From contig JAJYZJ010000003.1 of the NCBI GenBank assembly GCA_021800035.1, positions 1 through 64,000 of the forward strand: a stretch of DNA of 64,000 bases, given 5' to 3'. Each line of letters opens with the position of its first letter. The first letter of the stretch is position 1. The position numbers were made by a program, and so were the translations under genes. The notes under the pieces are model-generated. The model saw only the letters and a program-made list of their open reading frames with translations, searched no databases and had not been told where the DNA came from. Origin of the DNA: an archaeon. Lineage in GTDB: Archaea; Thermoproteota; Thermoprotei_A; Marsarchaeales; Marsarchaeaceae. Positions 1-64,000 of this stretch are shown in pieces.

Positions 1-41
1 GCAAAGCCGCAGTCGCCCGACGACAGCAAAAATTAAAGGCA

Positions 42-206
42 CTAGGTTGTGACTTGACCGTCTGGAACGGAGCACTCGTACTCCGCTCTCTCAAGTGTGC
101 AGATTGCGCAGGGCTCGTCCGAGTCGGGCGGCAGCGTTCCCACCATCTTCAGCCCGAGTGGCGTGCTCTCGCGGTAGCACTTTTCACAGACTCTGATTCT
201 CGCCAT
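42..206 (-). CDS. Small CxxC zinc-finger protein
   Basis: A 54-residue protein with two Cys pairs (CEKC near residue 7 and CAIC near residue 33) plus one more Cys, a pattern that suggests a single zinc knuckle; no family is recognised. The frame stays open to 263, but the TATA-like box at 243-251 lies downstream of that first ATG. A transcript started there could only use the ATG at 206, so I chose 206. The gene is divergent from the large ATPase gene and shares its promoter region. A DNA- or protein-binding accessory role on the mobile element is inference only. Confidence 0.5.
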   Translation of the reverse strand: MARIRVCEKCYRESTPLGLKMVGTLPPDSDEPCAICTLERAEYECSVPDGQVTT

Positions 207-242
207 CCGTCGCCAGTTCGCCCTGGGCTGATTGCTTTCCCG

Positions 243-251
243 GCTTAAATA
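243..251. promoter_or_regulatory. Shared TATA box of two divergent genes
   Basis: The motif GCTTAAATA reads as a TATA box on both strands. Its centre is about 25 bp from the plus-strand ATG at 272, predicting a leaderless transcript, and about 40 bp from the minus-strand ATG at 206. A closely matching box (GCTTAAATA) occurs at 4065-4073 before another gene of this element. Confidence 0.5.
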
Positions 252-271
252 CCAAGGCAACAAAACCTGAC

Positions 272-3200
272 ATGGACATCTCGGGTGATATGCGAAGCGG
301 GTCTGCCTTACCCACCGAAATCGCTACCCCGCTCTTTTGTGCCGACAAGCTCTCGGAAAAGGGGCTTAGGCTCTACAGCATGGTCGCAAAGAGTGCCTCG
401 AAGGACTTCAGGATAGGCGGCCAGGGCAACCGCTGGGGGGTTGGCTATATAAAGGGAGAAGACCGCACGCTCCGCTGCTATCTTGCGACCGCTGCTCACG
501 TAGAGGCACTGCGGCTGAGAGCGGGCGCTGCGGAAACCGAACCCAGGACCGGGAGGGGCGTGTGTTTTGCGATTGACTTCGGCTGCTACTCTACATTCCG
601 CTTTGCGAAAGAAGACCAGTTCCACTACTCGCGCCTGAGCTGGAGCGAGCCCCAGAGCCTCTTGGCCCAGATAGCGCCGGGCCAGCTCCTCTGGGTATGG
701 GTTCAGCACGACTGCTCGCTTTCAGAGGCGCACGAGCGAAGGCTGAACTCGCTCGCCTCTCAGATGCAGAAGTATCCGAGCCTCAGGGCGACGAACGAGA
801 AAAAGATTCAGCGCATCCAGGAGAAGGCGAAGAGCACGCTTTACGTGCTTGACATCTGCCTTTTTGAGCCGTCGAAGGACAAGAAGATCGCGCACGAGCG
901 GCTGGCGCGTTCGAGTCAGGCGCTCGTGGGTCACGCCCAGGGCGCGCAGCTCGAGTACACGATTCATGACCTTCCGGGCGCGTTCGATGAGCCTGGCAAT
1001 CCTGACCAGTCTCCCCTCTTGGGGGAGGAGAGCGGGAGTGCCAAAGAAAAGAGAGAGCGAGAGAACGAGAAGAAGGAAGAGGAGCACCTGAAAGCTATGG
1101 AGAAGAAGACCGCAGAGATTCGCAGGATTCTCTCCGCACCTCCGAGGCACAGCTTCAGCGGCTTCGGAGGGTGGATGGAAGACGTGCTGAAGGGCCACAG
1201 GGAGCTCCATATGACAGAGCAGGACCTGCTCGAGTTTCTCGTGCTCCCCGACCCGGCAGTCCACCGCGCGAAGTACTCGAGGGGCTCCTCCTTGCCAGCG
1301 CCCGCCGAGATGGCAGGGGAGGTGCCCCTGGGAGAGGCCCTGGAGGGGGGCGAGAGGCCGGTGGGCGTGACTCTCGCAGAGATGCGCTCTCACACGTACC
1401 TACTGGGAGCCACAGGCTGCGGAAAGACAACCTCGCTAAAAAAACTCCTCGAAGGGCTGAGAAGAGCCGACCCGGGCGCGTGCGTCTTCGTCTTCGACAT
1501 GAAGGACGAGTTCGCAGAAGACGTGGCCGCGAGATTCTCCGCCGACCCCTCCCTCCTCTACTTCCACCCCGTGAGATCCCCTCTTGCGATAAACCCGCTC
1601 GAGCTTCCGAAGGTCGACCCCGGAGAAGGAGGGAGGCCCCGCGCGGAGTTCCAGGCGGTGGAATTCTTTCTCGACATGATGGAGAAGGTGTTCGGGCTCA
1701 TGCAGGAAGCGCGCTACGCAAGGCACGTGGCACAGGTGGCGCTGAGGTGGCTCTACCGCTCGACCGACTCCCCCACGTTCACCCAGCTTTACGCAATGAT
1801 AGAGGGGATCAGGATGAAGAAGGTCTGGGCGCCCGAGGAAGACCCGGAGATGGTGAACCAGTTCATGTTCCTGAGGGGGCTCGAGGACACCTCGTATCTC
1901 TCGGTGCTCTCCAGGCTGGACCTAATCTCGAACAACGCTTTCGCCGCGCGGCTTCTGAACTCAACTTCGGTAGCGGACGAGGAGCTGGTCAAGGCAGGGA
2001 GGCTCGCGGTGTTCAACATGAACGAGTCCGGCTGCGGAGGCAGCGACATGGCATACCTCTTGGCCGCGACCTACATCCACAAGATCTGGCATATTGTGCT
2101 CAGGCTGAGGGAAAAGGGGCTGCGGGAGCCCAGGGTCTACATATTCATAGACGAGTTCGGGAAGATAGCGCGTTTCCGCCTGATGGACGCCCTGCTCTCA
2201 GAAGCGCGCTCGCGCTCGGTCCACCTCGTCATGGCCCACCAGCACCTTGGGCAGGTCTGGGACTCGGTGAGGAAGAGCGTGTTCACGAACACCGCGGTAA
2301 AGATTATCATGCGCGTCACTGACAGCGAAGACGCCGCAATTGTGAGAGGGCTCGACCCGGACTATTCGGATGAAATTTACAGGAGCCTGCCCACGCTCCG
2401 GACCGGCCAGGCGATAATGTTCCTTTCGCCCCAGACCGGAGAAGACAAGCTGGCGCCGGTCCTCGTCGAAGTGGGCTACCCCAGGGAATACCTGGAGGAA
2501 GGCCTGACTGACGAAAGAAAGAAAGAGGCCGCGCTCGCCTCTGTGTGCCAGAGGATGAGGGTCTACGCCCCGCCAGAAGCTTCGAATCAGGCGACAGAGC
2601 TCCTTCTCAACCCGGTGAAATACTTCGGGGACAGGCTCCCAGGGAGGCAGGAGGCCAAAGTCGAGAGGCGGCTCTACGAGAAAGTGAAGACATCGGGCCT
2701 GTCCCGGGACGAAAATAGCGAGGCAGGCTCGCCTTGGGAGTGGACCAGCCTCTCGGCGCTAGCTGCAGAAACCGGAATTCCCGGGGAAGAGCTCAGAGCG
2801 ATTGTGAACGGGCTCATCGGCGAAGGCAAGCTCGAGCTCGACCCGGAGTCTGTGAAACCGGGAACGGAGCGCAGGGTGCGCTACCGGAAGGGGCTTTTCG
2901 GGGCGCTTGAAACCGAGAGCGTAAGAAAGGCCACTTGCCCCTCGCGGGAAGGGCTGGGAATAGCTCTCGCCGCGTGGCTCGAGCTCACGGACAAAGGCTG
3001 CGGCGTTGTGGCCGCGGACCAGTCGTTACCGGGCTCGAAGCCTGACCTCGTTGCGGTGGCTTATGACGCGAAAGGGAGACCGGACCTGAAAAGAGCGATA
3101 GCGGTGGAAGTCGAGAGCCCTGAGGAAGTCAGGAGGCACCCCGAACAGGTGATAGAGAACATGGTCAAGCCCTCCACCTATTATTTTCACGAGGTTCAGG

Positions 3201-3667
3201 TGTGGACGCTCGAAGACGACATCGAGCTCGTGACGAAGATGCGGGACAGCCTATCCGACCCCACGAAGAGGGCAAAGGTAACGCTACACCTCACCGGACG
3301 TGGAGAACTGGACTACTACCTCGCGCTGTTCCAGGGCAGGGCGCCTCCGGAGCGCAAGATACCTCTGGAGGAGAAGACCGGGTCGGCCACTGAGACGCAG
3401 CTCCCGTGCGAGCCAAAAGTTGTTGGAGGCTCAAGAGTAGTGCTCACTGCCAGGATGGGGGAGGAGTTGCTCAGGTTGCGCCCCCAGCCCGGAGACGCTC
3501 AGGTCCTGCTGGGTTACTGGGACAGACCTGACATCGAAAAGCAGGTCGAGCGGATGGAAGGTCACAAGGCCGTTGTCACGGTTTACGAACTCAGGGGAGG
3601 CGGAAAGAGGAGGGTGGGCAGGTTCGAAGTGGAAATAGCTGACGAACTTCAAGCTCCGGAGCGGTAG
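272..3667 (+). CDS. VirB4/HerA/TraG-type ATPase with nuclease-like C-terminal domain
   Basis: An 1131-residue P-loop motor of the type used by archaeal conjugative elements to pump DNA or protein. The N-terminal third has no recognised domain; residues about 250-290 are charged and coiled-coil-like. Walker A (GATGCGKTT) is near residue 380, Walker B (YIFIDEFGKI) near 625, followed by a sensor-like AHQHLGQVWDS. A winged-helix-like stretch follows near 830-890. The C-terminal region has PDLVAV near 925 and AIAVEVES near 945, resembling the PD-(D/E)xK nuclease core with Glu in place of the usual Lys. Its 3' end overlaps the convergent gene at 3649. GC-rich codon use matches the other element genes. 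A role in plasmid transfer is inferred from the family. Confidence 0.8.
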   Translation: MDISGDMRSGSALPTEIATPLFCADKLSEKGLRLYSMVAKSASKDFRIGGQGNRWGVGYIKGEDRTLRCYLATAAHVEALRLRAGAAETEPRTGRGVCFAIDFGCYSTFRFAKEDQFHYSRLSWSEPQSLLAQIAPGQLLWVWVQHDCSLSEAHERRLNSLASQMQKYPSLRATNEKKIQRIQEKAKSTLYVLDICLFEPSKDKKIAHERLARSSQALVGHAQGAQLEYTIHDLPGAFDEPGNPDQSPLLGEESGSAKEKRERENEKKEEEHLKAMEKKTAEIRRILSAPPRHSFSGFGGWMEDVLKGHRELHMTEQDLLEFLVLPDPAVHRAKYSRGSSLPAPAEMAGEVPLGEALEGGERPVGVTLAEMRSHTYLLGATGCGKTTSLKKLLEGLRRADPGACVFVFDMKDEFAEDVAARFSADPSLLYFHPVRSPLAINPLELPKVDPGEGGRPRAEFQAVEFFLDMMEKVFGLMQEARYARHVAQVALRWLYRSTDSPTFTQLYAMIEGIRMKKVWAPEEDPEMVNQFMFLRGLEDTSYLSVLSRLDLISNNAFAARLLNSTSVADEELVKAGRLAVFNMNESGCGGSDMAYLLAATYIHKIWHIVLRLREKGLREPRVYIFIDEFGKIARFRLMDALLSEARSRSVHLVMAHQHLGQVWDSVRKSVFTNTAVKIIMRVTDSEDAAIVRGLDPDYSDEIYRSLPTLRTGQAIMFLSPQTGEDKLAPVLVEVGYPREYLEEGLTDERKKEAALASVCQRMRVYAPPEASNQATELLLNPVKYFGDRLPGRQEAKVERRLYEKVKTSGLSRDENSEAGSPWEWTSLSALAAETGIPGEELRAIVNGLIGEGKLELDPESVKPGTERRVRYRKGLFGALETESVRKATCPSREGLGIALAAWLELTDKGCGVVAADQSLPGSKPDLVAVAYDAKGRPDLKRAIAVEVESPEEVRRHPEQVIENMVKPSTYYFHEVQVWTLEDDIELVTKMRDSLSDPTKRAKVTLHLTGRGELDYYLALFQGRAPPERKIPLEEKTGSATETQLPCEPKVVGGSRVVLTARMGEELLRLRPQPGDAQVLLGYWDRPDIEKQVERMEGHKAVVTVYELRGGGKRRVGRFEVEIADELQAPER
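952..1188 (+). repeat. Direct repeat copy A (inside the ATPase gene)
   Basis: This 237-bp stretch of the ATPase gene recurs at 17710-17946 in the same orientation with about three visible mismatches. It encodes the charged coiled-coil-like segment and the start of the ATPase domain. The copy here lies in an intact frame, so this is the source and the other is the fragment. Confidence 0.9.
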
Positions 3668-4041
3668 GCCGAAAGGGCTTCGGGGTTTTTCAGGAGCCAC
3701 ACCACGGACGTGGTGTTCGGCGCCCGCACGCCTTCGAGCGCTCCAGCTTTTTCGAGCTGGCGCAGCTTCTTCCAGAGCAGGAACATACCTCCGCGCTTTG
3801 TGAACGACGGGCCGAACTTTTCAGTGCGAACGAGTGAATCGTAGAGGAACCGCGTCGAAGCGAATCCCGTGTTGTTTTTTATGAGTTCGATGGTAGCTAC
3901 GGCGAATTCGTAGAGGTTGAGCGCCCCTGGGGTTTCGTATATCGGCAGTACCAGCCTCCTGCGCCTGACCGGGCTCCTTCTCCGCGACCTGCCCTTGACA
4001 CTTTTTCCGACTGGAGACTCTGAGTACCTTCCCATTGTCAC
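3649..4041 (-). CDS. Hypothetical basic protein, possibly winged helix
   Basis: About 130 residues: an Arg-rich N-terminal 30 residues, then a helical region that reads like a winged-helix domain (LLWKKLRQLEKAGAL near residue 87). No family is recognised. The start is GTG at 4041 or ATG at 4035; both fit the TATA box at 4065-4073. The 3' end overlaps the ATPase gene by 19 bp in convergent orientation. Its position in the element and its basic tail suggest a DNA-binding regulator, which is inference. Confidence 0.55.
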   Translation of the reverse strand: MTMGRYSESPVGKSVKGRSRRRSPVRRRRLVLPIYETPGALNLYEFAVATIELIKNNTGFASTRFLYDSLVRTEKFGPSFTKRGGMFLLWKKLRQLEKAGALEGVRAPNTTSVVWLLKNPEALSAYRSGA

Positions 4042-4064
4042 TTCACTGTGAGCTTCTCGCCTGG

Positions 4065-4073
4065 GCTTAAATA
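4065..4073 (-). promoter_or_regulatory. TATA box for the 3649-4041 gene
   Basis: GCTTAAATA on the plus strand (TATTTAAGC on the minus strand) lies about 27 bp upstream of the GTG at 4041, predicting a leaderless or very short-leader transcript. Confidence 0.5.
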
Positions 4074-4166
4074 CGAAAGACCGGAGCTCCCTTCACTGAC
4101 CGCGGGCCGGGCCCGCAAGCGATGAATCGAGGACACTGCTCCCGCTCGACCGGAATATTGCCGGGG

Positions 4167-4226
4167 GGTAACCAAAGGTAACCAGAGATAGACTTAAGGT
4201 AACGGGAGATTGCCCGGGCGTAACCG
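4167..4226. repeat. Helically phased GTAAC repeats
   Basis: GTAAC occurs at 4168, 4178, 4199 and 4220, mostly as GGTAACC or GGTAACG. The spacings are 10, 21 and 21 bp, close to whole turns of the helix, so all copies face one side of the DNA. The run lies in the 394-bp gap between two genes and looks like a small iteron or operator array. The bound protein is unknown. Confidence 0.45.
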
Positions 4227-4435
4227 AACACTCGGCCGCGCACGCTCAGGCAGTAAGAGCGGGCGGTTGGTCTTCTGGTTCGCGTTGTGGTTGTCTTCTG
4301 GAGTAGGGCTTTACAGTTTTTTGATTTCAGTTTTTGATTCAGGTCCGGCTTCGCCGAGCGGTCGTGGCGGTTTAGACCGTATTCAGGAGTTGGCCGGTTC
4401 TTCCTTTACAGAACCCTTCTCCGTTGCCAGCGAAC

Positions 4436-5521
4436 CTACTCCTTGAGTGCTTCTTTATAGGCCTCTGTCGCTCTTCCAATCGCGACTGCGGACCGTTCAT
4501 TCTGCAGGTCCCCCATCATTTTAGTCATTCCCTGGCAATTATTTTCCAGCGCGTCCAGAAAGTCCTCGAAGTGTTTTTCCGCCAAGTCCGTATTCAGCGC
4601 GACCCACAACACTGGAAGAATCCAGTCCACCGGGTTAACGGGAAGCGCTTCGGGGTCGAGCTTCAGGCACTTCCTGAAACTGGCGGCGATTTCGGTCCAC
4701 TTTCGGTACCAACTTGGCGAGTGATTGGCGCTGAAATAGTCGAACAGCTCGGCTATGTTAGAATATCCACCGCTGGAAGTCCCTGGACTCGCGCCGGGGC
4801 TTGTGCCCAGACATGTGTGCTTTCTTCCCCCGTACCCGTGTAGCCGGGTAAACGAAACACGGTTGTCTTCTGCGTAGTTTCCAGGCAAACTGCCCGCGAT
4901 GCCGGATGGTGTCGCGGAAGGATTAGGCAGCTGGTAAACTCCAGTTGGTCGCGGGGGGGCGGGCGCTCCGCAGTGGGTGAACACCCAGACGATGTAGTCT
5001 GCCAGCGGCTCCTCGATTTCCGAAGGGAGCCCTACGTACGGCTTATCTTGGCTGACTTCGGCATAGCATAAATATTTTCCTCTTATCGCTCGTATTGTTG
5101 AGGCCCGCGCAAGTTGCTCTTGTACGGTGCGTCCGCCACTGGCCGCGGGAGGGCTATTGAAGCTGAATGTATACGTCAGGGCGTGGGCGTGCTCGTGCAG
5201 CCGCACCAAATGCATCAGCATCAAGAAAGTGAGCGATTCGCTGGCGGCCGGCCCTCCTTTCTTAGTACACTCTCCGAAGAGTGAGCGCGAACACTCCTCT
5301 ATACATTTCGCGTACAGGATTACGAATCTTGTGTCGGGATAGCATTCCCCCAGCAAGTCGAATCCCCCCACCTCATTCTCCCTGGGGCGATTGCAATCGT
5401 CTATGTCAACCAGTTCAATGCTGGCTCCAGTCGGCAAAACGTTCCACAGCTCAACCGGAAGAAACTTGCTCAAGGCGTCCTCGGCATGTGTCTTTCCTGG
5501 TCCGCTGCCGGTCGCGGTCAT
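4436..5521 (-). CDS. HExxH metallopeptidase-like protein
   Basis: A 361-residue protein with a zinc-protease signature, LHEHAHAL, giving HExxH at H109-E110-x-x-H113. Farther on, EEPLADY near residue 170 supplies a Glu followed by AD, the third-ligand pattern of gluzincins such as IrrE-like and SprT-like proteases. There is no signal peptide or clear membrane segment, so a cytoplasmic role is likely. The frame is open to 5785, but the upstream part reads as Arg/Ser-rich non-protein and the TATA box at 5548-5556 fits the ATG at 5521 with a leader of a few bases. Substrate unknown. Lies between two GC-rich element operons and is probably cargo. Confidence 0.6.
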   Translation of the reverse strand: MTATGSGPGKTHAEDALSKFLPVELWNVLPTGASIELVDIDDCNRPRENEVGGFDLLGECYPDTRFVILYAKCIEECSRSLFGECTKKGGPAASESLTFLMLMHLVRLHEHAHALTYTFSFNSPPAASGGRTVQEQLARASTIRAIRGKYLCYAEVSQDKPYVGLPSEIEEPLADYIVWVFTHCGAPAPPRPTGVYQLPNPSATPSGIAGSLPGNYAEDNRVSFTRLHGYGGRKHTCLGTSPGASPGTSSGGYSNIAELFDYFSANHSPSWYRKWTEIAASFRKCLKLDPEALPVNPVDWILPVLWVALNTDLAEKHFEDFLDALENNCQGMTKMMGDLQNERSAVAIGRATEAYKEALKE

Positions 5522-5547
5522 GTCGGGGAGGTAGCAGGCTCGCAGAG

Positions 5548-5556
5548 CGTATAAAT
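5548..5556 (-). promoter_or_regulatory. TATA box for the metallopeptidase gene
   Basis: The minus strand reads AATTTATAC about 30 bp upstream of the ATG at 5521; this decides the start of the metallopeptidase gene. Confidence 0.55.
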
Positions 5557-5820
5557 TTTCTGGGACAGCGGCTCGCTCCCGAAGGCTGGGTTGCAGTGGC
5601 GGGAGCGTGCAGTGCCACGCTTCTGAGCGGGTTGTGCCTGACACGCTGTCGCAGGTACGCGCACACCCCGATTCCGAATTTTGCAGGGAAGTATGCTTCG
5701 CTCGCTGGCTCGCTACGCTTCTCCCCGCACCCCTCTTGCTCCTCTCCCCCCTCTCGGGTTCAGGAGCCACGCACCTCGCGCCCATCCGCGCCGTCGCCGC
5801 GGATGGAAGACGCGGAGTTC

Positions 5821-6007
5821 GACATTTTTGGTCGGAACTCGCTTCGCTCGCGCGCGGGGACGCAGCGCTCGCGCGCGCCGCCCGTGTGGGTCGCTCGCGC
5901 TCCCTTACGGTCGAAGCGCGCTCGCCGGTGCTGCGCGTGGCGGGTCCCTCCCCGCTTCGCGCCCCTTCGCGCTCGCTGCGCTCGCAGGGTTCGAGACCAA
6001 AAATGTC
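5821..6007. repeat. 13-bp perfect inverted repeat ending in a start codon
   Basis: GACATTTTTGGTC at 5821-5833 is matched exactly by its reverse complement at 5995-6007. The right arm contains the ATG at 6003 of the clamp operon. The 161 bp between the arms are GC-rich and full of short palindromes of the CGCTTCGCTCG type. Confidence 0.6.
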
Positions 6008-6476
6008 TCACCATACGTCTTCCAGCACGGCTCCGGCGGGGCCACGGGCGCGCAGCCCTGAGGCTCCTCCCCAGGCTTCCCCGGAGTCTGTGCATAACGC
6101 GGCCGCAGCGGAGAGTGAAACCGCGGCCTACCGGCAGGAGGGTTCGGGAGCACAGCAAGCGGGAACCGCGACCGCGGCGGGCCCTGAGAAGCCAGCGGTC
6201 ATCCGCAGGGGCGCCTCCGGCTACAGGTGGTACCTGCTCCTCGGGAGGCTCGTAAAGGACTCGCTGAGCGGGAAAGCGGTTCTCGTCTCGGTCTCGCTCC
6301 CGGGATACGAAGGCAGGGAGGTCTGGGTGCCGGAGAAGCTCACGCTCGTGGCCTCGGGCGACGAAGTGCTCGTCTCAAAGTGGACGCTCGACCGGATAGT
6401 AGCCCCAAAGCTCGGCTCTCCTTCAATAGCACCGAAAAGCGCGGGCTACTCGAAGGAAGAAGGGGAGGTGGAGTAG
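6003..6476 (+). CDS. Hypothetical protein, first gene of the clamp operon
   Basis: A 157-residue protein. Residues 1-65 are low-complexity Ala/Ser/Pro/Gly and probably disordered; residues about 68-135 form a compact, beta-rich domain (RWYLLLGRLVKDSL, GYEGREVWVPEKLTL). No family is recognised; the compact part could be an OB-like or SH3-like nucleic-acid binder, but this is only an impression. The frame is open upstream, but the region before 6003 is palindromic repeat DNA, so the ATG at 6003 is preferred. It is followed after 3 bp by the next gene and is likely cotranscribed with the PCNA-like gene. Confidence 0.55.
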   Translation: MSHHTSSSTAPAGPRARSPEAPPQASPESVHNAAAAESETAAYRQEGSGAQQAGTATAAGPEKPAVIRRGASGYRWYLLLGRLVKDSLSGKAVLVSVSLPGYEGREVWVPEKLTLVASGDEVLVSKWTLDRIVAPKLGSPSIAPKSAGYSKEEGEVE

Positions 6477-6479
6477 CGC

Positions 6480-6845
6480 TTGGAGACAGGGAATACGGAC
6501 TATCTCCTGCGGGTGTTCGTCCCCGAACCGCTGCTTTGCGAAGGGAAGAATCCGCCGCTCTGCGACGCATGCGCAACCCCCTTCGGGAAGGTAGAGGAAC
6601 GGGAGGGCTTCGATGTCGCGGCGCTCGTGCTCGTCGATTCAGAGTCGGGGGAGGGCTCCATCTGGGGGCTCGTCTGCCCGAAGTGCGTGAGCGCCTACCA
6701 CGGCGCGCTCGCGGTAAAGACCGAGCGGGAGGAGCCCATGGCAGCGCGGGCGCTCAGGGGTGTGCTCGGCCGACCCCTTACGTTGGGATTCTTCGAAACG
6801 GACGAAGAGTTCTACGCCGCTCTTTCGGGAGGGGTCATGAAGTGA
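6480..6845 (+). CDS. Hypothetical zinc-finger protein, second gene of the clamp operon
   Basis: A 121-residue acidic protein with CDAC near residue 24 and CPKC near residue 61, a likely four-Cys zinc site with a long loop. The C-terminal 50 residues are helical. It begins with TTG at 6480, 3 bp after the previous stop, and its TGA overlaps the GTG of the next gene (GTGA), a classic sign of translational coupling. The function is unknown; the coupling suggests it acts with the zinc-ribbon-PCNA protein. Confidence 0.6.
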   Translation: METGNTDYLLRVFVPEPLLCEGKNPPLCDACATPFGKVEEREGFDVAALVLVDSESGEGSIWGLVCPKCVSAYHGALAVKTEREEPMAARALRGVLGRPLTLGFFETDEEFYAALSGGVMK

Positions 6846-8119
6846 GCGGCTCCGGAGCGCGTGACGGGAGGGAGCGGTCGAGCGGGGGTGCGAGCGGGCA
6901 GGAGTACCTGAAATGCTCTTCCTGCGGCTCGGACAAATGGTCGCGCACATGCGTAGACGCAGTCCGGATAGCAGCGACCGCGGAGGGTTATGCGGACGAG
7001 ATCGACGACTCCGGAGACGCCGAGTATATTTACGCATGCGCAGAATGCGGGAAGCGCTTCGAAGAAGCGGTAGGCAAGCCCCCGGGCACAGAAGCGCCGA
7101 CTGCCGACACCGAGACGGGGGCCATACGGACCGCGCAGCCAGAACGCGGAGACAGCGGCTCTGAGCGGGAGCGTGCCCGGGACGGCGAGGTGATTCCGGA
7201 GGACGGTGAATCGCCCCCGGGCGGCGGAAAGGAGAAGACTCCGGATAAGGCCCCGACGGAGAAGGAAAGCGCTACTGACGCTCCCAATCAGTCGACCGGT
7301 CCAGCAGCATTTTCATTCACCTTCCCCTCGGCTTCGCTCTTCGAGAGGCTGCTCGCCCATGTCTCGAAGGCATTACGCGCGGACGAGCTCACCTGGGAAA
7401 TCTCGGAGAAGGGTTTCAGGGTAAGGGAGCTCGATTCGCGCCACGTGATGTTCGCGGAGCTCATGATTCCGCGAGAGATATTCACGAGCTTCTCCTGCAC
7501 AGGGGCAGAGTCAGGATCGGTGAGGCTCGCTGTGAACACCGGGAGCATAAGGGCGCTCAGGGCCGCGGGCGAGAACCAGCTTGCTATCTCGTTTGCGGAA
7601 CCTCCTGCTGGTGCAGGAGGGAAACTCTCTCTGCAGTGGAGAGGCGGAGGTTTCGAAGCTGAAACCAGCGAGCCTTCCGCTGAGCCACCAGCAATAAAAC
7701 TCACTCAGGCATTCAGCGCGAAGCTCTATGCAGAGAAACTCGCCACAGCGCTGAGGAGCACTTTCGGAAGCTCGGCCGACTCAGTAAGGGTTACTGCAAC
7801 GCCAAGGGAGGCGAAGGGCATCTCTCTTGTCTTGGCCCATGGTGAGAAGTCGGCTGAGCTACGCGCGCTCACCCACCGCTGGGAGAGCGAGCCCAGGGAA
7901 ATGCGTGCGAGCTATTCCGCGCAGGAGCTGTGCAGAATCGCTTCGGACGGAACAGGAGCGCTCGTAGCAGAGCTGGGCTTTTCGAGCGCCCAGCCGCTCA
8001 GACTTGAGTTCCTCGTGCCCGTCCAGGGAAAAGCGGCGAGGCTCTCCTACTTCCTTGCCCCCTCGGATGCGGATACTGAGCCGGGGCAAAACTCGGAGGG
8101 TAAGGGAACAGGGGTCTAG
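6842..8119 (+). CDS. Zinc ribbon fused to a divergent PCNA-like sliding clamp
   Basis: A 425-residue protein. Residues about 25-80 carry CSSC and CAEC pairs of a zinc ribbon. Residues 80-150 are an acidic, Pro/Glu-rich linker. From about 155 the chain follows the PCNA fold: a first domain with SLFERLLAHVSKAL and FRVRELDSRHVMFAEL (PCNA has an MDSSHV-type motif here), and a second ending in LRLEFLV and RLSYFLAPSDAD, matching the PCNA tail YYLAPK. PCNA rings encircle DNA and tether polymerases, ligases and nucleases. The upstream extension to 6227 overlaps two genes in another frame and is rejected; GTG 6842 overlaps the preceding stop. It is divergent and GC-rich, so probably an element clamp rather than the host one. 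Confidence 0.65.
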   Translation: MSGSGARDGRERSSGGASGQEYLKCSSCGSDKWSRTCVDAVRIAATAEGYADEIDDSGDAEYIYACAECGKRFEEAVGKPPGTEAPTADTETGAIRTAQPERGDSGSERERARDGEVIPEDGESPPGGGKEKTPDKAPTEKESATDAPNQSTGPAAFSFTFPSASLFERLLAHVSKALRADELTWEISEKGFRVRELDSRHVMFAELMIPREIFTSFSCTGAESGSVRLAVNTGSIRALRAAGENQLAISFAEPPAGAGGKLSLQWRGGGFEAETSEPSAEPPAIKLTQAFSAKLYAEKLATALRSTFGSSADSVRVTATPREAKGISLVLAHGEKSAELRALTHRWESEPREMRASYSAQELCRIASDGTGALVAELGFSSAQPLRLEFLVPVQGKAARLSYFLAPSDADTEPGQNSEGKGTGV

Positions 8120-8859
8120 TTGGGAGCCGGCCTCCAGCTACTCCCTCGGAAGAAGTCATTCGTTCACCAGCCCAAAAGTGCTGCTTCTCAAGGCAACCTA
8201 AGAGGAGCGCGAGCCACGCGCACTGGACGTAACCGCGCCCTCAAAAGGCTAAAGATTCGCGTTCCCGCCATCCAAAGCGGGTGGAGAAGCAGCTGAGTTT
8301 ACCAAGGCGTTCAGGTACGCGTAGTGGTGAATGTGCGGTAGGTCGCAAACCCAATCCTCCTAGGACAAAAAGAGGCCTCTCCCCTTCAAGAAATCTACTG
8401 CTACGGAGCGAAGGTGTCGAAGCGGCCTCAAACGCTCCCGGCCCTAGCGTGGCGCCAACACTTTGCGCCTGCTTACGAGCAAACAGATTCACCCAGGTGT
8501 ACGACAAAGTTATGGGCAACGGTTCCTGCAGAATGCCTCACGGGTCAGGCCAAGCTCCGGTCGCAACACCGCATTCTTTCTTGTAGGGTTCTTGAAAATT
8601 TTGCGTGCACCTCGACTGTAAGACAACGCTGGGCATAATGGACAAGCAAAACCAGAGAATCAAGCCGCGCCTCCGTCAACGAGATCTCAGAGTTGCACCG
8701 GCTCAGTCACGTTCACTACCTATACTGAGAGTACCGCCCAACGCCGGCAACCGAAGCGAAGTGGAGACACAATAAGACCCGTGGCCCAGCCTCCGCCATG
8801 TTCGGTTAACTTATTGAAAACCCAAGAAGTAATAAGCCAAAGAGTTGCTGGATGCAACT
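8120..8859. other. 740-bp gene-free stretch before cas3
   Basis: No convincing coding frame, tRNA or repeat is visible. GC content and texture differ from the GC-rich genes on the left, so the boundary between the element genes and the CRISPR module probably lies here. A weak TATA-like stretch (TTAACTTATTG) is near 8806-8816, about 45 bp before the cas3 start. Confidence 0.5.
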
Positions 8860-11259
8860 ATGACGCAGAATCCTGTTAATCACGAATATGGACGATTGTT
8901 CAAAATGGCATCAGGTGCAGAACCTTTTCAGTACCAGATCAGATTGGCGCACGAGAAATTCGACCTTGTGAATGTGCCTACTGGTTGCGGAAAGACTGCT
9001 GGAGTGTTTCTTGCTTGGCTGTGGCAGCGCAGGTTTAACCCGGACGATTCTGTGAGGAGTTCAACTCCTAGAAGGCTCGTATACTGTCTTCCCCTGCGTT
9101 CGCTTGTAGAACAGACTAGAGACAACATATCCAGCTGGCTTGAGTCTGTTGAACTGCTTGCGCGAACGCTGAAAGAACCAGTCGAGTCGAATCAGTCTGG
9201 GCTCTTGGGTAAATACAAAATACCCGTAATAACAGTTATGGGAGGCGAGAACATCCTCCCCTGGGACCTCTATCCAGAGCTTGACATGGTCATAATAGGC
9301 ACCCAAGACATGCTCCTTTCAAGAGCGCTTAACAGAGGGTACGCTATGAGCAGATTCAGATGGCCAGTTGAGTTCGGCTTACTCAACAACGACTGCAGGT
9401 GGATATTCGACGAAATCCAGCTCATGGGCAACGCGCTGGCGACGTCCTCTCAACTCATGGCGTTCAGAGAAGAAATGGGTACAGTCATTAAGGCAGAAAG
9501 TGTCTGGATGAGCGCAACAGCGCATGGGGAGTGGCTCAAAACCCCTGACTTCCACCGAGAGGTCAAAACGCTACAGCTGGACGAAAACACTGTCGCTGCC
9601 GAGCCAGCCCTGTACCAAAGGGTTCATGCATCCAAGAAGATTGAATACTCCAAAACCACGGCTGAAAACGTCGGCAAACTCGCGGAGGAAGTTTTGCGTA
9701 AACACGTCGAAGGGACGAAGACGTTAGTCGTCCTAAACACCGTCAAGAAGAGCGTTGATTTGTACAGGGCATTAAAAGGCGCCTCTGACAGCTGCAGAAA
9801 GCCAATCGTGTTACTGCATTCCCATTTCAAACCGAGAGATAGAAAGAGCCATATGGACAAACTGCTCAAAACCGAGGGCGATCTGATCGCTGTAAGCACC
9901 CAGGTGGTTGAAGCCGGAGTCGACGTATCAGCAAGAACGCTTTTTACCGAAGTCGCACCTATTTCGTCCCTGATACAGAGATTCGGCAGATGCAACAGGT
10001 ATGGAGAACACGCTCTTGGATCAATTTTTTTGGTAAAGGTCAAAAGAGGATCGGAGGCCCCTTATGCCCCCGAACAAATGAAAGACTCCGAAAAACAGTT
10101 AGCGGACCTGCATGGCGACGGTTCGGCCCCTGCGCTTTCGAAGCTCGAATACAAATTCGAATGCACCAACGTGATAAGACGCAAAGACATAGCCGAGCTT
10201 TTCGACACGACAGCCGACCTCTTTGGAAGGAACACGGATGTCGGACGGTTTATCAGAGAGGATTCGGACCGCCTTGCGGAAGTATTCTGGAGAAAAATAG
10301 ATGAGTCCGTTAAAGCTGAAGGCATCCCTCCCCAGCAGCCGAGCCAAGGAGAACTGTGTCCTGCGCCGGTCGGAGACATCAGAAAGCTGGTTGCGAGCAA
10401 GCACAGAGTGTACCAGTGGGATATGTTGTCAGGGCGCTGGGTAAACGCGCGCAGGGAAGACATCCGTCCGGGAGGCATGTACATGCTTGCATGCAGTGAT
10501 GGCGGATACCTCGAGGAGACCGGTTGGAGTCCCGAATCAAATCTCCCGGTAGACGTAGAAGAAACTAGGCCTTCCGAGGAAGACTCGTTCGGGTTTGATG
10601 GGTGGCCTGGCGGCCCGTGGCAGACGATTGCCGAACACTCCCAGCGAACCACCTCAGAAGTAGGTTCAATCATCGCGGCAGTCGGAGCACACGAGTTCAC
10701 TTCGGCGGTTGAACTGGCGGCATTGTGGCATGATGTCGGCAAAGCACATCCAGCGTTCCAAGCCAAGATCAAAAAGATGGAAGGAATGGAAAAGCAACTC
10801 TTCGCCAAAGCCCCAAAGGAACACTGGTACAAAATCCAGGAAAATTACCCCGGAAAGAGGGTGCATTTTAGGCACGAGTTAGCCTCCGCTCTAGCAATGC
10901 TACAAAACGGCGCTCTCATAGGTTTGACCGGCGATTCGCTGAACCTGGCAGCCTACCTGGCGGCGGCCCACCATGGGAAAGTTCGAACAGCGATAAGGTC
11001 CACCCCCGACGAAAAAGTACTCAACATAATGGATTATGTGGCGTGTGGAGTCCACCAGGGCGACGTGTTGCCCGAAACATCGCTTGGAAACTTAACCGTA
11101 CCCTGCACAATCCTCGACCTTTCAATAATGGGCCTCGGCGAAAACAGTTGGCGGAGCAGGACAGAAAAGATGCTTTCATACCTCGGGCCGTTCAGACTTG
11201 CTTTCCTAGAGGCATTGGTCAGGGCCGCCGACCGAAGAGCGAGCGGTGAATCGCAATGA
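8860..11259 (+). CDS. cas3: Cas3 helicase-nuclease, type I-G (helicase then HD)
   Basis: A 799-residue protein that would unwind and cut target DNA marked by the Cascade complex. Walker A (PTGCGKT) is near residue 40, the DExH-type box is FDEIQLMG, then motif III (SATAHG) and motif VI (QRFGRCNR). The HD nuclease comes after the helicase: EHSQ near 590 and LWHDVGKAH near residue 622. HD at the C-terminus is the order seen in type I-G Cas3. TTG at 8845 is in frame, but ATG 8860 is preferred. The stop overlaps the csx17 start (ATGA), so the two are translationally coupled. Confidence 0.92.
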   Translation: MTQNPVNHEYGRLFKMASGAEPFQYQIRLAHEKFDLVNVPTGCGKTAGVFLAWLWQRRFNPDDSVRSSTPRRLVYCLPLRSLVEQTRDNISSWLESVELLARTLKEPVESNQSGLLGKYKIPVITVMGGENILPWDLYPELDMVIIGTQDMLLSRALNRGYAMSRFRWPVEFGLLNNDCRWIFDEIQLMGNALATSSQLMAFREEMGTVIKAESVWMSATAHGEWLKTPDFHREVKTLQLDENTVAAEPALYQRVHASKKIEYSKTTAENVGKLAEEVLRKHVEGTKTLVVLNTVKKSVDLYRALKGASDSCRKPIVLLHSHFKPRDRKSHMDKLLKTEGDLIAVSTQVVEAGVDVSARTLFTEVAPISSLIQRFGRCNRYGEHALGSIFLVKVKRGSEAPYAPEQMKDSEKQLADLHGDGSAPALSKLEYKFECTNVIRRKDIAELFDTTADLFGRNTDVGRFIREDSDRLAEVFWRKIDESVKAEGIPPQQPSQGELCPAPVGDIRKLVASKHRVYQWDMLSGRWVNARREDIRPGGMYMLACSDGGYLEETGWSPESNLPVDVEETRPSEEDSFGFDGWPGGPWQTIAEHSQRTTSEVGSIIAAVGAHEFTSAVELAALWHDVGKAHPAFQAKIKKMEGMEKQLFAKAPKEHWYKIQENYPGKRVHFRHELASALAMLQNGALIGLTGDSLNLAAYLAAAHHGKVRTAIRSTPDEKVLNIMDYVACGVHQGDVLPETSLGNLTVPCTILDLSIMGLGENSWRSRTEKMLSYLGPFRLAFLEALVRAADRRASGESQ

Positions 11260-13376
11260 ATATTCGCCTAGAAGGATGTAGGACGAAGCCTCTTGGATCA
11301 TACCTCAAGGCAATGGGGATATTCAGGCTTCTTGCGGAAAAAGTTAGTGTGCTGGCGTGGTGGGAAGGGGACGTCTTCAATTTGCAGTCGCCTCTTACTC
11401 TGGACGAGTTAAAGATTTTTTTCCTGAGCGAATATCAGCCAAGTTCTATCCTCTCCCCGTGGAACTCCGGAAGCATATTCAAAAATGTAAGACCCAAGCA
11501 GCTGGCCAGTCGAGAAGCCAGTAAACCTAAGCCAGCCGCTGAACTGAATTGGCTACTGAACAATGCTGACCCTCGACTAGATACCCTGAGAAGCGACGCC
11601 TGCAAAATTATTGAAATTATTAAAAATGAGAAAGGGAAGGAAGCCGTTGTAAGGAAATGCAGGAACATGCTCTCCGACTCCGCTGTGGAATGGATGGACG
11701 TGGTATGGGCGGTGGACGCCAAGGACCAAGCCGGCCACTTGGCGCTCCCCATAGCTGGTTCCGGTGGAAACGACGGTAATCTGGAGTTATCCAGCCAATT
11801 CGTCAAGGCATTGATAACAATCTTTGATCATATAAAGGAGAGTTCGGTCAGAGAGTTGTTTGACAGTTCATTAACGGGCGTTGCTCTTCGCGCAGACGAA
11901 TTCGTTGGCATGCTTAAAGAAGCCAAGATAGGGTTCTATGACCCAGTCGGGGCCGGGGGGATAAACCAGCTGAGCAGCCCGTGGCAGGATGCCAAAGATG
12001 TAACTCCTGTCAATCCGTGGGATATTATACTTATGTTTGAAGGTCTCCTCATGTTTTCCGGGAGCATATCGAGTAGAAACGGGGTAAAACGTGCGTCTTC
12101 ACCCTTTACCGTAGGTTTGGACCTGACCGGGTTTCACCAGAAAGCCAGTGACAAGAAAGCGAAAGTAGTATACGAAGTCTGGGCGCCCGTCTGGGGGAAT
12201 CCAGCCACCTACGCGGAAATAAGGAAGATAATAAGGGAAGGCAGAAGTGACTTCGAGAGACACACTGCTTCAAGCACTAACGAGTTCTTTCACGCCGCGT
12301 CTACGCTTGGCGTAGATTCCGGAATAAGTCACTTCCAACGCCACGTCATACTAAAAAAGAGGGGCGAGGCACACATCGCGGCTCCACTGGGTAAGGCATT
12401 TGTCAGAAAGATGCCCCAGGCGGAATCGATTAGAGAGATAATCCCTTTTCTAAACGAATTAAGCGAGAACCTTGATGCTTTGCCCCATGGTCTCAGCGCG
12501 GCAGTAACCAGACTCAGCGGGGCCGTCCAAAACTACTACTCAAACCCCAAAGTCGGGGTAACTCGAATCTTGGAAAGTCTGGGCATTGTTGTTAAACACC
12601 TCATGAATGGACCAGCAGTACTGCACGGTACGGATAGACGGGTGCCAAGAAGGCTTCCCCGACTTGACGCTGGGAAATGGGTCGAACTAGTTAAGAGTGA
12701 AGGCCGTGTCGAACCCAGGTTGGCGGCTGCTCTTGCTTCTGTGTCGCATAAAAAGCCAATAATAGAAGACCTGCTCAACCTTGAAAACGGCAGCCTAAAA
12801 AAAGGGCCTGGGAAACGAAGCTTTGCAGGTGCAGACTTACCGTCGAAAATAGTGACCCTGTTCCTGCCAAAGATTATAGAAACGATCCGAGAAGGAAACG
12901 AAGAAAACCATGATGAACATTTACGTGGTCGATTCCAGGTAGATGTATGCGACGTGGTTCCCTTCCTTATGGGTGAAACTGATGATGGCCTTTTGGAGCG
13001 ACTCTTCTTGGGGCTGACGTGTCTTGACTGGAGAAACCTAGCGCGGAACGTCTTGAGCGAACCCTTGCAAAGTAGACCGGTGCCTCTGACCTTTGTTCTT
13101 CTCAAATCAGTATTTCAAGACTATAAAACGCCAGACAGCGATTTTGCAGTTCACCCCAGTGTCGATCTACCGTACCTGATTTACTCGGGGAAAGTAAGAG
13201 AAGCAATGAACCACATAGTCATACGGCTCAAGACCCTTGGCTTTGATGTGCCCAAATTCGACCCGGACCAGCTTGACGGTAAGAGACTAGCCGCCTCGAT
13301 GTTCATACCCGTGACACCTCAAAGCTACGGGAAGCAAGCAAGAAAGTTCATCCAGTATAAGGCCCCAGACAATTAG
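11256..13376 (+). CDS. csx17: Csx17 (Cas8u2), large subunit of the type I-G effector
   Basis: A 706-residue protein whose beginning (GCRTKPLGSYLKAMGIFRLL) and the following motif SSILSPWNSGS match the Csx17 family closely, and whose length is normal. It is the signature of type I-G and is thought to take the place of Cas8, helping to recognise the PAM and hold the R-loop. It overlaps cas3 by 4 bp. A separate promoter lies between it and csb1. Confidence 0.92.
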   Translation: MNIRLEGCRTKPLGSYLKAMGIFRLLAEKVSVLAWWEGDVFNLQSPLTLDELKIFFLSEYQPSSILSPWNSGSIFKNVRPKQLASREASKPKPAAELNWLLNNADPRLDTLRSDACKIIEIIKNEKGKEAVVRKCRNMLSDSAVEWMDVVWAVDAKDQAGHLALPIAGSGGNDGNLELSSQFVKALITIFDHIKESSVRELFDSSLTGVALRADEFVGMLKEAKIGFYDPVGAGGINQLSSPWQDAKDVTPVNPWDIILMFEGLLMFSGSISSRNGVKRASSPFTVGLDLTGFHQKASDKKAKVVYEVWAPVWGNPATYAEIRKIIREGRSDFERHTASSTNEFFHAASTLGVDSGISHFQRHVILKKRGEAHIAAPLGKAFVRKMPQAESIREIIPFLNELSENLDALPHGLSAAVTRLSGAVQNYYSNPKVGVTRILESLGIVVKHLMNGPAVLHGTDRRVPRRLPRLDAGKWVELVKSEGRVEPRLAAALASVSHKKPIIEDLLNLENGSLKKGPGKRSFAGADLPSKIVTLFLPKIIETIREGNEENHDEHLRGRFQVDVCDVVPFLMGETDDGLLERLFLGLTCLDWRNLARNVLSEPLQSRPVPLTFVLLKSVFQDYKTPDSDFAVHPSVDLPYLIYSGKVREAMNHIVIRLKTLGFDVPKFDPDQLDGKRLAASMFIPVTPQSYGKQARKFIQYKAPDN

Positions 13377-13385
13377 GCTTCCAGT

Positions 13386-13398
13386 GCATATATATAGC
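13386..13398 (+). promoter_or_regulatory. Internal promoter before csb1
   Basis: GCATATATATAGC in the 55-bp gap after csx17 is a strong TATA box. It suggests csb1-csb2 can be transcribed apart from cas3-csx17, which would give an excess of backbone and crRNA-processing subunits. A GAGGT Shine-Dalgarno match at about 13419-13423 precedes the TTG start at 13432. Confidence 0.5.
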
Positions 13399-13431
13399 GA
13401 ATAGAAAGAGTATGGACTGAGGTCAAACTGG

Positions 13432-14637
13432 TTGAATGACGGGTCGCAGCTTGAAATACCTGTAGGAAACAGACTGATGTTTTCGGTTCGACTAGCTCCG
13501 AGGCAGGGAGACAGGTTCCAGCCAACTGGGTTTCCGAATATAGGCCCTGGAATCTACCGTAGACCGGGCGGGATGCAGATGCTACTAGTTGAGTCATCAC
13601 AGTCGATGGCTAACAGGCTCGAAGAAACCATAGTCGCTGACGGGTACAGCATAATCAAAGAACTTGATGGACTGCCCTATGTGACCTCTACGATCAAGAT
13701 TAAGCATGAGGACGATATAGACCCTGAGCAGAAAGGAAAAAGTGAGGATGTTGTCACTACGAGCAGCCTTGTCGAGCCGCATAGATTAAACTCCGACTTC
13801 ATCCTGAACGCCAAACGTGATAGCAACAACGAAGAAACATTCGCAGACGAACTGATTAAGGAATTTCAATTCGAACGCTACAGACCGGTTAACTGGAGAA
13901 TAGTCGTAAAAACTCTCTTCAAATATGACCCGAACACACTTCTGCACGGCGCATTCTTTTCACAGCTCAAGGATGGACGAATCAAGATTCCGAGGGCCGT
14001 CTCAGCGTTTATCGAAGCGGAGAACGTCGAGCCAGCCGAGTCCGGCGGCGTCAAGAAAAACATTTTCGACCTTTCATCCAACTTGGAATTTGTAGGTAAT
14101 ATAAAAAGGAAGGGAGGCACACAGATGATACCATTTAACAGAACGGAGTTCACCGCTGAGAAGATAACCGCCTATTTCAACATGGACCTGTCGCTCCTGA
14201 GAGAGTATGATGCAGCAGTCACGAAAGAGAAAAATGATTGTTCCGGGAAGGTGGCGAATTTCCTGTATTTGCTCTCGGTTTACAAGATACGCCGGTTCCT
14301 TAGCCGTGGCCTAAGGCTAAGGTCGTCATGCGACTTGGAGGTAGTCGACGAAGAGAAAAAGGCCGCTCTGGGAAGCCAAAGCAAAACCTATCCGCCCGCT
14401 CTTCAGCTAGACGTCAAAACCATCGAAGCCGAGCTCCAGCGATTGATCAGGGAACTTCGAATATTCTTTGCAGAACCCCCGGTTACGAAGTTAGAAACAT
14501 GCATGCGCCCCAAGAGAAACAAGAAAGAAAAGAATGAGGAAGCTGGTGAAGCAAACGCCGGTACCGATTCCGCCCGCACCGATGAGCCCGAGGGTTCTGA
14601 TTCCGACGGACCGAGCGACGAAGACTCAGAAGAGTAA
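13432..14637 (+). CDS. csb1: Csb1 (Cas7-like backbone subunit), type I-G
   Basis: A 401-residue GSU0053-family protein. The early motif QGDRFQPTGFPNIGPGIYR and LLVESSQSMANRLEE are diagnostic of Csb1. It should coat the crRNA as the repeated Cas7-type subunit. The start is TTG at 13432, supported by the upstream GAGGT and by the match beginning soon after it. The last 45 residues form a Lys-rich then Asp/Glu/Ser-rich tail that is not part of the usual fold. csb2 follows after 5 bp. Confidence 0.9.
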   Translation: MNDGSQLEIPVGNRLMFSVRLAPRQGDRFQPTGFPNIGPGIYRRPGGMQMLLVESSQSMANRLEETIVADGYSIIKELDGLPYVTSTIKIKHEDDIDPEQKGKSEDVVTTSSLVEPHRLNSDFILNAKRDSNNEETFADELIKEFQFERYRPVNWRIVVKTLFKYDPNTLLHGAFFSQLKDGRIKIPRAVSAFIEAENVEPAESGGVKKNIFDLSSNLEFVGNIKRKGGTQMIPFNRTEFTAEKITAYFNMDLSLLREYDAAVTKEKNDCSGKVANFLYLLSVYKIRRFLSRGLRLRSSCDLEVVDEEKKAALGSQSKTYPPALQLDVKTIEAELQRLIRELRIFFAEPPVTKLETCMRPKRNKKEKNEEAGEANAGTDSARTDEPEGSDSDGPSDEDSEE

Positions 14638-14642
14638 ATGCG

Positions 14643-16076
14643 ATGAGCCAAAATTGCAAACCTGTTGCAATTCAAGTGCAGTTCCTCACGGGCAGATATC
14701 ATGCAACCCCTTGGACAGAGCATGTTAACAACGGGTCACCCGAATGGCCTCCGACTCCCTACAGGCTTCTCCGCGCAATCTACGACACATGGAGAAGAAA
14801 GAGGAATGATTGGCCCGAGGAGAAAGTTACTCCCATTCTTCAGGCGCTTTCCTCAACAGAACCCGAATATGAACTGCCACCATACGTCCTCAACCAAGTC
14901 CAAATGTACCAAAAAATCAACGACGCACAGGACCTGAGCTACAGTAAGGCAAGCCTAATAGTGGACGCCTTCGTATCCGTGAACCCCAAATCATGCGCAA
15001 CCATAGTGTGGAGGCACACGGACCCTGTACTTACGCCCCAGCAACGCCGAGACTTGGCTGAGCTGGCGTCACTTGTAAACTACCTCGGACGCTCCGAAAG
15101 CTGGGTGAGTCTCAGGTTAACCGACGCCTTCAATCCCAACTGTTACCCTCGGGCAGAGGGAGGTGCAGAACACGATTCAGTAGCAACCGTGGCATGCGTA
15201 GTCAAGGCGAGTGACAACCTAAGTACGTGGTTGAAGACGCTCACTTCAAGCACATATGACAACAAGAAGCGGGGAAATGTCGGCTCACCCCTGATACACT
15301 ACGTGGATTACGTTATTCAGCCAGAAGCCCAGCCTGAGCCTGCCGCCAGCAACGAGCGGACTGGGATACACCTCGTTACATATACCCTTTCATCCAAAAT
15401 GAAGATACCCGTCACGCACACTGTCAGCTTATCTTACATGATTCACAGGTACCTAATGGGGTGTTACCGCCGGGTAACCGGCGCAGAGAGGTTATCGCCC
15501 ACGATAAGCGGCAGAGCCGAGGACGGCTCGCCACTCAAGGGGCACCGCCACCTCTACATATTACCCTACGACTCGCTCGGCGACGGCTGGATAGACCACG
15601 TCGCCCTCAAATCCAGCACCGAATTCACCTACAAAGAGCTTGATGCAATCTACGCGCTGAGAAGGTTGCACTATTCCGGAACCCAAGAACCCGATGTCAT
15701 GCTCCTCCCATCTATACGCAGCCCCGAAGAATCGTCTACGTTATTTAGAAGCATAACACCATTCATACCAACCAGATACTTCAAGAAAAAATACGGCGAG
15801 TATCAAAACTGGATTCTGCAGGAACTGAAAAGAGAACTGCGTAACCACGGCCATCCCGAACCCCAAGCAATCACCTACACACCATTCTATACAACACGCG
15901 GCAACAGGCGCTACCCTTGGCACGCCTTCAAAAGAACAAGAAAACCCGGCGAACCCGAAAAGTCCGGCTACGGATTCATAATCGCATTCAAACAGCCAAT
16001 CACTGCTCCCATCGCAGCAGGGTACGGAGCACATTTCGGATTGGGCCAATTTACGCTATATAAAACACAAGCATAG
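14643..16076 (+). CDS. csb2: Csb2 (Cas5-Cas6 fusion), type I-G
   Basis: A 477-residue GSU0054-family protein. The N-terminal half is Cas5-like; the C-terminal half has the Cas6-type RAMP fold, with SPTISGRAEDG, KGHRHLYILP and DGWIDHVAL, and ends with a Gly-rich loop (GYGAHFGLGQF). It is expected to bind the 5' handle and to cut the repeat hairpin; the His pair in GHRH is a candidate catalytic site. It is the last cas gene before the array: no cas4, cas1 or cas2 follows. Confidence 0.9.
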   Translation: MSQNCKPVAIQVQFLTGRYHATPWTEHVNNGSPEWPPTPYRLLRAIYDTWRRKRNDWPEEKVTPILQALSSTEPEYELPPYVLNQVQMYQKINDAQDLSYSKASLIVDAFVSVNPKSCATIVWRHTDPVLTPQQRRDLAELASLVNYLGRSESWVSLRLTDAFNPNCYPRAEGGAEHDSVATVACVVKASDNLSTWLKTLTSSTYDNKKRGNVGSPLIHYVDYVIQPEAQPEPAASNERTGIHLVTYTLSSKMKIPVTHTVSLSYMIHRYLMGCYRRVTGAERLSPTISGRAEDGSPLKGHRHLYILPYDSLGDGWIDHVALKSSTEFTYKELDAIYALRRLHYSGTQEPDVMLLPSIRSPEESSTLFRSITPFIPTRYFKKKYGEYQNWILQELKRELRNHGHPEPQAITYTPFYTTRGNRRYPWHAFKRTRKPGEPEKSGYGFIIAFKQPITAPIAAGYGAHFGLGQFTLYKTQA

Positions 16077-16301
16077 AAGTCCTGTCCATTCGAGAGCCTT
16101 TGGCCTCCAGGTCCTCCGCTTCCCCGCTCGAAAGATAATTGAAATATTTATAAGGCGACCAGAACACACGAGGTAGCCATGTGGTAAGTGGGGACGAGAT
16201 GTTCCGCCCTCGCAACTCCTGTCCGACGAACCAACATTATAAAGAAAGGGGCGCTGCAAGGAATGCGCTCGAAAAACGAACAAACGAAGCGGGACTCGGC
16301 C
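16077..16301 (+). promoter_or_regulatory. CRISPR leader with TATA box
   Basis: A 225-bp gap between csb2 and the first repeat. AAATATTTATAAGG at 16142-16155 is a strong TATA box with a purine-rich BRE-like flank, predicting transcription of the array from about 16178 on the plus strand. Spacer 1 is at this end; the degenerate repeat end is at the far side, so the polarity agrees. Confidence 0.65.
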
Positions 16302-17433
16302 CTATCCATGACTGAAAAGTCATGGCTCCGTTGAAGGTATTTTTTCATTCAGGAATTCAGCCAGCCTGCGGGTCACTATCCATGACTGAAAAGTCATGGC
16401 TCCGTTGAAGGCTGTAGACGAAGTGTGGGAGCTGATTGAGCTGTGGCACTATCCATGACTGAAAAGTCATGGCTCCGTTGAAGGACAAATCACTGCAAAC
16501 ACACGGCTGAAGGTCTGGAAGGCTATCCATGACTGAAAAGTCATGGCTCCGTTGAAGGGATTATAAACTACTGAAAATAACTTATCGTGGGCTCGCTATC
16601 CATGACTGAAAAGTCATGGCTCCGTTGAAGGGCATGCACTCGTCATAAGTTGCAAAAGTGCCTGCAAGACTATCCATGACTGAAAAGTCATGGCTCCGTT
16701 GAAGGATGAAGTCCAGAAAAGCCACGATGAAAGCGCCGAAGGCTATCCATGACTGAAAAGTCATGGCTCCGTTGAAGGTGGTATGTTTTTCTAGATGATG
16801 ACAGCTATCCCTTAGACTATCCATGACTGAAAAGTCATGGCTCCGTTGAAGGTGTAGTTGCGAGCTTCGAGCCAGCGCGGGAGACCGGCTATCCATGACT
16901 GAAAAGTCATGGCTCCGTTGAAGGTGTTCTGACGCCGCTGGCCATAGTCCTGATTGTGCATCTATCCATGACTGAAAAGTCATGGCTCCGTTGAAGGAGG
17001 CGGCCCGAAGACAGGCCCTGGGGCTGCTTTCGTCTATCCATGACTGAAAAGTCATGGCTCCGTTGAAGGTACTCTTTTGAGTCTTTCTATACGTGCTTCT
17101 TGACTCTATCCATGACTGAAAAGTCATGGCTCCGTTGAAGGCGGCACTTGCATAAGTGCGCTCCAGCATGTCCTTCCTTCTATCCATGACTGAAAAGTCA
17201 TGGCTCCGTTGAAGGCGGCACTTGCATAAGTGCGCTCCAGCATGTCCTTCCTTCTATCCATGACTGAAAAGTCATGGCTCCGTTGAAGGTTCTCGTCTGC
17301 ACCCGACGGAAGCTTTACGTCTATTCTATCCATGCCTGAAAAGTCATGGCTCCGTTGAAGGAGAAAAGGGTATTGGTCAATTTCATCGATGACTACCCTA
17401 TCCATGACTGAAAAGTCATGGCTCCGTTGAAGG
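16302..17433 (+). CRISPR. CRISPR array, 16 repeats of 36 bp and 15 spacers
   Basis: Repeats start at 16302, 16376, 16449, 16523, 16596, 16670, 16743, 16817, 16889, 16962, 17034, 17106, 17180, 17254, 17326 and 17398. All are identical except the one at 17326, which has C for A in the stem. The repeat begins CTAT, forms an 8-bp stem (CCATGACT with AGTCATGG) closed by a GAAA tetraloop, and ends CTCCGTTGAAGG; the last eight bases, GTTGAAGG, resemble the type I 5' handle. Spacers are 36-38 bp. Spacers 12 and 13 are identical, a tandem duplication. I see no match of a spacer to this window. The long open frames crossing the array are artefacts. Confidence 0.98.
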
Positions 17434-17709
17434 TTCTGGGAGCTTTTCCAATATAGCGTCGAACCTTACTACTATGAAAATGTGTTTAGATAAATGTCCT
17501 GTAGGAACCCTAGGAAAAAGAATAATCCAAACTCACGGTCCGCGAAGCGTTATAGGAAATTATTTCCAGCCTCATCTCGTTGTTCTGAGCCTTTGCCTTA
17601 CCCACTTATCTTATCACCCATAGTCCTCCTGATCACAGAAATGATCTTCACTGCCTTGGACCTCTGATGATATTTCTTCCTGGCACTGCTGCTACAGTCA
17701 GGAAGAGCG
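17434..17709. other. Array trailer region, gene-free
   Basis: After the last repeat, 38 bases (exactly one spacer length) lead to CTATGAAAA at 17472, which looks like a decayed seventeenth repeat missing part of its stem. Beyond this I see no gene; a short open stretch from 17473 is not recognisable. Confidence 0.45.
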
Positions 17710-17946
17710 CGAGTACACGATTCACGACCTTCCGGGCGCGTTCGATGAGCCTGGCAATCCTGACCAGTCTCCCCTCTTGGGGGAGGAGAGCGGGAGTGCC
17801 AAAGAAAAGAGAGAGCAAGAGAACGAGAAGAAGGAAGAGGAGCACCTGAAAGCTATGGAGAAGAAGACCGCAGAGATTCGCAGGATTCTCTCCGCACCTC
17901 CGAGGCACAGCTTCAGCGGCTTCGGAGGGTGGATGGAAGACGCGCT
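17710..17946 (+). pseudogene. Fragment of the ATPase gene (direct repeat copy B)
   Basis: 237 bp, about 99 percent identical by eye to 952-1188 inside the VirB4/HerA-type ATPase gene and in the same orientation. It encodes only the charged linker segment and cannot function. Its right edge at 17946 cuts directly into the minus-strand amidohydrolase pseudogene. High identity means the duplication is recent. Confidence 0.9.
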
Positions 17947-18668
17947 CGATTCTGGGCATCATAAAGGGGAGACCTTCGCCGAGGTGCCCGACGATTAGCT
18001 GTAGCTTCGGGTGGGCATCAAACGCTCCGCCCAGTATCACCCGCATGACATGCGGCGCAGTTTCCGTATGCCAACCCCACCCTGCAATCGAAAACAGCGA
18101 TGTTACCTCCCTCGAGTAGTTTCCGACGTAGCTGGATTTGATCACAGGCTCAGGTAGAGGTGTCGGATGGAGGTAAATCGGAACGCCCAATTCCTCGGCG
18201 CGCTCAAGTATAGGCCAGAAGAACTTGTCGTCCAGGTACCGGCCACGGCTGTGCCCGTGAATCATTGCGCCCCTAAGACCGAGCTCTTTCACTGCATGTT
18301 CCAACTCGTCGGCGGCCTTGTCCGGGGGTCAATACCCGAAGTGAGGCGAAACCCGCAAGAAAGGTGGGGTATTGTTTCACCGCTTCAGCTAACACTTGGT
18401 TCGAATCTCGAGCAAGATTCGCCGCCTCAATATCATCTTGGGCGCCTTCAACTCCCCGAGTCAGGGAAAGGACCTGCATGTCGATTCCAGCCGCGCCCAT
18501 TTCGGAAACCCTCCCTTGTCCCAGGTCAAGTAGGCGGTCGATGACCTGTGCCGCCGTCGTTTTCATTGAAGAACGTGCAAATGCCTCGAGTATCTGCTCC
18601 ATTCCCCGCCCGGGACCTTGCATGAAAGCCTGTGTTACGAAATGCTCTTCCAGAGCAATGGTTCGCAT
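17947..18668 (-). pseudogene. Amidohydrolase pseudogene, frameshifted and truncated
   Basis: The N-terminal part (MRTIALEEHFVTQAF) and the later part (AMIHGHSRGRYLDD, VPIYLHPTP, LIVGHLGEGLPFMMPRIE) match the amidohydrolase-2 family, which includes 2,3-dihydroxybenzoate and gamma-resorcylate decarboxylases. The halves lie in different frames, broken near 18320-18345, and the C-terminus is lost where the ATPase fragment begins. A TATA box at 18692-18700 still sits about 27 bp before the ATG at 18668. Confidence 0.8.
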
Positions 18669-19385
18669 GTTTCTGGGCCCAAAACCCATTGCTTATAAAT
18701 CCCCATGGCGGTTCGCACCGGTCTTGTCTTCCACATGGTGTCAGGGCGCTAGGGTATCACTTGTACACCATCGCCGGCACTTCCTCTCAGAGGGTTCCCA
18801 ATCGACCAAAAACGGTGATGTTTTCTAGAAATCTAGTTGTGATAGAAGGTTAACATTTCGTCTTTGAAAAAGTCGTATACGTCGGAAGCAAAGGCCCATA
18901 GAAGAGGTGTTCATGGTTCACCTGATAACGCTGGGTATCTAGGAGCAGGATGGACATCTTCCTGAATACCCCATAGTTCAAATCGTGCATTTTGAATTTC
19001 GCGATGATGTAGTATCGTTGTTCGCAAGAGTGATGCTCTCTTGAAGATAGTTGCGGAATCTGGCCCCATCGGAAAAATTGATAAACTGTCTTCCATTGTC
19101 ATCCCTGCACTTGAGATATTGTCGAATCTGTTGCTCAATATCCGTTAACCCGACTCCGGGGGCGGGCGGGGAATTGGTCATGTCGCTCTGACCTTCTATG
19201 TTTTGACAAGACTTCGTAACTGGTTAGCCCTCGACGGGGACATGGCCGTTTGAGCCGTTTCGGGAAGTTGCTGCGGCGTCACTGTCTTACAAGTACCAAA
19301 CTCGGTAGTACCATTTCAAGCACGTCTAGCGCGAGTCAGGATCGGTCACGTGGTCGAAATGAGTCTATCATTACGGGTCAAAGAT
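18669..19385. other. Gap with at most a decayed small gene
   Basis: About 700 bp with only short minus-strand frames. The best is 18978-19181 (67 residues, acidic/polar, starting TNSPPAPGVG), with a continuation in another frame to 18911, which suggests a small decayed gene. Nothing is recognised. Confidence 0.35.
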
Positions 19386-20258
19386 TCAGCCCGATTTTAA
19401 TAGTTTGTCAAGAATTGGCGTCGACGTGAACCGGTGTTCCCATCTGTGACTATCAAAAGAACCAATGGTGATGAGCTCGTTAAACAGTAGCTTCGAAACT
19501 ATTAAGTCGAAATTCCCAGTGCCGCTCTCCTTGTCGGTTGACGCCCGAAACTCCTGAAGCTCTGAATCGGGGATGCTGCCAAACCTTTTTGAGGCAAGGA
19601 AGCCTGCCACGTTGCGTCCAGCAGGCTCTCCAAGGACATCAGTGCCCACTTTTTGCGATTCTGTCAGCTTATCTCCGAATCGTCCGGGAAGATACCAAAA
19701 TTCTGTTAGCGCCCCACCGAAGAAAGGAGGAACTAGAAATGACTCGCCACTGAATCTTTTTGTCGAGAAGTAGAAATTGTTACAGCCCACAAGAATCGCA
19801 ATCTGCTTGACCATCGACTCGCTCAAGCCTGAACCAAGGGAGAGATAATGCGCCAAGTCCCTGTAATCGTATGCACCCGCCATCACGCCGTTCACGTAAT
19901 GTAAGGCGACCACTCTCGCCACCGTGCGCTCTTTCTCGGGAAGATTCCTGATAGTCGACTCGGCGAACCCTCTGAATGCGGAATAGCCCACCTGCGAAAT
20001 GAACGTTTTGACTTTTTCTGTAACTTCGTAATCAGCTAGGCCGTGCACGAACCCTGCATCTAGACACCTTTTCTTAGCCTCGCCGACCGAACTTTTACCT
20101 GCTGGTCCATATCTTGCCTCTATATTTGCAACCATGTACTTCTCTTCGATTAGAAATTCCGCTTCCTGATAGACCCAGTCGAGCTGCGCTAGGTCACTGG
20201 GTTCTCGAGATGTGTCATATCGGTCCACCATATCTTGGACCAAATCGAATACATCCAT
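19386..20258 (-). CDS. Hypothetical protein, 290 residues
   Basis: A soluble, mostly helical protein rich in charged residues with no recognised motif. The middle (ESTIRNLPEKERTVARVVAL, GYHYL-like helical turns) suggests an all-alpha N-terminal half and a less ordered C-terminal half. Minus-strand GCTTAAGA near 20286-20293 acts as a plausible TATA box, predicting a start close to the ATG at 20258. It is isolated between pseudogenes and GC-rich membrane genes; island cargo is the likely status. Confidence 0.6.
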   Translation of the reverse strand: MDVFDLVQDMVDRYDTSREPSDLAQLDWVYQEAEFLIEEKYMVANIEARYGPAGKSSVGEAKKRCLDAGFVHGLADYEVTEKVKTFISQVGYSAFRGFAESTIRNLPEKERTVARVVALHYVNGVMAGAYDYRDLAHYLSLGSGLSESMVKQIAILVGCNNFYFSTKRFSGESFLVPPFFGGALTEFWYLPGRFGDKLTESQKVGTDVLGEPAGRNVAGFLASKRFGSIPDSELQEFRASTDKESGTGNFDLIVSKLLFNELITIGSFDSHRWEHRFTSTPILDKLLKSG

Positions 20259-20355
20259 GACGTGCTTCCGAAGGCTGTAACTATTTCTTAAGCATTTTAT
20301 TCTCCTAGGAATTGAAGTGTTTGACTTCCTGTTTCACTGCTACTCCGATTAGGCA

Positions 20356-20619
20356 TTGAAACAACCCGGCCTTGTCGGGGTATTCAGGATCTCATTCCTC
20401 GCGAATGATGGTGTAGGCGAGTTAGTGGTGGTGTTTGTGATGTTTTTACTGAACTCTATGAACCCGGGCAATGCGGAGCTCGCCGCGGGTGGGGTGGCTT
20501 TTCTCCTTTCGCTTTTGTTGAACGCGGGGATAGATAGCTTTGGCTCCACCCAGAAATACATCAGGTTCAGCCGCGTGATTCCGGTGCACACCGCGGGGAT
20601 CTACGAAGTGGTGAACTAG
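20356..20619 (+). CDS. Small membrane protein, possible secretion-channel remnant
   Basis: Two hydrophobic segments (VGELVVVFVMFLLNSM and GGVAFLLSLLLNAGID) followed by a short basic tail. The start is uncertain: TTG 20356 or ATG 20440. It is followed after 11 bp by a larger membrane protein, and both share the GC-rich codon use of the 1-8119 element genes. No family is recognised. It may be a pilin-like or channel-subunit piece of a transfer apparatus. Confidence 0.4.
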   Translation: MKQPGLVGVFRISFLANDGVGELVVVFVMFLLNSMNPGNAELAAGGVAFLLSLLLNAGIDSFGSTQKYIRFSRVIPVHTAGIYEVVN

Positions 20620-20630
20620 GCGGTATTGCC

Positions 20631-21203
20631 ATGGCCGCGGCGCTCGGGCTCGTCGGGATATTCCTTGTCTCGGACATACTCTGGACGCTCTGGACCGAAG
20701 GAGCGGAGGATCTCGCTGAGACGGTGATAGGTCTCTCGAAGGAGCTGATACTCGTCGTCGCGATAATACTCACGCTACCATACTTCTACAACGCGTTTGC
20801 GGTGATGGTGAACACGATAGGAGTTCACCTCGTGGACTACGGCGACCCCGGGCTACTTCTCGCCACCGATCTCCCCATAATAATCCTCGGGGCTTCGGTT
20901 GGTTACTTCGTGCCTTATCTAGCGAATCTCGCGGCAGACATCACGTTCGCGCTTCTCGTAACGATAGCGCTCGCAGTTCTCAGGTTCGTCCTGATAGGCG
21001 CGCTTTTCGTCGCAGCCCCGATACTCGCGGTGCTCTGGCTCTTTCCGCCGTTCAGGAAAGTCATCTCGTTTGTGTTCGAGATAGAAGTTGGGCTCGCTAT
21101 ATCAGGGCTTATAGCAGGGGCAGTTCTCGCGCTCATCGGAAAGGTCGCGTACGCTGACCCCTCCGGGGTTTCTATTGCGGTGCTTCTCGGGCGTCTGGCA
21201 TAG
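20631..21203 (+). CDS. Polytopic membrane protein, VirB6/TrbL-like
   Basis: A 190-residue protein with about five membrane segments. The segment PILAVLWLFPPFRKVISFVF resembles the conserved region of archaeal VirB6/TrbL-type channel proteins of conjugation systems, but the chain is shorter than those usually are and may be a truncated relic. It sits directly after another membrane gene. GC-rich codon use links it to the ATPase at 272-3667, which would be its partner in a transfer machine. This assignment is inference from topology and context. Confidence 0.45.
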   Translation: MAAALGLVGIFLVSDILWTLWTEGAEDLAETVIGLSKELILVVAIILTLPYFYNAFAVMVNTIGVHLVDYGDPGLLLATDLPIIILGASVGYFVPYLANLAADITFALLVTIALAVLRFVLIGALFVAAPILAVLWLFPPFRKVISFVFEIEVGLAISGLIAGAVLALIGKVAYADPSGVSIAVLLGRLA

Positions 21204-21441
21204 TGATTTTGATTCTGATTTTTCTATGAGCAGTCAGCATACATAGTTAAGTAGTTGGTGACTTCGAGCACATGTCAGAACGTTTCTTTAGGAGTGCCCG
21301 TTCCTTTTCCGCGGTTGCCCGCGTCAATTGTTCAATTGTCGTACGTCAAGCTTTCATCATAGTATCTCCAGCTCTCCCATCGCCGACTAGAACTAGTCAG
21401 CCTCGGCAAGGTTCTCCTCAATACGGCTTAGAGGGTTGCGC

Positions 21442-21831
21442 CTAGGGGGGAGTCGTAGAACTTTCGAATATGTTCAACTCTCCCTTGGTGAGTTCAAAAA
21501 GGTCGACTATCTTCTGCACTCTACTCCTCACTTCTTCAATTGTTAGACGGTTCTCATGGAACCCCTCTACATGAAGCTCCTTTGCTGCGTCCCAGCCATT
21601 GATAACGTAATCCCCGTAAATCTGGCTTAGGTCATTCGCGGCCTCGCCGAGTGACCCGTATCTCCATTTTCCGTTCGCGGAATAACCTCTGTATTTGGGT
21701 AGTTTAATCTCTGCCAGCTGCTTGATGCACTCCTCTGCGACCTTGTACAGTTTTTCGGCGCCCTGCACTGGGTCCCCATTCACCAGTCTGGTCGCCTCTC
21801 TGAGTAGAAACGAAATGTCTTCGACATTCAT
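21442..21831 (-). CDS. PaREP1-like (HEPN-type) protein
   Basis: A 129-residue all-alpha protein. The pattern of paired helices, with QGAEKLYKVAEECIKQLAE early, then a GDY-A--LH segment (GWDAAKELHVEGFHENRLT) near residue 85, matches the crenarchaeal PaREP1/PaREP8 family, which is related to HEPN domains. The typical HEPN RxxxxH RNase motif is not visible, so it may bind rather than cut. Its start overlaps the stop of the membrane gene upstream by 4 bp (ATGA), making a two-gene operon. Confidence 0.6.
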   Translation of the reverse strand: MNVEDISFLLREATRLVNGDPVQGAEKLYKVAEECIKQLAEIKLPKYRGYSANGKWRYGSLGEAANDLSQIYGDYVINGWDAAKELHVEGFHENRLTIEEVRSRVQKIVDLFELTKGELNIFESSTTPP

Positions 21832-22415
21832 GACCGACTGTCTCCTTTACGGCTGGCGATTGCCGCTACAATCGCTGCGAACCCGGCTATGAGTGCGACG
21901 GACACAACAACTGGTTTCCATGGCGTAAAGCTTGTGGGGGCAGGTATCTTTACCTCAAAATTCTCTTCCACCGAGGCTATCTCCATCTTGGCGGGTCTAT
22001 AGAAGAGATGAGCCGGCCATTTGGGGAAAAGGTACTGGAAGGGTTCGTAGACAACGAATATTCTGTTGTCTCCCAAGTGCTCAAAATACTCTCGGGACAC
22101 CTCGACATGCGATTCCAGACTACCATCCGGGAATATTCTGAGGTGAAGCTCCCAATGATTTCCAATGTCCAAACTGAGGCCGTATTTCTCGCCTTCTTGG
22201 GTAGCGGGAACTGCTTCCTTGAATCCTACCTCGTGCAGGCGGTCCCTGACAGCATCAACCTGTTCTTTTTCAACATAGCCGCAGATAACAGGGGGGCTCT
22301 TTGAGAAACCCTCGGAGACTTCTCTCGCAGTCAGTTCGACAGAACTTCCATCACGCAGTGTAAACTTCCTCGGAAGAGCCGCTATGTATGGCTCAAGCGC
22401 TGGCTCGCGTCTCAC
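21828..22415 (-). CDS. Tail-anchored hypothetical membrane protein
   Basis: A 195-residue protein: about 160 soluble residues, beta-rich in the middle (WELHLRIFPDGSLESHVEV), then a single membrane helix near the C-terminus (KPVVVSVALIAGFAAIVAAI) and a short basic tail. This predicts a cytoplasmic domain anchored to the membrane. No family is recognised. It is the first gene of an operon with the PaREP1-like gene, with ATGA overlap. Confidence 0.6.
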   Translation of the reverse strand: MRREPALEPYIAALPRKFTLRDGSSVELTAREVSEGFSKSPPVICGYVEKEQVDAVRDRLHEVGFKEAVPATQEGEKYGLSLDIGNHWELHLRIFPDGSLESHVEVSREYFEHLGDNRIFVVYEPFQYLFPKWPAHLFYRPAKMEIASVEENFEVKIPAPTSFTPWKPVVVSVALIAGFAAIVAAIASRKGDSRS

Positions 22416-23109
22416 AATCTGTTTAGTGCGTCTGCCGACACATAATTATTCGCCCTGAACGGAGAATAAGAAAACCTGCTTTTGAGAAGTAAGTGCATGT
22501 TCGCATTGGTAGACCTCGCTCGGAAGTTCGGCAAGGTGGCAGCACTGCTCCTATACGGGCATGCAGGCGCTCTGGCGCCTACTCTCGGAAGTGAAGAACG
22601 GTTCAGAAAGAGACACGCCACCCTTATTACAGCACCACTCTCATGTCGGGTTTCCTGAATAAGCTTCTTGGCTTAGGAATTGTAGTCGGGGGTTTCAGAG
22701 AAGGGTTCGGACTGAACGGATGGAAAATTGGGCTTCAGTTTATGAGTCACTCAGCGCGAACCTTCGGGTTCGGTGCAGATGCACGAGAGGAGGCATCGCT
22801 TTGCGCTTCCTATGATTCGTTGTAGAGCTGCTGCACCGTATCTTCCCGGCGCGTGCTGCAACCGCGCTCGCCGCTGCACTGTTCGCCCAATCCTTATTAT
22901 TCTCTTTGTATAATCCGCTTCCGCTGCTGCTGGCTGAACGCACACCCCCAACTGCAGCGTCATTCCCTTGCTCCTATAGGACCCACCAACTCCTCGGGTG
23001 GCATCAAGTCGTCTGAGCATGATAAGGGAAGAAAATGATTTCGAATGAGATGAATGGCAGGCCTTGGAGATGAGTTTAAGGGGAGATGAACCGAGGAGGA
23101 CATCTGGCA
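22416..23109. other. Gene-poor stretch
   Basis: No confident gene. A 60-residue frame at 22643-22825 with a Gly/Leu-rich hydrophobic start (SGFLNKLLGLGIVVGGF) may be a fragment of a membrane protein. Codon use is mixed, and the stretch reads like decayed DNA. Confidence 0.35.
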
Positions 23110-23893
23110 TGCTTGTAGAGACTTACGAGTACGTTACACAGAATAGAGAAAGAATAGCCAAGAACTTGGATGCAACGAAGAACATGGAGCTCTAAGAAAG
23201 CGCCCGGTCGAAGTGGATTAATTTTGAGCCGAGTCACTCTTCGAGCTCGGTGGCTGGGATAGATAGCAGCTGGAACTTTGTGCCGTTTCAAGGTTATTAC
23301 TCCTTCGCCGCCGAAGGAGTGTCTATCTGCTCCGACGGCTCCCTTCCGACAAGCCCTCGCTTTACTGCTGGAGTTAGTACGATGTCCATCGAAGAAGACC
23401 AGAAGCTCTACTTCAACCCTTCTCGTTATCTTGAAGGAATCGGCAATGGAGTACGAGTATCAGCTTGCACTGGACACGATATCAAAAACGGATTACGCGC
23501 TCACAGACGGCTCACTCTTGGCCAGATTCTATGACAGGAGGCAGAGAAAGCCCGTAGCATTCCACGAATACGCCCGAGATTTGATGGGTTAGGAGAACGT
23601 TGTCTTCGTGGCCAAGGCGTCGGGCAGCAACTCTATACTGAATGGCGTTCTTGGGAACCTTTACTATTTTAATCAGGCTACGGCCGAGCCGGGTTACTCT
23701 ACGCCCTACTACACGGAAGTAGGCGTTAGCACGTTCTACGTAAGACTTGCTGCGCATGTACCTTGCTTAAGAGTAGAAGTTCCTGGGAAAATTAACGGGA
23801 AGGACTGCGAGGCGACAATTGATGTGCTGGCAAGCCCCCAGTTCGACGGCATCCCTATGCCCTGAGAATCGCTCACGAGAGGTGCTAGGCGAG
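23110..23893 (+). pseudogene. nurA: Decayed NurA-family nuclease gene
   Basis: NurA motifs appear in order but in shifting frames: an N-terminal start at 23110 that stops at 23196, AGIDSSWNFVPFQGYYSFAA from 23253 (the DG/S metal site and beta-strand), DYALTDGSLLARF near 23494, then VFVAKASGSNSIL and STFYVRLAAHVPCLRVEV, ending with IPMPLRIAHE near 23855-23880 (NurA proteins end with YPL--AH). At least three frame breaks or stops make it nonfunctional. NurA works with the HerA ATPase in end resection; the element ATPase at 272 belongs to the same superfamily. Confidence 0.65.
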
Positions 23894-25267
23894 TAGATGG
23901 CTCATGGCATCGCGTCGGGAGAGGCGCAGCGAGACAGGGGCGACCCGTACCTCCGTGTATATATTCTAAGGGCTGAAGAAGCCTGTTTCACCCCTTCTGT
24001 CCGAAGCTTAAGGCTGTCTATGGGGTATCCATGGTAGCCGCGGTAGTCATGGCAGTCACCCTTTTCCCTATTTAATGTCCGCAACGTTTGTACGAGAAAA
24101 TCAGGGTCCGTACTTGGTCCGGTTACTCGCGGCTCCAGACGAGATCATAACCAAACCACTGGCGGTATAAGCCGGATTTGTCCTGTTTGTCCCACATATT
24201 ATCGCCGGGGATCGGGGCCTGAGGTGGGGCAGGGGAGCCGCCATCCATGAATCATGAACCAACGCCGTCCATCAAGTTCTCCCAAATTAAGAATCACGCT
24301 CTGACTGTAGCTGCCTACTTTTGCTCAGGACTTATACGGGAAAGACTGGTAGGATACGGGTATAAATGCGTCTCTTCGAAACTCGGTTCACGCGTGGGCT
24401 ACTCCCAAATATGAGGTGAAGCGCATTTATACCTGAGATACGTCGCCCACCGGGGGCATTTCTGACATCTCGCTCGGCAGAGCGTAGTTTCTAGACAAGT
24501 CGCTACTTTTCTCGATTCAGCGGCTGTATATGTTGATGCGCTCTGCAGTTGACATCCGGTTCACGAATTCGTCTCAAGAAAACCCAACGACCTTCAGGCG
24601 TGGGTAATTGTAGCAACGATACGTTCTTGAGCTAGCCTTGGCCAAGCGAGAAAAACCACAATAGAAGCATCCCACTTAGGGCGCCCTGTGCGAGACGACA
24701 ATTCGCCAGCCCAAGAACTGGTATTAACCCCCCATATTGATCACTCGGTTTGTGCGAGCCAGCTTGAATTTAATGATTCACGAACCTGAACTGAAATCGA
24801 TGAAAAGCTCTGGCTAGGACCGATGCCGGAGCAATCCGAGCTACCATGGTTGTTTGAGCTAAAGCATCACCGCGTGAGTGCCTGATTTCGTCAGTTTATT
24901 CCCTGCATTCCTAACCCATTTTCGCCAAAAAATTAGTAGCGAAGTGCGCGCTCGGGCGTTTGGGCGCCCGTCAGAGTAATCCGTCTCGATTCCGGTGACT
25001 CGGGACCCCGCACTACTCCTCGGTTTTCCCAGTCTGAAAGCAGAAAAACGTAAACAGAGCTCGGCTGCCCAAAGGGGAAGCAGTAGCAGGGCGGGCATGC
25101 CCGAATTCACGCCTACGGAGACACCTCTTGCGGGCTACCTCTCAAGACGGGGGATCAGCCATGTCTCTCTGAGACAGGAAACTCCAACTCTTTAGCGAGG
25201 AGAGGATGTCAGCCAACTTGACTATTCTTCCGAAAAAGCTTTTTAGCCCAAGTTCAAGGGTTTCGCC
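23894..25267. other. 1.4-kb gene-free stretch at the island edge
   Basis: I find no coding frame with recognisable content. It holds one clear structure, the TATA-bearing inverted repeat at 24359-24433, and otherwise looks like decayed DNA. The dense core genome begins at 25268. Confidence 0.5.
24359..24433. repeat. Inverted repeat made of two facing TATA boxes
   Basis: GGTATAAATGCG at 24359-24370 and its exact reverse complement at 24422-24433 are 12 bp each, 51 bp apart. Each arm contains a TATA box pointing inward, so transcripts starting 25 bp downstream of each would overlap head-on. It may instead be a protein-binding palindrome or the remains of a small mobile repeat. Confidence 0.5.
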
Positions 25268-26083
25268 GTGAGTATTGAGAGCCCGCGGCGGAGGAAAAAG
25301 CTGGTTATAATTGGCCTGAATGATGCGGGCTGGCCAGATGTGGAGAAGTATGTAATCGAATTACGCTCAAGCCTACCATCATCTGCGGGCGTCTGGGTGA
25401 GGACACTCAAGTTAGAAGCGGCTTCAGCTCAGGACGCGTGGAAGAGGGCTGACAAATCTTTCGGAGACTACTTCAACAGCATTTCTGGCTTTACGGGAGG
25501 CGATAGTACTTCAATTGACGCGGATTTGGTCGAAGCGTGGAATTATGCCAGGCTCTTCTCTGCGACCCAGCTGCCAATAGCGGCTCTCGACAACAAACTA
25601 CTCTCTAGCGGAAAACTGCCCAGCTTGGGAGCCGTTTTTGATGCTCTCGGGCTTCCGTTCGCGGGTAGGGCAATGCAAGAGGAGAGCGTTCCAGCGGTGA
25701 CTGATGCGAGCGGCAGTAAAGCTGAGACGACGATTGTGAAATCACCGCCTACTTCATTCGGTGAGGGGAACGTCTCGCAACCCTCACCATTGGTGGAGTC
25801 TCGTGTCCCTACAGCGGGCGCGGATGAAATATCCCGGAGCGAATCAAGTTCTGAGTCGTTGGCGGCCGCGAAGTCCTCTATGGTCAGTTCGGCTCCTGCA
25901 GCCTCCACGCTGACCGCGAAAGATATAGAAACTATTAAGGAAGTCAGGAAGAGAACACATTTCGTAGGACCCGAGAACTGTAAAACATGCTTCTACTATA
26001 CCGAACTGAACCGACGCTGTGGCCTGTTCCACTTGGAAGTGCCAGATCCCGCGATGCCGCTTTGCAGAATTGAACTAGATTAG
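25268..26083 (+). CDS. Hypothetical protein with C-terminal Cys cluster
   Basis: 271 residues in three parts: a folded N-terminal 120 residues with an alternating strand-helix pattern (KLVIIGLNDAGWPDVEKYV), a Ser/Ala/Glu-rich linker of about 90 residues, and a C-terminal 45 residues with four Cys (NCKTCFYYT, RRCGLF, MPLCRIE) that could bind zinc or an iron-sulfur cluster. No family recognised. GTG at 25268 is favoured because a TTTTTAG TATA-like box lies about 28 bp upstream. It is the first gene of the core region. Confidence 0.6.
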   Translation: MSIESPRRRKKLVIIGLNDAGWPDVEKYVIELRSSLPSSAGVWVRTLKLEAASAQDAWKRADKSFGDYFNSISGFTGGDSTSIDADLVEAWNYARLFSATQLPIAALDNKLLSSGKLPSLGAVFDALGLPFAGRAMQEESVPAVTDASGSKAETTIVKSPPTSFGEGNVSQPSPLVESRVPTAGADEISRSESSSESLAAAKSSMVSSAPAASTLTAKDIETIKEVRKRTHFVGPENCKTCFYYTELNRRCGLFHLEVPDPAMPLCRIELD

Positions 26084-26161
26084 GTCTAGAGTTCAAGCCG
26101 TGCTTGCGTCAGCTGAGGATAAGCGACCTCGTAATTATGAAAACTTTCGGAGCGGTTCGCA

Positions 26162-27139
26162 ATGAATAGCATGACGTTACACGATATCGGTGAGAAACGT
26201 CTCCTCCTATGGCTCGGAAAGTATTTTCCTGGCATGGAACGAGGAGTGATTGTTTCCAATACCCATGACGCTGCTGTAGTGCGTGTGAGTGGCAATGTTG
26301 CAGTCAAGACTGACACAATGGTCATCACGAAAAGCATACCTGGGATAAGTCCTGAACACATTGGCTACAAGGCGGGAGTGGCAGTGCTCAGCGACTTCGC
26401 AGCGATTGGTGCCACTCCTAGGTATGCCACCCTGTCGATCTCAGCTCCGCGCAAAATGATTTTTTCCGATTTTAGGTCGGTTTGCTCAGGCGTAAGACGA
26501 TCACTAGCAAGAGCCAACGTGCTATGCGTTGGGGGAGACCTTAGCGAAGCTTCAGATCTCTCCGTTTCAATTTCTCTGGTTGGTAAAGCCTCACAAAGGA
26601 GCATGACTCGGTCTGGATCGAAAGCGGGGGATTTGATAGCGGTATCCCGCCCGTTCGGGCTCGAGCCGTACGGTCTGAAGGTTCTTGCAGAGCGGCTTCC
26701 CAGGGGTCCGCTGGAAAGGGCAGCGGTGAGAAGGTTTCTCTTCCCGAAACCGGAGCTTACCTATGGCAAGCTGCTCTCCGCGCTGGACTTTGTCCATGCG
26801 TGCACTGACTCAAGCGACGGACTGCTAATTTCCATTGACAATCTTCTCAACCGGAGTTTGGATGCCAGTCTGGAGCATCTACCCGCTTCGGGTGCGCTCC
26901 TGAAATCTGGCATGGATAAAGAGACTGTAACGTCTCTCGTGAGTTCCGGTGGGGAAGAGTATGCTCTGGTATTCAGCTATGACCAAAGAAGGGACTCAGA
27001 ACTGGTTCGGGTCCTTCGCAAAGTGGGTAGACGTAGGATAGTCGTCGGAAGGTTTGTGAACGGCCGAGGAATAGTTAGGGATGCGACACGGAAAAGCAAA
27101 CCTGTTGGCATCAGAGGCTGGCGACAGTTTGAAAGTTGA
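26162..27139 (+). CDS. thiL: Thiamine-monophosphate kinase
   Basis: A 325-residue PurM/AIR-synthase-superfamily protein. ThiL motifs are in order: THDAAVV near residue 37, KTDTMV near 55, GVAVLSDFAAIGATP near 77, VGGDLSEASD near 122, ACTDSSDGLL near 216 and GGEEYALVFS near 258. ThiL phosphorylates thiamine monophosphate to the active diphosphate with ATP. SelD and HypE share the fold, but the motif spacing and SSDGL fit ThiL best. Stands alone with gaps on both sides. Confidence 0.8.
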   Translation: MNSMTLHDIGEKRLLLWLGKYFPGMERGVIVSNTHDAAVVRVSGNVAVKTDTMVITKSIPGISPEHIGYKAGVAVLSDFAAIGATPRYATLSISAPRKMIFSDFRSVCSGVRRSLARANVLCVGGDLSEASDLSVSISLVGKASQRSMTRSGSKAGDLIAVSRPFGLEPYGLKVLAERLPRGPLERAAVRRFLFPKPELTYGKLLSALDFVHACTDSSDGLLISIDNLLNRSLDASLEHLPASGALLKSGMDKETVTSLVSSGGEEYALVFSYDQRRDSELVRVLRKVGRRRIVVGRFVNGRGIVRDATRKSKPVGIRGWRQFES

Positions 27140-27830
27140 TGGATATTAATGGCACAGGTGTCGTGAACACGGCTGAAGTTCTCGTTTCAGTCCTGCAGAG
27201 CAAAGATTTTGCGACCCCTGCTGAGTCTGGTCCATGACGCCCGCAGGCCATTTCCTCGACTGGGCCGCATTTGCAAGAAGAGTGCAGAAAGCCTTTCCCA
27301 CGTCGTGTGTGGGGACGTCACGGCAACGTCTCAATCGTTAGCCGCCTCGCGCTCAAATCCAAGCAGCAATGGTTCGAGGGGCACTTGTTTTTTGGCCCGC
27401 ACCGAGTTGCGGGCGGTCTGGGCCAAACGCTCAGTCTGACCAGAATCGAGGCGGCTTACCCAAAGTACAGAAGTTGTCAGGGCCCCGCAACCCGCGTGGA
27501 TCATGGTCGTTATCACAGTAGCGGCGGCACTGGCTGGCGCAGGGTTGGGCCTGAGCCGTTGGCGGAGAACAAGGAGCAGGACGAGCGCAGCCCGCTGTCG
27601 CTCACCCCGGATATGCCCGTGATGTTCGAAATCACAGGGCGCTCCATAAAGTTCGCAGAGGCGCCTCCTTGTGTCCTGCAGGGTAAAGGAGTAAAGAGCA
27701 TCAGTCAATCCTGAGGGTGTGCGCTTCTTTGTCCTCGAACTAGGCCCGTGCCCCAGATTCCGTTGCACGCCCACCCGGGTCAAGGTTCTGGCGGGCGGGC
27801 GTGAGTGGTTCACGGTCGAACATTTTCAAA
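27140..27830. other. 690-bp noncoding stretch with RNA-like structure
   Basis: No believable protein gene; the open frames on both strands are Arg/Pro-rich shadows. A structured segment at 27340-27456 is described separately. The stretch ends at the tRNA-Val gene. Confidence 0.45.
27340..27456. ncRNA. Candidate structured RNA
   Basis: AGCCGCCTCG at 27340-27349 pairs perfectly with CGAGGCGGCT at 27447-27456, closing a 117-nt unit. Inside, GCCCGCA at 27395-27401 pairs with TGCGGGC at 27408-27414 around a six-base loop. Nested perfect stems in a gene-free gap of the dense core point to a noncoding RNA. I could not match it to RNase P, H/ACA or C/D box RNAs, and the strand is not known. Confidence 0.3.
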
Positions 27831-27905
27831 TGGGCTCGCCCGGATTTGAACCGGGGACCTCCACCGTGTGAGGGTGGCATCCTAACCAGACTAGACGACG
27901 AGCCC
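27831..27905 (-). tRNA. tRNA-Val (CAC)
   Basis: 75 nt cloverleaf on the minus strand. The acceptor GGGCTCG pairs with CGAGCCC, the anticodon stem CCACC/GGTGG holds the loop CTCACAC (anticodon CAC), and the T arm reads CCGGTTCAAATCCGG. Discriminator A; no CCA encoded and no intron seen. Confidence 0.95.
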
Positions 27906-27915
27906 CTCTGAGTTA

Positions 27916-28077
27916 TTATCTTCTGATTTCCTGCTTCTTAAGCCTGAGGTTGGTGCTGTGACAGCGCCTGCACTTGACGGAGTTTATTGACATCTTTGCG
28001 CCGCAGTTTCTGCATATCTTGAACCTGATCAGGCTTCTTGAGGCAATTTCTCTCTTAATAGGATCCGAAATTGGCAT
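27916..28077 (-). CDS. rpl40e: Ribosomal protein L40e
   Basis: A 53-residue zinc-ribbon protein of the large subunit. It begins PISDPIKREIASRSL, matching archaeal L40e, and carries CRNCG and CRRCHSTNLR, the four-Cys zinc site. The frame extends upstream to 28104, but the ATG at 28077 aligns with the family start. It lies just upstream of the tRNA-Val gene on the same strand. Confidence 0.9.
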   Translation of the reverse strand: MPISDPIKREIASRSLIRFKICRNCGAKMSINSVKCRRCHSTNLRLKKQEIRR

Positions 28078-28147
28078 TTCAGGGGAACCAGCCGAATGGG
28101 GCACGCGCTAGTTTAAGCCTTTCCGCGAGCTCCGGGCTCTTGGGCAA

Positions 28148-28609
28148 TCACTTGAGCTTTTCAATTATCACAAACGCTCTCGTTTCGGAAACACCCTGAA
28201 CTCCTGACAACCTCTTCAGAAAATTGTCGAGGTTGCTGTACTCTACTATCGCGACCACGTCGCTGTCACCCGTGACCCTGTAGACCTCGTTTGCTCCTGC
28301 CTCCGCCGCGACGCTGTACGCCTGATTGCGGTTCTGAGGATTAACTCTGACATGAACAAAGGCTTCTACTGTTGACCTTCCCAAGGCAGTGATTCCTTCG
28401 GGGGTGATGTCCACAAATCCCCTTCCAGTTCGGACGTACTTAGCCGCTTTGAGCTTTCTCAGGTGTATACTGAGAGCCTGCCTAGAAATTTTTAGCTCTT
28501 GGGCTATCTCGGCCTGTGACTTGCTCACTGAGTAAACCTTTGTTGTCTTGGAATTGGCATACAGCCTTTCGAGAAGTTGAAACTGCCTCTCGGTGAGCCG
28601 CTTTGACAT
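28148..28609 (-). CDS. Lrp/AsnC-like transcription regulator
   Basis: A 153-residue protein with an N-terminal winged helix (QAEIAQELKISRQALSIHLR) and a C-terminal RAM-like ligand domain (EVYRVTGDSDVVAIVEY). This is the Lrp/AsnC plan, a DNA-binding regulator that senses amino acids or related ligands. The minus-strand TATA box at 28632-28639 is about 27 bp before the ATG at 28609, so the transcript is leaderless; the earlier ATG at 28621 is less likely. Confidence 0.75.
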   Translation of the reverse strand: MSKRLTERQFQLLERLYANSKTTKVYSVSKSQAEIAQELKISRQALSIHLRKLKAAKYVRTGRGFVDITPEGITALGRSTVEAFVHVRVNPQNRNQAYSVAAEAGANEVYRVTGDSDVVAIVEYSNLDNFLKRLSGVQGVSETRAFVIIEKLK

Positions 28610-28781
28610 AAGACAACACATGTAAGTCTAGATATATAGACCTTATGGTAACGATTTATGCGCTAGTTTTTCAAAGTCGTCTTCGTAGCGTGTCGGGAAG
28701 TTTCTCGTTTTATGCAACCTATTAGGCAGGCAGAGTTATACTTATGTTTTGCGTACGCGTATCTATAGAGCGTGGTCCACA

Positions 28782-29279
28782 TTGAAAGCTCCAATTTGTC
28801 AATTCTGTCTGGAAAGCGAAATACTATGCTCCAAGGATCAGGCTAGACTCGACACTTCTCAAATAACTAAGCTTGACATAGAAGTTGCTAGACAACTTTA
28901 CAAGTCAGGCAGGGCAGCGCATACGTTGGAGTCGGTAGAGCTCTTTAGAACCGAAGAGCTGGGCGATACTGTATTGGCAATCGTAGAGTCACAACGCCCG
29001 CTCGCGATTGATGAAGTAGAGAAGATAAATCGAAGCGCAAGTGCGGGCCTGCACCGCGATTTGAAGCTGATAGAGTTGAAGGCCCCCCAGAACAAGATAT
29101 TGCAGGAACTGGTATTACCAAAGCGGGTAGTCTCTCATTCCAGCCTATGGCTGCCAGACGGCTCACGGTACATTCGGCTCAGACTCTCGGAAGGTGATGG
29201 CACACCCAAGCCATCTTTCCTTTCAAAGCTAAACCAGCTCTCAAAGGGATTGCTGGATTCTGAAGTCGTGATTGAATAG
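28782..29279 (+). CDS. NusA-like KH-domain protein with N-terminal Cys cluster
   Basis: 165 residues. The N-terminus reads KAPICQFCLESEILCSKDQ, a Cys cluster characteristic of a small archaeal family related to NusA, followed by a KH-type nucleic-acid-binding region (LGDTVLAIVESQRPLAI). NusA-family proteins act in transcription elongation and antitermination; an RNA-binding role here is inferred. TTG at 28782 is chosen because a TATA-like TTATACTTA near 28735 predicts transcription from about 28762 and the conserved part starts at once. A Lys-type regulator gene is divergent upstream. Confidence 0.6.
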   Translation: MKAPICQFCLESEILCSKDQARLDTSQITKLDIEVARQLYKSGRAAHTLESVELFRTEELGDTVLAIVESQRPLAIDEVEKINRSASAGLHRDLKLIELKAPQNKILQELVLPKRVVSHSSLWLPDGSRYIRLRLSEGDGTPKPSFLSKLNQLSKGLLDSEVVIE

Positions 29280-29395
29280 ATCACGCGACTGTCTTAATGC
29301 TCAACTCTTCTCTACGGCGATTCAGCTGTTTCAGTGGCCTGAATGGCTGGCAGGTAAGGTTTCAAAGGCCGACCTCGGAAAATCCGCGAGCGCGC

Positions 29396-30604
29396 TCACC
29401 CCTCATGCGCCTCTGAGCTACCTTCGCTTGGTCTTCCGACTGTTACAGCGTCTCCTCCAAGGATTTCCTGGAGTGCCACAGTGGCGTACATGCCTCTGCT
29501 CAAACTGAAGCGGGCAAGAAAGTGATTGCCAAGTGAATGAAGGCACGCTTTCTCCAGCCAAAAGCAGGCCTGCCTGAATCCACCACCAATCTTCCCAGTT
29601 GGGCTGTTCCTGAAATCGGCGAGACTGACCCCGTCTTGAGAAAGTAACTCTAACTCATGCGCCGCCGCCACCCCCTTCAGAAGGGCAAGATTAGTCCCTG
29701 GAAGCGGCAGCATGGGGAACAGCTTTTTGGTCTTAAGGAGGTTGTGCGTCAAGCTGGAAACGGGGCCGAGAGTGATTCTCGACGGCAGACCAAATCTGTC
29801 AACCTCTCCTAAATATAATGAATCTTCATAAATGGGCCACTTTTCTGATTTTATGAGGAACTGGAGCAACCTATTAAATACCGAAGCCTGATAGGCATTC
29901 ACAAAGAGTTTGAGCAGCGAAGAAGGCAAGCTCAGCAAAGCTTCTGCCTCTCCTTGGCCGGCTGCAAGCTTTTCTTGAAGTGCCGCCTCGTAGCCTCCAT
30001 TTCTTCCGGATAAAATTGCTTCTGTTGCCGCGCTCCACTCTTGTCTCAGCAGATGGTAACCAATCAGGTGCGTGTCTCCGTCGAATCCACCGAACCTTTG
30101 GGGGCCAAAGAAAGCGGGGAGTGGCCCCCGGCTCGCTATTTCAAATGCCTGAATCAGCTCAACGGGGCTTCGCACGTTGAATATCCTGGCTTCAAACTCA
30201 TTCCCCCAAATTTCCTTTGAGGAAAGCGGTGTATTGCGGCCGGAGAGTGGAACGAAACTTACTGCAGATCCCTCAACCCGACCCACCCTTCCAGGAAGGG
30301 TCACAAACTGCCAAGTTGTGGCCGAGGCATCCTTCAGGCCGGCATATCCGATTGAACCAGATGTGCAACCGCAAGCTTTGGCGAGCATGGACACTGCCGC
30401 ATGTGTGGAAACACCTAGCTTCCGCAAGACGCCCAGAGTGAGCCTTCCAGCTCCTTGCCAGGACGGCAACTCTCTCGCGCTTGCCCCGTTCAAGTGAATT
30501 TCTGAGACAAAGAGAGTTTCGGGGCTTGAACCGAAGCTACCTCTTCTCATTCCGTAACTTGGTGTGTGGTTCAGACCGGTAGTAATCGACCGGCAGTCTA
30601 TCAT
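29396..30604 (-). CDS. truD: tRNA pseudouridine(13) synthase TruD
   Basis: A 402-residue TruD-family enzyme that converts U13 of tRNA to pseudouridine. The active-site segment GYAGLKDASATTWQF near residue 83 contains the catalytic Asp; FFGPQRFGG near 165 is also family-typical. Length is normal for archaeal TruD, which has an inserted domain. The start overlaps the pth2 stop by 4 bp (ATGA), so both are in one operon on tRNA metabolism. Confidence 0.9.
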   Translation of the reverse strand: MIDCRSITTGLNHTPSYGMRRGSFGSSPETLFVSEIHLNGASARELPSWQGAGRLTLGVLRKLGVSTHAAVSMLAKACGCTSGSIGYAGLKDASATTWQFVTLPGRVGRVEGSAVSFVPLSGRNTPLSSKEIWGNEFEARIFNVRSPVELIQAFEIASRGPLPAFFGPQRFGGFDGDTHLIGYHLLRQEWSAATEAILSGRNGGYEAALQEKLAAGQGEAEALLSLPSSLLKLFVNAYQASVFNRLLQFLIKSEKWPIYEDSLYLGEVDRFGLPSRITLGPVSSLTHNLLKTKKLFPMLPLPGTNLALLKGVAAAHELELLSQDGVSLADFRNSPTGKIGGGFRQACFWLEKACLHSLGNHFLARFSLSRGMYATVALQEILGGDAVTVGRPSEGSSEAHEG

Positions 30605-30966
30605 AGCAGCTTGAGCTTCCCACTGATTTCATCCACAATAGAGGAAGGGCCAGGACCTAATCCAACACAAGTCAGGGTATCAGGTTCAACCTGAGTCAAG
30701 CCCGCGTCCCGCACAATAAAAGAAGGTATGCCAAGCGAGTTTGCCTTTCTGGACAATGATAATACTTCGTTCTCGCTCGAAGCTCTTACCACTATTTTCT
30801 TCCAGCCGCAGCGGCGCCATCCGTTCGTCCATTCAGGTTTGAAATGTAAACACTCCTCATAGGCACCGAGCGAAGCATGAGCGACTTGCGCAGCTATCTT
30901 GCCACAGCCCAGGTGCAGATCCTTCCTTACGGCGATTACTTGTTTGTATTCAGTCTCGACGGGCAC
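30601..30966 (-). CDS. pth2: Peptidyl-tRNA hydrolase, archaeal/eukaryal type
   Basis: A 121-residue Pth2 that releases peptides from prematurely dropped peptidyl-tRNA. Family motifs: KQVIAVRKDLHLGCGKIAAQ at the start, VAHASLGAY, then DAGLTQVEPDTLTCVGLGP. It starts at GTG 30966; the minus-strand TATA-like box near 30990-30999 predicts a leaderless message. Coupled to truD downstream. Confidence 0.95.
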   Translation of the reverse strand: MPVETEYKQVIAVRKDLHLGCGKIAAQVAHASLGAYEECLHFKPEWTNGWRRCGWKKIVVRASSENEVLSLSRKANSLGIPSFIVRDAGLTQVEPDTLTCVGLGPGPSSIVDEISGKLKLL

Positions 30967-31006
30967 AAGACCAAATTAGCACCTTTACAATTTAAGCGCT
31001 TTAGAG

Positions 31007-32095
31007 ATGCGCGTTGGAATCGCGGGGGGAGGCTCAGCAGGTCTACTTGCTGCCTGCAGGCTGTCTCAAGAGGGATTTCAGGTCGAGCTCTTCGAAGAGG
31101 ACTCGGAGGTTGGCTACCCAGAGCACTGCACAGGGATAGTTCGGTCAGATTTCTTTGATACAATCCGCTACCCCGAGCTTTCCAGACTCGTGCTGGCGAA
31201 GTATTCGGGTGGAAGTTTGCATATCGGTTACAATACGGCTTCCATAGGAATCGACACCGGTTCGGTAAAGGCGCTCATGATAGATAGACCGGGCTACGAA
31301 CGCTCTCTTTCTGAGATCGCGGAGTCTAACGGAGTAAGAATTTACAAGTCGTCAAAGGTCTCAATCCGGAAAAGGGACGAAAAGTATGCGCTCTTATCGC
31401 AGGGGGCGCTTCAGAGTTTTGACCTTGTTATAGGTGCCCGGGGGGCGCGTGCAAATCCATTCCTGCGGTTGCTGCCCGGAATGCAGGCCAGGGTGAAACT
31501 GAATCAAGGAATCAGCGAGGAGTTTGTGAACGTGCTCGCGTCTCAAGACACTCCCGGTTTTTTCGGATGGCTCGCTCCTTATGGCGGAGGCAAATTTGCC
31601 AAGGTCGGGCTGGCAGCAAGGAGTAGGGTGCACCGCCGGTCAATAGCTTCCATTCTATCACGGTTTGGAATAGAGAGCGAAATTCTGGGTTATTACGGCG
31701 GTTTGGTGGTTGTTGGCGGCGTGACAAGGGCTTCGCCGGACTCCAATTATTTGCCTCTCGGGGACGAGGGAGGACAGGTCAAGCCACTCACTGGAGGAGG
31801 GCTCGACCTGGCAGCGTTCGCGGTCAACTCGATGCTACATGATCTTGTCAATGGAGACACCAGCCTTTCTGGCTACAAAGCGTGGCTCAGGAAATTGAAG
31901 CAGAGTTTGATGGCTTCAGAAATCGCGGCTAGGGTGTTATTTGGCATGCCAATTTCGCTCAAATGGAAGCTTGCGCACAGTCTCCTTGACTCACCGGGGG
32001 TGTCGAGGGTGCTTGCGGCATCGGATTTCGACGAGCACTCTGCGGTACTGAAAGAACTTGCTGTGTCCCGGCTGACGGCGGCATTAATCGGCTAG
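31007..32095 (+). CDS. Geranylgeranyl reductase-family flavoprotein
   Basis: A 362-residue FAD-dependent oxidoreductase. The N-terminal Rossmann motif GIAGGGSAGLLAACRL, the CTGIV-type segment EHCTGIVRS near 45, and PLTGGGLDLAA near 265 define the geranylgeranyl reductase family. In archaea these saturate the isoprenoid chains of membrane lipids; other members act on quinones. The exact substrate cannot be told. Divergent from pth2 with only 40 bp between the starts. Confidence 0.85.
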   Translation: MRVGIAGGGSAGLLAACRLSQEGFQVELFEEDSEVGYPEHCTGIVRSDFFDTIRYPELSRLVLAKYSGGSLHIGYNTASIGIDTGSVKALMIDRPGYERSLSEIAESNGVRIYKSSKVSIRKRDEKYALLSQGALQSFDLVIGARGARANPFLRLLPGMQARVKLNQGISEEFVNVLASQDTPGFFGWLAPYGGGKFAKVGLAARSRVHRRSIASILSRFGIESEILGYYGGLVVVGGVTRASPDSNYLPLGDEGGQVKPLTGGGLDLAAFAVNSMLHDLVNGDTSLSGYKAWLRKLKQSLMASEIAARVLFGMPISLKWKLAHSLLDSPGVSRVLAASDFDEHSAVLKELAVSRLTAALIG

Positions 32096-32186
32096 CCCGT
32101 ACCAATTGAAGTCAACACTGGTAATTGATTCGGCTGTGCGCTCTTCATGAAAGGGCTTTTATTGTACCGGGTGGCAAAAAGAAGAT

Positions 32187-32381
32187 GTGGCCAGCCCACA
32201 GCCATTGCAAGAGATTCAGCTACCAATCTGCAATTCGTGCAGGACCCCTATTATCCTGATCGAGAAGGGCACAAAGTTTCTGTGTCCCAAGTGCGGAGCG
32301 ATTGTAATCTGGAGGTGCGCTCGCTGCCGCAAGACGGGGACGACTTACAGATGTCCCAACTGCGGTTTTGAGGGTCCGTGA
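32187..32381 (+). CDS. Small archaeal zinc-ribbon protein
   Basis: 64 residues with four CxxC-type knuckles: CNSCRTP, CPKCGA, CARCRK and CPNCGF. This is the short double zinc-ribbon family found throughout archaea, sometimes called RNA-binding zinc ribbon (HVO_2753-like). The start is GTG 32187 or TTG 32202. Its end overlaps the convergent NOG1-like gene by 37 bp. Confidence 0.75.
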   Translation: MASPQPLQEIQLPICNSCRTPIILIEKGTKFLCPKCGAIVIWRCARCRKTGTTYRCPNCGFEGP

Positions 32382-33403
32382 GCATAGCGGTAAGAAAAAG
32401 GGCCCCGCCTACCGGCATACCATTCGCGCGCCTCGTCGATTATCTTCTGCCTTAACTCTGGGATACCATACCCCGTCTTGTTGGATATGTAGTTCGACGG
32501 CGCTAAGGGTCCGGGAACTTCGTCAGCGTGAGTTGAGATGGTGATTAGCTTGGTGGCAGGCATCATTGCTCTCACTGAGTCGAGTATGGCGCACTGGTAA
32601 GTCATAGGATAGCCTGCCCTCTCTGTTGGGTCTGTGAGAAATATTATGAAATCTGATAGATATCTAAGAGCGGCTACGCATTTCTTCTCTATCGAGCTTC
32701 TGCGTTCGAGGGGTCTATCGAGCAATCCTGGGGTATCGAACACGAGTATTCTCGTTCCCCCGGAAACTATGTCTCCTGCATTGATTCGTTTGGTCGCGAA
32801 GGGATACGTTCCAATTTCTAGTTTTCTGTTGGTCAGATTGGAAACGAGAGAGGATTTGCCCACATGGGGGGCTCCGGCAACCACGACCTTGAATGATGAA
32901 GAATTTAGATCAGGGAGCTCTCCAAGCTGCGTGCTGTACGACCTGATTCTGTCCAGTTTTGACCCGGCTCTCCTTACTATTGAGCCGCACCGTCCGAGAA
33001 ATTGCTTCTTCAATTGGTCCGCATTCTCGCTAGGGTCGTGTATTCGCCTTAGGCTGTCGAGCTTCAGCCGGTCAATCACTTTGTAAGAGTCAAGCGCCTC
33101 TCCAAGTTCGCGGAGGAGTTTGTCGTAACCACCTGGATAGACAGCGTCACAGAGATCAATATGGAACAAATGGGCTGCCTCCACCTCTTTGTAGATGTGT
33201 TTCAGCTTCTGCATCTTCTGCCTGTAGAGCTTCGCGAAGAGGTTGACCTTCGTCTTTGCAAGCACTTTGCGCCTATCGGCTCTATCTATGCGTCCCACGT
33301 TAACTAGGAAGACACGTCGAAACAAGTTGTTTTCGAGGTCTGCACCCGAAGGCAGCGACGCCAGTTCACGAAACGGGTTACGAGTTATTTCTTTCTCTTG
33401 CAA
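32345..33403 (-). CDS. NOG1-family GTPase with altered G4 motif
   Basis: A 352-residue OBG/HflX-class GTPase. The N-terminal helical bundle (about 160 residues) and the GTPase domain with G1 GAPHVGKSS and G3 FDTPGLLDR match NOG1, a large-subunit assembly factor. The G4 motif, normally NKxD for guanine, reads STHADEV, with Asn and Lys replaced by Thr and His. The C-terminus is short, as usual for archaea. It overlaps the DUF504 gene start side by 26 bp. Confidence 0.85.
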   Translation of the reverse strand: MQEKEITRNPFRELASLPSGADLENNLFRRVFLVNVGRIDRADRRKVLAKTKVNLFAKLYRQKMQKLKHIYKEVEAAHLFHIDLCDAVYPGGYDKLLRELGEALDSYKVIDRLKLDSLRRIHDPSENADQLKKQFLGRCGSIVRRAGSKLDRIRSYSTQLGELPDLNSSSFKVVVAGAPHVGKSSLVSNLTNRKLEIGTYPFATKRINAGDIVSGGTRILVFDTPGLLDRPLERRSSIEKKCVAALRYLSDFIIFLTDPTERAGYPMTYQCAILDSVRAMMPATKLITISTHADEVPGPLAPSNYISNKTGYGIPELRQKIIDEAREWYAGRRGPFSYRYAHGPSKPQLGHL

Positions 33404-33668
33404 GGTCCCACTTTCTCGACTTCCACAGGACTTCGGAGCCAGCGGTTATTTCTACTATCCTGTGATAAGGGATATAGACCGCGTCGTCTCCCAGATTGAG
33501 CCTGAAATAATCACGGGTGACGAGCGTCACGGTTTCTATGTCTGCAGCCTTGACTTTTGCCTCACTTTCTTCTCGACTTACGTAATATACTCTTCTAAGC
33601 GGGGGGAGGCCCTTATCATGCAGGAGCCTATTGAGTGTATTTCTTATCTCGGACTGCATCGTTCTCAT
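33378..33668 (-). CDS. DUF504 / UPF0248 family protein
   Basis: 96 residues. The C-terminal IPYHRIVEITAGSEVLWKSR is the signature of the archaeal DUF504 family, annotated elsewhere as an RNA-repair-associated domain. It lies upstream of and overlaps the NOG1-like gene, forming an operon; a shared RNA or ribosome role is plausible but unproved. Confidence 0.75.
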   Translation of the reverse strand: MRTMQSEIRNTLNRLLHDKGLPPLRRVYYVSREESEAKVKAADIETVTLVTRDYFRLNLGDDAVYIPYHRIVEITAGSEVLWKSRKWDLARERNNS

Positions 33669-33817
33669 ATTGGTCTAGCCACTATTGTATAAGCACAGTC
33701 TACCACGCTTGGGGCAGCCGGTCGCCGCCACGATTTGAAATCCTGGACTTCCCTAGCACCAACTTGGGTCGCGTTTAGGGAAGCAAAGGAATCCTACGCT
33801 AGGGTTAAATTTGAGGG

Positions 33818-34447
33818 ATGCCCGACCAGTCCTTGATTATGGGTTACGAATTGGGTGTGGGCGGCACAGCAGTTGGCATCAGATCTGTTTCAGGGGTGGT
33901 CATTGCGGCGGACAAGAGGCTGGCCTATGGTTACACGATTCTCTCGAAGGCGGCGAAGAAAGTTTACGTCATTACACCCACAGTCGGAATTGGATTTGCT
34001 GGTGTTATCGGCGACATGCAGGCGCTCGTCAGGAGGCTGGACTCGGCCGCCCGGCTTCGTGAAATCGAGAGTGGATCGCGTCTGAGCGTAAGAGCCGTTG
34101 CCAAGCTTACTAGCGTCATGCTGTACGAGGCTCGCATGACCCCTTATATTACGCAGTCAATTGTGGGAGGCTGCGACCAAACTGGATGCCATTTGTTCAG
34201 CATGGACGCACTGGGTTCGTTGCTTGAAGAAGACTTTGTGAGTGTTGGAAGCGGCGCTGCGGTCAGTATAGGACTTCTGGAGGAGAATTACCGCAAGGAC
34301 CTCTCGCTTGAGCAGATGGCTGAGCTTTCGAAGAAAAGCCTTGGCGCCGCGGCCTCTCGTGATGCAGTGTCCGGGGACGGTCTCGACATGCTGCGAATTG
34401 ACTCAACCGGGGTTAAGGAAGAGACCATTGCATTCAGGTCGGTCTAG
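33818..34447 (+). CDS. psmB: Proteasome beta subunit
   Basis: A 209-residue Ntn-hydrolase. A 16-residue propeptide ends in GVGG, cleavage before Thr exposes TAVGIR, the catalytic N-terminal threonine; Asp, Lys (ADKR) and the C-terminal GDGLDMLRID follow the family. Beta rings form the cutting chamber of the archaeal 20S proteasome. Six bases separate it from the translin-like gene, so they are probably cotranscribed. Confidence 0.95.
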   Translation: MPDQSLIMGYELGVGGTAVGIRSVSGVVIAADKRLAYGYTILSKAAKKVYVITPTVGIGFAGVIGDMQALVRRLDSAARLREIESGSRLSVRAVAKLTSVMLYEARMTPYITQSIVGGCDQTGCHLFSMDALGSLLEEDFVSVGSGAAVSIGLLEENYRKDLSLEQMAELSKKSLGAAASRDAVSGDGLDMLRIDSTGVKEETIAFRSV

Positions 34448-34453
34448 CTACTA

Positions 34454-35065
34454 ATGTCGAAGCAGTTTCTCCCAGGCGGTAAATCTGAACTGAGAACGGA
34501 ACTGGAAGAGCTAGCTCGCGCGAAAGAAAAAACCGCGGAGCTCTGCGGCAGGATAATAGAAGAGGCTGGCACATCAATATCTCTATTACATAGGGGGGAG
34601 AGTTCAAAGTCGCGTCGCCTTGTTCAGTCGTTGGGGGCCAAACTGAAGGAGCTGGACGCGCTGGTCAAAGACAAGCCCAGTCTTTCGAGAGTATCTTTGG
34701 TGAAGGATGCGAAAATGGAATACGTGGAAGCAAGTGGTTTCTATTCGCTTGTCGCGAACGGAAGAATTCCATCACATCGAGAATTAGGTGTTGAACCGGA
34801 TGAGTTCCTTTTGGGTCTCGCTGACCTGATCGGGGAGCTCCGGCGCAGGTGCCTTGACGCCGTAAGGAAATCGGATTATGCGGAATCCGAGCGTAGCTTC
34901 GAGAAAATGGAGAAGCTTTACGAATTTGTCTGGCAGTTCGAATATCCCAAGCGGGAAGTGCGTGGACTCCGGCATAAACTGGACGTAGACAGGAGACTAC
35001 TGGATGATACGCGTCTTATTCTGGCCCAATCGCATATTTCTCTGTCCTTCCGAGAGGAGCGGTAA
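34454..35065 (+). CDS. Archaeal translin-like protein
   Basis: A 203-residue all-helical protein. The C-terminal half (LRRRCLDAVRKSDYAESERS, KLYEFVWQFEYPKREVRGLR) matches archaeal translin homologues, which bind RNA and, in the translin/TRAX pair, can cut it. Catalytic acidic residues of TRAX cannot be judged by eye. Lies between psmB and ribK in a tight same-strand run. Confidence 0.75.
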   Translation: MSKQFLPGGKSELRTELEELARAKEKTAELCGRIIEEAGTSISLLHRGESSKSRRLVQSLGAKLKELDALVKDKPSLSRVSLVKDAKMEYVEASGFYSLVANGRIPSHRELGVEPDEFLLGLADLIGELRRRCLDAVRKSDYAESERSFEKMEKLYEFVWQFEYPKREVRGLRHKLDVDRRLLDDTRLILAQSHISLSFREER

Positions 35066-35068
35066 ATT

Positions 35069-35770
35069 ATGGTGGCCATAAAGCGTGATTTTCTCGGCGA
35101 ATCTGGGCAGAGGTGGTTTGACTACGCAGATGTCCTTGTAGCGCTATCAGAGTTTGGAGGGTTACACGGTTATGTCCGCCTCTCGGGGTCCTCGCTTGGA
35201 AGCCTTCTCGGCATTTCCCAGCAAGCCGCATCTTCCAAGTTGCAACGGGCCTGCGATGCGAGATTAGTCGAGAAGAGGAAGACTGCATTCGGTTATGAAT
35301 TCTTGATTTCTGCCTCGGCCAGATCCCAGATTTCACGCTTTGTAGAGGGATTCGGAGAAAGGCCAGATTCATCATTCGTGGAAGGCACAGTAGCGAGCGG
35401 AGTTGGAGAAGGGCGCTTCTTTCTGGAGTTGCAGGGGTACAGGAAGCAGTTTGAACAGCTCTACCGGTTCAAGCCCTACCCCGGGACTCTCAACATAAAA
35501 TGTGATGGAAACGTGTTCGCGGAATTCAAGAAATACCCGGCAAACGTGGTAAATGGATTTAGGACGAAAGGTAGAGTATTTGGCCTGGTTCTTACTTATC
35601 CCGCGCGCATCTCATTCTCGGGAAAGGAGGCCGAATGTGTGGCGTTATTTCCGCAGATTTCTCGCTACGGCGATGATATGGCTGAGCTGATTTCGCATTT
35701 CTACCTTAGGAAAAAACTTGGTTTGGAAGATGGTTCGAAAGTAACGATCTGGCCGCTTATGAAGAAGTAA
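35069..35770 (+). CDS. ribK: CTP-dependent riboflavin kinase with N-terminal winged helix
   Basis: A 233-residue protein. Residues 1-90 form a MarR-like winged helix (LGSLLGISQQAASSKLQRA). The rest is archaeal RibK: GTVASGVGEGRFFLEL, PYPGTLNIKCDG, and the closing DGSKVTIWPL. RibK makes FMN from riboflavin with CTP. The fused winged helix suggests it may also regulate its own genes. Its end overlaps convergent ribL by 14 bp; ribL makes FAD from the product, so consecutive steps face each other. Confidence 0.92.
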   Translation: MVAIKRDFLGESGQRWFDYADVLVALSEFGGLHGYVRLSGSSLGSLLGISQQAASSKLQRACDARLVEKRKTAFGYEFLISASARSQISRFVEGFGERPDSSFVEGTVASGVGEGRFFLELQGYRKQFEQLYRFKPYPGTLNIKCDGNVFAEFKKYPANVVNGFRTKGRVFGLVLTYPARISFSGKEAECVALFPQISRYGDDMAELISHFYLRKKLGLEDGSKVTIWPLMKK

Positions 35771-36428
35771 TAGTGTCCTTTACCCTCGCAATTATTTGTG
35801 ACGAGCTATTGAGGGGATAGTTCGTATATCTCTTGGTAGCTCTAGCCACCTTTGCGTGCAGTCCTCTCTCCTTGAGCTGTGTCCTCAGCTTCTCCTCAGG
35901 ATACGGGTCATCCGGGCCCAAGAGTATGATGTCGGGGTTCACTTGTCTCACGGGCCTGAGGAAGTCGCGCTCGTCACCTATTATCACTTGGTCCACAGGC
36001 TTCAGGTTCCTTACAACTTCCGCTCTCTGTTCCGCGGGAACTACAGGAGGTCTTCCCTTTGCTTTTTCAACATTCGCGTCGGTGGCCACGACAACGTAAA
36101 CTCTGCCGAGCCGTTTTGCCTCCCAAAGCAGGGCAATATGTCCGGGATGTATCAGGTCCCATGTGCCGACAACCAAGACTTTCTTGGCTGTATTTACCCA
36201 TTGGGTTTTATTACCTTTAGAGAGGGCGTGGCCATCGGCCAGGCCCTCAGCATAGCAAGCGCAGACGAGCGAGGTTGTGTAGTCTCCTTTCGCGAAATAA
36301 TGTCTCGAGTCGGCCGTATAATCTCTAAGGCGCCTTGCGACCTCGCTGTTAGACAGTTCCTGAGTGTGAATGAGTCCCTCAAGGTTCGAGATGTAGCTTG
36401 CTGCTAATCGCTCTAATCGACTTTTCAT
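35757..36428 (-). CDS. ribL: FAD synthetase (RibL-type) fused to DUF357
   Basis: 223 residues. The N-terminal 75 are a DUF357-like helical domain (RYYFAKGDYTTSLVCACYAEG-like region). The rest is a nucleotidyltransferase: VVGTWDLIHPGHIALL (HxGH motif) near 90 and the closing SSSQII near 210. Archaeal RibL adenylates FMN to FAD. The ATG at 36428 lies 50 bp inside dphB, an unusually long same-strand overlap, but DUF357 needs those residues. Confidence 0.88.
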   Translation of the reverse strand: MKSRLERLAASYISNLEGLIHTQELSNSEVARRLRDYTADSRHYFAKGDYTTSLVCACYAEGLADGHALSKGNKTQWVNTAKKVLVVGTWDLIHPGHIALLWEAKRLGRVYVVVATDANVEKAKGRPPVVPAEQRAEVVRNLKPVDQVIIGDERDFLRPVRQVNPDIILLGPDDPYPEEKLRTQLKERGLHAKVARATKRYTNYPLNSSSQIIARVKDTITSS

Positions 36429-37215
36429 GAGATTCTATCAGCCTGGGTTCCGCTCCCAGAAAAATAAGGGCTCTTCTCTCGATATCGTCTAGGTAACCCG
36501 GTATGATGAGCGAATGCGGAACCATATTGTTCCTTAGGTTCGATAGTTTTTCGACGGATTCGCACACCCCAAGCTGCTCTCTCGAACCCAGCTTCGACAG
36601 ACCGATACCGAGTACTTCTGAAGCTAGGAGTCCTTTTGCATGAATTGCTTTGCCAAATAGCTCCGCTCCTTCGCTGAATGTCATGAACTTTCTGTGGGGC
36701 AGGTCTACATCCAGAAAGAAAAGTGTGTGCAGCCCCTGTGCCAGATTCCTGAAGGCTTTACTGAACTGAGACGTGGGGTGATAGAGCCCGGAGGGCGTAA
36801 CTATTGTAGCGGGCGGACCGGCCCTGTATATCTGGAGACCCGAGAGCGAGAAGGCTGTGGTATAAGCGGATACCCCTGGAATATATATAACATCAAAACC
36901 CCTGGCTTTTGCATCATTGCGGAGCGAAATATGCGTGGTTGCGATGAACGGATCACCAGCGGTAGCAAGTGCAACGTTCCTCCCAGCAGCCGAATCTAGA
37001 AACTTCGTTATGCCCTTTCCTTCAAGCCCGTTCCTCTCCAAAACGACGAGTTTTTTCCCTATAAGCGACTCCAGTTGTTGTAAATCTAGACCAAGTAGAG
37101 GGGATGTATAATTCTCCAAGTAAGCCGCGTCAGCTGACCTCAAAGTCTCTATGGCCGCGTTTGTCAGGCTCTCCCTGAACGCGAGGCCGAGCCCGACGAA
37201 CGCAAGCCATGTCAA
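36379..37215 (-). CDS. dphB: Diphthine synthase
   Basis: A 278-residue tetrapyrrole-methylase-fold enzyme that methylates the diphthamide precursor on elongation factor 2 with SAM. FVGLGLAFRESLT at the start, the ALATAGDPFIATTHISLR loop near 95, and VIYIPGVSAYTTAFSLSGLQIYR-type region near 125 fit DphB. The product supports translation fidelity. Thermosome lies 15 bp upstream, ribL overlaps downstream. Confidence 0.92.
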   Translation of the reverse strand: MTWLAFVGLGLAFRESLTNAAIETLRSADAAYLENYTSPLLGLDLQQLESLIGKKLVVLERNGLEGKGITKFLDSAAGRNVALATAGDPFIATTHISLRNDAKARGFDVIYIPGVSAYTTAFSLSGLQIYRAGPPATIVTPSGLYHPTSQFSKAFRNLAQGLHTLFFLDVDLPHRKFMTFSEGAELFGKAIHAKGLLASEVLGIGLSKLGSREQLGVCESVEKLSNLRNNMVPHSLIIPGYLDDIERRALIFLGAEPRLIESHEKSIRAISSKLHLEP

Positions 37216-37230
37216 TGGAAAAAAGGGGTT

Positions 37231-38883
37231 TTAGTCTGAACCTTCGTCTTTCTTGTCTGCGCCCTTGCCTGGACCCTTACCTGCTCCAGTTGAGCGAGCC
37301 GAAGCCACGATATCGTCTATTCGGAGGATTGCGCTGGCAGCCTCCACCGCTGAGCGTATCGCTTGGGTGGTAAGGTTTGCGGGTTCAATTATTCCTTTTT
37401 TGAGAGAGTCGATGGGCTTGCCGCTTACAATATCTAGCCCCATACTAGCTCCCTCGGCCTTTGTGTGAGCAGCACGGAGCTCAGTGATTACGTTGATGGG
37501 GTCCAGTCCCGCATTCTCGGCCAATCCTTTTGGAATCACTTCAAGAGCGTCCGCGAAAGCTTCGACTGCGAGCTGTTCCTTTCCGCCTACTTTCGCCGCG
37601 TATGTTCTGACCCGCTTTGCAAGTTCAACCTGAGTCGCTCCGGCTCCCGGCAAGATCCTTGCATCCATCACGGCTGTTGCAACGGCTTTGAAGGAGTCGT
37701 GAAGTGAGCGCTCAATCTCGTCGACCGCACGTTCGAGCCCTGCACGAACAAGCACGCTCACAGCCCTAGGATTTTTGCAACCCTCAACGAAGAGCATCTT
37801 CTCATTCGCTATGCTCCTCTCCTCGACTGTCTCGGCGTCGCCAAGATCGGCTGGTGAGAGGTCTTCAAGGGACGTGACAATCCTCGCCCCAGTCGCCCTA
37901 GAGAGCTTCTCCATGTCACTCTGCTTGGCCCGACGGACAGCCATGATTTTGTTCTTTGCGAGGAAATGCTGTGCGACATCATCAATGCCCTTCTGGCAAA
38001 CAACCACTGTCGCTCCGGCGCTCTTGAGTTTCTCAACCATCTCTTTAAGCAGTGTCGACTCTTGGTCTATGAAGGCCTTCATTTGCTCCGGGTTTGTGAT
38101 TCGGATTTCGGCATCAATTTCCGTCTTTTCAATCTCCAAGGGGGAATCAAGAAGAGCAATCTTTGCCTTCTGGACGACTTTAGGCATACCCGGGTGGACC
38201 ACTTCTTTGTCCACTACTACGCCCATAATTAGCTTGGTATCGAGAGCGCCTCCACCTTGCTTCTTTACGACCTGTATCAGGTCAACATCAACGTAGTCCT
38301 TGGTCCCGCGTTTTTCCGCGACTTGAAGCACCGCATCAACCGATATATCCGCCAGATGATCCTTCGCGTCAGAGACTGACTTGCTGTTCATCGCTGTGAC
38401 CGCAATCTTCTTCAGAGTAGCTTTGTCATCAAGGGAGATGGGTTTTGCGATGCCATCAAGGGCTTTTAGAGCCTCGTCTTCCGCCTTGCGATAACCCGAG
38501 ACGATCATAGTCGGGTGAACCTTTCTGTCAACGAGGTCTTCCGCCCTGCGTAGCAGCTCCCCTGCAAGAACAACCGTCGTTTTCGTGCCGTCTCCGACTT
38601 CGTCATCTTGCGTCTTGGAGATCTGCACCATCAGCTTCGCAGCAGGGTGCTGCACATCCATATTTTTGAGAATGGTCGCACCATCGTTGGTTACTGTCAC
38701 TTCCCCAAGAGTATCGACAAGCATCTTATCCAACCCCTTGGGGCCCAAGGTGGTTCGTATTACTTCGGCCACAGCAACAGCGGCGGCGATGTTTCCATGG
38801 AGGGCCTCTCTGCCTTGCGACCTTTGGGAGCCTTCCTTGAGTACAAGAACAGGCGCTCCGCCTAACGAGGGTACAGCAGTCAT
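37231..38883 (-). CDS. ths: Thermosome (group II chaperonin) subunit
   Basis: A 550-residue chaperonin subunit. [34 protein letters not shown] near 100 and the late [11 protein letters not shown] are diagnostic. The Gly-rich C-terminal tail ([13 protein letters not shown]) is typical. It folds proteins in an ATP-driven double ring. Start ATG at 38883. Confidence 0.97.
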
Positions 38884-38976
38884 ACTTGAATCACTTTTTA
38901 TGAAGAGGTGGTTTTGGGTTTTTTAACCTTACGAGCCAGCGGGCGCCCCTTGAGTGGGGCATATACTCGCGACTAG

Positions 38977-38986
38977 GTTATAAATA
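38977..38986 (+). promoter_or_regulatory. TATA box for rps17e
   Basis: GTTATAAATA centred about 28 bp before the ATG at 39011. It predicts a leaderless message starting at that ATG, and excludes the in-frame ATG at 38999. Confidence 0.65.
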
Positions 38987-39010
38987 TGGGACCAAAGAAT
39001 GTGGACTAGG

Positions 39011-39223
39011 ATGGGCAACATCAAGACGAGAACAATAAAGAGGGCCGGATACAAACTTGCCTCAACTTACCCAGAACTGTTTGCGAAGGACTTTGCTGAG
39101 AATAAAAAGGTCGTTGCGCAGCTCATGACCGCGGATTCCAAAAAGACTCTGAACAAGGTGGCGGGTTACGTGACGCGTATCAAACGGAAGGAAGAACGAC
39201 AAGAAGCTGTCTTGGACCAGTAG
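39011..39223 (+). CDS. rps17e: Ribosomal protein S17e
   Basis: A 70-residue small-subunit protein: GNIKTRTIKRAGYKL at the start, FAKDFAENKKVVAQL, and the closing KVAGYVTRIKRKE match archaeal S17e. The start at 39011 is set by the TATA box and the family alignment. Confidence 0.92.
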   Translation: MGNIKTRTIKRAGYKLASTYPELFAKDFAENKKVVAQLMTADSKKTLNKVAGYVTRIKRKEERQEAVLDQ

Positions 39224-39295
39224 CCATATGCGGGCATGATGTCATGCTGACCTGCGCTGATTCGTGACGAACATGCGCCTCGCTGACCCGCAAGA

Positions 39296-39586
39296 ATGCG
39301 GTGGACCCCTAACTTGAAGGTCAGGGTTAAGGGACTAGGGTGGCTTGCTACTGCCACTGGCCTTTATGAAATTCAGCTAGTTAATGGCGAGTCTTTGCGT
39401 GGTGTTATTAACAATATATTGGGCTCAAACAGAGACATTCTTCACAGGGTACTCAAGGATGGCATGATATCGTCGGAAATAATTGTACTGGTTAATGGAA
39501 TCGATTCAAGACTGAGCGGGGGCGCGAACACATCTCTAAAAGACGGGGATGAGATTACCCTAGTGCCTGTAGTGCACGGCGGCTAA
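39296..39586 (+). CDS. Ubiquitin-like / MoaD-ThiS-type small protein ending in GG
   Basis: 96 residues with the beta-grasp pattern and a C-terminal VVHGG, the diglycine that is adenylated by an E1-like enzyme. Such proteins serve as sulfur carriers (for molybdopterin or tRNA thiolation) or as protein modifiers (SAMPs). A TtuA/NcsA-type thiolase at 52863 in this window is one possible user. Next gene starts 6 bp downstream. Confidence 0.75.
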   Translation: MRWTPNLKVRVKGLGWLATATGLYEIQLVNGESLRGVINNILGSNRDILHRVLKDGMISSEIIVLVNGIDSRLSGGANTSLKDGDEITLVPVVHGG

Positions 39587-39592
39587 GAGATA

Positions 39593-40204
39593 GTGCCAAC
39601 ATTTCGCTCGCCCTCTTGGGTGGAAATTCAGACCGCAATGATTAGAATAGCGGGCAGGATAAGATCGGATGGAAAACAGTTTGACGCGATTGTGGGTATT
39701 GCACGTGGGGGGTGGGTGCCGGCCAGGCTGTTGTGTGACCTGCTTGGCATACAGCGCCTGATATCTGTCCAGCTTGTTTCATATGAGAAGATGGAGAGAG
39801 GAAAAATAAAGCAGCTGGACATGCCAGAACTTTCGGGGATAGGAGAAGTCCTGCTCGTAGACGATGTCTCTGATAGCGGCTCCAGCTTTAAGCACTCACT
39901 GTCGGTTATATCTCGCTCGGGCGTCAGCGCAAAAACGTCTGCGATCTATGTCAAACCATGGACGGCGTTCAGGCCCGACTACTACTATCAGGAAGTGAAC
40001 GAATGGGTGGTCTTTCCTTGGGAGGTGGTAGAAGTAGTGGGGCCCATGGTAAAGAGCAAGATGGATTCACCAGAGCAGATTTCAAAAAAGATAGGCATGG
40101 ATATTTCGAACCTAAAATCCTTCCAGGACTTTTTCGCCGATTGCGCGTTATCTTCGAAGGAGGAGTTGTTTGAAGGAAGTGGAAGGGTTGCGAAGCAAGA
40201 CTAG
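39593..40204 (+). CDS. Purine-type phosphoribosyltransferase
   Basis: 203 residues with the PRPP loop VLLVDDVSDSGSSFKHSL near 85, and an upstream IVGIARGGWVPARLL near residue 34. This is the COG2236-type branch that includes archaeal hypoxanthine/xanthine phosphoribosyltransferases for purine salvage. GTG start at 39593. A helical C-terminal tail of about 50 residues extends beyond the core. Confidence 0.8.
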   Translation: MPTFRSPSWVEIQTAMIRIAGRIRSDGKQFDAIVGIARGGWVPARLLCDLLGIQRLISVQLVSYEKMERGKIKQLDMPELSGIGEVLLVDDVSDSGSSFKHSLSVISRSGVSAKTSAIYVKPWTAFRPDYYYQEVNEWVVFPWEVVEVVGPMVKSKMDSPEQISKKIGMDISNLKSFQDFFADCALSSKEELFEGSGRVAKQD

Positions 40205-40275
40205 CTACTGGATTCACGTCAGTGACGCTCATACCCCCTGCAGAAAATTCACTTTACGTCTGGAGGAGCGAACTA

Positions 40276-40740
40276 ATGGAGATCGAGTTTCCTGGTAGGA
40301 GATTTCATATTCGAGTTTTTGAAGCTCGAAGCGAGTCTTCTGGTGCTCCTCCGAAGCTGGCTTCTGAGACTCATTCACCTGAACCCGGGGCATTCTTTTT
40401 CGGAAGTGAAGCGAAGTTGTCTCCGGCCGAGTTAAGCGTGGCAGTTTACAACGCCTGCCTCCGGTTCTACTTGGAGGAGAATATCTCTAAGAAATTGAGC
40501 TATGAGGTGCTTGTAGTTCTTACCGGCGAGACACAGATTTCAAAAATTCTTCAGAGATGCACCGCCTCACACAATCAGGCTCATAAATATTGTGTGGTCG
40601 CAGCGGAAGAAACTTTGTATGGTGGTCCGCTTGGGCCAGACTGGGGCGAGGTTGAGCTTAGCTGCGCCAGCGGCATCTCCGAGAGGGATGCATCAAAAAT
40701 CTCTTCAAACATCTTCGCCTTGACTTCAAAGTTCTCGTGA
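40276..40740 (+). CDS. Possible Cgi121-like KEOPS subunit
   Basis: 154 residues. The central YNACLRFYLEENISKKLSYE and VLVVLTGETQISKIL resemble Cgi121, whose family has an LxxLxGxxxI-type helix and binds Bud32 in the KEOPS complex for tRNA t6A. The match is partial and I am not sure. The ATG at 40276 has a good GGAGG at 40262-40266; an earlier GTG at 40222 is possible. Its end overlaps the convergent THUMP gene by 15 bp. Confidence 0.4.
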   Translation: MEIEFPGRRFHIRVFEARSESSGAPPKLASETHSPEPGAFFFGSEAKLSPAELSVAVYNACLRFYLEENISKKLSYEVLVVLTGETQISKILQRCTASHNQAHKYCVVAAEETLYGGPLGPDWGEVELSCASGISERDASKISSNIFALTSKFS

Positions 40741-41277
40741 CAGCCTGTAGTTTTGAAGCGCGACCTCGCTGCTTTTTGCCGGGTAAACCAGCATCAATTT
40801 GCCGTCGATATAGTAAATTTTCAGCTCATATTCGTAGTTTTCAAGGTCTACTTTACCGCCCAATCTAGCTCCAAATTCGTTGATGATGGCCTTACGGATG
40901 TCGAGATTTGCTATTCGACGGAGCGTAATTCTGTACTTGAGGTCTCCAATCTCTTCTTTAATATCCTCGGAAACCTGATCGATGCTTTCGGCGTAGGTAT
41001 TGTAAGATAGTTCTCTGCGGACTAATGACACTTTTAGAAGGGAGTTAAAGCGCCAAGGCTCACGCTCTGCTATTTTTCTAAGAGAATCGATGGGGCGTTC
41101 GCTAACGTTCAGATGGGCTACCACAACACCGGGTGAAGAGGTTCTCCTCACACGCTCGAGCCGCGCGTTTGATTGGATAATTGCATCCTCAAATTCGTAA
41201 ACACCATTAGCTTCTTTGTGTAACAACGTGAATAGAAGGGCAATATTTGATGAATTACTCCCTGGGATTGAAGACAT
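40726..41277 (-). CDS. THUMP-domain RNA-binding protein (Tan1-like)
   Basis: 183 residues. The last 80, with YRITLRRIANLDIRKAII and a closing ELKIYYIDGKLMLVY, match a THUMP domain, a tRNA-binding module. Standing alone without an enzyme domain, it resembles Tan1, the partner of a tRNA cytidine acetyltransferase. Function inferred from that family. Confidence 0.7.
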   Translation of the reverse strand: MSSIPGSNSSNIALLFTLLHKEANGVYEFEDAIIQSNARLERVRRTSSPGVVVAHLNVSERPIDSLRKIAEREPWRFNSLLKVSLVRRELSYNTYAESIDQVSEDIKEEIGDLKYRITLRRIANLDIRKAIINEFGARLGGKVDLENYEYELKIYYIDGKLMLVYPAKSSEVALQNYRLSREL

Positions 41278-41612
41278 TAAGAAAAGGGCTCACTAAGGCT
41301 GAATTGGTTTAACTCATCAAAATAGGTTTATGTGTCAGCGGTAACGGTTTTACTAGACACAGCAGTCTAAGCGTGGGTGGTTCGGCGAAGAAGCCTCGGA
41401 TTGCTAAACCGGCTTTCACTAGCCTTCAGATTTGTGTGCCCTACGGATTACAGCTTGCCAGCGCCGCGATAAAGCCACAGAAGACTGTGGTTAACCCCGG
41501 CCCGTGTTTTGGGAGGCCTTCCACTGTGACCTACACTCGCTCGGAATCCAGATGACTTCAGAAGCATTTATATTTGAGATTTGGGCCAAAGCGCTCCGCG
41601 AGGGCATCAACC

Positions 41613-41756
41613 TTGGTCTCAGAAAAGAAGGACGAAAAGAAAGAGGATGACGATAGCGATGACGGAGACGAGGATAACTCCGAGGACCTCGAAGAGGAGT
41701 TTATGGACGAGGACCTCGAAGAGACGGGGGACGAACCGTCAGAGGAAGACGAGTAG
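41613..41756 (+). CDS. Very acidic small protein
   Basis: A possible 47-residue protein, nearly all Asp, Glu, Lys and Ser, starting at TTG 41613 after a CATTTATATTTG TATA box near 41566-41577. Acidic low-complexity frames can arise by chance, but this one lies 44 bp before a zinc-ribbon protein with a similar acidic tail, and the promoter fits. No family recognised. Confidence 0.3.
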   Translation: MVSEKKDEKKEDDDSDDGDEDNSEDLEEEFMDEDLEETGDEPSEEDE

Positions 41757-41799
41757 CCCTTTTATTCTTACGTAAAGCAACAGTGCTGGTAGACGGTCT

Positions 41800-42057
41800 T
41801 TGGACTACTGCCCTAAATGCGGCGGAGTAATGGTACCAAAAAAAGAAAACAAAAAGATGGTGCTGTATTGCGCCAAGTGCGGGTATGTAAAGCCCTTCCG
41901 CAGTAAGAGGCCGAAAGAAGCTATAGTCACTGTGAAAAAAGGTGTAGATGTAGTAGTGGAATCGGGTGAAGAAAAGCCCGAGAAAGAAGCTCAGATGAAA
42001 GAAGCCTTTCTTGAAGCATTTGATATAACCGAAGAAGAAGAGCCCGCCGAAGAGTAG
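41800..42057 (+). CDS. RpoM/TFS-like N-terminal zinc ribbon with acidic tail
   Basis: 85 residues. YCPKCGGVMVPKKENKKMVL and YCAKCGYVKPF form the N-terminal zinc ribbon seen in RpoM/TFS and Rpb9. The second ribbon that carries the catalytic DE pair of transcript-cleavage factors is absent; an acidic stretch takes its place. So it may bind RNA polymerase without stimulating cleavage. Starts TTG 41800; ABCE1 follows immediately. Confidence 0.7.
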   Translation: MDYCPKCGGVMVPKKENKKMVLYCAKCGYVKPFRSKRPKEAIVTVKKGVDVVVESGEEKPEKEAQMKEAFLEAFDITEEEEPAEE

Positions 42058-42086
42058 GGGCTATTTGGAGGAGACCGTCGTTCAGG

Positions 42087-43901
42087 ATTGCTGCCGTTGA
42101 GCAGAGCCAGTGTAGGCCAGAAAAGTGTGGCGACCTGTGTATCCGTGTTTGTCCGGTTGAGCGTGCCAAACCCGAGACAATAGTGATCGAACCTACCAGC
42201 AAAAAGGCCAAGATTGATGAGGATCTGTGCATTGGTTGCGGGATTTGTGTGAATAAGTGTCCTTACTCTGCGATAGCAGTCCTTAATCTGCCTGACAGCT
42301 GGTCCGACACGCTGGTTCATAAGTATCTGACCAGCGGCTTTCAGCTCTTCTGGCTGCCATCGCCGAAGCCCGGCAGAATACTCGGTATACTTGGAAAAAA
42401 CGGGGCAGGGAAGACGACCGCTCTCAGAATACTGACTGGCGAAATTGTGCCCAACCTAGGAGAGGAGAGCGGGGACGAGAGGGCTGTAATTACATATTTT
42501 CGTGGCAAAGAATTGCAGAGATACTTCACAGAGGTTTACGCCAAACGCATCCGCATGGCATTCAAGCCTCAGTATATAGAAAGTCTGAAGTCCGAAGAGA
42601 AACTCTCGACTTACTTGGCTGGTTCGGATTCCGAACTGGTTATGAGTTTCGGCCTCTCAGACATACTCTCACGGAGGATGAAAGACCTAAGCGGGGGGGA
42701 GCTTCAAAAGGCGGCCATAGTTCATACAGCGTCCCAGGATGCTGGCGCGTATTTCTTCGATGAGCCAGCCAGTTTTCTGGATGTCAAGGAAAGGCTCCAG
42801 CTGGGCCGGGCGCTCGCACGCTTGGCGGCACTGGGCAAATACGTGGTAGTGGTAGAGCACGACCTGGTAGTGCTCGACTACCTAGCAGATTATCTCACGA
42901 TTATTTACGGAGAGGCCGGGGCTTATGGGCATGTTTCCAACGTCTATAGTGCACGCAGCGGCATCAATGCCTACCTGTTGGGTCACTTGGCAAGCCAGAA
43001 TATTCGTTTCCGAGACTCGCCTGTAAGATTCTACAAGCGCTCTATGCCCGAAATGCATGAACGGTCTGAGAAGCTGAGCTGGCCCGGTTTAGAAGCGAGA
43101 TACTCAAGTGGCTTCAGGCTCTCCATCCTACCTGGGGAAATAGGGCGAGGCGAGGCGATTGGAGTTATCGGTGAAAACGGCATAGGTAAGACTACTTTTG
43201 TGAAGAAGATTTATGGTCATTTTCAGGAAAAATACGTGTCCGGTCGCCCCGTTGGAATCAGCTATAAGCCGCAGACAATTAGTCCGAAGTTCGACGGCTC
43301 AGTAGAGGAATTGTTCCGGACTTACGCCAAAGCCGCTCTGGACGACCGCACGTTCAGCACAGACGTGTATGAGTCTCTCCGTATTCCTAGGCTTTCGCAA
43401 AAACTCGTCTCCGAGTTGAGTGGGGGTGAGCTGCAGCGCGTGGCAATAGTTTTTGCGCTCGCTAGTAGAGCAGATATTTATCTTCTTGATGAACCGAGCG
43501 CTTACTTGGACGTGGAAGAACGTATTGCCGTATCTAAAGCGGTCAGGAGGACAGTAGAGAGCCGTAACGCAGTAGCATTCGTAATTGACCACGACCTCTC
43601 GTTGATAGATTACATCTCTGACGGGCTTGTTCTGATAGATGGCGTAGCGGGCAAGAGTGCCACCGCGCACGCCCCCGCAAGTCTACACGACGGATTGAAC
43701 ACGTTCCTCAAACAGGTCGGGATAACATTCAGAAGAGATAAGGAAACGGGACGACCCAGGGCGAACAAAGCCGGCAGCAACCTAGACCGGGAACAGAAAA
43801 GTTCTGGGGAATATTTCTACCAGTCGTCATTCGAGGAATCAAAGCCGAGCGAAGAGCCCTCTGAGGACGGCGCGATGATCTTTAGCGAAAACGAATCCTG
43901 A
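42087..43901 (+). CDS. ABCE1 / Rli1 ribosome-recycling ATPase, start codon unclear
   Basis: ABCE1 splits post-termination ribosomes. Two 4Fe-4S motifs (CRPEKCGDLCIRVCP and CIGCGICVNKCP) precede two ABC domains: Walker A GKNGAGKTT and GENGIGKTT, signatures LSGGELQ twice, and FFDEPASFLDV. The first canonical start is GTG 42183, which would delete the first Fe-S motif. The same frame is open upstream to a stop at 42021, with the family-typical RIAAVEQSQC from 42084, but holds no ATG, GTG or TTG; ATT at 42087 or 42063 is all there is. A GGAGGA lies at 42067-42072. Non-canonical start or a sequence error are both possible. The C-terminal acidic tail overlaps convergent tpiA by 63 bp. Confidence 0.92.
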   Translation: MAAVEQSQCRPEKCGDLCIRVCPVERAKPETIVIEPTSKKAKIDEDLCIGCGICVNKCPYSAIAVLNLPDSWSDTLVHKYLTSGFQLFWLPSPKPGRILGILGKNGAGKTTALRILTGEIVPNLGEESGDERAVITYFRGKELQRYFTEVYAKRIRMAFKPQYIESLKSEEKLSTYLAGSDSELVMSFGLSDILSRRMKDLSGGELQKAAIVHTASQDAGAYFFDEPASFLDVKERLQLGRALARLAALGKYVVVVEHDLVVLDYLADYLTIIYGEAGAYGHVSNVYSARSGINAYLLGHLASQNIRFRDSPVRFYKRSMPEMHERSEKLSWPGLEARYSSGFRLSILPGEIGRGEAIGVIGENGIGKTTFVKKIYGHFQEKYVSGRPVGISYKPQTISPKFDGSVEELFRTYAKAALDDRTFSTDVYESLRIPRLSQKLVSELSGGELQRVAIVFALASRADIYLLDEPSAYLDVEERIAVSKAVRRTVESRNAVAFVIDHDLSLIDYISDGLVLIDGVAGKSATAHAPASLHDGLNTFLKQVGITFRRDKETGRPRANKAGSNLDREQKSSGEYFYQSSFEESKPSEEPSEDGAMIFSENES

Positions 43902-44507
43902 AGAGATAAGGACGCCGTCAGCCCCGAGTTGACGCGCCGCCACGACATCTTCTGAGGTTCTGATACCTGCGCCGCAGAGTTTTTGACACTTCGGGTTGAT
44001 TTGATTGATTTTGGAGTAGGCTCTCATAAGGAGATCTGGTTTTGTTTTTGACACAGAATCGTTGCCGCCAATCAATTCGGGGGGCTCGACCGCGACCATT
44101 TCAGCCGCTCGCCATTCGAGCGTCTCGAGTGCCCGCTCATCTGGGACGCAGAGACAGGTCTCGAGCCCATATGAGTGGGCATTTTTCAGAATCGTACTGA
44201 TTTCAGCCGGCGTTTGAGGGTATTCTGAATGATTTACGAGGACTCCCCGAGCCCCTGTCCTTTGCAGGTCGGAGAGTGTAATACGTCCCGTGTATGGGCC
44301 ATCTTCTTGGGGATCGCAGTGTTGGGCGAAATACTCTAGGTTTGCGAATTCCGCCTTGAAGAGAGGTAAGTCTACCATTCTGGGGGCAACTATTAGTCGA
44401 ACCTCCCATTCCATTGCAACTTCTGCAGCAAGTCTTGCCAACTCTAGTGCAGATTCGCCAGTTGCTTCTTTGTAGCACTTGAAGTTGAGGATAACAATGT
44501 TCTTCAT
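43839..44507 (-). CDS. tpiA: Triosephosphate isomerase
   Basis: A 222-residue archaeal-size TIM that interconverts dihydroxyacetone phosphate and glyceraldehyde 3-phosphate. ILNFKCYKEATG at the start (NxK), GVLVNHSEYP (catalytic His), MVAVEPPELIG (catalytic Glu) and the closing GADGVLISSGFV phosphate loop are present. The ATG at 44507 fits both the family and the minus-strand TATA box near 44535-44545. Confidence 0.93.
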   Translation of the reverse strand: MKNIVILNFKCYKEATGESALELARLAAEVAMEWEVRLIVAPRMVDLPLFKAEFANLEYFAQHCDPQEDGPYTGRITLSDLQRTGARGVLVNHSEYPQTPAEISTILKNAHSYGLETCLCVPDERALETLEWRAAEMVAVEPPELIGGNDSVSKTKPDLLMRAYSKINQINPKCQKLCGAGIRTSEDVVAARQLGADGVLISSGFVFAKDHRAVLRGLFARL

Positions 44508-44704
44508 CCCTTGCTCAGAGCTACTTTCGTCCATATAATTAGTACGCTCCACTCGCGAGAACGGGCTACTTTACTGAGAGCTACGTAATGAAAGTAATTT
44601 GACCCTTTTGCCTGACGCTTATCACTAAGGTGCAGATTTCGTGCCTTGAGGGGTGGTGATGAGCAGCAATCAGCGTCTAGTCTCGCTCACGCTTGCCACT
44701 ACGC

Positions 44705-44713
44705 GCTTAAATG
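44705..44713 (+). promoter_or_regulatory. TATA box for tRNA-Arg
   Basis: GCTTAAATG lies about 27 bp upstream of the tRNA-Arg 5' end, the expected distance for an archaeal promoter. Confidence 0.55.
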
Positions 44714-44735
44714 AATGCTTCGGCTTCTTTCGGGA

Positions 44736-44810
44736 GGGCCCGTGGCCTAGCATGGATAGGGCGGCGGCCTTCGGAGCCGTAAGTCGAGGGTTCAAATCCC
44801 TCCGGGCCCG
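44736..44810 (+). tRNA. tRNA-Arg (TCG)
   Basis: 75 nt cloverleaf: acceptor GGGCCCG with CGGGCCC, anticodon stem GCGGC/GCCGT around CTTCGGA (anticodon TCG), T arm GAGGGTTCAAATCCCTC, discriminator G. No intron, no CCA. The coaD start follows 19 bp later. Confidence 0.95.
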
Positions 44811-44829
44811 TAAAGTGTGAAAACCAAAA

Positions 44830-45303
44830 TTGAAGAAAGCGGCTACGGGGGGGACTTTCGCGGTAATTCATAAAGGACATGAGGCTCTGTTTGACAGGAG
44901 CAGCAAAGCCTCATCGTTAGTGACAGTGGGTGTGACGACGTCAGGGCTCTCTCCAAAGAGCCACCTTATTCCTCCTTTTGAGGTAAGGAGCAGACAAATC
45001 CTGCGCTATTTTGAATCGCATTACGGTTTCAGACCGATTATCGCTCCCCTTACAGACCACTATGGACCTGTCGTAAACGACCCCGAGTACAGGACTCTGG
45101 TTACGAGCGAAGAGAATCTGCCTTTTGCATGCCAGATCCGAATGTTGAGATATAAGAAGGGCTACCCTTCCCTTTCAATTGCTGTGGTGCATACCGTTCG
45201 TGCAGGTGACGGTCGACCAATATCCTCAACCAGAATCCTTAATGAAGAAGTAGATGTCACCGGAAGAGTGCTCTGTGAGATTGAGAAGGATTTGCCTTGG
45301 TAG
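44830..45303 (+). CDS. coaD: Phosphopantetheine adenylyltransferase, archaeal type
   Basis: 157 residues. GGTFAVIHKGHEALF is the HxGH nucleotidyltransferase motif, and ISSTRI near 138 is the second conserved site. It makes dephospho-CoA from phosphopantetheine and ATP in coenzyme A synthesis. Starts with TTG at 44830, right after the tRNA gene, and overlaps pheS by 7 bp. Confidence 0.92.
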   Translation: MKKAATGGTFAVIHKGHEALFDRSSKASSLVTVGVTTSGLSPKSHLIPPFEVRSRQILRYFESHYGFRPIIAPLTDHYGPVVNDPEYRTLVTSEENLPFACQIRMLRYKKGYPSLSIAVVHTVRAGDGRPISSTRILNEEVDVTGRVLCEIEKDLPW

Positions 45304-46808
45304 CCAACATAACCGAAAACGAGGAAAGGGTGCTCTTGGCGCTAAAAGACGGCGTCGAGAGAAATTTGGAAGAAGTCTCAAAGACGACTGGATTGCCGGA
45401 TTCAGCAGTTGCCTCTGCTATTGAGTCACTGAGCATGAAAAACCTTCTAAAAAAATCAACTTCGACCGCTGTCTTTGCCGAACCCACTGAACGCGCAATG
45501 AGAACCAGTTCTCTGCCAGAAGACAGTCTCTATGCGACCATAGGGGAAGGCATGACCTTGAGCGCCGCTAAATCAGAGTCCCACCTCGATGATCAGAGTT
45601 TCAATGCAGCGCTAGCTTGGGGGATTAAGAGAGGTCTGATACGGCTGGTGCAAGTGGGCGTTCAAGGGGGGGTTGAAAGACGAATCGAAAGATTGAATCC
45701 CCCCCAGAAGCTTGGGGAGACATTCCAGAGACTGAAGGAGCAACGGAGACTGCCCGTAAATGAGACTCCGGCTGAGCTCGAGGTCCTGAGGGAGAGGCAG
45801 CTTGCCGCTTTAAAACAAAGGAGCGAAGTGCGCGTGAAGGCAGGTGCAGAACTTTCAGAAGATTATATTCGTTCACTCAGAAGGCCAACAGTACTGTCCC
45901 ACAAAACACTCGTTGACGGTTCCTATCGCACGCTGGAAGTTCCACCATACCAGTACGCCCTTAGAAGGAAGGCATCGTTTCACCGTGGCAAGAACCACTT
46001 CTATCTTGAATTTCTGCAGATGGTCAAAGAAACCCTTGTAGCGATGGGGTTTGAGGAAATGTACGGACCCTATATCGAATACGAGTTCTGGAACTTTGAT
46101 GCCCTCTTCGTTCCCCAAGATCACATTGCGCGAGAAGCCCACCAAAGCTATGCCATTTCTGGTGAGCCACACTTACCCCCCGCCCCTGCCAAGGACCTTA
46201 TGCGAAATGTAGGTGAGGTGCATGCGGCTGGAGGGACAACCGGCTCCATTGGATGGGGAAGCCATTGGAGCCCGGAAATTGCGTTGAGGCTTGTCCTGAG
46301 ATCCCACACTACATCAGTCTCTGCTAGGAAACTGGGGGAGCATCCCGGTGACTCCTACAAGTTCTTTACGATTGATAGAAATTTCAGAAGGGACCCTCTC
46401 GACGCTACCCATCTGCCGGAATTTCAGCAATGTGAGGGAATCGTCGGTGGCGAACATCTTACTTTTCGGAATCTTCTTGGTTTTCTTGAGGAATTCGCAC
46501 ACAGCTTCGGAGTCACCAAAATCAGGTTCAAGCCCGGTTACTTTCCATTCACAGAGCCGAGCGTGGAAGCTTACATTTATCACCAGAATTTGGGCTGGGT
46601 GGAGGCCGCACCAGGAGGCATGTTTAGGCCGGAAGTTACTGCGCCTCTCGGGATCACACATCCTGTCTTGGCGTGGGGAATTGGTATTACCCGATTTGCA
46701 ATGGCCTATTACGGACTTAACGACATACGAGAGCTGGTAACCCAGGACCTCGAAACAATACTTCTCAAGGAGGAGGCGGTCTCCAAGTTTGCCAACAATC
46801 GAGATTGA
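45297..46808 (+). CDS. pheS: Phenylalanyl-tRNA synthetase alpha subunit
   Basis: 503 residues. The N-terminal winged-helix repeats bind tRNA; the class II catalytic core includes FEEMYGPYIEYEFWNFDALF (motif 1), FFTIDRNFRRDPLDATHLPEF (motif 2, split here) and GWGIGITR-type motif 3 near 475 (LAWGIGITRFAM). It charges tRNA-Phe with the beta subunit. TTG start; overlaps coaD upstream and pheT downstream by 20 bp. Confidence 0.96.
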   Translation: MVANITENEERVLLALKDGVERNLEEVSKTTGLPDSAVASAIESLSMKNLLKKSTSTAVFAEPTERAMRTSSLPEDSLYATIGEGMTLSAAKSESHLDDQSFNAALAWGIKRGLIRLVQVGVQGGVERRIERLNPPQKLGETFQRLKEQRRLPVNETPAELEVLRERQLAALKQRSEVRVKAGAELSEDYIRSLRRPTVLSHKTLVDGSYRTLEVPPYQYALRRKASFHRGKNHFYLEFLQMVKETLVAMGFEEMYGPYIEYEFWNFDALFVPQDHIAREAHQSYAISGEPHLPPAPAKDLMRNVGEVHAAGGTTGSIGWGSHWSPEIALRLVLRSHTTSVSARKLGEHPGDSYKFFTIDRNFRRDPLDATHLPEFQQCEGIVGGEHLTFRNLLGFLEEFAHSFGVTKIRFKPGYFPFTEPSVEAYIYHQNLGWVEAAPGGMFRPEVTAPLGITHPVLAWGIGITRFAMAYYGLNDIRELVTQDLETILLKEEAVSKFANNRD

Positions 46809-48456
46809 TCGCCGTACTTTGACCCGAATCGTGGGACGCGAAATAGGTGATGCAGAGCTCGAGGAGCTACTTTTCAATTTCAAAGGAGAGATCCAGTCAA
46901 GGGGTACAAGCACCGTGGCCGTAGAGCTTAACGCGGATAGGGTGGACCTGATGTGCTCTGCCGGATTGGGTCGTGCCTTCAAGGGTTTCCTTGGCCTTGA
47001 ACTTGGCTTCCCGCGCTATCCTTTGGCAGAAACCGATTTTACGCTTGACGTTGATACGAGCAGTCTCAGAGAAAAACGACCTTTTATGGTCGCCTATGTT
47101 GTAAAAGGAGTTCGATTAGACGAAATTTCTGTGCGGGAGTTGATAGATTTTCAGGAGAGAATGCACCAGATTCTCTCAGGAAATAGACTGCGGTTTGCGA
47201 TTGGCGTCCACGATGTGTCCCGCTTGGTAAGCCACAGACTGACGTACTGTGCAGTAGGCTCCTCGAGTATTAGTTTCATTCCACTCGGAGCTGAGAGAGA
47301 AATGAATGCCGCCCAGATCCTGGCCGAACACCCGAAGGGCCAGGAATTTTCTCATTTGGTAGCGGGATGGAGCTCTTACCCATTACTTGCAACAGACGCG
47401 GGCGAAGTGCTTTCGATGCCCCCGATCATAAACGGTTCACTCACCCAACTTACTGCACACTCAACCTCACTTATGGTAGATGTGACAGGAACGGATCTCA
47501 CGCTGGTTCGATCGGCGGCCCAGTTGATGGCCTTTACAATTGCGGAGTTTGGCGGCGCCGTAGCCAAGGTACTTCCGTCAGGCGCAGCGGACGTGGAAGC
47601 CGCGAAGCCTGCGAATTTGCCGGAAATGCGAGAAATGGAGTTGGATTGTGACTACTTACGGGGGATACTCGGACTACCTCTAAAGAAATCCAGCATTGCA
47701 TCGCTATTGGGCAGAGCCAGATTTGATTCTGTATCACAAAGAGGAAACCGGATTATAGCTAAAGTACCCTTATACAGGCTGGACATCATGCACCAGGTCG
47801 ACCTCATCGAGGATGTGGCGATGATGTATGGCTATCAAAATATAGGGCCGGAGAGGCCATATCACGCAACTAACGGCTCATTGCATACAATAACACTCAT
47901 AACAGAAGGTGCGAGAAGAAGTCTCTCAAGCCTTGGGTTCATTGAAGTCAATAATATGTTACTGTGTGCCAGCTCCGCTTCTTTCTGGAGCCAGCCTCTT
48001 GATATGATCCGGCTATCCAATCCAATGTCCCACGATATGGATTCTCTGAGGAGCAGCCTGCTTCCGGGCCTCCTTTCATCCCTGACTAAGAATCAGAACA
48101 AACCCAAACCAATTCACATTTTTGAGGTGGGGCCCGTGGTAGGTATAAGAGACGGCTCGTACGTCCAGTCTTACAACGCGTGTGCGCTGGTTTGTGACAA
48201 CGTGGCAAGCTGCGATATCATAGAGGACTTTTTCGCCCAGTTCTGTCTCGATACAGGGCTCACCCCCAGTTTCGGCGATCGGGCAGGTGACCCGTTCCTC
48301 GCTGGTAGAGGGAGTATAATACTGCTCCCCGACAAGCGCCAAGGCAGAATTGGAGAGGTCAGTCCAGAAATACTGCGCAGGATTGGCCTTGATTATCCCG
48401 TTGCATGCTTTGAGCTCGAACTTTGCTTGCCCAGTCTGAGGCGGCTAACCTATTAG
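46789..48456 (+). CDS. pheT: Phenylalanyl-tRNA synthetase beta subunit
   Basis: 555 residues, the usual archaeal length. B3/4 editing domain (RFAIGVHDVSRLVSHRLTYC and after), B5 (DLIEDVAMMYGYQNI) and a closing catalytic-like domain (FEVGPVVGI, GRIGEVSPEIL) are seen. The start is TTG 46789, 20 bp inside pheS, so the subunits are coupled for equal production. Confidence 0.95.
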   Translation: MPTIEIDRRTLTRIVGREIGDAELEELLFNFKGEIQSRGTSTVAVELNADRVDLMCSAGLGRAFKGFLGLELGFPRYPLAETDFTLDVDTSSLREKRPFMVAYVVKGVRLDEISVRELIDFQERMHQILSGNRLRFAIGVHDVSRLVSHRLTYCAVGSSSISFIPLGAEREMNAAQILAEHPKGQEFSHLVAGWSSYPLLATDAGEVLSMPPIINGSLTQLTAHSTSLMVDVTGTDLTLVRSAAQLMAFTIAEFGGAVAKVLPSGAADVEAAKPANLPEMREMELDCDYLRGILGLPLKKSSIASLLGRARFDSVSQRGNRIIAKVPLYRLDIMHQVDLIEDVAMMYGYQNIGPERPYHATNGSLHTITLITEGARRSLSSLGFIEVNNMLLCASSASFWSQPLDMIRLSNPMSHDMDSLRSSLLPGLLSSLTKNQNKPKPIHIFEVGPVVGIRDGSYVQSYNACALVCDNVASCDIIEDFFAQFCLDTGLTPSFGDRAGDPFLAGRGSIILLPDKRQGRIGEVSPEILRRIGLDYPVACFELELCLPSLRRLTY

Positions 48457-49191
48457 AGACTTCCAGAAACTCTTATGCGGGCGGTCGGAACCGGCCCGGT
48501 TCGAGGGCCACGTCTAGTGGGCGTTAGCCTGTCAGTGAAATGTGGTGTCAGAGACTGGGCAACAGGCCGCTCATAGTAGTTGTTTGCGAGCGAAAAGCTT
48601 CGAATCCTTAAGAGGAGGATGAATGCGGGCGCGTCGTTTGAATACTTCGGGCCCAACCACAACTAATTGATTCCTGACCGAGCGAGGAACTCTGGCCAGT
48701 GAATAGCATCGCGTTTGCGGCAAGCCATGGATTGGAGCTTGGGACTCTGATTGGCCGCCGACTCAGGAGGTCCATGCGCCTTGTGCATGAGAAGGCGCCA
48801 GGTGCACACGCATGCGGTTTCTCAGGAAGGAAATACCACAGAAATTCCCCAAGGAGCCCCCAAATGTGGAGGAATGCGGTTAGAATCTTGCGAGCCTCAC
48901 ATCAAACTCTGAAACCGCTTAAACGCTTGGACATCGGAGCGAATCGTGGTAGTTGCTAACGGCTTCCCATGCCACTCCTATGCTAGGAGGTAAGTCTCGG
49001 ACTCTGCGACGCTCCAATACAAATTATTCTTATTCCGCAGAAAAGGACATACACTAGACGGATGCATTGACATGTAGAAACACATTTTTGACCAGACCAT
49101 CATTGCATCGCTAAAATTCCTCATTATGAATGGTACTGGGCGATTAAGCAGGCCTTATAAAATGCGTTCAGCGAGGACATCATGAAAACTC
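48457..49191. other. 735-bp gene-free stretch between pheT and dnaG
   Basis: Unusually long for the dense core half of the window. I find no coding frame, tRNA or known RNA motif. GC-rich blocks near 48477-48520 (GGTCGGAACCGGCCCGGTTC) can form hairpins. The dnaG promoter lies at the right end. Confidence 0.45.
49154..49163 (+). promoter_or_regulatory. TATA box for dnaG-pelota
   Basis: CTTATAAAAT lies about 33 bp upstream of the dnaG ATG at 49192, giving a short leader of roughly 5-10 bases. Confidence 0.55.
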
Positions 49192-50478
49192 ATGGGTGGA
49201 ATGCCCGCCAGTTCAACAAAGTACATAATTCACGCTCCTTGCGAAGTTGATGGAATCATTGACAAAAGCGACGTCATAGGAGCAATATTCGGACAGACTG
49301 AAGGCTTGTTTAACGACGAATATGACTTTCGTTCGTTACTAGAGAAGGGCCGGATCGGACGAATCATGGTAGACTTGGAAACCCACGACAACCGCAGCGT
49401 GGGTCGCATCATGATTCCTTCTAACCTCGACAGGGCGGAGACGGCTCTTATTGCCTCGATAGTTGAAAATGTTGACCGAATCGGCCCCTACGCCGCACGA
49501 ATCAGCATCGAAAACATCGAAGACACGCGGATGGAGAAGGTAAATCGCGTGATATCGAGAGCCAAGGAAATCTTGGAGGGGTGGGACCGGAAGCAGCAAA
49601 AGGTTGACGTCAAAGAAATGCTTCAGGGTCTTCTCGGGAAGGTGCGTGAGTCGTTCGTTGTGCCCTACGGACCGGAGAAACTGGACGCTGGCCCGGACGT
49701 TGATAGCTCAGAATCGATTATTTTGGTGGAAGGCAGAGCAGATGTGCTCAACCTGCTGAGATACGATTACCGGAATGCAATATCTTTGGGAGGTGCAGCC
49801 GAGCGTGTGCCAAAGTCAGTGATTGATCTATGCAGAACAAAGGAAGCGACCGTCTTCCTTGATGGCGACCGGGGAGGAGACCTCATCCTCAAGCGCCTTT
49901 TAGAGCTAGCCGAAGTCGATTTTGTGGCGAGGGCTCCGCAAGGAAAAGAAGTCGAAGAGCTCACTGGCAAGGAAATCATGAAGGCACTAGCTAACAAGGT
50001 ACCAGCTTTGGTCCAAGTTCAGCCAGAAAAGTTGCAACCGGCTCCGCAATCTCAATCTCAATCTCAACCGCAGCACTTCCCCGAACCGCGATCTCATGAG
50101 CATCCTCAAGTATACCGTGAGCATCAGCGAGAACAGGTCACGGCACAGGTCTCACAGGCAAGGGAAAAAGAACACATCCCGGTCCCCGATAAGCTCCTAG
50201 AGCTCATGAGGAGCCTAAACGGAACGCTCGAGGCGGTCGTTCTAGACTCCGACTATAATGTTCTCGCGAAGGTTCCCGTCAAGGAGATGGCTGATAAACT
50301 TCATGACCTGCAAGGCAAGTCGCCTTTCGCGGTGGTATTTGACGGCGTAATCAGTCAGCGTATATTGGACACTTCGAGCGAAAAGTCCATTCGGTACGTC
50401 GTAGGAAATAGGATGGGTAATATCGTGCGGCGACCGAGCGGAGTTGTCACGCTCACCTTCGAAGAAGCAATGGCATAA
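49192..50478 (+). CDS. dnaG: Archaeal DnaG (TOPRIM) protein
   Basis: 428 residues. The TOPRIM core ESIILVEGRADVLNLLR and VFLDGDRGGDLIL carries the Glu and DxD metal ligands. Residues about 280-320 form a Gln/Ser/Pro/His-rich linker, then a C-terminal domain. Archaeal DnaG is a component of, or bound to, the RNA exosome, where it helps with A-rich RNAs; primase activity is also reported. Pelota follows after 2 bp. Confidence 0.93.
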   Translation: MGGMPASSTKYIIHAPCEVDGIIDKSDVIGAIFGQTEGLFNDEYDFRSLLEKGRIGRIMVDLETHDNRSVGRIMIPSNLDRAETALIASIVENVDRIGPYAARISIENIEDTRMEKVNRVISRAKEILEGWDRKQQKVDVKEMLQGLLGKVRESFVVPYGPEKLDAGPDVDSSESIILVEGRADVLNLLRYDYRNAISLGGAAERVPKSVIDLCRTKEATVFLDGDRGGDLILKRLLELAEVDFVARAPQGKEVEELTGKEIMKALANKVPALVQVQPEKLQPAPQSQSQSQPQHFPEPRSHEHPQVYREHQREQVTAQVSQAREKEHIPVPDKLLELMRSLNGTLEAVVLDSDYNVLAKVPVKEMADKLHDLQGKSPFAVVFDGVISQRILDTSSEKSIRYVVGNRMGNIVRRPSGVVTLTFEEAMA

Positions 50479-50480
50479 AT

Positions 50481-51539
50481 ATGCGCGTTCTTGCGCGCGA
50501 CCCCAAAGCAGGTTCAATAACGCTTCAGGTTACTTCACCCAGCGATTTCTGGAGTTTGGAGTCGATTCTTGCGGCAGGCGATGAGGTCACTGCGAGAACG
50601 AGCAGAATGCTTCGTTCCAGAGATGGAACGGAGCGTTCAGGGAGGGTACCGACTACCTTGTCAGTGCGAGTTGAGAAAGTATCGTTCGAACCATTCACTA
50701 GCACTTTTAGAATTACGGGGAAGGTGACCAGAGACCCTGATGAGCTCGGCATTCTTGGCTCGTATCATACAGTCGTGGCCGAGATTGGCTCGGTACTCAC
50801 TATAGCAAAGACCCGTTGGCAGGAAGCCGAGCTTCAAGCACTGCTAAGAGAAGCGCCTGCTCAGACTGTTGGCGTGGTAGCTCTCGATTACGACGAAGTC
50901 GCTTTCGCTAGGGTTTGGGATTACGGAGTGGAGACTGTTGCAACATGGTCGACCGGAATTCCTGGGAAGGAGGAGCGAAAACATGAGGAGCTGGTCTCCG
51001 AGAGCCTAGAGAAGATCGCAAACGACTTGACCAAGTTTATCAGGGCCGGAGAACCGGTAGTGTTCGCTGGCCCGGGTTACCTAAAGCAAAGGTTGCTGGG
51101 CCTCGTTAAGGGTGCACTCGTAAAAAAGGGGGTGCACGTTGACGCAACACTTGTAGACACATCATATGGCGGGCAAGCAGGAGTTAAAGAGGCAGTAACC
51201 AAGCTCTTGGACAAAGGCTTTCTAGAGAAGCTCAGAGTTTCAGAAGAAACCAAGCTCATGGATAGGTTGTTTTCTGAGCTTGCATTAACGTCAGGAAGAA
51301 GGGTGGCCGTGGGTTACACAGAGGTTGAAAAGAGCGCTCGGGATGGTGCAATCCAGGAAATGCTGATATCTGAAAAGATGTTAAAGAATGACTACGACCA
51401 CGCTCATGACCTCATTTTCACAGTCGAAAAATATCGCGGTAAGGTACACATAATTTCGGAGCATCACGAAAAAGGCGAGCAGTTAGTGGGGTTGGGCGGG
51501 TATGCCGCCTTCCTAAGGTATGCCGTGACAGCCCGCTAG
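50481..51539 (+). CDS. pelA: Pelota (Dom34) ribosome-rescue factor
   Basis: 352 residues with the three eRF1-like domains; the N-terminal Sm-like domain begins RVLARDPKAGSITLQV. It lacks the GGQ motif of release factors, as expected. Pelota recognises stalled ribosomes and, with ABCE1 (also in this window), splits them. Lies in an operon with dnaG, tying RNA decay and rescue together. Convergent overlap of 4 bp with the radical SAM gene. Confidence 0.93.
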   Translation: MRVLARDPKAGSITLQVTSPSDFWSLESILAAGDEVTARTSRMLRSRDGTERSGRVPTTLSVRVEKVSFEPFTSTFRITGKVTRDPDELGILGSYHTVVAEIGSVLTIAKTRWQEAELQALLREAPAQTVGVVALDYDEVAFARVWDYGVETVATWSTGIPGKEERKHEELVSESLEKIANDLTKFIRAGEPVVFAGPGYLKQRLLGLVKGALVKKGVHVDATLVDTSYGGQAGVKEAVTKLLDKGFLEKLRVSEETKLMDRLFSELALTSGRRVAVGYTEVEKSARDGAIQEMLISEKMLKNDYDHAHDLIFTVEKYRGKVHIISEHHEKGEQLVGLGGYAAFLRYAVTAR

Positions 51540-52414
51540 AGTCTTTCATAGACCGGATTCTTGTATGTCGGAGCGAACCTGATGAGCTCCCCCTTCTCCG
51601 CTCTGAGGACCGTGCCATCATCCAGCAATTCACCCCTTATTCTTTTCGCCGCGAAGGATGATACCAGCCTGTTTCTATACTGGATAAGATATTTGGAACG
51701 AACAGTGCAGTAGTGTACAGGGATAATTTCCCTAAGTTCCGACATGAGCTCCAGAATTCTCTTGTCGGGGTAGGAGAGGATTGCGGAGTTACTTCCCTGA
51801 AGGGTAAGACCTGCTGCGGCGAAGGAGTTTTCTTCATTCACTTCATACTCGTCTAGTATCATGAACTGGGCCCCTGCTCTTTTCGCTTTCTTTGCTTCCG
51901 CACGAAGGTCAACGCCCTCAAGCGCAGGTATTTCGACACCCACTCTCCATGGGTATTGTGACGCCACTTCTATTGAGCGTTCTACTCCCGGCGCTGCAAT
52001 TATGTGAAATCTTATCTCGTCAAGGCCCGACTCATAGAGTTCTCGAGCTACCCTCTCACTCAAATTCGGGAATCCGCTGTACAAGTGTATATGGTGAGAC
52101 TTTCCGAATTTCTCTTTGAGCGCTCTAACGTATTCTGCGACACGTTTCGGCACTACCAATGGCTCGCCGCCTGTAACTGCTGTACCAACCGCCCCAGACT
52201 CTTCAGCTTCTAAGATAGCGTCCTCTACACACAGCACTGGTCTTTCGTTTGCGTACATCTTATCGGTCCACATCTTTGAGGCGCTCACTGGGCAATAGTA
52301 ACATTTGTTGGGACAAAGCCCCGTAATGAAGAGGGTCATCTTATGTCCCATAAGGCAGAGTGCACAGCCGTCTGCGAGCGCACCCGTAGACACATTCAAT
52401 CCCTTTTCTATCAT
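51536..52414 (-). CDS. Radical SAM protein
   Basis: 292 residues. FITGLCPNKCYYCPVS supplies the CxxxCxxC site for the 4Fe-4S cluster that cleaves SAM; TGGEPLVVPKRV follows. An upstream ADGCALCLMGHK adds further Cys. The frame is open to 52657, but that part overlaps a better small membrane gene, and the ATG at 52414 overlaps its stop (ATGA). Substrate unknown. Confidence 0.8.
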   Translation of the reverse strand: MIEKGLNVSTGALADGCALCLMGHKMTLFITGLCPNKCYYCPVSASKMWTDKMYANERPVLCVEDAILEAEESGAVGTAVTGGEPLVVPKRVAEYVRALKEKFGKSHHIHLYSGFPNLSERVARELYESGLDEIRFHIIAAPGVERSIEVASQYPWRVGVEIPALEGVDLRAEAKKAKRAGAQFMILDEYEVNEENSFAAAGLTLQGSNSAILSYPDKRILELMSELREIIPVHYCTVRSKYLIQYRNRLVSSFAAKRIRGELLDDGTVLRAEKGELIRFAPTYKNPVYERL

Positions 52415-52650
52415 CCAGCGACAAGTGCGACTAACCAGATTATTAGTGCACCGAGTACGAGCCTCTTCCCCATTCTTCTCTCCAGCCCGGAGAACCAGAG
52501 CACGATACCAATAAGAAGCATAAAGATTGATATTGGTTCGAGCACGCTGATAGTAGCTTTGAGAAGCAATCCCAGAGTCCATGTTATGAATGAGGTGACC
52601 TGGTTCACTACCGACTGCAGAATGGACTCTGCTGAGCTCGCTATGCTCAT
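52411..52650 (-). CDS. Small membrane protein coupled to the radical SAM gene
   Basis: 79 residues with an amphipathic N-terminal helix and two or three membrane segments (ITWTLGLLLKATISVLEPIS, IFMLLIGIVLWFSGLE, LVLGALIIWLVALVAG). No family recognised. The reading is more protein-like than the overlapping extension of the radical SAM frame, and the ATGA junction indicates coupling. Confidence 0.55.
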   Translation of the reverse strand: MSIASSAESILQSVVNQVTSFITWTLGLLLKATISVLEPISIFMLLIGIVLWFSGLERRMGKRLVLGALIIWLVALVAG

Positions 52651-52862
52651 TACGCACTTCTCCGCATCAGACCTTAATGCTATCTGGATTCATATGTACG
52701 AATGAGACAAGCATCGAATGCCCGGGATCAGTGACGTTGGTGTTCGGGGTTTGTCACTAATCGACAACCGCGCCTCTCATTTTTACTAGTGCTAAATCTC
52801 TGTAGCCGGGCATCACAACCTTAATGCAACGCTGAGAACACGATCGCTACTGAGACAGGTTA

Positions 52863-53837
52863 ATGTGTGCTGAGCGACTTTGTTCGGATTGTGAGTCGAG
52901 GCAAGCGGTATATTTCGACTCAACTTCAGGCTTACGTTATTGTGCCTCGTGCTTTGTTCATAAGGTCTACAGGGGCGCTCTCAGAAACATCAAGAACGAG
53001 CATATGATAGAAAGAGGTGACAACGTTATGCTTGCGCTTTCTGGGGGCAAAGATAGCGTCGTTCTTGCCGATATCATGGCAAAGCTCGCAAAGCGTTTCA
53101 ATGGGATAACACTCTCGGCAGTGACCATAGATGAGGGGGTAACTGTCGCCGGGGGGGCATATCGGCAGGAGGCTGCGCGAATAGCAAGGGATGTCTGTGA
53201 TAAGCTCTCTATTCCCCACCGTCAATTCAGTTATCAGGAGCTTTTTGGTGCCAGCTTAGGAAGCTACCTCGAAACCTCTTCTTACAAGGGTTCGGCATGC
53301 GGGATATGTGGCGTGCTCCGACGTCGTGCTTTGAACATAGCAGCAAAGGAGCTAGGCGCGACAAAAATAGCAACTGGGCACAACAAGGACGACGAGGCAC
53401 AGACCATGTTAATGAACCTCTTTCGAGGCGACCTCGACCGCATACTGAGAAACGCTACTACAACTGCGGGTTTTGTGCCAAGAATTAAGCCCTTGAGAAA
53501 AACGTCAGAAAGAGAAATCGCAATGTATGCTTACCTCCAAGGCTTCCAGTTTCAGAGTGTTGAATGTCCGTATTCGCATGACACAACTCGCGACAAGGTG
53601 CGTGGTATTCTTGAGACCGCGAGTGAGTTTGCAAGCGGAACCAGTGACGCGCTTCTTAACTTACAGGAAAAGCTGGCTGAACTATTCGGAGAAAGGCAAG
53701 GTAATATGAGGCCTTGCGTTCGCTGTGGGGAGCCGACTTCTCCAAAGAGAACAACTTGTAAGGCCTGTGAATTTGAGTTGGAGAGGAATATCCATAGCGC
53801 ACTGCCGGAAGAGTCAAGAAACCCGAGTTTGTCATAG
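52863..53837 (+). CDS. TtuA/NcsA-type tRNA 2-thiolation enzyme
   Basis: 324 residues. Zinc pairs at both ends (CSDCES and CASC; CVRCGE and CKAC), the PP-loop LALSGGKDSVV near 58, and CGICGVLRRRAL near 142 for the Fe-S cluster define the TtuA/Ncs6 family, which thiolates uridines in tRNA (U54 or U34). The sulfur donor is usually a GG-ended ubiquitin-like protein such as the one at 39296. Confidence 0.88.
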   Translation: MCAERLCSDCESRQAVYFDSTSGLRYCASCFVHKVYRGALRNIKNEHMIERGDNVMLALSGGKDSVVLADIMAKLAKRFNGITLSAVTIDEGVTVAGGAYRQEAARIARDVCDKLSIPHRQFSYQELFGASLGSYLETSSYKGSACGICGVLRRRALNIAAKELGATKIATGHNKDDEAQTMLMNLFRGDLDRILRNATTTAGFVPRIKPLRKTSEREIAMYAYLQGFQFQSVECPYSHDTTRDKVRGILETASEFASGTSDALLNLQEKLAELFGERQGNMRPCVRCGEPTSPKRTTCKACEFELERNIHSALPEESRNPSLS

Positions 53838-53961
53838 ATTTACAGCCGTTCACGATAAGCTCTCCCTTGCTGACTGGCGACGTTGGCCCGAGCACAATCT
53901 TTCAATGGCTACTTGTGGTCCGACAGGCGGGTCATAACAAATAAGTTGAACCGCGCTCAGG

Positions 53962-54268
53962 ATTCGACGGGTAGGGTAGAGGGGCTCGTCCTCCCTCCAA
54001 GTTCGAAATGGACGCTATGCGAATACCAGTAACCCCCTAGCTGTGCCAGTCGATGGTCACGCCTTACAATCATGTCGATGCAGCCCATGGTCGAGGGGCG
54101 TATGGGAGCCGTCGCACCGCTCGTAGGGGCGGCCGCGCGGAATTGCAGAGGGGATCGAGTCAGGCCCGGGAGGGAGCAGCTTTACCTCTGACCATGCGCG
54201 TTCCCGATCTGGAAGGGCAAAGGATAAAGGATTGTGTAGTCGTAGCCAGAGCTTGGTGCGTCTAGGAG
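53962..54268 (+). ncRNA. ffs: SRP RNA (7S RNA)
   Basis: The helix 8 signature is clear: GTCAGGCCCGGGAGGGAGCAGC spans 54159-54180 (22 bases) and is closed by CTGAC at 54188-54192; the lower stem GGATCG (54152-54157) pairs with CGATCT (54205-54210). The segment has no believable protein frame and the length of about 300 nt is right for archaea. The ends are estimates. It scaffolds SRP19 and SRP54 for membrane targeting; FtsY, the receptor, is at 57431. tRNA-Ser follows directly. Confidence 0.85.
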
Positions 54269-54276
54269 GGGCCACT

Positions 54277-54361
54277 GCTGGGGTCTCCTAGCATGGTAGG
54301 GAGAGGGCTTGCTAAGCCCTTGGTCCTTGCGGCCGCGCGGGTTCAAATCCCGCCCCCAGCG
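54277..54361 (+). tRNA. tRNA-Ser (GCT)
   Basis: 85 nt with the long variable arm of class II tRNAs. Acceptor GCTGGGG/CCCCAGC, anticodon stem AGGGC/GCCCT around TTGCTAA (anticodon GCT), T arm GCGGGTTCAAATCCCGC, discriminator G. Probably cotranscribed with the SRP RNA just upstream. Confidence 0.95.
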
Positions 54362-54469
54362 TTCCGATTTTGATGCCTACAGCATATTCGTAACGCGTCC
54401 CATGTGTACCCGAATCGATTCTCCAAGTAAAGCTTATACCAAGAAATTCCTCTCATTTGTACTCGCTCA

Positions 54470-54955
54470 ATGTCTACCGCATTTCAAGACGAGGTTACGT
54501 TAAAACTTGTTTACCATCAAAAATTGATTGCTAATCTGGCATCCAGACTTAAGACCGAGTTCACCGAAATAAAACCCCCGGCATGGTCTGCTTTCGTTAA
54601 GACCAAACCCGCAGGTCTTGAGCCCCCAAAATCAAAGGAGTGGTGGTACATTCGCGCTGCTTCTCTGATGAGGAAGATGGCTCTTCGTGGTGCAATGGGA
54701 GTTAAGGATTTCAGGCTCGAATATGGCGGAAAGCGAATGTCCAAGTCGAGACCTGAAAGATTTCGCATGGCGTCGGGAGGGCACATAAGGAGAATTCTAA
54801 GGCAGTTAGAGAATGCCAAGTTGGTCCAAAAGTCCCCGCATGGGGGGAGGTCTCTTACAAAGCGCGGTCGCGAACTTGTTCTTTCAGTTGCCCAGGACGA
54901 ACTTTCGAAAAGTGAGCACGGCCAGGCCCACATAAGGGCGTACACAAGTGTGTGA
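54470..54955 (+). CDS. rps19e: Ribosomal protein S19e
   Basis: 161 residues. Family motifs: PPAWSAFVKTKPAGLEPP-like region, WWYIRAASLMRKM, SGGHIRRILRQLENAKLV and GGRSLTKRGR. It is needed for small-subunit maturation. A TATA box GCTTATACC at 54432-54440 puts the transcript start a few bases before the ATG. First gene of the ribosomal run. Confidence 0.95.
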   Translation: MSTAFQDEVTLKLVYHQKLIANLASRLKTEFTEIKPPAWSAFVKTKPAGLEPPKSKEWWYIRAASLMRKMALRGAMGVKDFRLEYGGKRMSKSRPERFRMASGGHIRRILRQLENAKLVQKSPHGGRSLTKRGRELVLSVAQDELSKSEHGQAHIRAYTSV

Positions 54956-54958
54956 GAT

Positions 54959-55330
54959 ATGAGCGAATACTCTTCAGATTATGACCCTGAGTTAGAGGAG
55001 CTCAAACGCAGAGAACTTGCTAGAGCTCAGCAACGAGTTTCATCTCAAGACATTCAGGAGCGTAACGCCGCAGCCGAAGCTGAAGAGGCAAGGAGGCAGG
55101 CAATTCTCAGACAGGCGCTGACGCGTGAGGCGAGACAACGTTTACAGACTGTTAAGATGGTCAAGCCAAACGTTGCGAGAATGCTAGAGGACCAGATAAT
55201 TGCGGTATATCAGAGCGGAAAGCTAGACAGACCCATAACTGACAGCGCTCTCAAGCAGCTGCTTTATAGAATCTCTTCAACAAGCTCAAGAGAGACCAGC
55301 ATCACAATCCGCAGAAAGGGAGAAGTGTGA
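54959..55330 (+). CDS. PDCD5-family DNA-binding protein
   Basis: 123 residues. The charged N-terminal helix is followed by ARQRLQTVKMVKPNVARMLE and the DRPITDSALKQLLYRI segment of the PDCD5/TFAR19 family. Archaeal members bind DNA and are regularly encoded between S19e and L39e, as here. Exact role unknown. Confidence 0.9.
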   Translation: MSEYSSDYDPELEELKRRELARAQQRVSSQDIQERNAAAEAEEARRQAILRQALTREARQRLQTVKMVKPNVARMLEDQIIAVYQSGKLDRPITDSALKQLLYRISSTSSRETSITIRRKGEV

Positions 55331-55334
55331 AAAC

Positions 55335-55493
55335 TTGGGAGTCAATAAGCCGAGAGGACGAAAGAAGAGAATTGGACACGCCTTGAACAAAAATTCCAAC
55401 GTGCCAGTTTGGATAACGGCAAAGACGGGTGGGAAGCTTAGGCGCAACGAAAAGAGCAGGAACTTTAGGCGAGGGGGCCGCCTGAAGGTCTGA
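55335..55493 (+). CDS. rpl39e: Ribosomal protein L39e
   Basis: A 52-residue basic protein that lines the peptide exit tunnel. NKPRGRKKRIGHALNKN, VPVWITAKT and the closing NFRRGGRLK match L39e. It starts with TTG at 55335, 4 bp after the PDCD5 stop. It is easily missed because of its size. Confidence 0.92.
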   Translation: MGVNKPRGRKKRIGHALNKNSNVPVWITAKTGGKLRRNEKSRNFRRGGRLKV

Positions 55494-55495
55494 TA

Positions 55496-55993
55496 ATGAA
55501 AGTTGAGGGATGGAAAATGAAAAATCTGAATTATCTCTCGGCAAATTATTCAGAGGTAACGGCTTCAGAGAGTGAGGGTGAAACGGACGCAACAGAGTTG
55601 TCTCAGAAGGTTGCACCCGCCGAGAAGGAGGAACCTGTACCAGAGGAAGCAGGTAAAGCCGAGCAAGAGGAGAAAAGACCTGAGGAAAAGCCAGAAGAGG
55701 CACCAGAAGAAAAAATAGAATTCACGAGCGAAAGGGATTATATCGTTCCACTTTCTAGTGTCTACTGGCTGGGTCGCTCTAAGAGGGCGAAGAGAGCCGT
55801 CAACGTCCTGAGGCGCTTCGTTGTTAAACACATGAAGGCAGAGGACGTATACATCGATCAGAAAGTCAACGAGGCAATTTGGTCAAGAAGCATAGAAAAA
55901 CCACCTCGTAAAATCGCGATACACGTGGGCATCACCAAGGAGAAGAAGGCCTACATCTATCCCGGAAAATTACACAGTGAAAGCACTGCTTGA
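55496..55993 (+). CDS. rpl31e: Ribosomal protein L31e with acidic N-terminal extension
   Basis: 165 residues. The last 85 are L31e: RDYIVPLSSVYWLGRSKRAK, AVNVLRRFVVKHMKAEDVYI, and RKIAIHVG. The first 75 include a Glu-rich low-complexity stretch (residues about 22-75) not found in typical L31e of 80-100 residues. L31e lies at the tunnel exit, so the tail could contact SRP or chaperones; that is speculation. Overlaps aIF6 by 4 bp. Confidence 0.9.
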   Translation: MKVEGWKMKNLNYLSANYSEVTASESEGETDATELSQKVAPAEKEEPVPEEAGKAEQEEKRPEEKPEEAPEEKIEFTSERDYIVPLSSVYWLGRSKRAKRAVNVLRRFVVKHMKAEDVYIDQKVNEAIWSRSIEKPPRKIAIHVGITKEKKAYIYPGKLHSESTA

Positions 55994-56655
55994 CGGTAGA
56001 ACGATTGAAGATTTTCAATACCGAATCAATCGGAATTTTTGCGCTTGCTACAGATAAGTATGTTTTCGTGCCGCTAAACTCGCAGGAGAGTTCAAAGAGG
56101 CTGATAAGGGAAAAGACCGGAACCGAGGTAGTTGAGCTTGGAATAGGTGGGATAAGTGCGGTGGGTGCCATGGTAGCCGCAAACAACAATGGGGTGATGT
56201 TGCCCTATAACGCCGATGATGAAGACGTTCTAAACCTGAAGCACCGAGGATTCAACGTGATTCGCTCTAGGTCCAAATATAACGCATTGGGGAATCTCCT
56301 TGCGGTGAATTCACGGGTGGGTTTTGCGTCTCCAATTCTTAGTGATGCTTTTTTGGATGCGGCTGAGGACATCCTCGGAGTGGAGTTATTCAGGGTGACA
56401 ATAGGGGGGCTGAATACAATCGGTTCTGCCTTGGTTCTTACCGACAAGGGATTTGCTTGCCACCCTGAGACATCTGAAGAAGAGTTAGAGCTCGTCCGAG
56501 CGCGTACGCGACTGGATGGAGCAAGAGTGACAGTGAATGGCGGATACCCCTACATTAGGAGCGGCATGATCTCAAACAGTTCATCTGTCCTGGTCGGATA
56601 TGCGACGACAGGCATAGAAATGGCAGAAATAGAAAACGCGTTGGGCATTGCCTGA
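55990..56655 (+). CDS. eif6: Translation initiation factor aIF6
   Basis: 221 residues with the pentein fold repeats: SIGIFALATDKYVFVPL, GISAVGAMVAANNNGVMLP, TIGSALVLTDKGFACHP and the last SSVLVGYATTGIEM. It binds the large subunit and stops premature joining of subunits. Start TTG 55990 overlaps the L31e stop; a second TTG at 56005 is possible. Confidence 0.95.
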   Translation: MTVERLKIFNTESIGIFALATDKYVFVPLNSQESSKRLIREKTGTEVVELGIGGISAVGAMVAANNNGVMLPYNADDEDVLNLKHRGFNVIRSRSKYNALGNLLAVNSRVGFASPILSDAFLDAAEDILGVELFRVTIGGLNTIGSALVLTDKGFACHPETSEEELELVRARTRLDGARVTVNGGYPYIRSGMISNSSSVLVGYATTGIEMAEIENALGIA

Positions 56656-56718
56656 ATCCTCGCCGAATTGTTCGAGCTACGCTCAAATAATGGTACCTGA
56701 CCTAACCTCAGAAGTTGA

Positions 56719-56973
56719 ATGTGTTCTTCGCAGGTCCCGCTTAAAGTATACAAGGCGCGGGGGGAAATGCGACGCGTGCTAGATTGGCAGCCTTTTACAA
56801 AGTTCGTTTTGGCGCATAGCGAACATGACGCTAGGGAAAGAATATTTTCGCTAATGGGAAGCAAACACAGGCTGAGGAGGCATCAGATAAAAGTTGAGAG
56901 TGTGTCTTTGATTACCGACCGGGAAGAAGTAGATGATGCAGTTGTGCGACAGTATATGGCTCAAAGTGGGTGA
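56719..56973 (+). CDS. rplX: Ribosomal protein LX (L18a/L20a)
   Basis: 84 residues. RVLDWQPFTKFVLAHSEHDA and FSLMGSKHRLRRHQIKVESV match archaeal LX. In the normal aIF6-LX-pfdA order. The stop overlaps the pfdA GTG. Confidence 0.9.
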   Translation: MCSSQVPLKVYKARGEMRRVLDWQPFTKFVLAHSEHDARERIFSLMGSKHRLRRHQIKVESVSLITDREEVDDAVVRQYMAQSG

Positions 56974-57425
56974 GCCATATGTCTGAAAGCACCAATCCGG
57001 AGAGCAAATACGGCCTGCTTCAAAAACTTCTTGGGGACTATGAATACTTAGGATTGGTCGCACAAACGATCGAAGAGCAGCTTCGGCTGGTTGAAGCGGC
57101 CCAAACTGAGATGCTCACCACTATTGGTTCAGTGCGAGAACTCGTCGAGAAGGGAAAAAACAGAGAGACATTCGTACCTTTGGGTAGCGGCGTGATGGTT
57201 CCGATGAGCGTCCACTCACCAGAAAAGATGCTCGTGCTTCTGGGAGAAAACGTTTACGCAAAGCTCTCTGTAGACAAGGTCGAAGAATACCTGAGTGCCA
57301 GGGTAAAGCTACTCGGCGAGCGAACTAACGAACTTGTAAGAGACTACTCAACTACACTTCAGCGAATCCAGCTTCTTCAGCCCAAGATTAACAGACTGGC
57401 TCAAGAACTGCAAGTTGGCGGGTAG
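56970..57425 (+). CDS. pfdA: Prefoldin alpha subunit
   Basis: 151 residues: two long coiled-coil helices (residues 10-55 and 100-148) joined by a beta hairpin (FVPLGSGVMVPMSV, GENVYAKLSV). Prefoldin hands unfolded chains to the thermosome, which is also in this window. Start GTG 56970 or ATG 56979. Confidence 0.92.
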   Translation: MSHMSESTNPESKYGLLQKLLGDYEYLGLVAQTIEEQLRLVEAAQTEMLTTIGSVRELVEKGKNRETFVPLGSGVMVPMSVHSPEKMLVLLGENVYAKLSVDKVEEYLSARVKLLGERTNELVRDYSTTLQRIQLLQPKINRLAQELQVGG

Positions 57426-57430
57426 CATGC

Positions 57431-58333
57431 TTGTTTGAGTCCTTAAAGAAGGCATTCGCTTCAGTCACTCAGGCAGTATCTTCCCGCGACCTTTCTCGTG
57501 AAGAAATAGAGAGGACACTGTCTGCGCTTCAAACCCAGCTAGTGCAGGCCGACGTTCCTTTGGAGAGCGCGGTGCAAATCTGCTCCAGTATAAGAGGGGA
57601 GCTAGAGCTTCTGAGGGTTAAGAGGCTCGAGCGCAGCGATGCGACTGTCAACGCAGCTGTTAAAATGGTCCTGATGAGGCTACTTGAGGTCACGAAAGCC
57701 CCGGACTTTGTCTCACTCGTGAATTCAAAGATTCGTGAAAGAGGGATATGTGTTCTAGTCTTTTTTGGAGTGAACGGCAGTGGCAAAACCACGACAATTG
57801 CCAAAGTTGGATCGTTGCTAAAGGATAGAGGGTTTCTGCCTATATTCGCGGCTGCGGATACTTTTCGCGCGGGCGCTATCGAGCAGTTGAAGGAGCACGC
57901 GGAGAGATTGCAGATCCCGCTAGGACAGACATCATACGGCCGCGATCCGGCCTCAGTAGGCTACACTGCCATTCAGGAGGCAAAGAATAAGGGTCGCAAT
58001 GTTGTTCTCATTGATACCGCCGGTCGGATGCAGAACGACGTGGGTCTCGTGGACCAAATGGATAAAATAGTTCGTGTTACGAAGCCCGACTATCGTTTGT
58101 TTATAGCAGACAGCTTGGTGGGTAACGATTCATTAAATCAGTTAATCACTTTTAACCAGCGGATAGGTATAGACGGTGTCATCCTGACTAAGTTAGATGC
58201 GGACGCAAGAGGTGGGGTCATACTCGCAATAGCCATGTCTGTTAAAAAACCGATTGTTCTGGTCGGTACCGGACAAAGTTACCGAGACCTGCAGAGCTTT
58301 ACTCCGGATTTCTTTCTCAGCAAATTGTTTTAA
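57431..58333 (+). CDS. ftsY: Signal recognition particle receptor FtsY
   Basis: 300 residues: an N domain of helices, then the NG GTPase with GVNGSGKTTTIAKVG near 114, AAADTFRAGAIEQL, DTAGRMQND near 196 and TKLDADARGG near 254. It lacks a long acidic A domain. It docks the SRP (RNA at 53962) to the membrane. TTG start at 57431, 5 bp after pfdA. Confidence 0.96.
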   Translation: MFESLKKAFASVTQAVSSRDLSREEIERTLSALQTQLVQADVPLESAVQICSSIRGELELLRVKRLERSDATVNAAVKMVLMRLLEVTKAPDFVSLVNSKIRERGICVLVFFGVNGSGKTTTIAKVGSLLKDRGFLPIFAAADTFRAGAIEQLKEHAERLQIPLGQTSYGRDPASVGYTAIQEAKNKGRNVVLIDTAGRMQNDVGLVDQMDKIVRVTKPDYRLFIADSLVGNDSLNQLITFNQRIGIDGVILTKLDADARGGVILAIAMSVKKPIVLVGTGQSYRDLQSFTPDFFLSKLF

Positions 58334-58357
58334 ACCACCATTGAGTCTCAGGCGCAT

Positions 58358-59272
58358 ATGCGCGTTAACTCTCTTAGGGGTCGCAGCATTCTCTCGGTCG
58401 ATGACCTTAGCATCCATGAACTTCAAGATCTCATCGACTTTTCAGAAAGGATAGGGAAGTCAATGACGGCCGGCCTGCTCAGCCTCGAGAAGGAAAACAG
58501 TGTGCTTGCAGCGATATGCCCAGCCGAAGCGAGAGCTCGCTTCTATGCCGAGGTTGCCGCACGGAGGCTCCGGGCTTCTACAGTCCGGTTCGGATGGGAA
58601 GAGGCGAAGGGGTCGCTCGGGGTAAATGTCTTCGATTTCGCACGCTCTATCGGAAGGATTGTGGATTGTGCCGTTGTTGAGGGTTCCGACCACTCATTCA
58701 TGGAGGGTATTGCAAAAACGTCGAACATCCCAGTCTTAAACGCTTTGAGTGAAAAGGAAGCACCCGCGCTGGCACTTGCTGATTTCGCGACTCTGAAAAG
58801 CAAATTGGGCAAGTTATCGGGTCTGAATCTGGCATATATAGGAGCGGGCGACGCAATATCCAACTCGGTGATTCTTGCTGCAGCGAAATGTGGAGTAAAG
58901 TTGAAGGTTGCCACATCAGACCGAGCTCGCCCCAATATACAAGGCATAGCTCGTGCTAAGGTCGAAGCAGAGAAGACCGGTGGTAGCGTGGAGCTAGTGA
59001 GTACTCCTAGGCACGCGCTCGAGGACGCCGGAGCAGTTTACTGGAATTTTCCCCAGTCGCAGGGAGGGGATACGCCGGTCGAGTTTCCGAGTATCTCTCT
59101 CGAAGCATTGTTAGATTCTGGCGCCAAAAAGGGAGTATTGGTACTCCGTGGTTTCCCCATGGGAGGAAATGTGATCAGGCATGATTCCCCCATGGGTCTG
59201 AACGAGATTTTTTGGGAACAGAGTGAGAACAGAATATACTCGTTTATGGCTCTACTATCTTCCGTCATCTGA
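58358..59272 (+). CDS. Carbamoyltransferase-like protein lacking catalytic motifs
   Basis: 304 residues, collinear with aspartate/ornithine carbamoyltransferases from start (LSVDDLSIHELQDLIDFSE) to end. The carbamoyl-phosphate STRTR motif reads EARAR (both Arg kept, Ser and Thr lost), the HPxQ motif reads APAL (His and Gln lost), and HCLP near the end is replaced by LRGFP. It is therefore unlikely to be a normal transcarbamylase. It lies between ftsY and dtdA and may have a new role. Overlaps the upstream-extended dtdA frame. Confidence 0.7.
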   Translation: MRVNSLRGRSILSVDDLSIHELQDLIDFSERIGKSMTAGLLSLEKENSVLAAICPAEARARFYAEVAARRLRASTVRFGWEEAKGSLGVNVFDFARSIGRIVDCAVVEGSDHSFMEGIAKTSNIPVLNALSEKEAPALALADFATLKSKLGKLSGLNLAYIGAGDAISNSVILAAAKCGVKLKVATSDRARPNIQGIARAKVEAEKTGGSVELVSTPRHALEDAGAVYWNFPQSQGGDTPVEFPSISLEALLDSGAKKGVLVLRGFPMGGNVIRHDSPMGLNEIFWEQSENRIYSFMALLSSVI

Positions 59273-59282
59273 GAGTGTACAC

Positions 59283-60038
59283 TTGCTCATAGCTGGTTCC
59301 ACGATTGACCCCGCGAGCAGGCTAATGATGCAGGCAGTAAGGTCGCAGCTTTTCACGAGACCTGCGTCTACATTCGGGATTGAACTCGTGGAGATTGCAA
59401 CTGAGCTTACTTCTTCGTCAGTACCTCCTCTACCAGAGGCAGAGACCTACATATTTCTCAGCAGACATAAGGGAATGAAGCCATGCTTCACTCTGCACGC
59501 CACCGGAAACCCCACATCAAGGAATGACCTTGGCGGGAAACCCCGTGAACTTGGGATTGCGGCCCCCTCGTTGGCGCTTCAGATTCTAAGGGAGCTCTCG
59601 AAAGAACCTATAATGCCGGTAGTCCATGAGGCCACTCATCATGGTCCAACTTCTCTCGCGGGTAGGGCTCTTTTTGTAGAGGTGGGCTCAGGGGAGGAGC
59701 AGTGGAGCTCCAAACCGCTCTGCGAATATGCGGCCAGATCAGTCGTAAACGCAATCACGAGCTCGTACTCTGGAGTTAGTTATGCGTGCGCTTTTGGCGG
59801 CCCTCATTACGCGTCAAAATTTACGGAATACGCTATGCTACACTCTACAGGTCTAGGACACATAATATCCAAGCACGCATTCAAGGACATCAATGCCGAG
59901 GTTATATTACAGGCGATTGAGAGGAGCCTTCCGAAGCCAGATAAGGCTCTGGTTGACTGGAAAGGACTCACTTCAGACCAGCGTAATTTCCTGTTGAGGG
60001 AGTTTTCTAGACTCGGCTTTCCATACGAAAGGATATGA
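59283..60038 (+). CDS. dtdA: D-aminoacyl-tRNA deacylase, archaeal type
   Basis: About 251 residues. LHATGNPTSRNDLGG, MPVVHEATHHGPTSL and CAFGGPHYASKFT (the GGxHY motif) define DtdA, which removes D-amino acids from tRNA. The TTG at 59283 gives LLIAGSTIDPAS at the N-terminus, as in the family; a GTG at 59223 would overlap the previous gene by 50 bp. Confidence 0.92.
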   Translation: MLIAGSTIDPASRLMMQAVRSQLFTRPASTFGIELVEIATELTSSSVPPLPEAETYIFLSRHKGMKPCFTLHATGNPTSRNDLGGKPRELGIAAPSLALQILRELSKEPIMPVVHEATHHGPTSLAGRALFVEVGSGEEQWSSKPLCEYAARSVVNAITSSYSGVSYACAFGGPHYASKFTEYAMLHSTGLGHIISKHAFKDINAEVILQAIERSLPKPDKALVDWKGLTSDQRNFLLREFSRLGFPYERI

Positions 60039-60053
60039 CTCCGGGTCGGAAAG

Positions 60054-60064
60054 GCTTTATAAAG
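60054..60064 (+). promoter_or_regulatory. TATA box for secE
   Basis: GCTTTATAAAG centred about 26 bp upstream of the secE ATG at 60085 predicts a leaderless message, so secE is transcribed apart from dtdA. Confidence 0.6.
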
Positions 60065-60084
60065 TGCGGTAGAAAGAACGAACT

Positions 60085-60255
60085 ATGGCTCTCTCTGACA
60101 GAGTCAAGCAGCTTCGGGACGTATTAATTCTGGCGAGAAAGCCCGATCGAAAAGAGTTCTCGTTCACATTAAAAATATCGGTTATTGGAATACTCCTCAT
60201 AGGAGGTATAGCATTCTTTATTCAGCTGATTATGAGCTTTCTAATGGCTACGTAG
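60085..60255 (+). CDS. secE: Protein translocase subunit SecE (Sec61 gamma)
   Basis: 56 residues: an amphipathic N-terminal helix (SDRVKQLRDVLILARKPDRK) and one membrane helix (ISVIGILLIGGIAFFIQLIM). This is the size and layout of archaeal SecE, which clamps the SecY channel. Short enough to be missed. The usual partner nusG does not follow here. Confidence 0.85.
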   Translation: MALSDRVKQLRDVLILARKPDRKEFSFTLKISVIGILLIGGIAFFIQLIMSFLMAT

Positions 60256-60306
60256 CCCATCCTGAGCTTCTGTTCTTAACCTCGTCAGCTCTAAAACATG
60301 TAGTTT

Positions 60307-61437
60307 CTAGATATAGCCAATTTTTGCTGGCGGCTTGGTGGAAATGTCGAGATAGCAAGCCGAAATCTGGTTATTGAGTGAGACCAACTCCTCACCTATT
60401 TTTGGAATAAGCGACCAGTTTCTCGAAGAGGGTACTGCTACGTTGAAATCGGTGCTCTCGAAATGACGGAGAAGTGCAATATATTTCCCCTCAGGATTGC
60501 CCGTGGCTATACAGTATCCAATTCTCGTCAATCTGCTTGTAATTGATACCCTTTCTTGAAGGCTGGCAAGGGCCACATTTGAGGGGATAAAGAGTTCGCC
60601 TGTGTCATCCTTTGCATTGATGAGAAGCATGCGCCCCCAACCATTTATACACGGAACCGGCTCGCAGAGCTCTGAAATCTCGCTGAATACCGTGCCAACA
60701 TTCCTGAACGAATTATAAACAACATTCTCAATCTGGCTCTTATCCTTAGGCTTGGTCTTGGTGTTGTCTCCTATGGCCGTGAAATAGTACCTGCCTGGTA
60801 CGGAACCACCGATTGCCTTCTCTACTCTCCTATCTGCCACCCTCGCAAGGTCCATTTTCTCTTGAGATACCTGGCCCACACACTGGGACGCCAAGCCGAT
60901 TCTTGACATTGGATAGAACGGAAGAGCAAAGCTTGCTTCTAGCCCCGCGAATATTCGCGCAAGTGAACCTAACGACCTTCCCGCGAGAGGGCAGTACATG
61001 GTAGTAGTCCCAGACTTGAATCGCATCGTTCTTGGTGGTGTCGCTGGAACAGGCTCTTCAAAAGATGGAGACAGAATGTTGCCGGCAACCAGTGTCCTAG
61101 CCCTATACTTTGCGGATAGCTTCGCGAGTACCCCCTTCACGGCTTCGGCATAGCTTGCGATCTTTTCTTCCACAGTTCGAGCCCGCAAGAGGGGCTTGAA
61201 GTCTTGGCGCGCATCTATGGTTTTCACAAGAAGCCCATTGATCCTGAAGAACTCATGGATAGCTGAAGTGAACTCTTGATCTTCGAAGCCGGTATTCAGG
61301 AACACGATCTCGTTGTCTTTTGCCCACTTCTGTGCCAGATATGCCGTTACGAGATCCTGATACGACTGCGTAACAACGCAAAGTACCTTTTCCTTCTTTC
61401 CAAGATGCTCGAAAACGGAGGAGCTTACCGTGGACAC
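60307..61437 (-). CDS. GMP-synthase-like protein without a PP-loop
   Basis: 376 residues, collinear with the ATP-pyrophosphatase subunit of GMP synthetase. EIVFLNTGFEDQEF (VFVDTG in GMPS), LVAGNILSP (GTIYPD), and the closing SACYLDISTKPPAKIGYI (VYDITSKPPATIEWE) support this. The ATP-binding SGGxDS at the N-terminus reads TQSYQD, so the usual adenylation is probably lost. No glutaminase domain. The TATA box at 61469-61478 fits the GTG at 61437. Role unknown. Confidence 0.65.
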   Translation of the reverse strand: MSTVSSSVFEHLGKKEKVLCVVTQSYQDLVTAYLAQKWAKDNEIVFLNTGFEDQEFTSAIHEFFRINGLLVKTIDARQDFKPLLRARTVEEKIASYAEAVKGVLAKLSAKYRARTLVAGNILSPSFEEPVPATPPRTMRFKSGTTTMYCPLAGRSLGSLARIFAGLEASFALPFYPMSRIGLASQCVGQVSQEKMDLARVADRRVEKAIGGSVPGRYYFTAIGDNTKTKPKDKSQIENVVYNSFRNVGTVFSEISELCEPVPCINGWGRMLLINAKDDTGELFIPSNVALASLQERVSITSRLTRIGYCIATGNPEGKYIALLRHFESTDFNVAVPSSRNWSLIPKIGEELVSLNNQISACYLDISTKPPAKIGYI

Positions 61438-61745
61438 ACGCTCTTCCCATGACTTGATGCTTAAGGCGTATTTAAACCATAGAAAGCAGGTACTGTCCTC
61501 ATTTCCACTAAAGCGAACAATTTCTACAAAATATCTATATCTAGATTATATTCAATATCGAATCGTGATTTGCCGGAGGGCTCGCCCCCGTTTCTGCACT
61601 GAGTGAGGCCATTACGCGCGATGCATGATCATTGATTCGACTTCTGCCTCGGGCTTGGAGGAAGAATTTTGAGGCCATTTTCCAATCACGTGCTGCGCTC
61701 AGCTAAGATTAAAGCCGGAGCGCGCGTCGCGGTCCTGCAGTCAGA
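61438..61745. other. 308-bp gap between divergent genes
   Basis: Contains GTATTTAAACC at 61469-61478, the TATA box for the GMPS-like gene, and an AT-rich TATA-like block at 61529-61560. Nothing else recognised. Confidence 0.45.
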
Positions 61746-62333
61746 ATGCTTAATCGATTAAGACGTTTTACGGCGGGATTTTTTTCGAGAATGGCTTTGG
61801 GCCTTGCGAGAATCGGGTTAACACCCAACCAGGTTACCATTATCGGCTTTCTGTTTACAGCCCTCGGGGCCACCTTCATTATTGAGAAGGTCCTCTATGC
61901 CGGCGCGCTACTCATAATAGCTGGAGGACTGTTTGATGCCCTTGATGGAGCCCTTGCGAGATTAAAGGGGACTCTGTCGGCCTTCGGCGGGGTCCTCGAC
62001 TCCGTGGTTGATCGCTACAGTGACGGATTGATCATCGCCTCCGTCTGGTACGCTCTTGGTATACCATTTCTTGTAGGATCGCTTGCCTTTGTAGGCTCAC
62101 TACTAACAAGCTATACCAGAGCCAGACTCGAGGCCGCGGGTACAGGTTCTATTGCAAGCATAGGACTTCTCGAAAGACCCGAGCGACTGATTTTACTTGT
62201 TTTGGCCATCCTTTTGCCGGCTCTGAGTCTTTATATCTTCATAGTCGTCGCTTTGCTCTCGAACTTCACAGTTTTTCAGAGATTGTCATACGCTCACAAG
62301 AGGCTCGGGAGCCAGTCATCTGGGCTTAGCTGA
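61746..62333 (+). CDS. CDP-alcohol phosphatidyltransferase-family enzyme
   Basis: 195 residues with about six membrane helices. The catalytic motif is FDALDGALARLKGTLSAFGG followed by VLDSVVDRYSDG, the DGxxARx8Gx3Dx3D signature. It joins a head group to CDP-archaeol; archaetidylinositol-phosphate synthase is the likely activity in archaea, though this cannot be settled. Convergent 18-bp overlap with the PadR-like gene. Confidence 0.85.
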   Translation: MLNRLRRFTAGFFSRMALGLARIGLTPNQVTIIGFLFTALGATFIIEKVLYAGALLIIAGGLFDALDGALARLKGTLSAFGGVLDSVVDRYSDGLIIASVWYALGIPFLVGSLAFVGSLLTSYTRARLEAAGTGSIASIGLLERPERLILLVLAILLPALSLYIFIVVALLSNFTVFQRLSYAHKRLGSQSSGLS

Positions 62334-62642
62334 TAATGCGGCAAGAGTTTTCTTGATGAAGTCTGATGCGGCAGATAGCTTCTCAGAGCCCATGTCGGTC
62401 AACTCATAAAACCGTTTAGAGGGTCCCGAGACAACGTTTTGTTTGCTCGACCTGACTAGACCCTCCCGTTGCATGCGGTATAGAACCGAGTAGACAGTTA
62501 CCCTGGCAACATCAAAACCAAATCTTGACCGAATTTCTCTAGGTAGTTGATAAGCGTACATGTTTCTTTCTTTGAGAATTGTGGCCACATACACCCAGAC
62601 CATTTCTTTGGTAAGGTTTCGCACGACCCTTTCGTAGGCCAT
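62316..62642 (-). CDS. PadR-family transcription regulator
   Basis: 108 residues. The winged helix (MYAYQLPREIRSRFGFDVAR, TVYSVLYRMQREGLVRSS) and the following RFYELTDMGSEKL are typical of PadR. The ligand and target genes are unknown. TATA-like DNA lies near 62670. Confidence 0.8.
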   Translation of the reverse strand: MAYERVVRNLTKEMVWVYVATILKERNMYAYQLPREIRSRFGFDVARVTVYSVLYRMQREGLVRSSKQNVVSGPSKRFYELTDMGSEKLSAASDFIKKTLAALSAKPR

Positions 62643-62675
62643 CAGTATCTTCGAGCATCAGGTAAACTAAAGATT

Positions 62676-62957
62676 TTAGTAAAATTCTCTCTTTCTATCG
62701 TCACGCGAGCGCTGGCTTCTGATCCCCATGTATACTGCGCACCTCACACAGTAATTTTTAACTACGGTTGTTTTGAGTATCGTAGTACCCCGTTTTATCA
62801 ATTCCCGGGCAAGCTGAGGATCTACGGGGCTAGTTGTTCTCGTGACCCTTATCGCTTTATCTCTTGGAACCCAACCCCCGCAGCCGTCGCACTGAACGAG
62901 CTCCGCGTGCCCCTTGGAACCTTTTGCTCGTCCACGATTTTTTCGCTTCTTTGTCAA
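62676..62957 (-). CDS. rps26e: Ribosomal protein S26e
   Basis: 93 residues: TKKRKNRGRAKGSKGHAELV, CDGCGGWVPRDKAIRVTRTT, and NYCVRCAVYMGIRSQRS form the zinc-binding S26e. Start TTG 62957 agrees with the TATA box at 62984-62992 (leaderless); the ATG at 62975 lies too close to that box. S26e sits at the mRNA exit channel. Its presence supports a TACK assignment. Confidence 0.9.
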   Translation of the reverse strand: MTKKRKNRGRAKGSKGHAELVQCDGCGGWVPRDKAIRVTRTTSPVDPQLARELIKRGTTILKTTVVKNYCVRCAVYMGIRSQRSRDDRKREFY

Positions 62958-62983
62958 GAGGTCCTGCGAAATCATTCCTCGGC

Positions 62984-62992
62984 TTTTAATAA
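62984..62992. promoter_or_regulatory. Shared TATA box of rps26e and the sugar kinase
   Basis: TTTTAATAA reads as a TATA box on both strands. It is about 30 bp from the rps26e TTG and about 45 bp from the kinase TTG at 63034. Confidence 0.45.
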
Positions 62993-63033
62993 GAGTAGTG
63001 GAATGCGGGGACGAAGACAGGGATAGTCGTCGG

Positions 63034-63966
63034 TTGGAAAGATTGAGAGAGAAATTCTTGTCCGGAACTCATATAGCGTTTGTGTGCGGCTTTACTTTCG
63101 ACTCTACTCCCAGTGTGGAAAGGATGGCATTCACGCCGGGTGGTCCCGCGTTGTACTCCTCAGTCGCTGCACTCTATTCCGGAGCCTTTCCCGAACTTTA
63201 TGCTGTATATGGCAAGGACTATCCGAAGGAAGTGCTCGAGTTGTTACGGTCCTTAGGGATAGGAACAGAACACACCTTCGGCGTGGATAAACCCACTCCA
63301 ACCTTTGTATTTCCTGCAGGCGAGTCACGCCGGGAAAGCATGCGAGTTGTCAACAGGATTCGGCTCGACGATTGCTTTAGTAACCTTCATGTGAGGGAGG
63401 ATTTGGCCTACTTTTCCTTCACTCATAGAGAAATCGGGCGCTCCACATTGGAGCGCCTTGCTGCCGGCAAGCGTGTCTTTGCCGATCTACAGGGCTTTAC
63501 GAGGATGCTCGATGCCACTGGACGCGTCAGGATGGGGAGGCCCTCTGTAGATTTGAGATTATGTGAGTTCGTTAAGGGATCCGTGGGAGAGTTCGGCCCC
63601 GGACGAGCCTCACCAAGGAGGCTCTTGCGGCGTGGAGTGCGCGAAGTGCTTGTCACAGATGGAGCGATGGGCGCGACGCTTTACACACGGGATGGGCTCA
63701 TGTGCTGCTCTCTTCCTGAGCCGAAGGGTGTTCTCTCCGCGCTCGGCGCAGGAGATGTGTTCGGCTCCGCCTATTTCGTAAAGAGGCTAGCTGGGTGTAA
63801 TTACGAAGAATCCATGAGATGGGCTACAGCCCTCGCATACACTCACATCACGAGGGGACTCATTCAATTTGTCGGGCGGAACCAGATGGGCGAAATTCAA
63901 TCCTTGGTGAGCGGGCTTGCGGAACGAGCAGAAGTGAGGAGGTCTCAGTATGACCTGGCGAAGTAG
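63034..63966 (+). CDS. PfkB-family carbohydrate kinase
   Basis: About 310 residues. TPGGPALYSSVAALYSGAFP is the N-terminal PfkB signature and SALGAGDVFGSAYFVKRLAG the C-terminal one with the catalytic Asp (GAGD). It phosphorylates a sugar, nucleoside or similar compound; which one cannot be told. Starts may be GTG 62998, TTG 63034 or TTG 63043; the promoter position favours the later ones. Confidence 0.8.
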   Translation: MERLREKFLSGTHIAFVCGFTFDSTPSVERMAFTPGGPALYSSVAALYSGAFPELYAVYGKDYPKEVLELLRSLGIGTEHTFGVDKPTPTFVFPAGESRRESMRVVNRIRLDDCFSNLHVREDLAYFSFTHREIGRSTLERLAAGKRVFADLQGFTRMLDATGRVRMGRPSVDLRLCEFVKGSVGEFGPGRASPRRLLRRGVREVLVTDGAMGATLYTRDGLMCCSLPEPKGVLSALGAGDVFGSAYFVKRLAGCNYEESMRWATALAYTHITRGLIQFVGRNQMGEIQSLVSGLAERAEVRRSQYDLAK

Positions 63967-64000
63967 GCTAGCTTAGTAGCCCTTCGATTGCAGTGAAAGC

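Follow-up and report, generated by a model that had tools for sequence, protein, structure and literature searches.

What does a gene do once it has kept the whole chain of a metabolic enzyme and lost the residues that make the enzyme work? The question is raised by a reading frame in the window (the whole 64,000-nucleotide stretch of archaeal DNA analysed here), which a sequence-only reading had described as an intact carbamoyltransferase look-alike, lying between ftsY and dtdA and devoid of its catalytic signatures. To place it, we compared the window's genome (G000) with a second genome of the same genus of uncultured archaea (G001; JAKAWJ010000003.1, 'archaeon isolate YP4.bin50') and with three sister-genus genomes that have an ornithine carbamoyltransferase (OTC; G002, G004 and G005).

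Identity and active site of the window gene

The reading frame (58358-59272, plus strand) is intact and encodes a protein of 304 residues. Its homology to carbamoyltransferases is far beyond chance, as judged from three sets of scores: PF02729 and PF00185 each match above their cut-offs, over the full length; P. furiosus OTC aligns end to end (2e-31 to 3e-31); and the OTC model TIGR00658 is the best match (6e-42, 143.8 bits). The latter score stays below the equivalog cut-off of 280.85 bits, the syntenic OTCs of the sister genera reaching 393-400. PyrB/ATC was considered as the parent and ruled out, OTC models and the OTCs of the PDB scoring far better and the tree placing the protein among OTCs. 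The predicted fold (pLDDT 82.7) finds its best PDB match in P. furiosus OTC (1a1s, TM 0.89), and segments of three or more residues with pLDDT below 50 occur only at residues 233-242 and 267-280, which are former substrate loops. Given that the input alignment was dominated by OTCs, this prediction denotes compatibility rather than proof. By both domains, full length and fold, the protein is a member of the carbamoyltransferase fold family.

Alignment with 25 working OTCs bears out the motif changes noted earlier (STRTR to EARAR, HPxQ to APAL, and the change of HCLP), and with them the description of an intact gene whose signatures have gone. The altered sites map as follows.

58358-59272 (+): catalytically degenerate ornithine carbamoyltransferase (pseudo-OTC), 304 aa; from reading frame, models, synteny, tree and alignment
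58526-58540 (+): EARAR for STRTR, residues 57-61 (S57E, T58A, T60A; R59 and R61 retained); from alignment
58607-58633 (+): former 80's loop, residues 84-92, RGE changed to LGV, holding 3 of the 18 differences to the sister genome G001; from alignment
58679-58681 (+): E108 for the carbamoyl-phosphate-binding Arg of strand b4 (E. coli OTC R106); from alignment and PMC4581275
58760-58771 (+): APAL for HPxQ, residues 135-138; from alignment
59042-59065 (+): WNFPQSQG for TDVWVSMG in the ornithine (SMG) loop, residues 229-236; from alignment
59147-59158 (+): RGFP for HCLP, residues 264-267; from alignment

The damage thus extends beyond the three signatures first named, to the b4 Arg, DxxxSMG (now NxxxSQG, which lacks what the ornithine loop requires), GDGNN (now GAGDA) and the RGE of the 80's loop. 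Substrate residues were tallied in E. coli OTC numbering after the table given in the family review (PMC4581275). Nine of the 11 carbamoyl-phosphate residues are changed (S55E, T56A, T58A, R106E, H133A, Q136L, C273G, L274F and Q82K), leaving R57 and R319, and four of the five ornithine residues are changed, leaving S235. In the window protein's own numbering, the retained positions comprise R59, R61, the prolines of HPxQ and HCLP, S234 of the SMG loop, and R292. The phosphate pocket now holds two glutamates, E57 and E108, the second of which ends a predicted strand (104-108). None of the motifs on which transcarbamylase competence depends (SxRT, HPxQ, HxLP and the b4 Arg) is present, and a protein with these residues would probably be unable to perform the OTC reaction.

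Sequencing error is ruled out as the source of these losses, because the independent genome G001 carries the identical set in an orthologue of 94% amino acid identity at the same genomic place. The refuting case named in the sequence-only reading, a genome with no other pyrB and motifs that are errors, does not apply, because G000 and G001 each encode, besides the degenerate gene, an OTC and a PyrB that are both canonical. The degenerate form was seen in these two genomes only, each a MAG of about 84-85% completeness: no further member was found among 10 genomes of the order, a search of the genome collection gave only the same-genus record, and a plasmid search returned distant OTCs only. In five other genomes of the same family or order (G003 and G006-G009), all small (0.6-0.9 Mb, 62-80% complete), neither the window protein nor the OTC family, arginine deiminase or carbamate kinase found a match, as though strongly reduced lineages were also part of the order.

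Ancestry of the gene and the arginine pathway

Where did the gene come from? Its surroundings are the following.

56970-57425 (+): presumably a pfdA-like gene, so called from its position and general knowledge, in the conserved neighbourhood; from synteny
57431-58333 (+): ftsY, SRP receptor GTPase, the upstream neighbour in an inherited arrangement; from Pfam-type models and synteny
59283-60038 (+): dtdA, D-aminoacyl-tRNA deacylase, with a probable TTG start 10 bases past the pseudo-OTC stop; from models and synteny

Synteny by tblastn recovers the order pfdA-ftsY-canonical OTC-dtdA in G004 and G005 and pfdA-ftsY-canonical OTC, with dtdA not adjacent, in G002; the three syntenic OTCs have every motif. 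In the tree, they form one clade with the window gene (support 98/89), separate from the other OTC of its genome. Tree and synteny together therefore establish the window gene as the orthologue of the working OTC that this archaeal family carries next to ftsY, and its position as the ancestral one. Origin from the OTC of the arginine deiminase operon was weakly rejected (p-AU 0.041). The window protein shares 41% identity with its working orthologues, and the stem branch to its genus measures 1.4 changes per site under LG and 3.1 under C20, sister branches measuring about 0.2-0.4; divergence between G000 and G001 is 0.06 in the tree, comparable to that of the working PyrB pair.

This ancestry bears on a role in targeting or tRNA quality control, which had been proposed from the position between ftsY and dtdA and to which the tight spacing of the three genes in the window would be congenial. 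Searching for orthologues and conserved neighbours, as the sequence-only reading had advised, showed that the place is indeed conserved, but that its occupants in the sister genera are canonical OTCs. The neighbourhood is therefore older than the loss of catalysis and uninformative on any new role; with dtdA not even adjacent in G002, a function shared with these neighbours is highly improbable. Of the earlier suggestion of a new function, what endures is that a non-catalytic role is probable, since the signatures are lost and the gene is selected (see below); its tie to ftsY and dtdA does not.

Downstream in the window, the minus strand carries a GMP-synthetase-like gene (60307-61437, 376 aa) with a weak C-terminal match only (PF00958, 22.5 bits; TIGR00884, 40.5 bits) and TQSYQD where the SGGxDS PP-loop is expected. 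It is very strongly constrained between G000 and G001 (dN/dS 0.038). The sister genera match GuaA far better (about 211-217 bits). In G000 and G001 we detected no clear canonical GuaA, although a 22-residue fragment on contig C57 of G000 may be a GuaA cut by the contig end.

The arginine pathway differs between the genera. All of argC, argG and argH are present in G002, G004 and G005, and in G005 they lie beside carAB. In G000 and G001, argG is absent from the assemblies, argH is represented by far weaker family matches and argC by weak partial ones, and carAB sits on long contigs without flanking arg genes. As both MAGs are only about 84-85% complete, absence of the three genes is likely rather than certain; that the two genomes agree and that the carAB flank has been stripped supports real loss in the window's genus. 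The second OTC of G000 is probably catabolic, because it forms one contiguous group with genes for an arginine deiminase-like protein and a carbamate kinase (contig C98), an arrangement that recurs in G001. Genes for arginine deiminase and carbamate kinase occur in the sister genera too, apart from the single OTC of those genomes. The arginine deiminase-like protein (locus L001, 1995-3296; G000:C98:24961-26259) reaches only 61 bits with the arcA model, whose cut-off is 489, but retains the C-terminal motif HCMTC; it is 45-51% identical to relatives from G021 as well as from the sister genera.

Given that argC, argG and argH are present in the sisters and absent from the window's genus, the window gene is best seen as a former biosynthetic OTC, decommissioned in place with the loss of its pathway. 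We envision the following course of events. The gene would be the original biosynthetic OTC (argF) of the archaeal family, still following ftsY. The window's genus would have lost arginine biosynthesis (argC, argG and argH), the OTC reaction being covered by the separate enzyme of an argF-arginine deiminase-carbamate kinase operon. A burst of change in the old OTC would then have wiped out its carbamoyl-phosphate and ornithine sites, and what persists would be a non-catalytic protein whose two-domain fold is under purifying selection and whose old active-site loops drift. We assign a probability of roughly 60% to this reading, in which catalysis went with the arginine pathway and the protein is kept as a scaffold or binding pseudoenzyme.

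Selection on the retained chain

Is the gene kept, or is it merely not yet gone? Conceivably, a protein whose job disappeared with the arginine pathway could be a relic in slow decay, its frame still open only owing to recent divergence or to the harm that a frameshift would do to translation of dtdA, whose probable start lies so close behind the stop. Between G000 and G001, pseudo-OTC has an overall dN/dS of 0.29 (38 nucleotide differences, two genomes), about twice that of working enzymes of the same genomes (0.06-0.16 for the working OTC, PyrB and arginine deiminase) and above most neighbour genes (0.00-0.15, with one other gene at 0.24). This elevation and the lack of constraint on the former active-site loops are what slow decay would lead one to expect. 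It is nevertheless an unlikely account. When the 38 differences were placed neutrally, equally few amino acid changes arose in 0.6% of runs (P=0.006), and outside the former active-site loops dN/dS is 0.157, as in working enzymes, compared with 3.05 inside them. The window gene contains no stop, frameshift or long deletion despite its distance from the working orthologues, whereas neutral simulation from the G005 gene to 60% identity left the frame free of stops in 1 of 300 runs. Its GC3 equals that of its neighbours, and 59 of the 69 conserved hydrophobic columns remain hydrophobic. Between these two genomes, pseudo-OTC is thus retained under purifying selection.

Constraint is distributed unevenly along the chain. 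Nine of the 18 amino acid differences fall within 33 of the 304 residues, in the former 80's, SMG and HCLP loops; the corresponding P of 1.7e-5 flatters the effect, because the 80's loop joined the partition after the differences had been seen; restricted to the two low-pLDDT segments, the test yields P=0.0013. No such clustering was found in pairs of working OTCs. This pattern bears on the idea that the cleft has been rebuilt for another ligand, as a new enzyme or a small-molecule sensor, with E57 and E108 facing R59, R61 and R292. The changed residues of the pocket floor (57, 108, 135, 138 and 264-266) are identical in G000 and G001, and the family is known to switch substrates by loop changes (PMC4581275). 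However, it is precisely the loops responsible for cleft closure and substrate specificity that evolve freely, and all described enzymes of the family retain SxRT, HPxQ and HxLP (PMC4581275), which makes a new ligand in the old cleft quite doubtful. Since the scaffold is selected and the cleft loops are not, a structural or binding role is favoured over a new enzyme in the old cleft.

Possible roles and known relatives

How might a decommissioned OTC still be useful? The protein may act structurally or in regulation, through its surface and not by way of a new catalytic site in the old cleft. As the most economical partner, we propose either further copies of itself, in a trimer, or the arginine-catabolic OTC, in mixed trimers. 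In a more specific and tentative version, which we consider rather unlikely, the dead OTC would be a regulatory or structural subunit that, for example in mixed trimers with the OTC of the arginine deiminase operon, sets the flux of arginine fermentation.

The locus offers a small and clear example of an enzyme decommissioned in place after loss of its pathway, and one that can be read from genomes: the orthologues on both sides of the change, the pathway genes that are missing, the enzyme that took over, and a shift of selection from the active-site loops to the scaffold. It also advises caution in two respects. Gene neighbours mislead on function if the neighbourhood is older than the change, and genes of this type should not be annotated argF.

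We classify the window protein as a pseudoenzyme variant within a known family and would not call it a new kind of protein. Like anabolic OTCs (ArgF, TIGR00658, unknotted group), it has the full two-domain fold, is their orthologue by tree and synteny, and retains the ENR motif, the arginines of STRTR and many structural glycines and prolines; unlike them, it lacks SxRT, HPxQ, HxLP, DxxxSMG, the b4 Arg and the 80's loop, and scores 143.8 against the required 280.85 bits. It resembles YgeW/YTCase, ureidoglycine transcarbamylase, AOTCase and SOTCase (PMC4581275) in being a paralogous or divergent form with a changed second-substrate site, but those enzymes keep the carbamoyl-phosphate site, which is lost in the window protein. 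The inactive dihydroorotase domain of fungal CAD-like proteins, a pseudoenzyme of the carbamoyl-phosphate pathway (PMC4581275), likewise shows the fold of a metabolic enzyme outliving catalysis, although in that case the fold is another one and sits within a known fused complex. In the papers searched, we came across no work on an inactive OTC paralogue. A significant number of transcarbamylase-family sequences do lack the essential motifs and possibly have unknown functions (PMC4581275); the window protein shares their missing motifs, and whereas those sequences were noted there without study, here the origin, metabolic context and pattern of selection have been worked out.
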